From the NCBI GenBank assembly GCA_022361295.1, contig JAKSBD010000153.1, positions 1 through 42,779 on the forward strand: 42,779 bases of DNA. Reading direction: 5' to 3'. Source of the DNA: Bacteroidales bacterium. GTDB lineage: Bacteria > Bacteroidota > Bacteroidia > Bacteroidales > Marinilabiliaceae. Under the pieces are notes generated by a model. It saw only the letters and a list, made by a program, of their open reading frames with translations, was not told the DNA's origin and searched no databases. Below, piece by piece: positions 1-42,779 of this stretch (position 1 is its first letter; every line of letters begins with the position of its first letter). A program made the position numbers and the translations under genes.

Positions 1-658
1 ATACTACCATAAAATAGTAGTTACTAACCGGATTTACAGTATATGTTTTGTCAACGATATGTGCGGCTTCTTCTGTTAATCCGGCCAAAAGCGGATCAAT
101 AGTACCAATAATAAGGTTGGCGCTAAAACCACCTGAAACGCCTGCAAAAGCAGCTGCCATTCCAACCAGCGGGTGGCGTTTTGCAACCAGAAAGATGACA
201 CCTCCAAGTGGCACCAGCAACACATAACCAACGCTGGAGGCAACATTCGAAACAACACCAGCCAAAATAATTACAAAGGTTAATAAGCCTTTAGGAGCAG
301 CTAATACCAGTTTTCGAATCAAGGCACCAATTAAATCTGACTTCTCAGCCAAACCAATACCCAGCATTGCCACAACTACAATTCCCATCGGGGCAAAACT
401 GGTGAAGTTTTTCACCATTTCTGTTAGTATGCGATTCAACCCTTCAACAGACAGCAGGTTAATTACATTAATAGCTTCTCCGGTAGTAGGGTGCTCAGCA
501 GTGGCTCCCATCCAGGCAAACAAGCCAGAGAACAGCAACACAACTACAGCAAAAATCCCAAACAACAGGGCCGGATGCGGCAGTATATTCCCTACTCTTT
601 CAACTCCATTTAAAAATATATCAACAAATGACTTTTTCTTTTTTACGGCTGTACCCAT
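1..658 (-). CDS. AbgT family transporter (truncated at window edge; N-terminal part present)
   Basis: Minus-strand reading frame from ATG (CAT at 656-658) open to position 1: [51 protein letters not shown]...[18 protein letters not shown]..., typical AbgT-like N-terminus with multiple TM helices. Not listed in the ORF track because it runs off the window. Confidence 0.85.
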
Positions 659-794
659 ACAATAAAAGTTTTACTATTATGAAAAGCCGAAAATATAAAA
701 AAAAGCAAAGCCCCGAAGAAGAAATGATTATACTAACGTGTGTTATACAGCATAGTGTTGATCAATGTTGATTTGTCTATTTGCTGATCTGAAA

Positions 795-898
795 AACTGT
801 AGAATTGTCGAACCGTTGAACTGTTGAATAGTTGATAAGTATAATAGTTGAGCAAATAAACTGTTAAGTTATAGAACTGTAGAATCATCGAAGTCGAA
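795..898. repeat. Degenerate 8-bp tandem repeat, about 13 units, consensus near AACTGTTG
   Basis: In-phase octamers: aactgtag aattgtcg aaccgttg aactgttg aatagttg ataagtat aatagttg agcaaata aactgtta agttatag aactgtag aatcatcg aagtcgaa. Confidence 0.75.
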
Positions 899-976
899 AT
901 CCACTGTAACTAACAACCAATATCCCCTAATCAAACATTTCAACATCATAAATCCACACATCTCACATCCCAACAT

Positions 977-1004
977 CATAAATCATAAATCATAAATCAT
1001 AAAT
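977..1004. repeat. 7-bp perfect tandem repeat (cataaat x4)
   Basis: cataaat cataaat cataaat cataaat read directly; flanked by a further copy of catcataaatccacacatc at about 947-962. Confidence 0.9.
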
Positions 1005-1013
1005 CCACACATC

Positions 1014-1793
1014 CTATATCCCTGCCCCACTAAACCAGTTTTTAAAATGAGAAACCTTTTCGCGGCTAACAATCACTTCTTTGTCAAATGGCATTTCAAA
1101 CTGAATTTTCAGGCGACTGTTGGAGTGCACCAACACATCCTGGATATGATTTATATTGACGATGAAAGAACGACTAATGCGATAAAATGTAGCAGGATTA
1201 AGCATTTCCTCCAACTCCTCCAGCTTAAAGTCAATAATGTAACGGTTACCTTTAGTAGTTAAGATAAAGGCGTTACGACCTTCAGCATAGAAAAGCACAA
1301 TTTTATCGGCTGTAACTGACTTAATACGTTCACCCAGTTTCACCATGAAACGCTCCTTATATGTTTTTCGATAATGCAGTAATGCTTCATTCAATTCTTC
1401 CAGCTTTAATCGCTGACTGGCTGAGGAAAGGTTTTCGCGCAAGCTTTCAAGCTTTTCCATACTTCTGAATAAATCATCGTAGTCCAATGGTTTTAAAAGG
1501 TAATCAATACTATTGACCTTAAAAGCCTGAATGGCATATTCATTATAGGCTGTGGTGAAGATGACGGGTAAATTCAGCTGGGTTTTATTAAATATTTCAA
1601 AACTTAAGCCATCGGATAAATGAATATCCATAAAAATAAGATCAGCTGTATTTAAAGGATTTGATAACCATTCAACACTTGCCACAATCGACCCCAGCTC
1701 ACCAACTACTTCAATATTACTATCATATCGGTTTAACAAGTGCTTCAGATTATCTACAGCAGGTTTTTCATCTTCTATAATTAGTACTCTCAT
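1014..1793 (-). CDS. LytTR-family DNA-binding response regulator
   Basis: 259 aa; receiver domain (MRVLIIEDEKPAVDNL, DLIFMDIHLSDG, FTTAYNEYAIQAFKVNSIDYLLKP) plus LytTR domain (FYRISRSFIVNINHIQDV). Confidence 0.95.
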   Translation of the reverse strand: MRVLIIEDEKPAVDNLKHLLNRYDSNIEVVGELGSIVASVEWLSNPLNTADLIFMDIHLSDGLSFEIFNKTQLNLPVIFTTAYNEYAIQAFKVNSIDYLLKPLDYDDLFRSMEKLESLRENLSSASQRLKLEELNEALLHYRKTYKERFMVKLGERIKSVTADKIVLFYAEGRNAFILTTKGNRYIIDFKLEELEEMLNPATFYRISRSFIVNINHIQDVLVHSNSRLKIQFEMPFDKEVIVSREKVSHFKNWFSGAGI

Positions 1794-1804
1794 GTTGGTT
1801 CAGA

Positions 1805-2899
1805 TTATTCTTCCTCTATCTCAAATAAAGGTATATTGATGTGTATTTGTTGATTGTCGTGAGATATTTCCAGTTGCTTACTATCACTAAAAAACGAATA
1901 AGCTTTATTAATAAGAGATAAGTTCCATTCGCTATTACCATTAAGGCCAATTTTAGGATTATGACGACAGCTAAATTTCAGGTTATCACCATCATTCACT
2001 AAAAGAATATGCAATGGCTGATATTCATTGATAATAGACCTGCTAACCAACTCCTGGATTAAAGAAGATAAAGTACAGGGAATAATCTGTCGATACATCC
2101 AGTCATCAGATAAGCGATGTTCAAATGTAATGGTGTTACTATGCTTTACATTTAGTATATGAAGCAATGATTTACTTAATTGTAATTCTTGCTGAAGCTC
2201 AACCAGCTCAACATGTCGGTTATCCAGATTGTAGCGGTATATTTTAGATAAGTGATTAACAAAATGCTCTGCCAGGCGTGGTTGTGAGTGCACTATTGAA
2301 ATCAAATTCTCTAATCCGTCATAAAGCAACTTGGGATTAATCTGCATTTTAAACTTTTCCAGATCTGTCTCCATCCCTTTTCTCAGATCCTTTTCCTGCT
2401 TGTAGTGTATTTGCTTATGAACGGCTAAAAACGATGTACTTACATGTATAATTGCATACAAAATGGCCATCACCCCATACACACTATTAAAGACTATTAA
2501 CTCAGAGCCAAAATCATTAATGTATAAAACAAACCTGAAGTAAATACCTACCAGTAAACTAATAAGAAGGACTGATACAATCAGGCAAATAAATGGAATC
2601 AATACAATACGCATTGAATGGCTGATTTCTTTTGATGCAATGTTTGATCCGGCATTAGCTTTAAGCTTTTCCATCAATGGGAAGCGCTTATCTATCTGTA
2701 TCAGCAAGGCCCGCAGACTCTCAAAAAGAGTAAATGTGAGCAATGTGGTCACCGCAACTTCCTGGCTAAAGAAATGGGAACTAAACTGATCAAGTGTATC
2801 GAACACCAGCAATATTAAAACATAAGCTACCACACCTAATGGGAATGGTAGCAGAAAACGGAGCCACTTTTGCTGATTATTTATTGTGAATGTCTTCAT
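1805..2899 (-). CDS. LytS-like membrane sensor kinase homolog, catalytically degenerate
   Basis: 364 aa, N-terminal TM helices, then MQINPKLLYDGLENLISIV aligning with the H-box of the neighbouring kinase (SQLSPHYLFNTLNTIASLI) but with Lys in place of His; recognisable N-box and G-box missing. Confidence 0.8.
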   Translation of the reverse strand: MKTFTINNQQKWLRFLLPFPLGVVAYVLILLVFDTLDQFSSHFFSQEVAVTTLLTFTLFESLRALLIQIDKRFPLMEKLKANAGSNIASKEISHSMRIVLIPFICLIVSVLLISLLVGIYFRFVLYINDFGSELIVFNSVYGVMAILYAIIHVSTSFLAVHKQIHYKQEKDLRKGMETDLEKFKMQINPKLLYDGLENLISIVHSQPRLAEHFVNHLSKIYRYNLDNRHVELVELQQELQLSKSLLHILNVKHSNTITFEHRLSDDWMYRQIIPCTLSSLIQELVSRSIINEYQPLHILLVNDGDNLKFSCRHNPKIGLNGNSEWNLSLINKAYSFFSDSKQLEISHDNQQIHINIPLFEIEEE

Positions 2900-2909
2900 T
2901 CCAAACTCT

Positions 2910-4028
2910 TTAATACCTGATAACCTTTTGCTTTAACAACAATGGCAATATAACCATAAACGACTCATCCTTAGTTATCTCAACCTCTTGCTTGGTAAAA
3001 TAAGCATATCGTTTCTTAATATTCTCCAGTCCTATTTTGTGCGACACATGCCGTTCCGGTTTCTTAAGTAATTGATTATCTACTTCTATAAAACCAGGTT
3101 TTCGCTCAAAATTATTCACCACTTCAATACCATTGTTCTTATTAGATCGTATACATATTTTTAAAGGTTTTTCTTCAGAGAAGTGATTGTGCTTAACGGC
3201 GTTTTCTACCAGTAGTTGCAATGTCATTGGCGGAATATAGCTTGAGCTTGCCTGAGCATTCAGATCAATATTCAGCTCAAGAGCTTTTTCGAACCGAATG
3301 CGCAACAAAAAGTAATACGCCTTAATGAAGTCGACCTCATTACGTACAGATACCAATTCTTTCTGATGACTATTGAGAATGTAACTGAATGTTTGGGCAA
3401 ACTTACGGATAAATCCCTCGGTGGTAGATGCATCACGATGAATAAGTGATGCAATTGTATTTAGCGTGTTGAACAGGTAATGCGGACTCAATTGGCTCTT
3501 TAGTATCTCATACTGCAGTTTCAATCGCTCCCTCACCATCTTTTCACTTTCAATATTGGCCTGAATAAAGCTGGTAAACGAATATTGATATAAATCGACC
3601 AGTATAAAAACCAGGTTCGAAAGCAGGAAAATAATAAAGAATTTAATGGTGGCATCACCTTTCTCCTCCATAAAAAGTGCAAAGGAAATGTTATCGTACT
3701 TTATGGCAATCAATAGTTTTATGCATATCCACAAAAATATGGCAGCAACAATAGTATTGGATACAAACTGAATTAAAAAGCGTGAAGGCATCCCTTTTAT
3801 CCATGGATAAACAATATTAAGCAATCTGGTCAACAAGGTGAGTATACCAAATATAAGCCAGGAGCTAAGTGTAAAAAAGGAAATTGAGTCAATATTATCA
3901 GATAGCACCGGAAGGGTACCATTTTCGCTGTAAAACAAGTACAGAAAAATCAGTACCCCATATAAGGTACTGACCAGTATCTGTGTTACCAGCTTTTTCG
4001 AAGAGTATAATTGGGTGTTGGTTGTCAT
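2910..4028 (-). CDS. LytS/YehU-type sensor histidine kinase
   Basis: 372 aa, several TM segments, His_kinase motif LKSQLSPHYLFNTLNTIASLIHRD, N-box QLLVENAVKHNHF, GLENIKKRY. Confidence 0.95.
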   Translation of the reverse strand: MTTNTQLYSSKKLVTQILVSTLYGVLIFLYLFYSENGTLPVLSDNIDSISFFTLSSWLIFGILTLLTRLLNIVYPWIKGMPSRFLIQFVSNTIVAAIFLWICIKLLIAIKYDNISFALFMEEKGDATIKFFIIFLLSNLVFILVDLYQYSFTSFIQANIESEKMVRERLKLQYEILKSQLSPHYLFNTLNTIASLIHRDASTTEGFIRKFAQTFSYILNSHQKELVSVRNEVDFIKAYYFLLRIRFEKALELNIDLNAQASSSYIPPMTLQLLVENAVKHNHFSEEKPLKICIRSNKNNGIEVVNNFERKPGFIEVDNQLLKKPERHVSHKIGLENIKKRYAYFTKQEVEITKDESFMVILPLLLKQKVIRY

Positions 4029-4083
4029 TGAAATACTAAGTTAATGGATTAATTTAGATCTCAAAAAGGTATATGTCAATGAA

Positions 4084-4124
4084 AAAGGATAAAATAGTCT
4101 TAAATTAAGACTATTTTATCCTTT
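4084..4124. terminator. 41-nt perfect inverted repeat (20-bp arms), probable terminator
   Basis: aaaggataaaatagtcttaa-a-ttaagactattttatccttt, immediately 3' of the 4132-5985 minus-strand gene. Confidence 0.75.
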
Positions 4125-4131
4125 CTGCCCT

Positions 4132-5985
4132 TTAGCTTAAGGTGCGTAAAATGCGATTCTTATCGTATTCTGACTCTAAGTCTTTAGCCATCGACTTGAA
4201 AATGTAGGCGGTTGATGAGTTTTTGTTATTGATATGAGAACTTAGCCTTACCAGAACAGCTGCCTTTTCAACATCAACATCAATTTGTTGCGTACACTCA
4301 ATAACTTTTGCAGCCAGCGTTTCGTTCATGGCAGGACTGTCAATAACGTAACGCAACAACTCTTCAATTGTACTGTTTTGATCCATACGGTTAATCAGAC
4401 GGAAAAACTGATTGTAATTATTTTCAGACAATGGAAATTGCGCTATCACCTCGCGCATAACAGCTCCTGTTCCATGCTGAAAATCTCCAACTAAACGATC
4501 AAGTGTTCTTAACAAACGATACATCGCTGCTTCTTCCAATTTGTTTTTATTTAATAAATCGAGCATAACATTATACATCTCCATTTCACTATCAAGACCA
4601 TTTAATGTTTCAAAGTAAGCATCCACCACTTCTTCATCATTAATAAACAAGCGATTGGCTTTGCGCAAAATTAAACCACGCTGACTGTTAGATGATATAC
4701 CCCTGGCTGTCTTTAAATAGTTCAACAAAGTCGTTTTATCACTCTTTTTCTTACCCGACTCAAGTGCTGCATCCAATAAAGCAGTTGTAATTTCTCCTTT
4801 TAAGATATAATAGCTATCCGACATATCATCCAACACATCTCTGTATGCATCCATCACTACATCATCCTTTGGTAAATAAGGGATTAAGTATAACATTAAA
4901 GCACCCTTTTCTCTTTCTGACGAAAAGTCATCAATAGCCTGCAACATACTTATCCAGCTATCGTTTGATAATTTTTTAGTCTTAACAAGGTGCTTTAATA
5001 CATTCCCTTTCTCTGAGTTAATTTCCATCTCCTCAATTATGTCGAAATAACCTTTTCTGATAGCGAATTCATCAGTATAGAATTGATTGAAAATACGCAA
5101 CGTAGATCCTCGTTCAGTATTATAGTCATGAGTTGAAGTAGCATCAAGTAATGCTGACAACTGTTCAGTATTCAATTTATAGTTTTCAAGAATGTGACGT
5201 ATTAATGTGCCTTTAGTACTGTTTGAGCGCACCTCTTCAATCTCGTTTAAAACAGGAACGATATCCTCGTTTTTCAATTGATTGTCAAATACCAGTGTTT
5301 TTAGGAATGTATTTTTCGAAGCAGAACTACCTGATTTGTATGATGATGTTTTGATGGTAAAAACATTCCATTCACTCGAATAAGTATAAGTTGAACTTGA
5401 TGGTAAATCTTCCATCACTTCTAACACTGCTCTTAATCCTTTTTTATTATATAACTGACGGACGCGGGATTCTACGCCTAAATCACTTCGTTTAACAATA
5501 TCAGGCAGAACTTCACCCAGCCACTTCTTACCTTCCGGATTAAAAGCAGTTTCTGTTTTACCAACGTAGTATTCGTATGTTATCGTGCCTTTGTCATCAG
5601 CATGAATAAATAAACGTCTGTTATTTCCAAAAGCTGTTTTATTAATTTCAACAAAACCGTTGGCCGAAATGCCGGTAATCATTTTATTATCCTCTGATAA
5701 TTCAATAACACCTTTGTATTTTAAATCAAACGGAAAATCAGACGATGCCGAACTAATTTTAACCTCTTTGCGATAATCTGCTGCCCGGAACTCAGCAACG
5801 GCCTCACGCACCTCTTCACGAGCTTTACGATACTCCGCGCGCAATTCATCATAAATGGCGCGTTCTGCCTTTTGTTTCTTATGCTTGTTATCATCCGCCA
5901 TTGCCGTTTGAAAGACTGATGATAAAAATACAGCCAACAAAACAGCAACACTTAATTTGGTCCGATGTGTAAATATTGCTCTCAT
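4132..5985 (-). CDS. Exported protein with C-terminal array of about ten ~34-residue helical repeats
   Basis: 617 aa with N-terminal signal peptide (LSVAVLLAVFLSSVFQTAMADD). Repeats such as EEVRSNSTKGTLIRHILENYKLNTEQLSALLDAT / EEMEINSEKGNVLKHLVKTKKLSNDSWISMLQAI / DDFSSEREKGALMLYLIPYLPKDDVVMDAYRDVL. Confidence 0.85.
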   Translation of the reverse strand: MRAIFTHRTKLSVAVLLAVFLSSVFQTAMADDNKHKKQKAERAIYDELRAEYRKAREEVREAVAEFRAADYRKEVKISSASSDFPFDLKYKGVIELSEDNKMITGISANGFVEINKTAFGNNRRLFIHADDKGTITYEYYVGKTETAFNPEGKKWLGEVLPDIVKRSDLGVESRVRQLYNKKGLRAVLEVMEDLPSSSTYTYSSEWNVFTIKTSSYKSGSSASKNTFLKTLVFDNQLKNEDIVPVLNEIEEVRSNSTKGTLIRHILENYKLNTEQLSALLDATSTHDYNTERGSTLRIFNQFYTDEFAIRKGYFDIIEEMEINSEKGNVLKHLVKTKKLSNDSWISMLQAIDDFSSEREKGALMLYLIPYLPKDDVVMDAYRDVLDDMSDSYYILKGEITTALLDAALESGKKKSDKTTLLNYLKTARGISSNSQRGLILRKANRLFINDEEVVDAYFETLNGLDSEMEMYNVMLDLLNKNKLEEAAMYRLLRTLDRLVGDFQHGTGAVMREVIAQFPLSENNYNQFFRLINRMDQNSTIEELLRYVIDSPAMNETLAAKVIECTQQIDVDVEKAAVLVRLSSHINNKNSSTAYIFKSMAKDLESEYDKNRILRTLS

Positions 5986-6146
5986 AGGTATATTGTTTTA
6001 GTTGTTCATAAACATTATTTGACAATACAATATTAAAACAAGACTTCCCCTAAGAAAAACGAAAAGTAGTGAGTTGTATTAAAAATGTAGTGAATTGTAG
6101 ATGTCGTGAAGCGGAAGAAAATTTATCTGATCTATGGTAAAAAAAA

Positions 6147-6174
6147 GACCCTAAGTTATCCTTAGAGTCTTTAT
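6147..6174. terminator. Hairpin terminator downstream of the aldo/keto reductase gene
   Basis: aaagaccctaag-ttatc-cttagagtcttt, stem with one mismatch. Confidence 0.6.
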
Positions 6175-6206
6175 ACAATACTATTAATATGAGTGGGGTA
6201 TAAAAT

Positions 6207-7202
6207 TTACAAAACCGGTTTACAAATTGCATCAATGGATTTTAATTCCTCATCTGTAAACTCCAGATTATTCAGGGCAACGAGATTATTAGCCAGTTGC
6301 TGTGATGATGAAGCACCAACCAACACCGATGTAACTGTTTTGTTACTTAACAGCCATGCAATAGCCATTTGCGCCAACGACTGATCACGGTTTTGTGCCA
6401 TATTGTTTAGAGATACAATTGCATTTCGTTTCTCTTCCGTTAAGGCCGATTCTTTTAGAAAATGCGCCTTGGCCATTCGCGAATCAGCAGGAATCTCTTT
6501 CAGATAACGATCGGTCAACAATCCCTGAGCCAGAGGTGAAAACGGAATACACCCAATACCTCTTTTATCCAACACTTCTGTTAACCCATCTTCAACCCAG
6601 CGGTCAAACATATTATATCGTGGCTGATGAATAAGGCATGGTGTGCCTAACTCACGTAAAATGGATTCAGCCTTTTGCGTTTGTTCAGCATTGTAATTTG
6701 ACAAGCCAACATACAAGGCCTTCCCCTGACGTACAATTAAATCAAGAGCAGCCATTGTTTCTTCCATGGGCGTATCAGGATCAGGGCGGTGGTGATAAAA
6801 AACATCAACATATTCCAAACCCATTCGTTTAAGGCTTTGGTCAAGACTTGAAACCAGATATTTCTTTGAGCCCCATTCTCCATAAGGGCCATCCCACATA
6901 AGATATCCAGCTTTGGTTGAAATAACCAACTCATCGCGGTAAGCATTCATATCCTGTTTCAGCACCTTTCCCAGTGTTTCTTCAGCCGATCCCGGAATCG
7001 GGCCGTAATTATTAGCCAGGTCAAAGTGTGTTACCCCGTTATCAAAGGCATATAACAATATATCACGTGCATTACTATACACATCCTCTGAACCAAAGTT
7101 ATGCCACAAACCCAATGAGATAGCAGGTAGTTTTAACCCACTGCGACCACAACGGTTGTAGAGCATATTATCATATCGTTTTTTCGAAGCCAAATAATCC
7201 AT
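6207..7202 (-). CDS. Aldo/keto reductase (L-glyceraldehyde 3-phosphate reductase-like, YghZ/MgrA family)
   Basis: 331 aa; MLYNRCGRSGLKLPAISLGLWHNFG, THFDLANNYGP, ISTKAGY, YVDVFYHHRPDP, CIPFSPLAQGLLT. Confidence 0.93.
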   Translation of the reverse strand: MDYLASKKRYDNMLYNRCGRSGLKLPAISLGLWHNFGSEDVYSNARDILLYAFDNGVTHFDLANNYGPIPGSAEETLGKVLKQDMNAYRDELVISTKAGYLMWDGPYGEWGSKKYLVSSLDQSLKRMGLEYVDVFYHHRPDPDTPMEETMAALDLIVRQGKALYVGLSNYNAEQTQKAESILRELGTPCLIHQPRYNMFDRWVEDGLTEVLDKRGIGCIPFSPLAQGLLTDRYLKEIPADSRMAKAHFLKESALTEEKRNAIVSLNNMAQNRDQSLAQMAIAWLLSNKTVTSVLVGASSSQQLANNLVALNNLEFTDEELKSIDAICKPVL

Positions 7203-7213
7203 TTTCTTTTGTT

Positions 7214-8494
7214 TTAATCCGTTACAAACTCTATCATTTCAGTTAAAGCCTCCTGGCAGGCCGGGCAGAATCCTTTTGCCTCATTGGTCTTCATACGGCA
7301 ATTAACTGCCGGTCGGTACACTCCCTTTTCAACATAGCCTCCACCTTCAAAAACACCACACACATCCTCATATTTATTGTTTACAGGTGTTGGTATTGGT
7401 GTTGATTCATCTACCAAATGCTTCCATTTACTCTTAAAGTTAACCAATGTGGTGATATTTGGTTGCCATGGCTCCACCTTTAAATCAAAGAAATTTTGAT
7501 ATGCTACATCAGAAGTATAGTATTCGTCGGCCAAACCACCAAAACCATGTCCAATTTCATGCAGCATAACTTCCCTGGCTTTTGGATGGTCTGATGTACC
7601 TATGGAAAAATGGTTGTAAATCCCCCCTCCTCCATATTTTTCAGAGTTAACCAGCACACAGATGTGATCATAAGGTGCACATGCAGCAATATCCCGAATC
7701 GAAATAACATCACCGGTTTCCAGGTAACGATCTATGTAAAAAGTATTAAAAGATGAATTAACAGCCGTATTCACCCACTTATCCTTCCGTGGATTATCTG
7801 CCTCAGAATCAACTGAGGGCGAACATACTGCCCAGAAATTTATCTTATGCTTTTGCGTTTTATACGGCTCCATAGATAAAATATAATCGGCCATATCTTT
7901 TACATCAGCTTTGAATTTATCCATTTCATCCAATTGATAGCCCTCTGCAATAAAAGTAAAATCAACACTATTAGCAGGTTCACCGTTATCAACAACTTTA
8001 ACTACTTCATAATTCGGTAATTTTTCTTTTCTTATATTATCATCTTCAGGATTAATAAGCATCGTAAGCAGGGCATTATAAGTTCCATCTTTCCTGCGCT
8101 CATTAAGGGTGAATACCACCTCATTCTTCGGATAAGGAAAAGTTACCGTTTGATAAAAAGCTTTGTTAACGGTTTTTGCTTCTTCGGTTGTTCGCCACTC
8201 TTCAAACAAAGTACAAAACCCCCTTGAATAAATAACTTTATTACTTGCTTTATCTCTTATTGTGAAATGATATTCACCATACCCTTGTTTGTCAACGAAT
8301 TTTGTGGTGGAGCCTCCCCAAAAAGGTTCTTGTTTTAATTCTAACAAGTAAGCCGACTGTGTATGTTTATTACCGGCCAGAACCATATCAAGCCGCATGG
8401 AATGTTCCTTAAAATACATATCATAGTCAGTTTGAGCACTACTACATGCGCCAAATAGCAGGAAGCTGATAAATACAAAAATTACTGTTCTCAT
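7214..8494 (-). CDS. M64 family (IgA-peptidase-type) metallopeptidase, lipoprotein
   Basis: 426 aa; lipobox LLFGAC; zinc motif HEIGHGFGGLADEYY; FTFIAEGYQ. Confidence 0.93.
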   Translation of the reverse strand: MRTVIFVFISFLLFGACSSAQTDYDMYFKEHSMRLDMVLAGNKHTQSAYLLELKQEPFWGGSTTKFVDKQGYGEYHFTIRDKASNKVIYSRGFCTLFEEWRTTEEAKTVNKAFYQTVTFPYPKNEVVFTLNERRKDGTYNALLTMLINPEDDNIRKEKLPNYEVVKVVDNGEPANSVDFTFIAEGYQLDEMDKFKADVKDMADYILSMEPYKTQKHKINFWAVCSPSVDSEADNPRKDKWVNTAVNSSFNTFYIDRYLETGDVISIRDIAACAPYDHICVLVNSEKYGGGGIYNHFSIGTSDHPKAREVMLHEIGHGFGGLADEYYTSDVAYQNFFDLKVEPWQPNITTLVNFKSKWKHLVDESTPIPTPVNNKYEDVCGVFEGGGYVEKGVYRPAVNCRMKTNEAKGFCPACQEALTEMIEFVTD

Positions 8495-8630
8495 AAAAGA
8501 CGAAATTACATTATCTTGTACAGGCGTTGCATCTGGTTTTTTTATTCTTTTGCACCTGTCAATTTATTTCAGATTATTTTTCTATACAATTATACTAGTT
8601 TTATAACACTTAAATCAGATTTTATTTCGT

Positions 8631-9926
8631 ATGGATGTCATGAACTTAAATAAAATAAGCAAACTCATTATGGAGTACCTCTCTTCTGCAGGGGTTGCCG
8701 AATTATACATTAAGTACATTTTAACCGCTTTCTGGCTGGTAGTAACAATTCTGGTTTGCTGGCTGGCCAACTTTGTCACTAAAAAATACATTACAAAAGC
8801 GCTTGAGAAAGTAATTCGAAAAACCAAGTCAAAATACGACGATCTGCTGGTCGACAGATTTGTACTCAGCAGAATCTCAAACCTGGTGCCTGCCATTATT
8901 ATTTATGTAATGCTGGGGATTATTTTTGAACCATTTGGCCAAACCGATATTGTTATGCACTTACAAAAAATAGTAAGCAGCGTAATTGTGTTTATCATTT
9001 TATGGGCTTTTGTCGCTTTATTAGGAGTTATTAATGATATCTACAACACTTTTCCATATGCAAAAGAGCGACCTATAAAAGGAATGATTCAGATCATACA
9101 AATAGCTGCCTCATTTCTAACCGGAATTGTCATCATATCAATCATATTCACCATTGACATATCTAAGATATTAACAGGATTGGGTGCCACAGCTGCCATA
9201 TTACTGTTGATATTTAAGGACACTATACTTGGATTTGTGGCCAGCATCCAGTTGTCGGCCAACAAAATGGTGAGCAATGGCGATTGGATAACAATGCCAA
9301 CCTATAAAACAGATGGAACAGTGATAGACATATCGCTTAACACCGTTAAAGTTCAAAACTGGGATAAGACGATTACTACTATTCCTACCTATAAAATGGT
9401 AGAAGACTCCTTTATCAACTGGAAAGGCATGGAACAGTCGGGCGGTCGCCGCATCAAACGCTCAATCAATATTGATATGCAAACAGTTAAGTTTTGCTCT
9501 GCCGACATGATTGAACGTTTTAAGAAAATACGCCTGCTCAAGGACTATATTAACCAGAAGGAAGAGGAAATAGTCAATCACAATACTCTTGTGGAAGGAG
9601 AATCTGCATCTGAAAGCCTGGCTAATGGCAGAAGACTGACTAACTTAGGACTTTTCCGCCGATATTTAGAGGAATATATACGCGAACATCCGATGACACT
9701 CAACAACATGACATTCATGGTGCGGCAATTACAATCGACAGAAAAAGGGCAGCCAATTGAAATCTATGCTTTTAGTAAAGATCAGGAATGGGCTAATTAC
9801 GAATCAATACAAGCTGATATTTTCGATCACATTCTGGCTGTTGTAAGCGAATTTGATTTGAAAGTATACCAGTTGCCAAGTGGGGCTGATATCAATCTTT
9901 CGAATTATGGAAAATCCTCTTTATAA
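8631..9926 (+). CDS. MscS family mechanosensitive channel (YbdG-like)
   Basis: 431 aa; multiple TM helices and MscS core ILTGLGATAAILLLIFKDTILGFVASIQLSANKMVSNGDWI. Confidence 0.93.
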   Translation: MDVMNLNKISKLIMEYLSSAGVAELYIKYILTAFWLVVTILVCWLANFVTKKYITKALEKVIRKTKSKYDDLLVDRFVLSRISNLVPAIIIYVMLGIIFEPFGQTDIVMHLQKIVSSVIVFIILWAFVALLGVINDIYNTFPYAKERPIKGMIQIIQIAASFLTGIVIISIIFTIDISKILTGLGATAAILLLIFKDTILGFVASIQLSANKMVSNGDWITMPTYKTDGTVIDISLNTVKVQNWDKTITTIPTYKMVEDSFINWKGMEQSGGRRIKRSINIDMQTVKFCSADMIERFKKIRLLKDYINQKEEEIVNHNTLVEGESASESLANGRRLTNLGLFRRYLEEYIREHPMTLNNMTFMVRQLQSTEKGQPIEIYAFSKDQEWANYESIQADIFDHILAVVSEFDLKVYQLPSGADINLSNYGKSSL

Positions 9927-10163
9927 TCGTTATAAATTGTAGCAAGTATCTATGATTTAAAAAGAGGCACATTTTGTAATTAATTGTTAATTAGAAGTTT
10001 TTAAGATCATTGCTATGGTTTGAATTTAAAAGGATTATATGAATAATTGCAATACTGCCTGTTAAATTCCGTTGGATATTTACTTATAATGTTTTATTTT
10101 CGTACCAAACTATTAATAAAAGAGTATAATTAGTTACGAATCCTAACATTTGTCATATAGAGC

Positions 10164-10628
10164 ATGGAGACCAGTTTACAAATCGATAGTTTAGATAAGA
10201 AGATCTTATCACTTATCACAAAAAATGCAAGAATCCCATTTCTTGAAGTAGCACGTGAATGTAAAGTTTCAGGTGCAGCTATACACCAGCGTATTCAACG
10301 TTTAATGAACATGGGAGTTATTAAAGGTTCAGAATTTATTATTAATCCTGCCAAAATTGGTTATCACACCTGTGCCTTTATGGGTATTTTCCTTAAAAAA
10401 GCCAGCTTGTTTGATAAAGTTGTTAAGATGCTTGAAGAAGTTCCTCAGATTGTTGAGTGCCACTATACAACAGGCCAATACGCTATCTTTATTAAAATAT
10501 ACGCTAAAAGTAATGAGCATTTGAAGCGTATTTTACATGATAAACTTCAAGCAATTGCAGGTATTTCAGCCACTGAAACAATTATCTCTCTGGATGAAAG
10601 TTTCAAAAGACAATTACCGATTGACTAA
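10164..10628 (+). CDS. Lrp/AsnC family transcriptional regulator
   Basis: 154 aa; LDSLDKKILSLITKNARIPFLEVARECKVSGAAIHQRIQRLMNMGVIKGS plus C-terminal ligand domain. Confidence 0.95.
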   Translation: METSLQIDSLDKKILSLITKNARIPFLEVARECKVSGAAIHQRIQRLMNMGVIKGSEFIINPAKIGYHTCAFMGIFLKKASLFDKVVKMLEEVPQIVECHYTTGQYAIFIKIYAKSNEHLKRILHDKLQAIAGISATETIISLDESFKRQLPID

Positions 10629-10651
10629 TACAATGAACTGAGATATAAATG

Positions 10652-10678
10652 AAAGGCTCCTTTTCCGGAGCCTTTTTT
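10652..10678 (+). terminator. Rho-independent terminator
   Basis: aaaggctcc-ttttcc-ggagccttttttt. Confidence 0.9.
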
Positions 10679-11235
10679 TATAGTTGATAAGAGCCATTTA
10701 TTATACCAAACAAGGGACTATTAAATCTTTCGAATGCTGTATTTAATAGCTTATACAAACTCGATTGTCTGATATTTTCCTCGTTTAATACCGGCTTACT
10801 TAAAACTGCCATTTCAAATTTATCTTTTGGGGCACTAAGTATCAGGTGCGGCAGTGTATTCATTGTTGCATCTACAGGATATTCCCCCTCCTTAATAATT
10901 CCTTTTTCCAGTAATAATGGATGAGCTTCAAAAAAGTTAAAAGTATTATCACCCAAAAACAAATGAACGCTTAATCTTAAACTCAGGGGTATCACATAAA
11001 AGAAGTGAAACTTCTTTCGATCATCAACCAATGATATCGTCACCCTGTTTTCAGATCGGTTAACAGGCGAAAACTTAATATTCCATTCAAGATTATTGAA
11101 ATCTTTCAGTTGTTGCTTTACGGCATATATAAAATTTAATCGTGGCAGAGCAATAATCTCAAACTGCTCATTTCCTGCAAAGCGTTGTTTCAAGGCACCT
11201 ATACCTTCTTTACTTAAACTAACTGTCTCAGACAT
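10678..11235 (-). CDS. Uncharacterized 185-aa protein (operon with split 5'-nucleotidase)
   Basis: ORF overlaps the 3' end of 11228-12163 by 8 nt; no recognisable family. Confidence 0.7.
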   Translation of the reverse strand: MSETVSLSKEGIGALKQRFAGNEQFEIIALPRLNFIYAVKQQLKDFNNLEWNIKFSPVNRSENRVTISLVDDRKKFHFFYVIPLSLRLSVHLFLGDNTFNFFEAHPLLLEKGIIKEGEYPVDATMNTLPHLILSAPKDKFEMAVLSKPVLNEENIRQSSLYKLLNTAFERFNSPLFGIINGSYQL

Positions 11236-12139
11236 GGTAAATTGAATTGACTAAAGCAACAGATTTTTTATGATTCGAACTCAACGTCAAATCAAGTCGA
11301 CCTAAACGTAATCCTCCCCAGCCCGCCTGACTAACAATTACCTCATCACCGTCAAGGTTTACAATACGGTCTGGTTCATCCATAAACGTATGCGTATGCC
11401 CACCTAATATCACATCAATATTTCGTGTATTTTGAGCAACAATTACATCTGAAACTTTCTCATATTTATATTTGTATCCCAGGTGGGACATTGCAATAAC
11501 AATATCACAGTTTTCTTCTTGCTTTAATTTTTGGGCTGATTTATTAGCTTCTTCGATTGGTTCCTGATAAACAGCTTCTTTATACGACTTAGGATTAACT
11601 AAACCAGCCAGTTCAATACCAAGACCAATCACTCCAATTTTTAACGGACCTTTTTCAATAATTTTAAAAGGGATTGTCAGGCCATTCATAACCGATTCGG
11701 AAAAATCGTAATTGCTGCAAACAAATGGAAACCTTGCCTTCTTAACATTCTCAGCCAGGGCTTCAATACCATTATCAAATTCATGATTCCCGAGCGTTGC
11801 TGCATCGTAGCCCATTTTATTCATCAAGTCAATCTCAAGCTTCCCCTTGTACACGTTAAAGTAGGGGGTTCCCTGAAAAATATCGCCACAATCCAGTAAG
11901 AGAACATTCTCATGCTCTTGCCTGATGCTGTTTATTAATTGAGCACGGCGGGCAAACCCTCCCTGACCAGGCCATCTTGAATGACTCTCAGGAAATGGAT
12001 CAATCTGACTATGAACATCATTCGTATGTAAAATGGTTAATTTAGCATCTGGTGCATTACAGCTTTTCAAAAAAGGACTTAAACCTATAGCAGATGCTCC
12101 CAGCACTGTCTTCTTAATAAAACTTCTTCTACTCTGCAT
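11228..12139 (-). CDS. 5'-nucleotidase N-terminal (metallophosphatase) domain protein, Tat signal
   Basis: Start chosen at MQSRRSFIKK (12139) rather than 12163; LTILHTNDVHSQIDPF, LGNHEFDNG, ILGGHTHTF; twin-arginine plus LKSC lipobox-like segment. Confidence 0.92.
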   Translation of the reverse strand: MQSRRSFIKKTVLGASAIGLSPFLKSCNAPDAKLTILHTNDVHSQIDPFPESHSRWPGQGGFARRAQLINSIRQEHENVLLLDCGDIFQGTPYFNVYKGKLEIDLMNKMGYDAATLGNHEFDNGIEALAENVKKARFPFVCSNYDFSESVMNGLTIPFKIIEKGPLKIGVIGLGIELAGLVNPKSYKEAVYQEPIEEANKSAQKLKQEENCDIVIAMSHLGYKYKYEKVSDVIVAQNTRNIDVILGGHTHTFMDEPDRIVNLDGDEVIVSQAGWGGLRLGRLDLTLSSNHKKSVALVNSIYHV

Positions 12140-12887
12140 AATATATCCTTTTATCCAATTCACTATTAACCTTTCTTCCTTCCACCGAAAGAGCCTTTAT
12201 GTGCTCAATGATGGCATCACGCACTTTTAACCCTGTACCTTCTCGTTTTATGGCTTTTCTAAACACTTCGAAATGATCACCACCATCTGCCAGATAATCT
12301 GAAGTGGCAACAATATAAGTTCTGTCTTCGAGTGCTTTATTATTAACTTTTATATTAATTGCCTTTCCTTCTTTAATTCCAAATGAAGCGCCAGATATAC
12401 CGTCTCCTCCAACACTGGCCATAAAGTTAAATAGCATCTCCATTTGTTCTTTTGTCATTGTCAGAAAAACAATTTCATTTTCAAAAGGCATCAATTGATA
12501 GATGTTTTCAACGGTAATTTCCCCCATTTGCAAAGGAATTCGCAAACCTTTTACATTGACAATGCTTACATCAACCGGTTCAAAACCATCAAGATTGTTA
12601 CATTCTTGTCGTACTAAATCAGTAACAAAATTTGAAAGTAGTCCCTCAGGAAAGCCACCGCTTAATTCCCGCTCGGCTACACCAATAGTTTTTTGCATTT
12701 CAGCTTGCAAACTATCACGATAAGGCTGAATTAACATTTCTATAGCAGAACTTTCGCCGACCAAACTGTCGATCACGACATAGTCATTCGAACTGCTTTT
12801 AACTCTATAATCAGTGTTCTGACATGCTGAAAACAGCACAACAACAAGAACATAAATACTGACAATCTGTACATTAATGTATTTCAT
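12129..12887 (-). CDS. 5'-nucleotidase C-terminal domain lipoprotein
   Basis: 252 aa; lipobox VLFSAC; GGFPEGLLSNFVTDLV, QLMPFENEIVFLTMTKEQM, YIVATSDYLADGGDHF. Confidence 0.92.
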   Translation of the reverse strand: MKYINVQIVSIYVLVVVLFSACQNTDYRVKSSSNDYVVIDSLVGESSAIEMLIQPYRDSLQAEMQKTIGVAERELSGGFPEGLLSNFVTDLVRQECNNLDGFEPVDVSIVNVKGLRIPLQMGEITVENIYQLMPFENEIVFLTMTKEQMEMLFNFMASVGGDGISGASFGIKEGKAINIKVNNKALEDRTYIVATSDYLADGGDHFEVFRKAIKREGTGLKVRDAIIEHIKALSVEGRKVNSELDKRIYYAE

Positions 12888-13087
12888 GGATTTATCTACA
12901 GGTTAAACCTTCTAGTATAATTAAGGCACAAGAATACAAAAAGGTTTCAATAATATTGTTAAAATATCATGAAATTTCAGATTGTTAGGTCTTTGGCGTA
13001 ACTCTCAGAAAGAATAAAAATGCACATTGCAAAAGGAATTTATTAAGCAGTATTCCCGGGTGATTGAAGGCCATTGGAAACTAAAGG

Positions 13088-13137
13088 ATAAAGGCTCAAA
13101 GAACACTCTTTTTTTTTAGTATTCCTTGAGCCTTTAT
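13088..13137. terminator. 12-bp stem hairpin, probable terminator for the 13189-13902 gene
   Basis: ataaaggctcaa ... ttgagcctttat with a 26-nt loop. Confidence 0.55.
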
Positions 13138-13188
13138 AGTGCTATAAATAGATTTTATTTTCTTTACAACATTATAGTTCCGATGTGG

Positions 13189-13902
13189 TTACTTAATGCG
13201 TTCCAGGTATAATTTTCTAATTCCCATTAAATACTCTCGGTCAATATTAGGATTATAGATACGAACCATATCAACAACACCAAAGTTTTGATGAAAATGC
13301 CCAATGGCAGCGTCAAACTTACTATAGTCCCAATTGTTTTTAACTTTCTTTGTTAAATCTTCAAAGTATTTCCATGGTAACTTATGTGGAATGGTAAAAT
13401 AACCATGATCCTTCTCGTCTAAATCAAAATAAACCCCATCATCAATTTCCTCAAGGGTGAAGAATTTTTTCAGACGGATGATAGCCTGACCTGTAATGTT
13501 CTTTGGCTTCTTTTTAAATTCAATCCCTTCATCTAAATATCCAGACTGCAAGTCAACAATTTGATCAAACGAATCAAGATGACGAACACGAATAACATCA
13601 TAATCCTTGTTATAGAGATGCACATTACCTGCTGCTGCATTATAAGCAGAACTAAAATACCTTTTAATATTCTGGGTTGCACGTGTTACTTCTTCCAGGG
13701 TATATAGTTTTTTCAGAACCAGATATATATATAATGGTTTTGAGTCTGAAGGAATATCGCTGTAATAACCAAAGTATCCGGGGAAGGGCTCCGGAGCTTC
13801 CAATACAAATGTATTAGGAAGAATCTTGTCTTGCATGGTTACCAATGATTCCTGCTTCAGAAGGTTCCCATACCTTTGCAAAATAATTTTTTTAGAACTC
13901 AT
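13189..13902 (-). CDS. Uncharacterized 237-aa protein with an apparent internal duplication
   Basis: Single clean ORF; two half-repeats (LKKLYTLEEVTRAT...AAAGNVHLYNKDYDVIRVR / LKKFFTLEEI...AAIGHFHQNFGVVDMVRI). Confidence 0.75.
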   Translation of the reverse strand: MSSKKIILQRYGNLLKQESLVTMQDKILPNTFVLEAPEPFPGYFGYYSDIPSDSKPLYIYLVLKKLYTLEEVTRATQNIKRYFSSAYNAAAGNVHLYNKDYDVIRVRHLDSFDQIVDLQSGYLDEGIEFKKKPKNITGQAIIRLKKFFTLEEIDDGVYFDLDEKDHGYFTIPHKLPWKYFEDLTKKVKNNWDYSKFDAAIGHFHQNFGVVDMVRIYNPNIDREYLMGIRKLYLERIK

Positions 13903-14079
13903 AGATGTGTGTTTTAAAAATTAAACTCTCGATTTAATTGTTGGGCTTTAGAGGCTTTTCAACAATGTCTGGGCAACCCACATTACATTCATCATTCAAC
14001 TAATCAATATGTAAAGCGGCCGTTTGTCATCTAAAAAGTTATTAAAAAAAATGCTTGCAATCAAACACAACACTTCTTT

Positions 14080-14856
14080 TTAGCCTTCGTGATCACGTAC
14101 AAACACCAATTCATCTTTTTTCGACAAATCCGCTTTGTAATAATACCCGCTTTCAGCAAAGGCAATTAAATCCTCTGGCGATTCTATCTGGTTTTGAATT
14201 ATAAATCGTGTCATTAGACCACGTGCTTTTTTTGCAAAAAAACTCACTACCTTATATTCGCCATTTTTCCAGTCTTTAAATACAGGTGTTACAATTCTCT
14301 TTTTAAACACCTTCTTATTAATGGCTTTAAAATATTCGTTGGAGGCAAGATTAACCAACACATCAGATCCCTGCTCTTCCATATCATTCTCAAGCATTCT
14401 GGTTATTTCATCACCCCATAGCTGATAAAGCTGTTTATATTTACCAACAGGTAGTTTAGTACCCATTTCTAGTCTATAGGGCATTATCCCATCAAGTGGA
14501 CGAAGTAAACCATAAAGTCCCGAAAGCATTCGCAGCTTTTCATCTGCATAGGCAATTTCATTAATCTTTAATGAATAGGCATCGATTCCAGTGTACACAT
14601 CTCCTTTAAAAGCAAAAAGAGCGGCTTTAATATCAGCTTCTTTAAAAGGATATTGCCACATTTGATAACGATGGTGATTTAACTGAGCCAATTGCGAACT
14701 AATCTTCATAAGTGACATCAGTTCTTCAGGCTTTTTCTTTTTTAATTCTTTAGCAATGATTTTGGCCTGCTTTGGAAATCGAATATCCGACAATGACACT
14801 TCAGGTGCTTGTGTTTCAAAATCCAATGACTTGGCCGGTGATATAATAATATGCAT
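14080..14856 (-). CDS. yaaA: Peroxide stress protein YaaA
   Basis: 258 aa; MHIIISPAKSLDFETQAP, LYGLLRPLDGIMPYRLEMGTKL, VVSFFAKKARGLMTRFII. Confidence 0.96.
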   Translation of the reverse strand: MHIIISPAKSLDFETQAPEVSLSDIRFPKQAKIIAKELKKKKPEELMSLMKISSQLAQLNHHRYQMWQYPFKEADIKAALFAFKGDVYTGIDAYSLKINEIAYADEKLRMLSGLYGLLRPLDGIMPYRLEMGTKLPVGKYKQLYQLWGDEITRMLENDMEEQGSDVLVNLASNEYFKAINKKVFKKRIVTPVFKDWKNGEYKVVSFFAKKARGLMTRFIIQNQIESPEDLIAFAESGYYYKADLSKKDELVFVRDHEG

Positions 14857-14955
14857 ACGATTCTGTTTTTTATCCTCTACAACTTGAGATTATTTTCAAC
14901 TTCAAACCTCAGATTAAAACATTTTTAAATCTTCAATGGTTCAGTTGAAAGATCA

Positions 14956-14985
14956 AAAAAAGGACTACAAATGCAGTCCTTTTTT
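14956..14985. terminator. Hairpin terminator for the DeoR-type regulator
   Basis: aaaaaggact-acaaatgc-agtccttttt. Confidence 0.8.
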
Positions 14986-15004
14986 ATCTATCATAACTAT
15001 AAGA

Positions 15005-15823
15005 TTATTCTGTAATAATCACCTCAACTCCGGCATTCAACAATTTTTCCTTATCCTCTTCAGTAATACCCTTATCGGTAACCAAAATATCCACTTCATT
15101 AATTTGGCCAATAACAGCCAGACTTCGCTTTTTGAATTTACTGGAATCCATGACCAGAATAACCTTCTTAGCCATTTTTAGCATTGTTCTGTTTAGAGCT
15201 GCTTCTTCAAGGTGAGGAGTGCTAAATCCGAGATTAACATCAATTCCATCGGCCCCAATAAACAACTTATCACAAAAGAAATTTTTAAAGTTGTTTTGTG
15301 CTATTGACCCCACCAATGACAATGATTTCTTGCGCATTACACCTCCTGGCATAATTACATTTATCTGCTCTAATTCTGCTAGTGGACCTGCTATGTTTAA
15401 TGCATTTGTAATAACAGTCAGGTTTTTAAACCTGCTTAAGTGCGTGGAAACTTCTTTAGTCGTTGTTCCGCTATCTAATACAATGGTATCTCCCTCTTCA
15501 ATTAAACGAGATGCGCGCTTTCCAATGGCCTCTTTTTCTTTGGCATTTTTCACCTTTTTATCAGACAGCTTCATATCAAGCGTCACCTTATCAGTTTTTA
15601 TGGCTCCACCGCGCGCCCTGATCAATAGGTTTTTGTGCTCTAATTGAGTGAGGTCATTACGAATCGTAACCTCACTTACATTAAACTGTTCAGATAATTC
15701 ATGAACATTCACCTGGCCTTTTTCATCTAATAATTTAAGAATTAAACCACGACGGCCAACTGTAGTATTCGGATCAAAATCATTCATCTTAACATTCTTT
15801 TCTTTACTAACAGCTGTTAACAT
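15005..15823 (-). CDS. DeoR/GlpR-type transcriptional regulator (AgaR-like)
   Basis: 272 aa; RRGLILKLLDEKGQVNVHELSEQFNVSEVTIRNDLTQLEHKNLLIRARGGA; effector domain DSGTTTKEV, FIGADGID. Alternative start at MNDFDPN possible. Confidence 0.95.
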   Translation of the reverse strand: MLTAVSKEKNVKMNDFDPNTTVGRRGLILKLLDEKGQVNVHELSEQFNVSEVTIRNDLTQLEHKNLLIRARGGAIKTDKVTLDMKLSDKKVKNAKEKEAIGKRASRLIEEGDTIVLDSGTTTKEVSTHLSRFKNLTVITNALNIAGPLAELEQINVIMPGGVMRKKSLSLVGSIAQNNFKNFFCDKLFIGADGIDVNLGFSTPHLEEAALNRTMLKMAKKVILVMDSSKFKKRSLAVIGQINEVDILVTDKGITEEDKEKLLNAGVEVIITE

Positions 15824-16078
15824 TTATAACGCTGCGCATTTTCTTACAAAATAAGTAAAAATATCATTGAGTAAGCATATGAAAGCAATTAAGTTATCAT
15901 TCATTATTATATCCACTACAATAAAAAGGACCGGGCCTTATTTATCATTTTAATACCTAAACTTTCGAAAGACACTTAAAATGTAACTCAAGGATACGCA
16001 AATCATCATTTGAAAAAATAAATCACACTAATTTTTACTGACTATTATTTATTTAATTTGCCATCATATAATTGAGAA

Positions 16079-17125
16079 ATGCAAGATATGGAAAAGGGCT
16101 CACCTTATTTAATGGACGATTTTAGTAAGATCAAAAAAGTTGATGCACACCTTCATTATTATACATTCAATGATGCATTTATTCATTTTGCCCAAAAGAA
16201 CAATATGCACCTTGTGTCAATTAATGTAGACTTTATGGAGGATGAGTGGATGAAACTTTCTGAGCAGAAAAACATTGCCGGCTACCATAAAACAAACAAT
16301 CCTGATTCATACTCTTTTATCGGTGCAGTTCCGTTAAGTAATAACATTACAGTGCCAGTCATTGAAAATGCCTGCCAGCAAGTTGCGGCGGAACAGGATA
16401 ACGGAGCTATTGGTGTGAAAATATGGAAGAATGTGGGCATGAAAATTACTCATAACAACAAACTGGTTATGATTGATGATCCGGTATTCTCACCACTCCT
16501 CAGGCAGCTTGAACATATAAAGCTACCTGTACTGGGGCACTTTGGCGAACCACGAAATTGCTGGCTGCCTATCGATGAAATGACTGTTGAATCAGATAAA
16601 AAATATTACTCTTCGCACCCTGAATTTCATATGAATCAGCAACCGCACATGCCCAGTCATAATGATCAGGTTGCAGCTTGTAACAACATGCTGGCAAAGC
16701 ATCGTCACCTGAATTTTGTTGGTGCTCATTTAGGAAGCAGCGAATATAGTATTGATGAAATTGCCAGGCGACTCGATCAATTTCCACACATGAATATGGA
16801 TTTAGCTGAAAGAGTATGTCACCTGCAACATCAGGCCATTAATGATCATCAAAAGGTTTACGACTTTATGATTAGATACCAGGACAGGCTCATTTATGGT
16901 TCTGACATGGTCTTTACAGACAATAAGAGCGAAGAAGAACAATTAGAGGAACTCGAAAGACGCTGGCATAGTCAGTGGCAGTTTTTTACGCAAACCAACA
17001 TCCAGAACACATGGGAAGTAAAGGGTTCATTTAAAGGATTAGGCCTTCCCAGAGAAGTTGTTGATAAAATATATTTCAGCAATGCAATAAAAGCCTATCC
17101 TTCTTTAAGTTTTCTTGCTCAATAA
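16079..17125 (+). CDS. Amidohydrolase family metal-dependent hydrolase
   Basis: 348 aa; VDAHLHYYTF, LPVLGHFGEP, FVGAHLGS, RLIYGSDMVF. Confidence 0.88.
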   Translation: MQDMEKGSPYLMDDFSKIKKVDAHLHYYTFNDAFIHFAQKNNMHLVSINVDFMEDEWMKLSEQKNIAGYHKTNNPDSYSFIGAVPLSNNITVPVIENACQQVAAEQDNGAIGVKIWKNVGMKITHNNKLVMIDDPVFSPLLRQLEHIKLPVLGHFGEPRNCWLPIDEMTVESDKKYYSSHPEFHMNQQPHMPSHNDQVAACNNMLAKHRHLNFVGAHLGSSEYSIDEIARRLDQFPHMNMDLAERVCHLQHQAINDHQKVYDFMIRYQDRLIYGSDMVFTDNKSEEEQLEELERRWHSQWQFFTQTNIQNTWEVKGSFKGLGLPREVVDKIYFSNAIKAYPSLSFLAQ

Positions 17126-17178
17126 AAAAGGAGGTACCTTAACTTGTTATTGAATCTCCTTAAAAGTCGTCGTAAGCG

Positions 17179-18135
17179 ATGAATATAGAAAAAAATACTC
17201 CGGTAAAATTATACATGGCTCCTTTGCAAAGCTACACTACCTCGTTTTATCGAAAAGCTCATGCAATGACATATGGCCATATGGACAAGTATTTCTCACC
17301 ATTCTTTGATGATGCAGACACAGACCTTAAGAAATTGAAACATCATCCGGAGCTATGTTCTTCGTTAAATAACAAACTCAGAGTTATACCTCAGGTAGCA
17401 AGTAATAACAGCGAATTCCTGATTAGTTTTGCCGATGAAGCAGGCAAACTTGGATATAATGAAATTAACTTAAATATGGGGTGCCCCTTTCCAATGTTGG
17501 TCAAGCGTCAAAAAGGTGGTGGGCTATTAGCTCAGGTCGATTTGGCGAAACGACTTTTAGACTCCTTCTTCTCAAATACTAATGAAATTAATTTATCCTT
17601 GAAAATCAGGCTTGGAGTTACTAATACTAAGGAAGGACAGGCAATCGTCAAACTGGCAAACGAATTTCCCGTCAAAGAATTAATTGTTCATCCCCGTTTA
17701 GTAGCGCAAAAGTACAGTGGTGTTGTTAATTGGGATGAATTTGAAACAATAAGCGCTATAAGTATTCACAAGCTAATAGCAAATGGTGATATTAATAGTC
17801 AGCAAGATGCATTTAAGATTCTCAACCGCTTTCCTAATATTAAAGGGCTGATGCTTGGCCGTGGTTTACTAAGCGATCCCGGCCTGGCGACATCTATCCT
17901 TAAAGAAAGAAATAACCAGCAACTATTTACTCTTCATGAACACTACTACCATCTTATAACCAACTACTTCACAAACTGGAATCAGGCCTTTAATTATTTT
18001 TTAACTTTTTGGCATTATCCACTTTCCTCCAACCAAAATTTTAAAAGGCATCTGCGTAAGTTAAAAAAACACAATAAACCCAAGCTCTACCATGATTGGT
18101 TAAAGCAACTGAACGCTTTAGTTAATTCATTATAA
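17179..18135 (+). CDS. tRNA-dihydrouridine synthase family protein
   Basis: 318 aa; YMAPLQSYTTSFYR, INLNMGCPFPMLVKRQKGGGLL, SLKIRLG, IANGDI, LMLGRGLLSDP. Confidence 0.92.
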   Translation: MNIEKNTPVKLYMAPLQSYTTSFYRKAHAMTYGHMDKYFSPFFDDADTDLKKLKHHPELCSSLNNKLRVIPQVASNNSEFLISFADEAGKLGYNEINLNMGCPFPMLVKRQKGGGLLAQVDLAKRLLDSFFSNTNEINLSLKIRLGVTNTKEGQAIVKLANEFPVKELIVHPRLVAQKYSGVVNWDEFETISAISIHKLIANGDINSQQDAFKILNRFPNIKGLMLGRGLLSDPGLATSILKERNNQQLFTLHEHYYHLITNYFTNWNQAFNYFLTFWHYPLSSNQNFKRHLRKLKKHNKPKLYHDWLKQLNALVNSL

Positions 18136-18158
18136 AAAGGACCCGTTTCATCCTTTTT
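18134..18158 (+). terminator. Hairpin after the Dus gene
   Basis: aaaaagga-cccgtttca-tccttttt. Confidence 0.65.
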
Positions 18159-18196
18159 CGATGATAAACCTCAAAATATATTCCTAATTAAATTGG

Positions 18197-18204
18197 TACA
18201 TTTG
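18197..18204 (+). promoter_or_regulatory. Bacteroidota-type -7 element (TAnnTTTG)
   Basis: TACATTTG 20 nt upstream of the SIS gene start. Confidence 0.45.
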
Positions 18205-18224
18205 TAGCCTAAAAAAATTCAACC

Positions 18225-18839
18225 ATGGTTTTAGAAGACGTAAAAAGCATATTAGAACACGAGGCACAGGCCATAAATAACATTCCTGTTACCGATGATT
18301 TTATTAAAGCTGTTGATTTAATACATCAATATGTTCACGAAAATGGTGGCAAGCTTATTACATCTGGAATGGGAAAAGCCGGACAAATTGCTATTAACAT
18401 GGCAACAACGTTTAGCTCTACAGGAACTCCTTCTTGTTTCCTACACCCAAGCGAGGCTCAGCATGGAGATTTAGGTGTTGTGCAGGAAAATGATGTTTTG
18501 CTAATGATCTCCAACTCAGGCAAAACAAGAGAAATCATTGAACTAATTGATTTGGCTCGTGGTCTTCGTCCAAATATTCCTATTGTTGTTATTACAAGCA
18601 ATACCGAATCTGTTTTAGCCGAAGAAGCTAATGTATGCATCAGCACAGGCAATCCTAAGGAAGTATGTACTCTTGGCTTAACACCTACTACATCAACAAC
18701 AACCATGACTGTGATAGGCGATGTCCTAGTGGTTCTATTAATGAAAAAGATAAACTTCACTAACTCTGATTATGCTAAGCGTCACCATGGAGGATACCTT
18801 GGACACAAATCTCGCGAAGCAGCAGGTCTAAATAAGTAA
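18225..18839 (+). CDS. SIS-domain sugar-phosphate isomerase (KpsF/GutQ/KdsD-like, without CBS domains)
   Basis: 204 aa; LITSGMGKAGQIAINMATTFSSTGTPSCFLHPSEAQHGDLGVVQENDVLLMISNSGKTREIIEL, C-terminal YAKRHHGGYLGHKSREAAG. Confidence 0.92.
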   Translation: MVLEDVKSILEHEAQAINNIPVTDDFIKAVDLIHQYVHENGGKLITSGMGKAGQIAINMATTFSSTGTPSCFLHPSEAQHGDLGVVQENDVLLMISNSGKTREIIELIDLARGLRPNIPIVVITSNTESVLAEEANVCISTGNPKEVCTLGLTPTTSTTTMTVIGDVLVVLLMKKINFTNSDYAKRHHGGYLGHKSREAAGLNK

Positions 18840-18841
18840 GT

Positions 18842-20365
18842 ATGGGATTTAACTGGAAGAAATTACAAAATGGTTCTGACATACGTGGCGTTGCCTTGAC
18901 TGGTGTTGCTGGTCAGGAAGTTAATCTTGACGCTAATGTTGTTACTAAGCTTGGCACTGCCTTTTTTCAATGGTTGTCAGAACGAAATACAGATAGCGAT
19001 TCAATAAAAATAGCTGTTGGTATGGATTCGCGCTTGTCAGGCCCTGATTTAAAAGCTGCATTTATTGATTCATTGGTCAATGCGGGTGCTGAGGTGATGG
19101 ATTGTGGAATGGCTTCAACACCAGCTATGTTTATGACCACTGTAACAGAACCTTTCAATGCAGATGGAGGGGTAATGCTTACAGCTAGTCACCTGCCTTT
19201 TAACCGTAATGGTTTAAAGTTTTTTACACCTCAGGGTGGATTAGAGAAGCAAGATATTACAGCTATTCTTGATATTGCAGAATCATTACCTGAAAAAACA
19301 GAAAAGAAAGAAGGTTCGGTTAATAAGGTTGAGTTTATCGATATATACTCTAACATTTTAGTTGAGAAAATAAGAAAAGAAGTCAACTCAAAAAATAATT
19401 ACGAACAACCATTAACAGGCTTTAAAATGACGGTTGACGCCGGAAATGGCGCAGGCGGTTTTTATGCCAGTAAGGTACTTGAAGTATTAGGTGCTGATGT
19501 AAGCAGCAGCCAGTTTCTGGATCCGGATGGAAAATTCCCAAATCATGTTCCAAACCCGGAAGATACGATGGCTATGAAATCTATTTGTGATGCTGTAAAA
19601 AATAACAAAACTGATTTGGGTATTATCTTCGATACTGATGTTGACCGCGCTGCTATTGTAGATGAAAATGGCCAGCCTATTAACAGAAATGAGTTGGTAG
19701 CCCTTTCTGCCGCTATCGTTAACGAGGAGCACCCTGGCTCAACTGTGGTTACCGATTCAATCACTTCCGATGGTTTAGCATGGTTCATCAGTGATGTTCT
19801 TAAAGGTAAGCACCACCGATTTAAACGTGGTTATAAGAATGTTATAAATGAAGCAATTCGTTTAAATGAAACAGGAGAAGAATCATGGCTGGCAATTGAA
19901 ACATCGGGCCATGCAGCTTTAAAAGAGAACTATTTCTTAGATGACGGAGCCTATCTTGTCACCAAATGTGTCATCAAAATGGCGCAATTAAAACAAGAAG
20001 GTAAATCTTTAACTTCACTTATTGAAAAAATGCCTGCTCCGGCTGAAAGTAAAGAGTTCCGAATTAATATCAACACAGACGATTTCAAAGCTTATGGTGA
20101 AAAAGTAATAAGCGAGTTGGGTCATTTGGCAGCTGCTAAGAATGGCTGGGAGTTAGTACCCAATAATTACGAAGGTGTAAGGGTAAGCATTAACAATAAT
20201 GGCACCAAGGGTTGGTTCCTGCTGCGTTTATCCTTACACGACCCTGTTATTCCGCTCAATATTGAATCGGATAACGAAGGAGGCGTTGAAACAATAGCTA
20301 AAGAACTGGTTTCATTTTTTGAAAACTTTGAACAATTAGACTTAAAATCATTAATAAACAGATAA
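18842..20365 (+). CDS. Phosphomannomutase/phosphoglucomutase family protein
   Basis: 507 aa; GSDIRGVA, VMLTASHLPFNRNGLKFF, VDAGNGAGGFYA, IIFDTDVDRAAIVDENG. Confidence 0.95.
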   Translation: MGFNWKKLQNGSDIRGVALTGVAGQEVNLDANVVTKLGTAFFQWLSERNTDSDSIKIAVGMDSRLSGPDLKAAFIDSLVNAGAEVMDCGMASTPAMFMTTVTEPFNADGGVMLTASHLPFNRNGLKFFTPQGGLEKQDITAILDIAESLPEKTEKKEGSVNKVEFIDIYSNILVEKIRKEVNSKNNYEQPLTGFKMTVDAGNGAGGFYASKVLEVLGADVSSSQFLDPDGKFPNHVPNPEDTMAMKSICDAVKNNKTDLGIIFDTDVDRAAIVDENGQPINRNELVALSAAIVNEEHPGSTVVTDSITSDGLAWFISDVLKGKHHRFKRGYKNVINEAIRLNETGEESWLAIETSGHAALKENYFLDDGAYLVTKCVIKMAQLKQEGKSLTSLIEKMPAPAESKEFRININTDDFKAYGEKVISELGHLAAAKNGWELVPNNYEGVRVSINNNGTKGWFLLRLSLHDPVIPLNIESDNEGGVETIAKELVSFFENFEQLDLKSLINR

Positions 20366-20366
20366 G

Positions 20367-20909
20367 ATGAGATTATTAAAGGAGAATGTAATTGGTGTTG
20401 TTGTTGACATTCAGGAAAGATTATTTCCACACATCAATGAAAACGAAAAACTTGAAAATAATACCAAAATATTAATTCAGGGATTAAAAGCTCTTGATGT
20501 TCCTTTTTTAGTAACTGAGCAATACAAAAAAGGTCTTGGTGATACTGTTGCCGGTATCGAAGATTTAGTTAAAGAGGATCCGCATTTCGAAAAAATGGCT
20601 TTTAGCTGCTGCGATGATCCGGCATTTATGGAAGCTTTGGAAACCAGCACTAAACGGGTTGTTATTTTAGCAGGTATGGAAACACATATTTGCATGCTTC
20701 AAACTGCTGTTGATTTAATGGACAGAGGTTTTACACCTGTTATCGTCGAAAACTGTGTAAGCTCTCGTACGGAAGAAAACAAGCGTATTGCCATGGAACG
20801 CTTCCGTAAAGAAGGTGTAATAATCACCAGCTATGAATCAATTCTTTTCGAACTATGCCGTATTGCTGGCTCAGATGCATTTAAAACCATCAGTAAGTTG
20901 GTTAAGTAA
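20367..20909 (+). CDS. Isochorismatase-family cysteine hydrolase
   Basis: 180 aa; VVVDIQERLFPHI, FLVTEQYKKGLG, VVILAGMETHICMLQTAVDLMDRGF. Confidence 0.93.
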   Translation: MRLLKENVIGVVVDIQERLFPHINENEKLENNTKILIQGLKALDVPFLVTEQYKKGLGDTVAGIEDLVKEDPHFEKMAFSCCDDPAFMEALETSTKRVVILAGMETHICMLQTAVDLMDRGFTPVIVENCVSSRTEENKRIAMERFRKEGVIITSYESILFELCRIAGSDAFKTISKLVK

Positions 20910-20929
20910 CTGAAAATACATATTTTGCA

Positions 20930-20960
20930 AGCCACCTTTACCTTAAAGGTGGCTTTTTTA
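20930..20960 (+). terminator. Rho-independent terminator
   Basis: agccaccttta-cct-taaaggtggcttttttatt. Confidence 0.9.
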
Positions 20961-20979
20961 TTGGGATATAGGAAGAGAA

Positions 20980-21942
20980 GTGAGTATGAGAAGAATTTTT
21001 GGGATTGGAGAAACCGTTCTGGACATCATTTTTAAAAATCATCAACCAATTGCAGCTAAAGCCGGAGGAAGTGCACTAAACACCCTGGTTTCTTTAGCTC
21101 GGGTAGATGTACCGGTTAATTTTATCACTGAAATAGGCAGAGATAAAGTGGGTGAAAACATTATGAAGTTTTTGGCCGATAACAAATTGACAACCGATTA
21201 TATTTGTCGGTTTACTGAAGGCAAATCAGCTCTGGCCCTGGCTTATCTTAATGAAAATAACGATGCTGAATATGAGTTTTTTAAAGAATACCCTAAACAA
21301 AGACTTGTTGGTGAAATTCCGCTCTTTAATGAAAACGACATTGTCATATTCGGCTCTTACTTTGGTTTGAATCCTGCTATTCGCCCACGCCTGCTTGAGT
21401 ATTTAAAAGTTGCAAAAGACAATGGTGCTTTAATCATATACGACCCCAACTTCAGGAAACATCATTTGAAAAACAGGGAAAAACTAATTCCGGTGATTGA
21501 AGAAAATTTTCAAATTGCTGATATAGTGCGAGGCAGTGATGAAGATTTTGAGAATATATTCAATTTAAGCAATCCAACGGAAGTGTATGCTAAAGTTGCT
21601 GCACATTGTAACAACCTGGTAATTACTGCGGGGGCCAAAGGTGTATATGTTTTTGGCAATGCGTATCATCACCACTTTAAAGTGCCCCTTATCAATCCGG
21701 TCAGCACCATTGGGGCTGGCGACAATTTTAATGCCGGCATTATTAAAGCGCTGCTTGACTTTAATATTCTCAAAGAAAATAACCAACTTAACTTAACATC
21801 AAAAGACTGGCTGCATGTAGCTGCTTATGCTATTGAGTTTTCATCAGAAGTATGTATGAGCATTGATAATTATGTTGACGTTCACTTTAAAAGCAGTTTT
21901 GCCTCTAAAGTTGAACGCCGAATTGCTTCTTCCAGTAATTAG
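20980..21942 (+). CDS. PfkB-family carbohydrate kinase
   Basis: 320 aa; KAGGSALNTLVSLARVDVPVNFITEIGRDKVGENI, IYDPNFRKHHL, STIGAGDNFNAGII. Confidence 0.94.
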   Translation: MSMRRIFGIGETVLDIIFKNHQPIAAKAGGSALNTLVSLARVDVPVNFITEIGRDKVGENIMKFLADNKLTTDYICRFTEGKSALALAYLNENNDAEYEFFKEYPKQRLVGEIPLFNENDIVIFGSYFGLNPAIRPRLLEYLKVAKDNGALIIYDPNFRKHHLKNREKLIPVIEENFQIADIVRGSDEDFENIFNLSNPTEVYAKVAAHCNNLVITAGAKGVYVFGNAYHHHFKVPLINPVSTIGAGDNFNAGIIKALLDFNILKENNQLNLTSKDWLHVAAYAIEFSSEVCMSIDNYVDVHFKSSFASKVERRIASSSN

Positions 21943-21945
21943 ATT

Positions 21946-22953
21946 CTACTCATAAATCTGCTCGTAGGTATAAAACTTTGTTTCCTTGATTAAAACCTGA
22001 TCAATATTATCTCTGGTAACGGCTATTGATGGCACCCTCAGAGTAGGCACCTCTATCTGGCCATTATTGGTAGTTCCGCTAATAAAATCATTGATCTTTT
22101 TATCATTGGCAACCAGTAAAAGCATAACTTCTGCCGCTTGACTGGCCGATTCTTTTAACGGGTGGAAAGCTGTCATTTGTTGCTTACCTGCTACAATATT
22201 CTTAACCCCGTTAATAGTAGCATCTTGCCCTGATATATAAACCGGCTTATCCACCTGGTGTTTTTCAAGCACCTCAATACAGCCGTTTGCAATGCCATCA
22301 AAACCAGCAAATATTATATCAGGCACCTCTCCTGATAATGATATGTATTGCTCCAGCTCATAGGCTGCATTAACGCCGCTCCATTCCTCAATATAGGTAT
22401 CATACTTTAACTCTATATTACCTGATTCAATATGAGGCTTTAAGTTCTCATGAATGGCGGTCGCGAGTCCAATAGCATTCCTGTCGTATTTATCACCACC
22501 AAGTATAACAGCATGACCCGATGGCTTAACTTTTATTATTTCTTCTACCATCATTTTACCCAATTGAAAATTATCGCCCGAAACAAAAAAGTCCAGTTCA
22601 CAGTTTTTTATCAGTCGATTATAAGCCATTACTTTAACGCCACGCTCCTGCCCTTCTCTTACAATGGCGGCTGCAGTATTGGCATTAACGGCAATAATTG
22701 CCAAACCGTCAATTCCTTTATCAAACATCTCCAGGGCTTTTTGGTATTGAATAGCCTCATCACCATTACAATGTTCTACAAACACTGTAGCCCCTTCCTT
22801 TTTAGCAAACTCCTTAAAAAATTCAGCTTCCTTATTATATCGTGCAGTTTCCGATGTCGAATAAAGAAAGCCTAATTTTACAGACTTATCAGACTGGCAG
22901 GCATTAATTAAAACAACAAGAGAAATAATTGTAAAATATTTAATGTTGCGCAT
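21946..22953 (-). CDS. Sugar-binding periplasmic-binding lipoprotein (XylF-like)
   Basis: 335 aa; lipobox VLINAC; KALEMFDKGIDGLAIIAVNANTAAAIVREGQERGVKVMAYNRLIKNCELDFFVSGDNFQLGKMM, YISGQDATINGVKNIVAGKQQMTAF. Confidence 0.93.
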   Translation of the reverse strand: MRNIKYFTIISLVVLINACQSDKSVKLGFLYSTSETARYNKEAEFFKEFAKKEGATVFVEHCNGDEAIQYQKALEMFDKGIDGLAIIAVNANTAAAIVREGQERGVKVMAYNRLIKNCELDFFVSGDNFQLGKMMVEEIIKVKPSGHAVILGGDKYDRNAIGLATAIHENLKPHIESGNIELKYDTYIEEWSGVNAAYELEQYISLSGEVPDIIFAGFDGIANGCIEVLEKHQVDKPVYISGQDATINGVKNIVAGKQQMTAFHPLKESASQAAEVMLLLVANDKKINDFISGTTNNGQIEVPTLRVPSIAVTRDNIDQVLIKETKFYTYEQIYE

Positions 22954-23079
22954 ATTTAAATTGATTTTAAATGACAGGTTTCAGCGCTAAAATTAATATT
23001 TTATGTCAATAATATTTTTAAAACATGATTTTTTTCACATATTTCGTAACGTATTTGCAACTAAAAACAACCAACGAGT

Positions 23080-24846
23080 ATGAAGTGGAAAGATCTTAAG
23101 ATTCGCTCCAAAATAGGGAGCGGCTTTGCTCTTATTATGTCGGTAATTATAATAATTGGCATTGTATTGTTCGTTAACCTACTGAGTATCAATAAGGGGA
23201 TAAAAGAACTAACCAGCACCTATATACCCATTGTAAGAGAAGCAGGTAAACTAGACCGTTATTGGCATGAAACACGTGAATTTGCCCGTTCTTACGATTT
23301 CACAGGAAAGATTTACTACAAAAACAGAGCAGAAAAGAGTTTTGATAAAATGGCCACTGCTCTTGGTGAAATCAAGCAGATTCTCAATAACGATTTAGTG
23401 ATGATGACGGAAGCTGGTGTTGATATGACGTTACTGATTAATCAGGTTGACCAGTATCAAAAAACCACATCGAAATATTACTCTTTGTTTGTTGAATCGA
23501 GCAACAATAAAAACGATTACCTGAATGCCCTTGAACAACTTAGTGTTTTAAATACCTACAATTCTAATCAGGCCGGCGAAGCTTTTTCAGAGCTAATCAC
23601 TAGTTTATATGCTAATGATGCAAAACTTGACTATAGCAATATAGATCAGACCATTGCAATTTATCAAGAGGTCAGGAACAGTTTAAGTAACAGAAACTTC
23701 AACTCAAACGAAAGTCAATTAGTTGACCAGGCACTTAACTCAATAGGCAATTACTTAGGCTCCTTACGGCAGCTTAAAACTGAAGAGCTTAAACAGTTTG
23801 AACTGGCCAAGAGTATTATGTGGGAAGTTGGAGCAACGGCGGACGTTGGACTGGACATGATGATGAAGATGGGAGACAAAAGTGAGCAGATAATTACCAT
23901 GCAGCGCCATATATTAACCTATTCATTGATCGCTATATTTATTTTGTGGTTTAGCCTTGTATTTTTCCTTTCAAAAGCGATTGCCAAACCTGTTGAGCAA
24001 AGTATTGAGCAAGCTCAGCGATTGGCAAAGGGTGATTTATCTGTGCAGTTTATCGCTGATCGAAACGATGAAGTCGGCAAGCTATCGAACGCACTCAACA
24101 CCATGGTTGCCAACCTCAAAAGCATGGTTGAACAAATTACTACCAGTGCCAGTGAAATAGTTAGTGCCAGCACTCAGCTGTCAAATGGGGCCAATGAATT
24201 GTCTGATGGGGCAACACAGCAAGCCTCATCAGCAGAAGAGGTTTCTTCATCTATGGAAGAGATGTTTGCCAACATTCAGCAAAATACAGATAACTCAAGA
24301 ACAACAGAGCAAATTGCCAACCAGGCTTCCAAAGGTATTTTCGATAGCAATAAGGCATCAAAAATAGCAAGTGATAATATTGAAGAGATTGCAGAGAAAA
24401 TTAACATCATCAGTGACATTGCCATGCAAACCAATATTCTTTCTCTTAACGCGGCTGTTGAAGCTGCCCGTGCAGGTCAGGAAGGAAGAGGGTTTGCCGT
24501 AGTTGCTGCCGAAGTTAGAAAATTAGCTGAACGAAGTCAGCAGGCAGCCAATGAGATCACATCTGCCTCACTGGAAACAAAAGATTCATCGCGCATTGCA
24601 CGTGACAAACTGGATACCATTACTCCTGAAATTGAAAAAACAGCGCAGCTCGTTAAAGAAATTTCAACGGCCTCAATGGAACAGTTAAGTGGTGTTGAAC
24701 AAATTAACAGTGCACTACAGCAACTCAACCAGATCACCCAGCGTAATGCAGCCAGCGCCGATGCCATTAACAATGCGGCACATTCCCTTGAACAATTGTC
24801 GCTTCAACTTGAAGAAGCGGTTAAGTTATTTGACAATAAGGAATAG
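23080..24846 (+). CDS. Methyl-accepting chemotaxis protein
   Basis: 588 aa; two TMs around a helical sensor domain, HAMP, hairpin [50 protein letters not shown]. Confidence 0.97.
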
Positions 24847-24873
24847 ACATAAATTTAAATAGAATCTAGAAAT

Positions 24874-24915
24874 AACCGATGCCTGATCTTAATGATCTCG
24901 CATCGGTTTTTTTAT
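24874..24915 (+). terminator. Rho-independent terminator after the chemoreceptor gene
   Basis: aaccgatgc ... gcatcggtttttttat. Confidence 0.8.
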
Positions 24916-25053
24916 AACAAATATATTAACCTGAATACAACATAAAATTTCGACCTCAGGTCATTAAAATTTTACAGACTAAACATTGACATAAAACAAT
25001 TCTTTCGGATCAATGTTGCTATTGGTAAGTACCATTAGAGAAGAGTTATAATT

Positions 25054-26340
25054 ATGAAGATATTAAGTTACAACGTAAAGAATTTCAGACAAATTGAATA
25101 CATGAAAATGCTTCCGGAAAGCGTGAAGCGGGAAATTGAAATTGTATCAAAAGTTTTGCCATTCAAAGCCAATAACTATGTTGTGGATTACCTGATAGAC
25201 TGGGCCAATTATGAGACTGACCCATGCTACATCCTGACATTCCCAAATAAACACATGTTAAGGCCCGATGATTATGACAAAATAAAATGGGCTGTTGAAA
25301 ATGGGAAAACAGAAAAAGAAGTCACAGCGATTTCCAATGGAATACGCTTAGGCCTTAATCCACACCCGGCTCAACAGCAATCAAATATACCATCATTGAA
25401 TGGTACGCCTTTGCCTGGTGTACAGCATAAGTATCGCGACATTGCTTTGTTTTTTCCAACACAAGGCCAAACCTGCCATGCTAATTGTACTTTTTGCTTT
25501 CGCTGGCCTCAATTTGTTAAAGACCTTGACCTGCAGTTTTCAATGAAGGAAATTGACCAGGTATGCCAGTATTTTAAACAACATGAGCATTTGCACGAGC
25601 TTTTATTTACCGGTGGAGATCCTATGATTATGAGCCCACGCACAATAAGTAAGTACATCGATACAATCTTTAATGCTGATATTAAAAACCTGCGCACCAT
25701 TCGCTTTGGAACAAAATCCTTAACCTGGTGGCCTTTTGTTTTCTTACCCCAATACAACGAAGAAGCTCAGGAAATGCTTGATTTGTTTAAGCGCATCGTT
25801 GACAATGGCATTCACCTGTCAATAATGGCACATTTTAACCACTATCAGGAAATGTCAAACAGTGCGGTTGCTGAGGCCATTGATAATATTCGCGCTACAG
25901 GTGCCGAAATAAGAACGCAATCACCACTTTTGAACAATATTAATGCATCGGCTGAAGTATGGTCAACTATGTGGGAACAACAAGTAAACATGGGAATGGT
26001 GCCATATTATATGTTTATCGAACGTGAAACAGGACCATATGAGTATTTCCAGGTTCCACTGGCCAAAGCATACAACATTTATACCGATGCTATTCGAACG
26101 ACTTCGAGCCTGGCCAAAACTGTTACCGGACCATCCATGTCGGCTGCTATGGGTAAAGCACAGGTTATGGGCATAATTGAAAATCCTTTAAACGGAGAAA
26201 AGTATTTCCAGATTCAATACATCCGCCATCGTGATTACAAAGAATCGTACAAACCATTTCTAATGCATTACGATGAGAATGCTACCTGGATCGATCAACT
26301 TAAACCGGTTGAACCGATAAACGTTAAGCAAACGGTTTAA
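25054..26340 (+). CDS. KamA (lysine 2,3-aminomutase)-like radical SAM protein
   Basis: 428 aa; CHANCTFCFRW (CxxxCxxC), HELLFTGGDPMIMS, VTGPSMSAAMGKAQVMG. Confidence 0.88.
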   Translation: MKILSYNVKNFRQIEYMKMLPESVKREIEIVSKVLPFKANNYVVDYLIDWANYETDPCYILTFPNKHMLRPDDYDKIKWAVENGKTEKEVTAISNGIRLGLNPHPAQQQSNIPSLNGTPLPGVQHKYRDIALFFPTQGQTCHANCTFCFRWPQFVKDLDLQFSMKEIDQVCQYFKQHEHLHELLFTGGDPMIMSPRTISKYIDTIFNADIKNLRTIRFGTKSLTWWPFVFLPQYNEEAQEMLDLFKRIVDNGIHLSIMAHFNHYQEMSNSAVAEAIDNIRATGAEIRTQSPLLNNINASAEVWSTMWEQQVNMGMVPYYMFIERETGPYEYFQVPLAKAYNIYTDAIRTTSSLAKTVTGPSMSAAMGKAQVMGIIENPLNGEKYFQIQYIRHRDYKESYKPFLMHYDENATWIDQLKPVEPINVKQTV

Positions 26341-26380
26341 ATCAGAGCCTGAGTTTGTCATTAAAATCAGAACTCAAGCC

Positions 26381-26428
26381 AATTAAAAGAATAAGCCCCG
26401 ATAATTATCGGGGCTTATTCTTTTAATT
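26381..26428. terminator. 48-bp perfect palindrome, bidirectional terminator between convergent genes
   Basis: aattaaaagaataagccccgataa directly followed by its exact reverse complement. Confidence 0.85.
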
Positions 26429-26500
26429 GTTTTTTGTATTTGAGCTTGCTTGTTTCTTATTGAAGTATAGCATTCCTGACAAGCAATATGAAATTAGTGA

Positions 26501-28129
26501 TCAATACACTTCTTCCTGGAATTGTTTATTTGCTTTTAACTCATCCAATTGCCTTTGTGCCTCCACAGAGCTAACACTTTTATACTTGCTCAAAATATTT
26601 ACAAAACTCTTTCGTACCGACGTCGCTAATTTATCTTTACTACCACATACATATACCACAGCTCCATTATCTATCCAGCTTAGCATATCTTCAGCCTTCT
26701 CTTCAATTATATGATTCACATATACCTTTTCAGCCTGGTCACGGGAAAAGGCGGTGTTTAATTCATGGAGCAGACCTTTATTTTTCAATTCCATAAATTC
26801 TTCCCGGTAAAGAAAATCCGATTGACTGTTTCGCTCTCCAAACAATAACCAGTTCTTTCCTTTTGCATTTCTTGCCAGGCGTTCCTGTAAAAATCCTCTG
26901 AAAGGCGCAATGCCAGTTCCGGCACCAATCATTATAATAGGTACATTATCATCTTCAGGCAATCTGAACTTCGATATCGTTTCCAGCGTAACAGGTACCA
27001 TATCCCCGACATCAAGACGATGCCAAAGAAAAGATGAACACACTCCGTTTCTCATTCTTTTTTCATCACTGTTCTCAATCACCTTTACGGTAATATCAGC
27101 CTGTTCGCCTACCTCACTTCTGCTTGAAGCCACCGAATACAGTCGTTGACTCAGCTTTCGAAGAACACCTAAAAACTCCTCAACACTGTAATTTCCCGGG
27201 AAATCACTCACCAGGTCGAGCACATCTTTTTCAACAGCATAAACCTCTAATTCACCAGGTTTATTAATCAGTTCATTTAAACCCTGATTTTGTGCTATAT
27301 CCGCATACTTCTGTATAACAAGCGGGGTAATTAATGTGAGCTCATAATCATGAATCAGTACCTCCTTTAGTAAGCGGGTATTGTCCTTTTCAATAACAGG
27401 ATAAGCCTTATCAAAATTGAGCGTACGTAATAGCTCATCTACATAAGTACGGGAATTGGTTCCGTAAACACCAATGGCATCACCTGGTATATAGTCAATC
27501 CCTGAATTTTTGAGTGATAAGCTTACGTGAAGTACCTTTTTACTACTGTCGTCTGTCGTCAAAAGACGCTTTTCAAGCAATTCAGCCTTATATGCCGAAT
27601 GGGTATCACCATCCAGCTTCAAATCAAAAGTAAAGCCATCTTTTTCAGGCTCATTAAGTACTGGCAATATGTCTTTCAACACATCAAACACATCAAGTAC
27701 CCATTGCTTTGCCGTCTCTTCAAAGTCAATATCGCACTTAACAGGTTCCATTACAGCAGAAGCACCCAAATCCCTCAATCTGTTATGAATATCCTCTCCT
27801 GTTTGACAATAATATCTGTAACTGCTATCTCCTAAGCCCAGCACAGCAAACTTTGCGTGCTGTCTTTTGATAGCATCACTGTGTAGAAATTCATAAAATC
27901 CTTCGGCTTGTACAGGCGGCTCCCCTTCACCATGTGTACTTACAATCACAAGCAAATTCTCCATTTTCTCAATTTCCTGAAAGTCCATTTCAGGCATTGC
28001 AAGTAATACTGACTGATAGCCTATACTCCTGGCATACTCATCGGCAAGAACAGCCACTGCTTTTGCATTTCCTGTTCGACTGCCATAGATAATGTGTAGT
28101 GTATCTTTATATTGACTCATTTTAACCAC
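26501..28129 (-). CDS. Diflavin reductase (sulfite reductase flavoprotein alpha-component-like)
   Basis: 542 aa; flavodoxin domain IIYGSRTGNAKAVA, STHGEGEPP, RLYSVASSRSE, MIGAGTGIAPFRGFLQER, LFGERNSQSDFLYREE, YVCGSKDKLA. Confidence 0.93.
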   Translation of the reverse strand: MVKMSQYKDTLHIIYGSRTGNAKAVAVLADEYARSIGYQSVLLAMPEMDFQEIEKMENLLVIVSTHGEGEPPVQAEGFYEFLHSDAIKRQHAKFAVLGLGDSSYRYYCQTGEDIHNRLRDLGASAVMEPVKCDIDFEETAKQWVLDVFDVLKDILPVLNEPEKDGFTFDLKLDGDTHSAYKAELLEKRLLTTDDSSKKVLHVSLSLKNSGIDYIPGDAIGVYGTNSRTYVDELLRTLNFDKAYPVIEKDNTRLLKEVLIHDYELTLITPLVIQKYADIAQNQGLNELINKPGELEVYAVEKDVLDLVSDFPGNYSVEEFLGVLRKLSQRLYSVASSRSEVGEQADITVKVIENSDEKRMRNGVCSSFLWHRLDVGDMVPVTLETISKFRLPEDDNVPIIMIGAGTGIAPFRGFLQERLARNAKGKNWLLFGERNSQSDFLYREEFMELKNKGLLHELNTAFSRDQAEKVYVNHIIEEKAEDMLSWIDNGAVVYVCGSKDKLATSVRKSFVNILSKYKSVSSVEAQRQLDELKANKQFQEEVY

Positions 28130-28294
28130 TTTTTTTGACTACAAAAGGAATTAAAAGAAGAATTGTTCAGTATCCTTTCAATTAATCCGTGAATAAATCC
28201 GGTAAGGAGTGTAATCAAACACCTACCACATCTAAGGAGTCAATTTCCCCGCTCCGGAGCCCATTTTACCGGGCTGGAGTGTATTATACCATTT

Positions 28295-28322
28295 ATCTCT
28301 TATCATTAATCTCTAATCATTA
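28295..28322. repeat. 14-bp tandem duplication (13/14 identity)
   Basis: atctcttatcatta atctctaatcatta. Confidence 0.75.
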
Positions 28323-28330
28323 ACACCTTC

Positions 28331-29533
28331 CTACAAATAATTGACAATTCTCGCATCCAGTGCAGCCTGATCTTTTATAAATGCAAACAAACCGGCCCGG
28401 TTTAGTAATGTATCTATACCAATTTCAAAATTTTCAATCCTGCCACTCCATTTATTATGCTGTGGTATTTTACCATCTTCTTTTATTTGCACCAGTTCAC
28501 GATTGCTCAACTCTGGAAAAATATCATGACATCCGTATTTATGGAATTGCTCAACAAGGATATCCTGATTGGCAGGTACCTTTGTTGATAGCTTAACAGC
28601 TACTCCCCGCTCCTGGTCATTAACCTGCCACAGATGTTTTAGATTCAGTTGCTTTATTAAAGCGCCACTTGGCATTTCAATTGAAGGTTCACCCTTCAGT
28701 CCGAGTTTATTGAAATCTTTAACCACTCCAACAGGAATTGTCAAAACATCTGTTCCTGCCAGATCATTTATCTGGTTGGCAGACCTTATACTTGCCGCAA
28801 TCAATTTAGTGTTGGCGTATCCCCGTTCATTTACTTTACGCAGGCATTTTTGCGCTTCTGTCGTTACCATCTCACCAATATGACCAGCCGTATTAAAGCC
28901 ATTATTGGCAAAATAAGCGCCTACCCTTCCTACAAAAACATTCGAATAGGCAGGCTTAGCAATCATACTTGCCAAAACATTCTGACGCACACTAAAGCAC
29001 AAGGTCATATTAACAGGCACCCCTTCATCGTGCAACTTACGGGCTCCTATTAAACCTGCTGCTGTAAATGGCACTTTAATAATAAACTGCTCTTTACACA
29101 ACTCAAATAAGCGTTTACCCACCTGGTAAGTCATTTCACTATTATGGGCATAATTAGTGTGCAGTTCAACACTAACCTTACAATTGAAGGTTTTAGCCAG
29201 TCGCAAACCATGTATGGCATTCAGGCAAAATGCAACTTCATCAACTTTCTCATCCTGGTTTAATCCATTTAATTGTTTTCCAATGGTAGTTATGATATGA
29301 TCATAAACGCCTTTCTGAACTTCAGCATTTAGCAAGGTATTGTTAGTCGTTAAAGCAGAAAACTCATTGGTCCATAATTCAGACGCGGCATCAAAATCGC
29401 CTGTGTCCATCCATAAATTACTACCCGAGAATAATAATTTAGACCATTGTTTGTCAGACTTGGCTTGTTGAAACTGATTTTCCTGTTGGTTAACAACATC
29501 GTAAAGAAATTGATTAGGTATGGAATTTTTCAT
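28331..29533 (-). CDS. Transaldolase family protein
   Basis: 400 aa; NAIHGLRLAKTFNCKVSVELHTNYAHNSE, FIIKVPFTAAGLIGARKLHDEGVPVNMTLCFSVRQ, AASIRSANQINDLAGTDVLTIP. Confidence 0.92.
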   Translation of the reverse strand: MKNSIPNQFLYDVVNQQENQFQQAKSDKQWSKLLFSGSNLWMDTGDFDAASELWTNEFSALTTNNTLLNAEVQKGVYDHIITTIGKQLNGLNQDEKVDEVAFCLNAIHGLRLAKTFNCKVSVELHTNYAHNSEMTYQVGKRLFELCKEQFIIKVPFTAAGLIGARKLHDEGVPVNMTLCFSVRQNVLASMIAKPAYSNVFVGRVGAYFANNGFNTAGHIGEMVTTEAQKCLRKVNERGYANTKLIAASIRSANQINDLAGTDVLTIPVGVVKDFNKLGLKGEPSIEMPSGALIKQLNLKHLWQVNDQERGVAVKLSTKVPANQDILVEQFHKYGCHDIFPELSNRELVQIKEDGKIPQHNKWSGRIENFEIGIDTLLNRAGLFAFIKDQAALDARIVNYL

Positions 29534-29675
29534 AGTATGGAGGATTGATTGTTATAAATTTAACTGATACTTTTCTGTAATTCAAGACCTACGCGCTTTT
29601 TTAAAATTGATAAAAATCAGCTAAAGAGCTTGATAAATTTACCTCATTAGAGTAGTTCGCTAAAATCACCTTCCT

Positions 29676-29683
29676 TACATTTG
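29676..29683 (+). promoter_or_regulatory. Bacteroidota-type -7 element (TAnnTTTG)
   Basis: TACATTTG 19 nt upstream of the sdaA start. Confidence 0.45.
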
Positions 29684-29702
29684 CCTTGGTAAATTTATAG
29701 TT

Positions 29703-30926
29703 ATGATGGAGTCGATAAGAGAGATTTTTAAAATCGGGAGTGGCCCTTCCAGCAGTCATACAATGGGACCTAAGAAAGCTGCTGAATTATTTATTAAACG
29801 TCAGCCTTCAGCTGCATCGTATAAAGTAACCCTTTATGGTAGTTTAGCGGCCACAGGAAAAGGTCACTTAACAGATTTTGCCATTGAACAGGTATTTAAG
29901 AAGAAGGAGCTGCCTTTGACTGTTGAATGGAAACCTGATGAGTTTCTTCCGCGCCACTCCAACGCACTTACGTTTTATGCGCTTGATGCCGATAATAATG
30001 AAATCGACAAATGGACAGCCTATAGTGTTGGCGGAGGAACGGTTATTGATGACTTCACACAGGAGGAAACAAAGGCTGTGTATGAGCTAACCAAATTAGA
30101 TGATATTTTAAAATGGTGCGACAACAATGGCAAACACTTGTGGGAGTACGTCGAAGATGTTGAAGGACCTGAAATATGGCCTTACCTTGAGAAGGTGTGG
30201 AAAGTAATGAAAACAGCCATTAAAAAAGGACTAGATGAAGAAGGCGTTCTGCCTGGTGCTTTAAGATTACCCCGAAAAGCTGCCTCCTACTATACGAAGG
30301 CAAAAAACTTTAGTGGGCGTATGGAGCGTCGTTCAATGATATTTGCATACGCCTTAGCTGTTTCTGAGCAAAATGCAGCCGGTGGTACCATTGTAACGGC
30401 TCCTACGTGTGGTGCCAGTGGAGTATTACCTGCTGTTCTTAAGTTCGTTGAGAGCTATTACGAAACAACTGACAAGAAGATTTTAAGAGCATTAGCTACG
30501 GCTGGACTGATTGGCAATTTGGTTAAGTTCAATGCCTCAATATCAGGTGCGGAAGTAGGTTGCCAGGGAGAAGTAGGAACTGCTTGTGCTATGGCTTCAG
30601 CTGCTGCCACACAATTATTTGGAGGAACTATCTATCAAATTGAATATTCTGCAGAGATGGGACTGGAACATCACCTGGGGTTAACCTGCGACCCTATTGC
30701 CGGTTTGGTGCAGATACCTTGTATTGAACGAAATGCGTTTGCGGCAGCCAGGGCTCTGAATCATAATACTTATGTGTTGTTATCTGACGGTCGACATCGG
30801 ATTACCTTTGATGAAGTTGTAAAAGCCATGAAACAGACAGGCCATGACTTACCCAATATCTACAAAGAGACATCAACAGGCGGATTGGCGGTGTTCCATC
30901 AGGCAAGAGACATTATGGACAAGTAA
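29703..30926 (+). CDS. sdaA: L-serine ammonia-lyase, iron-sulfur type, single chain
   Basis: 407 aa; MESIREIFKIGSGPSSSHTMGPKKAAELF, TAPTCGASGVLPAVLKF, CDPIAGLVQIPCIERNAFAA. Confidence 0.95.
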   Translation: MMESIREIFKIGSGPSSSHTMGPKKAAELFIKRQPSAASYKVTLYGSLAATGKGHLTDFAIEQVFKKKELPLTVEWKPDEFLPRHSNALTFYALDADNNEIDKWTAYSVGGGTVIDDFTQEETKAVYELTKLDDILKWCDNNGKHLWEYVEDVEGPEIWPYLEKVWKVMKTAIKKGLDEEGVLPGALRLPRKAASYYTKAKNFSGRMERRSMIFAYALAVSEQNAAGGTIVTAPTCGASGVLPAVLKFVESYYETTDKKILRALATAGLIGNLVKFNASISGAEVGCQGEVGTACAMASAAATQLFGGTIYQIEYSAEMGLEHHLGLTCDPIAGLVQIPCIERNAFAAARALNHNTYVLLSDGRHRITFDEVVKAMKQTGHDLPNIYKETSTGGLAVFHQARDIMDK

Positions 30927-31038
30927 TACTGGTTTAACTATGATATGATCACTTGATATATTGCCGATAGATTAATAACAGCTTTAAAAGCTAAGCGGTT
31001 TCGAGCTATTATCATTTACAAATCGGTATAAAATATAT

Positions 31039-31068
31039 AACGAGGCTCCCTTGAGCCTCGTTTTTTTT
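31039..31068 (+). terminator. Rho-independent terminator
   Basis: aacgaggctc-cctt-gagcctcgtttttttt. Confidence 0.9.
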
Positions 31069-31151
31069 AACTTTTATTATGGCAACACATAATTGCTACA
31101 TAATCAAAATTCCCTATATTTAAGTTTACTAAACCAAACACAAAAGAAATT

Positions 31152-31592
31152 ATGGAAGTCTTATCAAATGCCGCAGTAATCTGGTTTATCGCAGGGGCTG
31201 TGTTATTATTACTCGAATTTATTATCCCAGGGGTTTTTATCTTGTTTTTTGGCATTGGTGCCTTGATAACTGCATTATGTGTGTATCTGTTTGAGCCTTC
31301 ATTGGCCATGCAGTTTCTAATTTTTAGTTCAACATCTGTACTATCGCTTATTTTCCTACGCTCATTCCTTCTTAAAAAACTTTATAATATGCCAGATCTG
31401 GTTGATGATCCGGATGAAGAGTTTGTTGGTGAATTTGGGGAATGCATCAGTAATATTCGTCCTGATTCAGATGGAAAAGTAGAGTTTAAAGGTACAACAT
31501 GGACCGCCTCTGCCGAAGTCGAAGTAATTGCCGGTGCAAAAGTCAGAATCATCAGAAAAATAGGCCTCATCCTTGAAGTTGAGCCAGCATAA
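31152..31592 (+). CDS. NfeD family protein
   Basis: 146 aa; FIAGAVLLLLEFIIPGVFILFFGIGALITAL and C-terminal OB-like domain (GTTWTASAEVEVIAGAKVRI). Confidence 0.92.
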   Translation: MEVLSNAAVIWFIAGAVLLLLEFIIPGVFILFFGIGALITALCVYLFEPSLAMQFLIFSSTSVLSLIFLRSFLLKKLYNMPDLVDDPDEEFVGEFGECISNIRPDSDGKVEFKGTTWTASAEVEVIAGAKVRIIRKIGLILEVEPA

Positions 31593-31622
31593 ATTTTTAA
31601 CCATTAATATATTTTCATTTTT

Positions 31623-32543
31623 ATGGATGCACAAAGTATTGTTCTAATTGCGGTCATCGTCGTAATTGTAATCATTCTCCTGTCTTGTATTAAAATTGTT
31701 CCGCAACGTTCGGCTTATATCATTGAACGATTAGGAAAGTACAATGGAACACTAACCGCAGGATTCCATTTTTTAATGCCATTCCTTGACAAAGTTTCTT
31801 ACAAGCATACACTAAAAGAAGCGGCTATTGATGTTGCTTCGCAGTCTTGTATTACTAAAGATAATATTGCTGTGGAAGTAGACGGTGTATTGTACCTGCA
31901 GGTAATCGATCCTAAAAAAGCGTCTTACGGAATTGACAACTACGGCTTTGCAGCTATTCAGATTGCTCAAACAACTATGCGTAGTGTTATTGGTCGTCTT
32001 GATTTAGATAAAACGTTTGAAGAACGTGAAACAATCAATACCAGCATTGTTGAGGCTGTAGATAAAGCAAGCGATCCGTGGGGAGTTAAAATTACCCGTT
32101 ACGAGGTGAAAAATATCACGCCGCCGCAAAGTATTAAAGATGCCATGGAAAAGCAAATGCGCGCTGAACGTGAAAAACGTGCCATGATTGCAGAATCAGA
32201 AGGTCAGAAGCAAGCGAAAATAAATGTAGCTGAAGGTGATAAACAAGAGCTAATAGCCAAGTCGGAAGGTGAAAAACAAAAACGTATTAATGAAGCTGAA
32301 GGTAAAGCTGCCGAAATTGAATTTGTAGCATCTGCAACCGCTAAAGGTATTCGTGAAATTGCCGCTTCTATAAACGAAAAGGGTGGTATCGATGCCGTTA
32401 ACCTTCGTGTAGCTGAACAGTATTTAGGTGAGTTTGGCAAATTGGCAAAAACCAATAATACAATGATTATTCCATCTAATATGTCAGATGTTTCAAGCAT
32501 TATTGCCACTGCAACTTCTGTTTTAGATCAAACAAAGAAATAA
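31623..32543 (+). CDS. SPFH/Band 7 (stomatin/QmcA-like) protein
   Basis: 306 aa; IVPQRSAYIIERLGKYNGTLTAGFHFLMPFLDKVSYKHTLKE; located 30 nt downstream of nfeD. Confidence 0.95.
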   Translation: MDAQSIVLIAVIVVIVIILLSCIKIVPQRSAYIIERLGKYNGTLTAGFHFLMPFLDKVSYKHTLKEAAIDVASQSCITKDNIAVEVDGVLYLQVIDPKKASYGIDNYGFAAIQIAQTTMRSVIGRLDLDKTFEERETINTSIVEAVDKASDPWGVKITRYEVKNITPPQSIKDAMEKQMRAEREKRAMIAESEGQKQAKINVAEGDKQELIAKSEGEKQKRINEAEGKAAEIEFVASATAKGIREIAASINEKGGIDAVNLRVAEQYLGEFGKLAKTNNTMIIPSNMSDVSSIIATATSVLDQTKK

Positions 32544-32561
32544 TCACAATAACTACATTAT

Positions 32562-32590
32562 AAAAAAGCGGACCGAAGTCCGCTTTTTTT
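32562..32590 (+). terminator. Rho-independent terminator
   Basis: aaaaaagcggac-cgaa-gtccgctttttt. Confidence 0.9.
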
Positions 32591-32715
32591 ATGAAGTCGT
32601 TTAAAGTTATATTGAAAATCAATACATCACTCTCGAAAATCCCCTACAACATTAAACAACTTCCATTTCTAAAACTCCTGTACTGAAAGCTACCGTAAGA
32701 ATATGACCTTTCTTA

Positions 32716-32745
32716 TTGTTTTGATTCTGCGATAAATTATCTTTG
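32716..32745 (+). promoter_or_regulatory. Candidate Bacteroidota promoter: TTG-N19-TATCTTTG
   Basis: TTG at 32716-32718, TATCTTTG at 32738-32745; ATG at 32774. Confidence 0.5.
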
Positions 32746-32773
32746 ACCCCAAACAAAGTATTTAATTAATTTC

Positions 32774-34072
32774 ATGAAGAAAAAGGCTACATTTCTTTTG
32801 TTAGCAGGCATTGTCATTGTATTACTGCGTTTTTTGTTGATAAAGGCGGACAATTACACATCAACAAACGAATACTGCAACAGCTGTCATGTGCATGACC
32901 ATGCTCATACTTCATGGGTGGAATCTGTTCACTATAACACACCTCCACATCTGAAAAAAGCCAGATGTGTCGACTGCCATTTACCCCCTAAAGGTCATGG
33001 CTATTATAAAGAAAAGCTTAAAGCCGGATGGCGTGATTTTTATGCCTTTCATTTTAAAGACAGCACTGAGTATAACTGGTCTGAAAAGACACAAATTGAA
33101 CAAGCCCGCCATCATACATATAAACAATCGTGCTTACTATGTCATCCTAAATTATTTCCGGTGAAGCTATCTGAAAATGGTGAAATGGCCCATTGGCACT
33201 ACACCCAGCATAAGAATGAAATGCACTGTATCCAGTGCCACATCAACATTGGCCATGGCAATAAAACCAAAACACACAACCTGTCTATTCTAAGAAACAG
33301 AACGCAGGTTGATACCACATTTACCGAAGCGGCAACAATAGATACTTTTGAGACATACACCGAAACCATACCAGGCAGTGATGTCTCTTTTAAAATGATG
33401 GCCGTTGAAGGTGGAGTTCTTCGCACACAACAAAAAGACACACTAATAAAAAGTTTTTTTATAGGTGAGATCGAAGTCAGTTGGGATGAATACCTGCTTT
33501 TTCTGTCCGAAACAGAAGGTGAAGGACGAAATGAGAATCAGGAACTGGATGGAATTTCCGGAGCAACACCACCATGGGGAAATCCCGACCAAGGCTGGGG
33601 TTTTGGCAAACGGCCTGCTATTACCATGACACACCATGCAGCCCTTGCATATTGCCGCTGGCTATCATTTAAAACAGGAAAAACCTACCGCCTGCCAAGT
33701 GCATTGGAATGGGAATTTGCCTCTACAAAAGCCATAAAAAATACAGGAATTCACCATAAAATTGCCAACACTAATAATACACAAACAATAGAACCAACTT
33801 CCATACAAGCTGATTTGCTTGGAGTGAAGCATTTGTTTGGTAATGTCAAGGAGTTTTGCAGTGATGCTGCCAACGCTAACGAATACATCATAAAAGGAGG
33901 CTCCTTTAAAACTGACATAAAAGAGCTCTCTCCTCAATGGTCAGAAACGACGCAACATAAACAATGGTTGAAAACCGATCCGCAAATTCCAAAGAGTATC
34001 TGGTGGTATTCTGATTGTAATGATGTTGGATTTAGAGTAATTTTAAGCTATCAACCTGAGCAAATAAATTAA
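32774..34072 (+). CDS. Membrane-anchored tetraheme NapC/NrfH-like cytochrome c fused to an FGE/SUMF1-like domain
   Basis: 432 aa; N-terminal TM helix; CNSCH (aa 35-39), CVDCH (65-69), CLLCH (120-124), CIQCH (152-156); C-terminal SUMF1 signatures FFIGEIEVSWDEYLLFL, ALAYCRWLSFKTGKTYRLPSALEWEFAS, LFGNVKEFCSD, IKGGSF, DVGFRVI. Confidence 0.92.
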   Translation: MKKKATFLLLAGIVIVLLRFLLIKADNYTSTNEYCNSCHVHDHAHTSWVESVHYNTPPHLKKARCVDCHLPPKGHGYYKEKLKAGWRDFYAFHFKDSTEYNWSEKTQIEQARHHTYKQSCLLCHPKLFPVKLSENGEMAHWHYTQHKNEMHCIQCHINIGHGNKTKTHNLSILRNRTQVDTTFTEAATIDTFETYTETIPGSDVSFKMMAVEGGVLRTQQKDTLIKSFFIGEIEVSWDEYLLFLSETEGEGRNENQELDGISGATPPWGNPDQGWGFGKRPAITMTHHAALAYCRWLSFKTGKTYRLPSALEWEFASTKAIKNTGIHHKIANTNNTQTIEPTSIQADLLGVKHLFGNVKEFCSDAANANEYIIKGGSFKTDIKELSPQWSETTQHKQWLKTDPQIPKSIWWYSDCNDVGFRVILSYQPEQIN

Positions 34073-34074
34073 AT

Positions 34075-35373
34075 ATGAGCTATTCCCGTCGCGACTTTAT
34101 CAACAAAAGCCTATTGGCTGGCAGTCTCACTTTAGCAACAGGCACATTAAGCTGCAGGCAAAATAAAAAGACATCAAACACTTTAACAAAAGCCCCTGAT
34201 GGAAAAACTTTAAAGGCGGGATTAATAGGTTGTGGTTCAAGAGGAACCGGAGCTGCCCTTAACTTCCTTGATGCAGGTCCTTCACTTGAAATAGTTGCAT
34301 TGGGTGATGCATTTAATGATAAACTTAATAACTGCAGGGCCAATTTAAAAGCGGAAAGAAACATTGAGGTCGACTCTGAAAAATGTTTTGTTGGCTTTGA
34401 TGCCTTTGAAAAAGTTATAGATGCCGGTATTGATATTGTTATACTTGCAACACCTCCCGTTTTTAGACCGAAACATTTTGAAGCAGCCGTAAAAGCCCGT
34501 AAACATGTTTTTATGGAAAAGCCTGTAGCGGTAGATCCGGTTGGGGTACGTTCCATTTTAATCAATGGTATCAGAGCTAAAGAAATGGGCCTGTCGGTTG
34601 TTACCGGCACTATTAAACGACATCAGGAAGATTATCTGGCTACATACAACAAAATTAAGCAAGGGGCAATTGGAGCAATCACCTCGGGTAATTGCTATTA
34701 TAATCAGGGTAAACTTTGGCACGTTAATCCCAATGCAGAATGGAGTGAAATGGAAGCCATGGTTCGTAACTGGGTTAACTGGACCTGGTTATCTGGCGAC
34801 CATATAGTTGAGCAACACATTCATAATCTGGATCTGATGAATTGGTTTATCGGAAGTCACCCCATTAAAGCTATCGGCTTTGGCAGTCGTCAGCGAAGAA
34901 CAACAGGTGACCAGTATGATAACTTTAGTGTTGATTTTATTTACCCCAACAATGTTCATGTACATAGTATGTGTCGACAAATAAATGGCTGCTCTACCAA
35001 TGTGAGTGATTATTTAAGAGGAACACATGGCTACACCAATTGCGAAAACACTATATTTAATCCCCAGGGGCAGGTCAGATGGAAGTATCCTTTAAATGAA
35101 GAACAGCAAAACGATCGCTGGCACTTTTTCTGGCGCGCTTTTATTCAGGAACATGTCGATTTAATTACGGCTATCAGAACAAAGCAACCAATTAATGAAG
35201 CTAAACAAATAGCTGAATCGTCGTTAACCGCTATTATGGGGCGCATTTCAGCATACACCGGTAAAGAAGTAAGCTGGGATGAAATGCTGAATAGTGAAAT
35301 AAAGCTTGGGCCGAAACATTTTGTGATGGGTGATGTAACTATCAATAAAGCAATTCCAGTACCCGGAAAATAG
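34075..35373 (+). CDS. Gfo/Idh/MocA family oxidoreductase with Tat signal (probable Tat lipoprotein)
   Basis: 432 aa; SRRDFINKSLLAGSLTLATGTLSC; Rossmann LKAGLIGCGSRGTGAALNFL; KHVFMEKPVAVDP; DHIVEQHIHNLDLMNW. Confidence 0.93.
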   Translation: MSYSRRDFINKSLLAGSLTLATGTLSCRQNKKTSNTLTKAPDGKTLKAGLIGCGSRGTGAALNFLDAGPSLEIVALGDAFNDKLNNCRANLKAERNIEVDSEKCFVGFDAFEKVIDAGIDIVILATPPVFRPKHFEAAVKARKHVFMEKPVAVDPVGVRSILINGIRAKEMGLSVVTGTIKRHQEDYLATYNKIKQGAIGAITSGNCYYNQGKLWHVNPNAEWSEMEAMVRNWVNWTWLSGDHIVEQHIHNLDLMNWFIGSHPIKAIGFGSRQRRTTGDQYDNFSVDFIYPNNVHVHSMCRQINGCSTNVSDYLRGTHGYTNCENTIFNPQGQVRWKYPLNEEQQNDRWHFFWRAFIQEHVDLITAIRTKQPINEAKQIAESSLTAIMGRISAYTGKEVSWDEMLNSEIKLGPKHFVMGDVTINKAIPVPGK

Positions 35374-35561
35374 TGGAAAGAAACGAGCAAATAACATGTC
35401 CCGAGTGCCAGTCATCCTGGAAAAAAGATGACCTGGGCAGAAGTTGCTGCAATTGTTTTTGCTGCACTGGATGTGAAATATACATTTGTGACAATTGCCG
35501 TAATGAAATTATCATTCACCCCATTGGTAATCCTCCTGATATTAAGTACAATAAAGAATAG
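35373..35561 (+). CDS. Cysteine-rich small protein (62 aa, 10 Cys), GTG start
   Basis: GTG overlaps the upstream TAG stop (TAGTG); CPEC, CCNCFCCTGC, CDNC motifs. Confidence 0.7.
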   Translation: MERNEQITCPECQSSWKKDDLGRSCCNCFCCTGCEIYICDNCRNEIIIHPIGNPPDIKYNKE

Positions 35562-35647
35562 TTGTAATTTTTCTTCATTGATATGGTAGGGTAAAATAAA
35601 TGTTAGACGGTAGATGAGTAAACAAGTACAACTTAAAACTCAATACC

Positions 35648-35956
35648 ATGACAAAAAGATTTTACCTATTAGCAGTCACCATATTTTTACTTTCTGGAAT
35701 AGTAACAGCCAACAATCCTGTTAAAAAACGACAAGTTAACCAGCAGGTACGCATTAGTAATGGTGTAGCATCAGGCGAATTAACAAGAGCTGAAACGGTG
35801 CAACTGCAGAAGCAGCAAATTAATATTAACCGCACCAAAAAAGCAGCCAGGGCTGATGGCGTTGTAACCAGAAAAGAACGTGCAGTCATTCAACACAAAC
35901 AAAGTAAGGCCAACGCTAATATTTATCGTAAAAAACACAATAAAATAAGTCGTTAA
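35648..35956 (+). CDS. Small secreted basic protein of unknown function
   Basis: 102 aa; signal peptide LLAVTIFLLSGIVTANN; QVRISNGVASGELTRAETVQLQKQQ...ADGVVTRKERAVIQHKQSKANANIYRKKHNK, a pattern I recognise from other small secreted bacterial proteins. Confidence 0.75.
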   Translation: MTKRFYLLAVTIFLLSGIVTANNPVKKRQVNQQVRISNGVASGELTRAETVQLQKQQININRTKKAARADGVVTRKERAVIQHKQSKANANIYRKKHNKISR

Positions 35957-35974
35957 CTAATACTCAATATCGTT

Positions 35975-36139
35975 ATGTTACAATTCGCTATACTCTCAAT
36001 AATTCTTAGTGCATTTATTCTTGTCCACATGTGGAAATGGGGTATCAATAGCACTGGTAAGAAGGAATACAAAAAGCCATCAAAACAAGTTTATTCTTTT
36101 CAGAATGGGACATTTAAATACGAAGAACAAGAACTGTAA
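35975..36139 (+). CDS. 54-aa predicted single-TM small protein
   Basis: Hand translation MLQFAILSIILSAFILVHMWKWGINSTGKKEYKKPSKQVYSFQNGTFKYEEQEL*; below the ORF-track length cut-off; followed by a terminator. Confidence 0.5.
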   Translation: MLQFAILSIILSAFILVHMWKWGINSTGKKEYKKPSKQVYSFQNGTFKYEEQEL

Positions 36140-36190
36140 TTAAAAGATTTTTTTCATAACCTGAAATTTGATTTTTTACTCATGCAACAT

Positions 36191-36225
36191 GCAAGCCGGA
36201 TAAACTTTTATCCGGCTTGCTTTGC
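36191..36225 (+). terminator. Strong hairpin terminator (14-bp perfect stem)
   Basis: gcaagccggataaa-ct-tttatccggcttgc then T-rich tail. Confidence 0.85.
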
Positions 36226-36319
36226 TTTAAAGCCTTTATTCGCTCAAAATATATAACGAACACAAATATTATCACAAGACACTGTTTAGCAGTATTTTAT
36301 AACTAAGCCTAAAAAACAA

Positions 36320-36343
36320 CTCTGCGTCTTTGCATCTCAGTGT
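36320..36343. repeat. Three degenerate 8-bp units
   Basis: ctctgcgt ctttgcat ctcagtgt. Confidence 0.4.
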
Positions 36344-36535
36344 TGATCTTTTAGCTTAAATGCGGACAATCAGTTTTTTTATAATTCATTCATAACACAT
36401 TTGGTATAATTACATTTTTTTAACGTTTACAGCTATTCCAGTAATAAACCATCATCCATGTGCCTTGTTTACTATTAGTCAGTTAAAACATTTTTAGCAA
36501 AAAAGCAGAACCTTTTAAATTACTGTTAATTTATC

Positions 36536-36543
36536 TATTTTTG
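36536..36543 (+). promoter_or_regulatory. Bacteroidota-type -7 element (TAnnTTTG)
   Basis: TATTTTTG 57 nt upstream of the gpmI start. Confidence 0.45.
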
Positions 36544-36600
36544 CGCCGTTTTAACAGATGATTATAAAGCAAATACACAAAAAGATTTAAATATTATCAC

Positions 36601-38130
36601 ATGAGTAAGAAAACGATTTTGATTATCCTTGATGGATGGGGATACGGAGACCACTCGAAATCAGATGGTATCTTCACAGGTGAAACGCCATATTTCGATA
36701 GTTTGGTTAAAAATTATCCAAACTCTCAATTACAAGCCTCTGGTGAAAATGTTGGCCTACCTGACGGACAGATGGGTAACAGTGAAGTAGGTCACTTGAA
36801 CATTGGTGCCGGACGTGTTGTATACCAGGATTTGGTGAAGATTAACCGTGCTTGTGCCGATGGTTCAATCGCTCAAAACCCTGAAGTTGTTAAAGCTTAT
36901 TCATATGCAAAGGAAAACAACAAGCAGATTCACTTCCTGGGATTATTATCCAAAGGTGGTGTACACTCAAGCCAGGAGCACCTATACAAATTATTAGACA
37001 TTGCAAAAGAATATGGTATTGAAGAGCGCGCTTTCGTTCATGCTTTTATGGACGGACGTGACACTGACCCGAAAAGTGGTAAAGGCTTTATGGCTGAATT
37101 ACTTCAGCACATGGAGAAATCAGGTGGTCAGGTGGCATCAATGATTGGCCGATACTATGCAATGGACCGCGATAAGCGTTGGGAGCGTGTTAAAGAGGCT
37201 TATGACTTGATGGTGAACGGTACAGGTAAAGCAACAAACGATATCCTTTCTGCAATAGATGAGTCATACACTGAAGGTGTAACCGATGAGTTTATCAAGG
37301 CTGTTAGCCACGTTGATGCTGAAGGCAAGCAGGTAGGAACCATCAGTGAAGGTGATGTTGTTGTATTCTTCAACTTCCGAAATGACCGTGCACGTGAAAT
37401 TACTCAGGTATTAACTCAACAGGACATGCCTGAAGAAGGAATGAAAACAATTCCTTTACACTACTGTACCATGACTCCTTATGATGCTACCTTTGAAGGT
37501 ATGCACATCTTATTTGATAAGGATAATGTATCAAATACAATTGGTGAAGTAGTTGCCAACGCAGGTATGAAACAATTGCGCATTGCTGAGACTGAAAAGT
37601 ATGCTCACGTTACTTTCTTCTTTTCAGGTGGTCGCGAGGCTGTTTACGACGGTGAAGATCGCATCCTGGTTAACTCACCAAAAGTAGCTACATACGACTT
37701 GCAGCCAGAAATGAGTGCTCACGAAGTAAAAGATAAGATTGTAGCTGAGTTGAATCAGAACAAATATGATTTCATTGCTTTAAACTATGCGAATGGTGAT
37801 ATGGTTGGTCACACTGGTGAGTACGATGCCATTATGAAAGCGGTTAAAGCTGTTGACGAATGCCTCGAAGCAACTATTGAAGCAGCCAAAGCAAACGGTT
37901 ATGAAGCAATCATCATTGCTGACCACGGTAATGCAGATAACGCTATTAATGCTGATGGTTCACCAAACACTGCTCACTCGTTAAATCCGGTTCCGTTCAT
38001 CTGGGTTACTGAGCGTAAGGGTGAGGTTAAAGATGGAATATTAGCTGACGTTGCACCATCTATTCTTCGTTTAATGAACGTTGAACAACCAGACGAAATG
38101 ACAGGTGAAGCACTTATTGAATTAAAGTAA
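36601..38130 (+). CDS. gpmI: 2,3-bisphosphoglycerate-independent phosphoglycerate mutase
   Basis: 509 aa; [74 protein letters not shown]. Confidence 0.98.
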
Positions 38131-38148
38131 TTCTACTTAATAAATAAT

Positions 38149-38190
38149 AAAAGTGGCTGTTCCGGGTTATCGGGACAGCCACTTTTGATT
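38149..38190 (+). terminator. Hairpin terminator after gpmI
   Basis: aaaagtggctgttcc ... gggacagccacttttgatt. Confidence 0.8.
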
Positions 38191-38342
38191 TACAATGTTT
38201 TAATGTAAGATGGTTGAGATGAATAAACATGAGTTCGACATTAAACTCCGCTCTCAGATTATATGGAAAGACGAAGTATATCGCACAACGTTGAATTGTT
38301 ACGTATGAAGTCTGTTCTTCAGTTTTGGATTCTGGATTTATC

Positions 38343-38374
38343 AAATTAACAAATCGCCAAATCAACAAACAAAA
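38343..38374. repeat. Degenerate 8-bp tandem repeat, about 4 units
   Basis: aaattaac aaatcgcc aaatcaac aaacaaaa. Confidence 0.55.
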
Positions 38375-38408
38375 CAAGAATTATAGCGTTTCATACAAAA
38401 TTGAATTG

Positions 38409-39074
38409 ATGAACCAGCACAAAACAAAGGAACTAAAAGCGGTAAACGTAATCAGCAATGAGCTTTTAACCGACGATGTTCACTACATATCTGTTGACAA
38501 ACCGTTTGACTTTAAAGCAGGACAGGTAATTGCCGTTGCCATGCAACCAACTGATGAACCTCGTCTCTACTCCATTGCTTCAGGCATCAGCAAAAAACAC
38601 TTAAGTATTCTTTTTGATGTAAAGCCCGAGGGTGAGTTAACACCTCCTTTATCAGTTGTCAAACCCGGTGATACCATTTATATTTCTGAACCATTCGGTA
38701 AATTCCTGTGCCTGGACAGTCCTGCCACATGGATTGCAACAGGAACCGGTATTGCGCCATTTATTTCATTGGTGGAATCAAAACAGGCAAACAATGTTAA
38801 TCTCCTGCATGGTGCACGAACACTGGACAAGTTTTTCTTTCAGGATTACCTGGAGGAGCAACTGGGCAATAACTACCAGCGATTTTGCACAACAGAGGCC
38901 AGTGAAAAAACAACAGAAGGTCGCTTAACAAGTTATCTGAAGAATTCAGAGAATCTTCCAACCAATAATAAATACTATCTTTGCGGCAGTTCGCAAATGG
39001 TAATAGACGTCAGGGAAATACTGATTGCAAAAGGCGTCGCTTTTGATAATATTATTGCAGAAATATACTTTTAA
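38409..39074 (+). CDS. Ferredoxin-NADP reductase-like FAD/NAD(P)-binding oxidoreductase
   Basis: Start chosen at MNQHKTKELKAVNV within ORF 38325-39074; FKAGQVIAVAM, PRLYSIASG, TWIATGTGIAPFISLV, YYLCGSSQMVIDVREIL. Confidence 0.88.
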   Translation: MNQHKTKELKAVNVISNELLTDDVHYISVDKPFDFKAGQVIAVAMQPTDEPRLYSIASGISKKHLSILFDVKPEGELTPPLSVVKPGDTIYISEPFGKFLCLDSPATWIATGTGIAPFISLVESKQANNVNLLHGARTLDKFFFQDYLEEQLGNNYQRFCTTEASEKTTEGRLTSYLKNSENLPTNNKYYLCGSSQMVIDVREILIAKGVAFDNIIAEIYF

Positions 39075-39076
39075 AG

Positions 39077-40120
39077 ATGAGTAAAGAGGCATTATACGGA
39101 AAAACACTTAGTGAGTTAAAGGCATGTGTGAAAGATTTGGGTTTGCCCGCATTTACCTCAAAGCAAATTGCCGATTGGTTGTACAAAAAGCATGTGACAA
39201 CCATTGACGATATGACTAACTTATCAAAAAAAGCCAGAATTCAGTTGAATGAAAAGTACGAGGTTGGCCTAATGCCACCACAGTCTTTTCAGGAATCAGT
39301 CGACGGCACTAAGAAATACCTTTATCAAACCAATAATAATCAGTTTATTGAAGCTGCATATTTACCGGAAGAAAATCGCAATACCTTATGCATTTCGTCT
39401 CAGGTTGGCTGTAAAATGGGCTGTTTATTCTGTATGACTGCTCGCCAGGGTTTCCAGAAGAACCTGACAAGCAATGAAATACTCAACCAGATTGCAAGTT
39501 TACCAGAGCGGGATACGCTGACCAATGTAGTATACATGGGTATGGGGGAACCTATGGATAACATTGAAAATGTGCTCAAAAGCCTTGAAATCATCACTGC
39601 CGAATGGGGTTATGCATGGAGCCCGCGCCGCATTAATGTATCAACCATAGGAGTAATACCGGCTATGCGCCGCTTTATTGAAGAGTCGGAAGCTCACCTG
39701 GCCATTAGTCTCCATTCTCCTTTTAACGAAGAACGCAAACAGCTGATGCCAATTGAAAATGTATATACAGCCGAAAAACTGGTTGAAGCCTTGCATGATT
39801 ATGATTTTGGCCGACAGCGTCGCATTTCCTTTGAGTACATCATGTTTAAAGGTGTTAACGATTCAGCTCAACATGTTAAGGGATTACTCCAATTGCTTAA
39901 CGGAATAAAATGTCGCATTAATTTGATTCATTTTCACCCAATCCCTAACTCTCCACTGGAGGGAAGCGATTATAAAACCATGGAATTTTTCCGCGATAAG
40001 TTATCTCAGAAGGGCATTACAACTACCATCAGAAAATCAAGAGGAGAAGATATTTATGCCGCATGTGGCTTATTATCAACAAAAAAACTACTAAAAGAAA
40101 ATAGCGACACAGATTATTAA
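39077..40120 (+). CDS. rlmN: 23S rRNA (adenine(2503)-C(2))-methyltransferase
   Basis: 347 aa; SSQVGCKMGCLFCMTARQGFQKNLTSNEILNQI, NVVYMGMGEPMDN, STIGVIPAMRRF, RKSRGEDIYAACGLLSTK. Confidence 0.97.
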   Translation: MSKEALYGKTLSELKACVKDLGLPAFTSKQIADWLYKKHVTTIDDMTNLSKKARIQLNEKYEVGLMPPQSFQESVDGTKKYLYQTNNNQFIEAAYLPEENRNTLCISSQVGCKMGCLFCMTARQGFQKNLTSNEILNQIASLPERDTLTNVVYMGMGEPMDNIENVLKSLEIITAEWGYAWSPRRINVSTIGVIPAMRRFIEESEAHLAISLHSPFNEERKQLMPIENVYTAEKLVEALHDYDFGRQRRISFEYIMFKGVNDSAQHVKGLLQLLNGIKCRINLIHFHPIPNSPLEGSDYKTMEFFRDKLSQKGITTTIRKSRGEDIYAACGLLSTKKLLKENSDTDY

Positions 40121-40250
40121 CCCCGTCGCGCAGTTGAATTCAACTTATACAATTCCTCTTAAGAATCTTCTTTACAGTACGATACCTGACGGATCTGAAT
40201 AAAAAGGCTGTCATTGGCATCGCTCTGTGTATGCCTAGATTCTAAATCTA

Positions 40251-40305
40251 ATTAAACTCAGACTAAACTCAAACCAAACTCAAATTAAACTCAAATTAAA
40301 TTCGA
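40251..40305. repeat. 11-bp tandem repeat, 5 units
   Basis: attaaactcag actaaactcaa accaaactcaa attaaactcaa attaaattcga. Confidence 0.85.
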
Positions 40306-40328
40306 TTCAGATTGACTTTAATCTGAAT
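40305..40328. other. Hairpin abutting the 11-bp repeat array
   Basis: attcagatt-gacttt-aatctgaat. Confidence 0.6.
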
Positions 40329-40427
40329 TTAATATGTCTTAAATATAACTTTAGGATGACTTTAGTTATAAAGAGGCAGAGTGCTGCCATGAGGTAAATT
40401 TCATCAATTATACCGATTACTAATCAA

Positions 40428-40445
40428 TCCCGATAGCTATCGGGA
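40428..40445. repeat. 18-bp perfect palindrome tcccgatagctatcggga
   Basis: Read directly; its core resembles the stem centre of the 26381-26428 palindrome (ccccgataattatcgggg). Confidence 0.7.
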
Positions 40446-40696
40446 GCGTCCTAAGTTCGTTTCACTCCCAAAAACACTCTGAAAATGTATCGGCATCATA
40501 CCAGCACATTTTAATATTTAAATGGTATTATTAGATTGGAGCTTGATTATATATTTAGTTAAACCCGAATATGTTAGTGAAATATACCTGATATCAACTA
40601 TCAAAAATCATTTACTTCCCGGTCCTTCGGAGTTTATATACAGCTACTGGATTTATCAATACTTCTTCTTACTTTTGACTAACAAATACAAAAATC

Positions 40697-41503
40697 ATGA
40701 AGACGTTACCTTTATCAATATTGCTATTTACGATACTATTCGTGGCTTGTGGTCCAAGTCAGGAAGAATTGGCTAAAGAGAAATATGATCTGGCAGAACA
40801 ACTGTTTAATCAGAAGAAGTTCAATGATGCTAAACTGGAGATAGATTCGATTGAAGAATTATATCCAAACCAGGTTGAATATATTACACGTGGTAATGAC
40901 CTTTTGCGACAAATTACCATTGAAGAGCAGAGACAAAACCTGGTTTTTCTTGACAGCATGCTACAGGCGAAGCAATCTGAACTTGAGCCCTTGATGAAGA
41001 ACTTTATTGAATCCTCTGATTATGGATCAAAAAAGATACTTATTCATAAACGACAAAAGCCTGAAAACTCTTATGGAAGAACCTATCTGAGGGCTCATCT
41101 TGATTTAGAAGGTAACTTCTATATTTCGAGCCGATACACTGGTGCCGAAAGAATTTATCACGATCAGATAAAAGTTTATTTCAGTGGTAATAATGCACTA
41201 AGCGAAGAAATTAAAGAAGATGGTTTTAATAACCGTCATTTTGAAGATGGAGAAACCCAATGGGAAGTTGTTAACTTCAAAGATGGAAAAGACAATGGTG
41301 TAATTGACTTTATTGCCAACAATGCCAATCAATCATTAAAAGTACAATTCAGGGGTAAAAAGTACTATTACATAGTGATGGAGAAGTTTGATAAAGAAGC
41401 TATTCGTGACGGTTATGAAATTTCTTTCGTCCTCAAAGAAATCAAACGTATAAATGAGGAGATTAAAAAGGTTAAAGCAGAGCTTAGCCGCTTAAATGCT
41501 TAA
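40697..41503 (+). CDS. Uncharacterized lipoprotein (TPR-like/coiled-coil N-terminus)
   Basis: 268 aa; MKTLPLSILLFTILFVACGPSQEELAKEKYDLAEQLFNQKKFNDAKLEIDSIEELYPNQ. Confidence 0.82.
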   Translation: MKTLPLSILLFTILFVACGPSQEELAKEKYDLAEQLFNQKKFNDAKLEIDSIEELYPNQVEYITRGNDLLRQITIEEQRQNLVFLDSMLQAKQSELEPLMKNFIESSDYGSKKILIHKRQKPENSYGRTYLRAHLDLEGNFYISSRYTGAERIYHDQIKVYFSGNNALSEEIKEDGFNNRHFEDGETQWEVVNFKDGKDNGVIDFIANNANQSLKVQFRGKKYYYIVMEKFDKEAIRDGYEISFVLKEIKRINEEIKKVKAELSRLNA

Positions 41504-41504
41504 T

Positions 41505-41539
41505 AACCTTAGATCGTCATTTAATGTCGATCTAAGGTT
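41505..41539 (+). terminator. 12-bp stem hairpin after the lipoprotein gene
   Basis: aaccttagatcg ... cgatctaaggtt. Confidence 0.75.
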
Positions 41540-41561
41540 AATAGGCCTGTTAGTCTTTGTG

Positions 41562-41596
41562 AAGCTGTTACAATATAATGTGACAGCTTTTTTTGC
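41562..41596 (+). terminator. Second hairpin with T-tract
   Basis: aagctgttaca-atataa-tgtgacagctttttttg. Confidence 0.75.
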
Positions 41597-41927
41597 ACTA
41601 GTCACAGCTTTAATACCAACTTTTCTTCAAAGGGCGACTTAAATAATTACAGAATATTTGTAATTAGGCAAGGCATAAACCACGATAGTTAACGTGGGAG
41701 GCCTAGCAGAAGTTCTGTTGTTCTTTTATAACGAAGCACTAAAGAATTTTTTAAATGGCTTTTTGATGTAATATTGGTATAATTACTTAATTCTTAAACG
41801 TTAACTTACAAATCGGCATCCGGGACTAATTTTCACACTCATTTTTCGTCATTTCATCAAAAAAGTGAGCTAAAAGGCATAATACTTAATAACTTGGTTA
41901 TTTAGTTTTTACCAAAACTATTTTGTT

Positions 41928-42779
41928 ATGCAAACCCAAAGCCCAATTAACAGGTTGTTAAAAGCAACTTGCCTTGCGTTATTCGCTATAATGTTGCCTG
42001 GTTTTATTGTAGGACAAGATGCTCCTACTGCCATTCCTGATATTATTAACGTTAACGAAGGAGAAACTGCTACAGTTTTATCAGATGGTTCAACTTCTGT
42101 ATTAACAAATGACAGTGACCCAAACAGTGATCCGTTAACGGCTGCATTGGTTGACAATGTCAGTCATGGATCTTTAACCTTATTTTCAGATGGAACTTTC
42201 TCATATACCCATGATGATTCTGAAACTACAAGTGACAGTTTCACATACACGGCTAATGATGATGAGGGATTAACATCAGCCACTACAACAGTTACAATAA
42301 ATATAACACCCCAAAATGACCCGCCGGTGGCAACTGATGATGCTGCTACTGTACTTGAAGGTGCTTCTGTGAACATCGATCTGACAGATAATGTAAGTGA
42401 CGACGGCACTGTGGTCTTCTCTACTTTAGCTTTTGGTGCCGCAACCAATGGATCGGTTACCAATAATAATGACGGTACAATAACCTATACCCATAATGAT
42501 TCTGAAACAACTGGTGATAGTTTCACATACACGGTGAATGATAACGACGGAGCAACATCCAATACGGCTACAATCACTATTACTGTAACACCTGAGAATG
42601 ACCCGCCGGTGGCAACTGACGATGCTGCTACTGTACTTGAAGGTGCTTCTGTGAACATCGATCTGACAGATAATGTAAGCGACGACGGCACTGTGGTTTT
42701 CTCTACTTTAGCTTTTGGTGCCGCAACCAATGGATCGGTTACCAATAATAATGACGGTACAATAACCTATACCCATAAT
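41928..42779 (+). CDS. Secreted tandem-95/VCBS-like repeat protein (adhesin-type), truncated at window edge
   Basis: ATG at 41928 with 284 open codons to the window end; signal peptide (LLKATCLALFAIMLPGFIVGQ) then repeats NDPPVATDDAATVLEGASVNIDLTDNVSDDGTVVFSTLAFGAATNGSVTNNNDGTITYTHNDSETTGDSFTYTVNDNDG. Confidence 0.9.
   Translation, partial: MQTQSPINRLLKATCLALFAIMLPGFIVGQDAPTAIPDIINVNEGETATVLSDGSTSVLTNDSDPNSDPLTAALVDNVSHGSLTLFSDGTFSYTHDDSETTSDSFTYTANDDEGLTSATTTVTINITPQNDPPVATDDAATVLEGASVNIDLTDNVSDDGTVVFSTLAFGAATNGSVTNNNDGTITYTHNDSETTGDSFTYTVNDNDGATSNTATITITVTPENDPPVATDDAATVLEGASVNIDLTDNVSDDGTVVFSTLAFGAATNGSVTNNNDGTITYTHN
42315..42779 (+). repeat. Near-identical 282-bp (94-codon) tandem coding repeat
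   Basis: aatgacccgccggtggcaactga... starts at 42315 and again at 42597; the visible 183 nt of the second copy differ at about 3 positions. Confidence 0.93.

Follow-up and report, generated by a model that had tools for sequence, protein, structure and literature searches.

The window, a 42,779-nucleotide stretch of Bacteroidales DNA, contains two adjoining genes (32774–35373) whose products probably act together as a periplasmic oxidoreductase that links a sugar (or polyol) to menaquinone. The first gene encodes a membrane-anchored tetraheme cytochrome fused to an FGE/SUMF1-fold domain, and the second encodes an exported oxidoreductase of the Gfo/Idh/MocA family (GFO). We lean slightly towards this full model, and it is likely that the fusion relays electrons between the GFO and quinone. 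The model builds on the following observations: the fusion itself, its pairing with the GFO, a flavinylation-type motif, the linkage of ApbE to unfused relatives, repeated linkage to cytochromes, and quinone-site residues.

Identification of the fusion gene

The fusion gene is a single uninterrupted ORF of 432 codons (32774–34072, forward strand), with CxxCH motifs at aa 35, 65, 120 and 152, exactly as listed in an earlier sequence-only reading. That reading had also placed a NapC/NrfH-like cytochrome and an FGE fold in one protein, and profile searches agreed: Pfam matches above the curated cutoffs were obtained for Cytochrom_NNT at aa 3–162 (71.2 bits versus 24.1, E 1e-19) and for FGE-sulfatase at aa 220–367 (50.6 bits versus 23.3, E 3e-13). 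Homologues collinear over the whole length were found in many genomes of the same genus, family and order. A homologue search and a scan of genome contigs gave 41 distinct Bacteroidales fusions in which the layout was conserved, and all four CxxCH motifs were kept in each of them (41/41). As such homologues recur in other genomes, the fusion is not an assembly join, and the 41 collinear fusions rule out a frameshift artefact as well. It is practically certain that the fusion is genuine.

Among the genomes searched, the NrfH-FGE fusion was found in Bacteroidales only. Its distribution is patchy within the genus of the window, where four genomes (G001, G002, G007 and G009) are without it; carriers in Parabacteroides were P. 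acidifaciens and Parabacteroides sp. ZJ-118. Two size classes were seen: the window protein is one of the short fusions, of about 430–460 aa, and the other fusions have 480–550 aa with a fuller FGE domain. A protein of about 850 aa with a LamG domain (family F2) is often encoded upstream of the gene pair in long-form loci (L036–L051). Sulfatase-like genes lie near the short-form pair in three genomes of the same genus (L027–L029), and none was found around the pair in the window. A TAnnTTTG box at 32738–32745 was considered as a promoter and set aside, because the window shows no enrichment of this box (38 copies against an expected 60).

Two other features of the window were recorded. A 5′-nucleotidase appears to be split at 11228–12887 on the reverse strand into a Metallophos gene with a Tat-like start and a lipoprotein-like 5_nucleotid_C gene, the latter carrying a chance-looking DGISGAS. 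An open-ended ORF with near-identical VCBS/cadherin-like repeats (41928–42779) runs off the contig.

The cytochrome half and the putative quinone site

An N-terminal membrane anchor helix was located from the sequence at about aa 5–22 (32786–32839, forward strand, as are all window features below), and both structure models have a helix at residues 2–29. It is followed by heme motifs CNSCH (aa 35–39; 32876–32890), CVDCH (aa 65–69; 32966–32980), CLLCH (aa 120–124; 33131–33145) and CIQCH (aa 152–156; 33227–33241). A location at the periplasmic membrane face with a link to redox chemistry, as the sequence-only reading had it, is supported. In an alignment with Desulfovibrio NrfH (2j7a, chain C), weak at E 0.2, Lys81 and Asp88 (33014–33037) fell on NrfH Lys82 and Asp89, the residues tied to its menaquinol site (PMC4683180, PMC10654088). 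Lys81 is conserved in 41/41 fusions and Asp88 in 40/41.

The single N-terminal anchor, the four CxxCH motifs and the equivalents of Lys82/Asp89 are shared with the NrfH/NapC/CymA family (PF03264). The fusion differs from that family in its C-terminal FGE-fold domain, in having a GFO rather than NrfA as partner, and in the heme-1 motif. The latter reads CxxCHxH, with His41 (32894–32896) present in 41/41 fusions at the position where NrfH has its ligand Met49; the NrfH form CxxCHxM was found in 0/41. This substitution predicts an altered proximal ligand at heme 1, whose potential is probably lower, and because His41 replaces Met49 the quinone chemistry may differ too. A role as nitrite reductase small subunit was ruled out: nrfA is absent among the neighbouring genes, the fusion scored 73.3 bits against a cutoff of 134.2 with the NrfH equivalog model, and an ordinary NrfH-type protein with CxxCHxM (CHIM) is encoded elsewhere in the same genome (L053).

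The FGE-fold half

The FGE/SUMF1-fold domain spans about aa 195–425 (33356–34048), and the SUMF1 fold expected of the C-terminal half was recovered by Pfam, structure modelling and Foldseek. It is shortened in the window protein relative to family members of 510–550 aa, and carries the family signature TDPQIPKSIWWYSD with its invariant positions at aa 401–414 (33974–34015). The structure model of the window protein itself was poor (pLDDT 61), and that of a longer orthologue from Maribellus sp. YY47 (L057) was used in its place. The AlphaFold model of this orthologue (pLDDT 83.7; 90–98 in the FGE core) comprises an N-terminal helix, the heme-motif region and the FGE core. Foldseek comparison of it with the PDB retrieved PvdO and FGE structures at E 1e-17, and PorK too; PvdO was the closest FGE-fold relative both by profile and by fold.

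In FGE a cysteine pair comes after GGS. It is missing from the window protein (GGSFKTDIKEL), as the sequence-only reading had correctly remarked, and replaced in every homologue examined. The earlier view that the domain is unlikely to be a canonical formylglycine generator is supported. In fold and sequence signatures the domain resembles the FGE/SUMF1 family (PF03781), which includes PvdO and PorK/GldK. It differs in the loss of the catalytic cysteine pair, in an extra D-x-x-[ST]-x-[AP]-[ST] loop, and in being fused or linked to cytochrome, GFO and ApbE. Three further FGE-fold proteins are encoded in the genome, and two of these resemble GldK and GldJ.

The GFO partner gene

The second gene (34075–35373) starts 2 bp downstream of the fusion and encodes a GFO of 432 aa, identified by Pfam and by its motifs: a Tat signal (SRRDF), a Rossmann GxGxRG, the catalytic-lysine motif EKP at aa 148–150 (Lys149; 34516–34524), and D242-H243-x4-H248-x-H250-N251-x-D253. 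The sequence-only reading had mentioned neither this gene nor the D-x-x-S-G-A-T motif at aa 259–265 of the fusion. A GFO gene neighbours the fusion in 40/41 cases, lying upstream in L061 and missing in L049, and the Tat RRxF is present in 64/66 GFO partners. The whole genome has 15 GFO and 4 FGE matches.

Unfused FGE homologues of about 320–350 aa adjoin a Tat-GFO too, in Flavobacteriaceae, Chitinophagaceae, Pedobacter, Planctomycetota, Verrucomicrobiota and Acidobacteriota. In a first set, in which fused and unfused loci were counted together, a GFO followed the FGE in 43 of 59. In a second set, taken from whole genomes solely on the basis of a protein profile, 17 of 20 unfused loci had a GFO as next gene; neighbouring genes played no part in retrieving the loci. 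Phylogenetic trees placed the fused FGEs in one clade (SH-aLRT 99) and the GFO partners of the fusions, including the upstream GFO of L061, in one group (support 100). The partner GFOs of fused and unfused FGEs fell together, and the BT_2158-like GFOs encoded in these loci lay apart from them. We are highly confident that FGE and GFO form a functional pair. From the shared unfused pairing and the trees, the pair is probably older than the cytochrome fusion.

The named models nearest to the GFO are inositol dehydrogenase and glycoside 3-dehydrogenase, and it probably acts on a sugar, glycoside or cyclitol. Some long-form loci also contain 3keto-disac_hyd (DUF1080), ThuA and AP_endonuc_2 genes and a BT_2158-like GFO. 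The genes that flank the pair in the window include no DUF1080 or ThuA gene; as the locus here is a two-gene unit only, its assignment to a 3-keto-glycoside pathway is weak. An exported sugar dehydrogenase is common to this locus and to the glycoside 3-dehydrogenases LacABC (membrane-bound) and BT2158 (GFO type) (PMC9007349, PMC11300592). The direct partner GFO, however, forms a clade separate from the BT_2158-like proteins, and an FGE-heme relay would stand here in place of the LacABC arrangement.

A candidate flavinylation motif

ApbE recognises the motif D-x-x-[S/T]-G-A-[S/T] and modifies its last residue (PMC12052999). The FGE-fold half contains a match, D259-G-I-S-G-A-T265 (33548–33568), in which Thr265 is the predicted FMN acceptor. 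Across the 41 fusions the D, G and T are invariant (41/41), position 262 is S or T in 40/41, and position 264 is occupied by A in 24 fusions and by P in the other 17. In the wider FGE group (64 members) the D is kept in 64/64 and the last residue is T in 47 and S in 17. The 17 fusions with P and most unfused relatives, in which Pro replaces Ala and Arg often replaces Gly, depart from the canonical form, and this counts against the model. Many unfused members read D-A-V-T-R-P-T, which lies outside the strict ApbE motif, and the ApbE linked to such members may have its own specificity. Small departures are natural, since the FMN_bind proteins of the window genome vary themselves (DAITAAT, DGISGGT, DALTGAT, DAVSGAT, DAVSGAT and DSISGAT). 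The background rate of the motif was 2 in 1173 ORFs. It is missing from the other FGE-fold proteins of the genome, and FGEs outside the GFO group have at most a look-alike, D-R-F-A-x-A-[ST] (4/11). The motif loop is disordered in the model (pLDDT about 52). Lack of the cofactor could account for this, and the result is neutral as to flavin binding. Covalent FMN on Thr265 is fairly probable.

Known extracytosolic electron carriers flavinylated by ApbE (FMN_bind, DUF2271, DUF3570, Flavodoxin_4 and FMN_red) have the canonical D-x-x-[ST]-G-A-T motif in common with the fusion; further likenesses are ApbE in the loci of relatives, export, and adjacent redox partners (PMC8238504, PMC11334425, PMC12052999). 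In contrast to these carriers, flavin on an FGE fold is a prediction: these three papers mention neither FGE nor formylglycine, and no coupling of ApbE with SUMF1 or FGE-fold ApbE substrate was found in the open-access literature searched.

Linkage of ApbE to FGE genes

The third gene to recur beside unfused FGEs was the one for the FAD:protein FMN transferase ApbE (PF02424, E 1e-57 to 1e-72). Across 80 loci 18 ApbE genes were found, and 18/18 lay within 4 genes of the FGE; in L096 and L118 the FGE was missed by the ORF caller, and ApbE abuts or overlaps its called position. Several ApbE-linked FGEs (L073, L094, L097, L105 and L112) do not have a GFO as next gene, so it is the FGE, not the GFO, that ApbE goes with. 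The GFO as ApbE target was rejected, with the strict motif present in 0/66 partners. The 291 ORFs of the ApbE-linked loci gave chance-looking motif matches only and no convincing alternative substrate.

In 7 of 25 whole genomes (50 ApbE genes) ApbE lies within 3 kb of the FGE, where 0.083 would be expected (P 5e-12), and in three genomes (G061, G183 and G292) the FGE-linked ApbE is the only one. The mere presence of ApbE in a genome is uninformative, being near-universal with FGE (25/25 genomes) and without it (18/20). No ApbE gene was found near any fused locus, a point that weighs against the model. The fusions would therefore need an unlinked ApbE, of which the window genome has two.

Repeated heme links in the FGE group

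One or two N-terminal PSCyt1-type CxxCH domains are present in FGE relatives from Verrucomicrobiota (L087, L094, L097, L100 and L103), with Pfam assigning PSCyt1 or Cytochrom_C in L094 and L103. A planctomycete ORF of 1376 aa (L095, 4467–8597) combines DUF7133/GSDH (sorbosone-dehydrogenase-like), HEAT, cytochrome c, ThuA and FGE domains and is followed by a GFO. As judged from these architectures, c-type heme linkage arose more than once.

In some Flavobacteriaceae (L073, L077, L112, L193 and L195) a YceI gene follows the FGE instead of a GFO. ApbE is often next, and the FGE loci L193 and L195 also encode a diheme protein, of PSCyt type as read from its sequence. These loci form a second FGE-flavin-heme arrangement without a GFO as next gene.

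Proposed electron relay and alternatives

In the proposed relay, the GFO would be exported folded through the Tat system with NAD(P) already bound, as its Tat signal suggests given known Tat and GFO biology. It would oxidise a hydroxyl of a sugar-like substrate, and the hydride would stay on the bound nicotinamide. Having ceased to be a modification enzyme, the FGE-fold domain would dock the GFO by a predicted contact, and Thr265 in its D-G-I-S-G-A-T loop would bear an FMN placed there by ApbE. Single-electron transfer from bound NADH to heme is difficult and kinetically poor without a flavin. The flavin would solve this step by accepting the hydride (two electrons) and releasing single electrons into the four hemes, from which they would pass to a menaquinone site near heme 1 (Lys81/Asp88). 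Transfer from NAD (−320 mV) to menaquinone (−74 mV) is downhill, and on these standard potentials the direction from substrate to menaquinone is favoured.

An unlikely alternative is that the FGE-fold domain serves as a docking scaffold only, holding the GFO at the cytochrome without flavin, and that electrons pass directly or through a diffusible carrier. The constant GFO pairing fits this, as do the Pro and Arg deviations of the motif in many members and the absence of the cysteine pair, which is likewise absent in PorK, judged non-enzymatic (PMC12421860). A scaffold leaves unexplained, however, both the ApbE genes beside FGEs and the strict conservation of D and T/S at either end of the motif, and it would retain the poor transfer from NADH to heme.

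The sequence-only reading had instead proposed a new quinol-driven enzyme modifying a protein or small molecule. The fold does include enzymes (FGE, EgtB and PvdO), PvdO being the nearest, but we consider this reading improbable. Besides the missing cysteine pair, no Pfam match to the N-terminal DinB domain of EgtB, OvoA and SenA was found in the fusion protein, because its N-terminal half is the cytochrome. The NCBIfam models for PvdO, OvoA, EgtB, GldK and SenA gave 22–32 bits against cutoffs of 350–500 (360–500 for EgtB, OvoA and PvdO; 23.1 versus 350 for the GldK equivalog). Canonical FGE, EgtB/OvoA, PvdO or GldK function is ruled out by these missing residues or scores, and a modification enzyme would leave the GFO pairing and the ApbE linkage unexplained. 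An electron-relay and docking module for the GFO is favoured over it because of the gene neighbourhood and the ApbE-type motif.

Least probable of all is the reductive direction, in which menaquinol would feed the hemes, the FGE domain and the GFO to reduce a periplasmic keto-sugar: NapC/NrfH proteins usually oxidise quinol and 3-keto-glycoside pathway genes occur in long-form loci, but transfer from menaquinol to NAD+ is uphill unless the potential of the bound nicotinamide is strongly shifted.

Significance

Bacteroidota and Planctomycetota abound in exported Gfo/Idh/MocA enzymes, whose electron outlet outside the cytosol is generally unclear. The locus offers a concrete and testable outlet, a flavin-heme relay to the quinone pool. 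More broadly, the FGE/SUMF1 fold may provide a new class of ApbE-flavinylated covalent-FMN carrier that passes electrons from Tat-exported, nicotinamide-bound GFOs to c-type hemes in Bacteroidota, Planctomycetota and Verrucomicrobiota, with the Bacteroidales fusion as a sugar:menaquinone entry to respiration; on this proposal our judgement is evenly balanced. If true, it would extend the range of known ApbE substrates by a new fold and account for some ApbE genes without a known nearby substrate; it would also give a different role to proteins whose present annotation is formylglycine-generating or SUMF1 enzyme.
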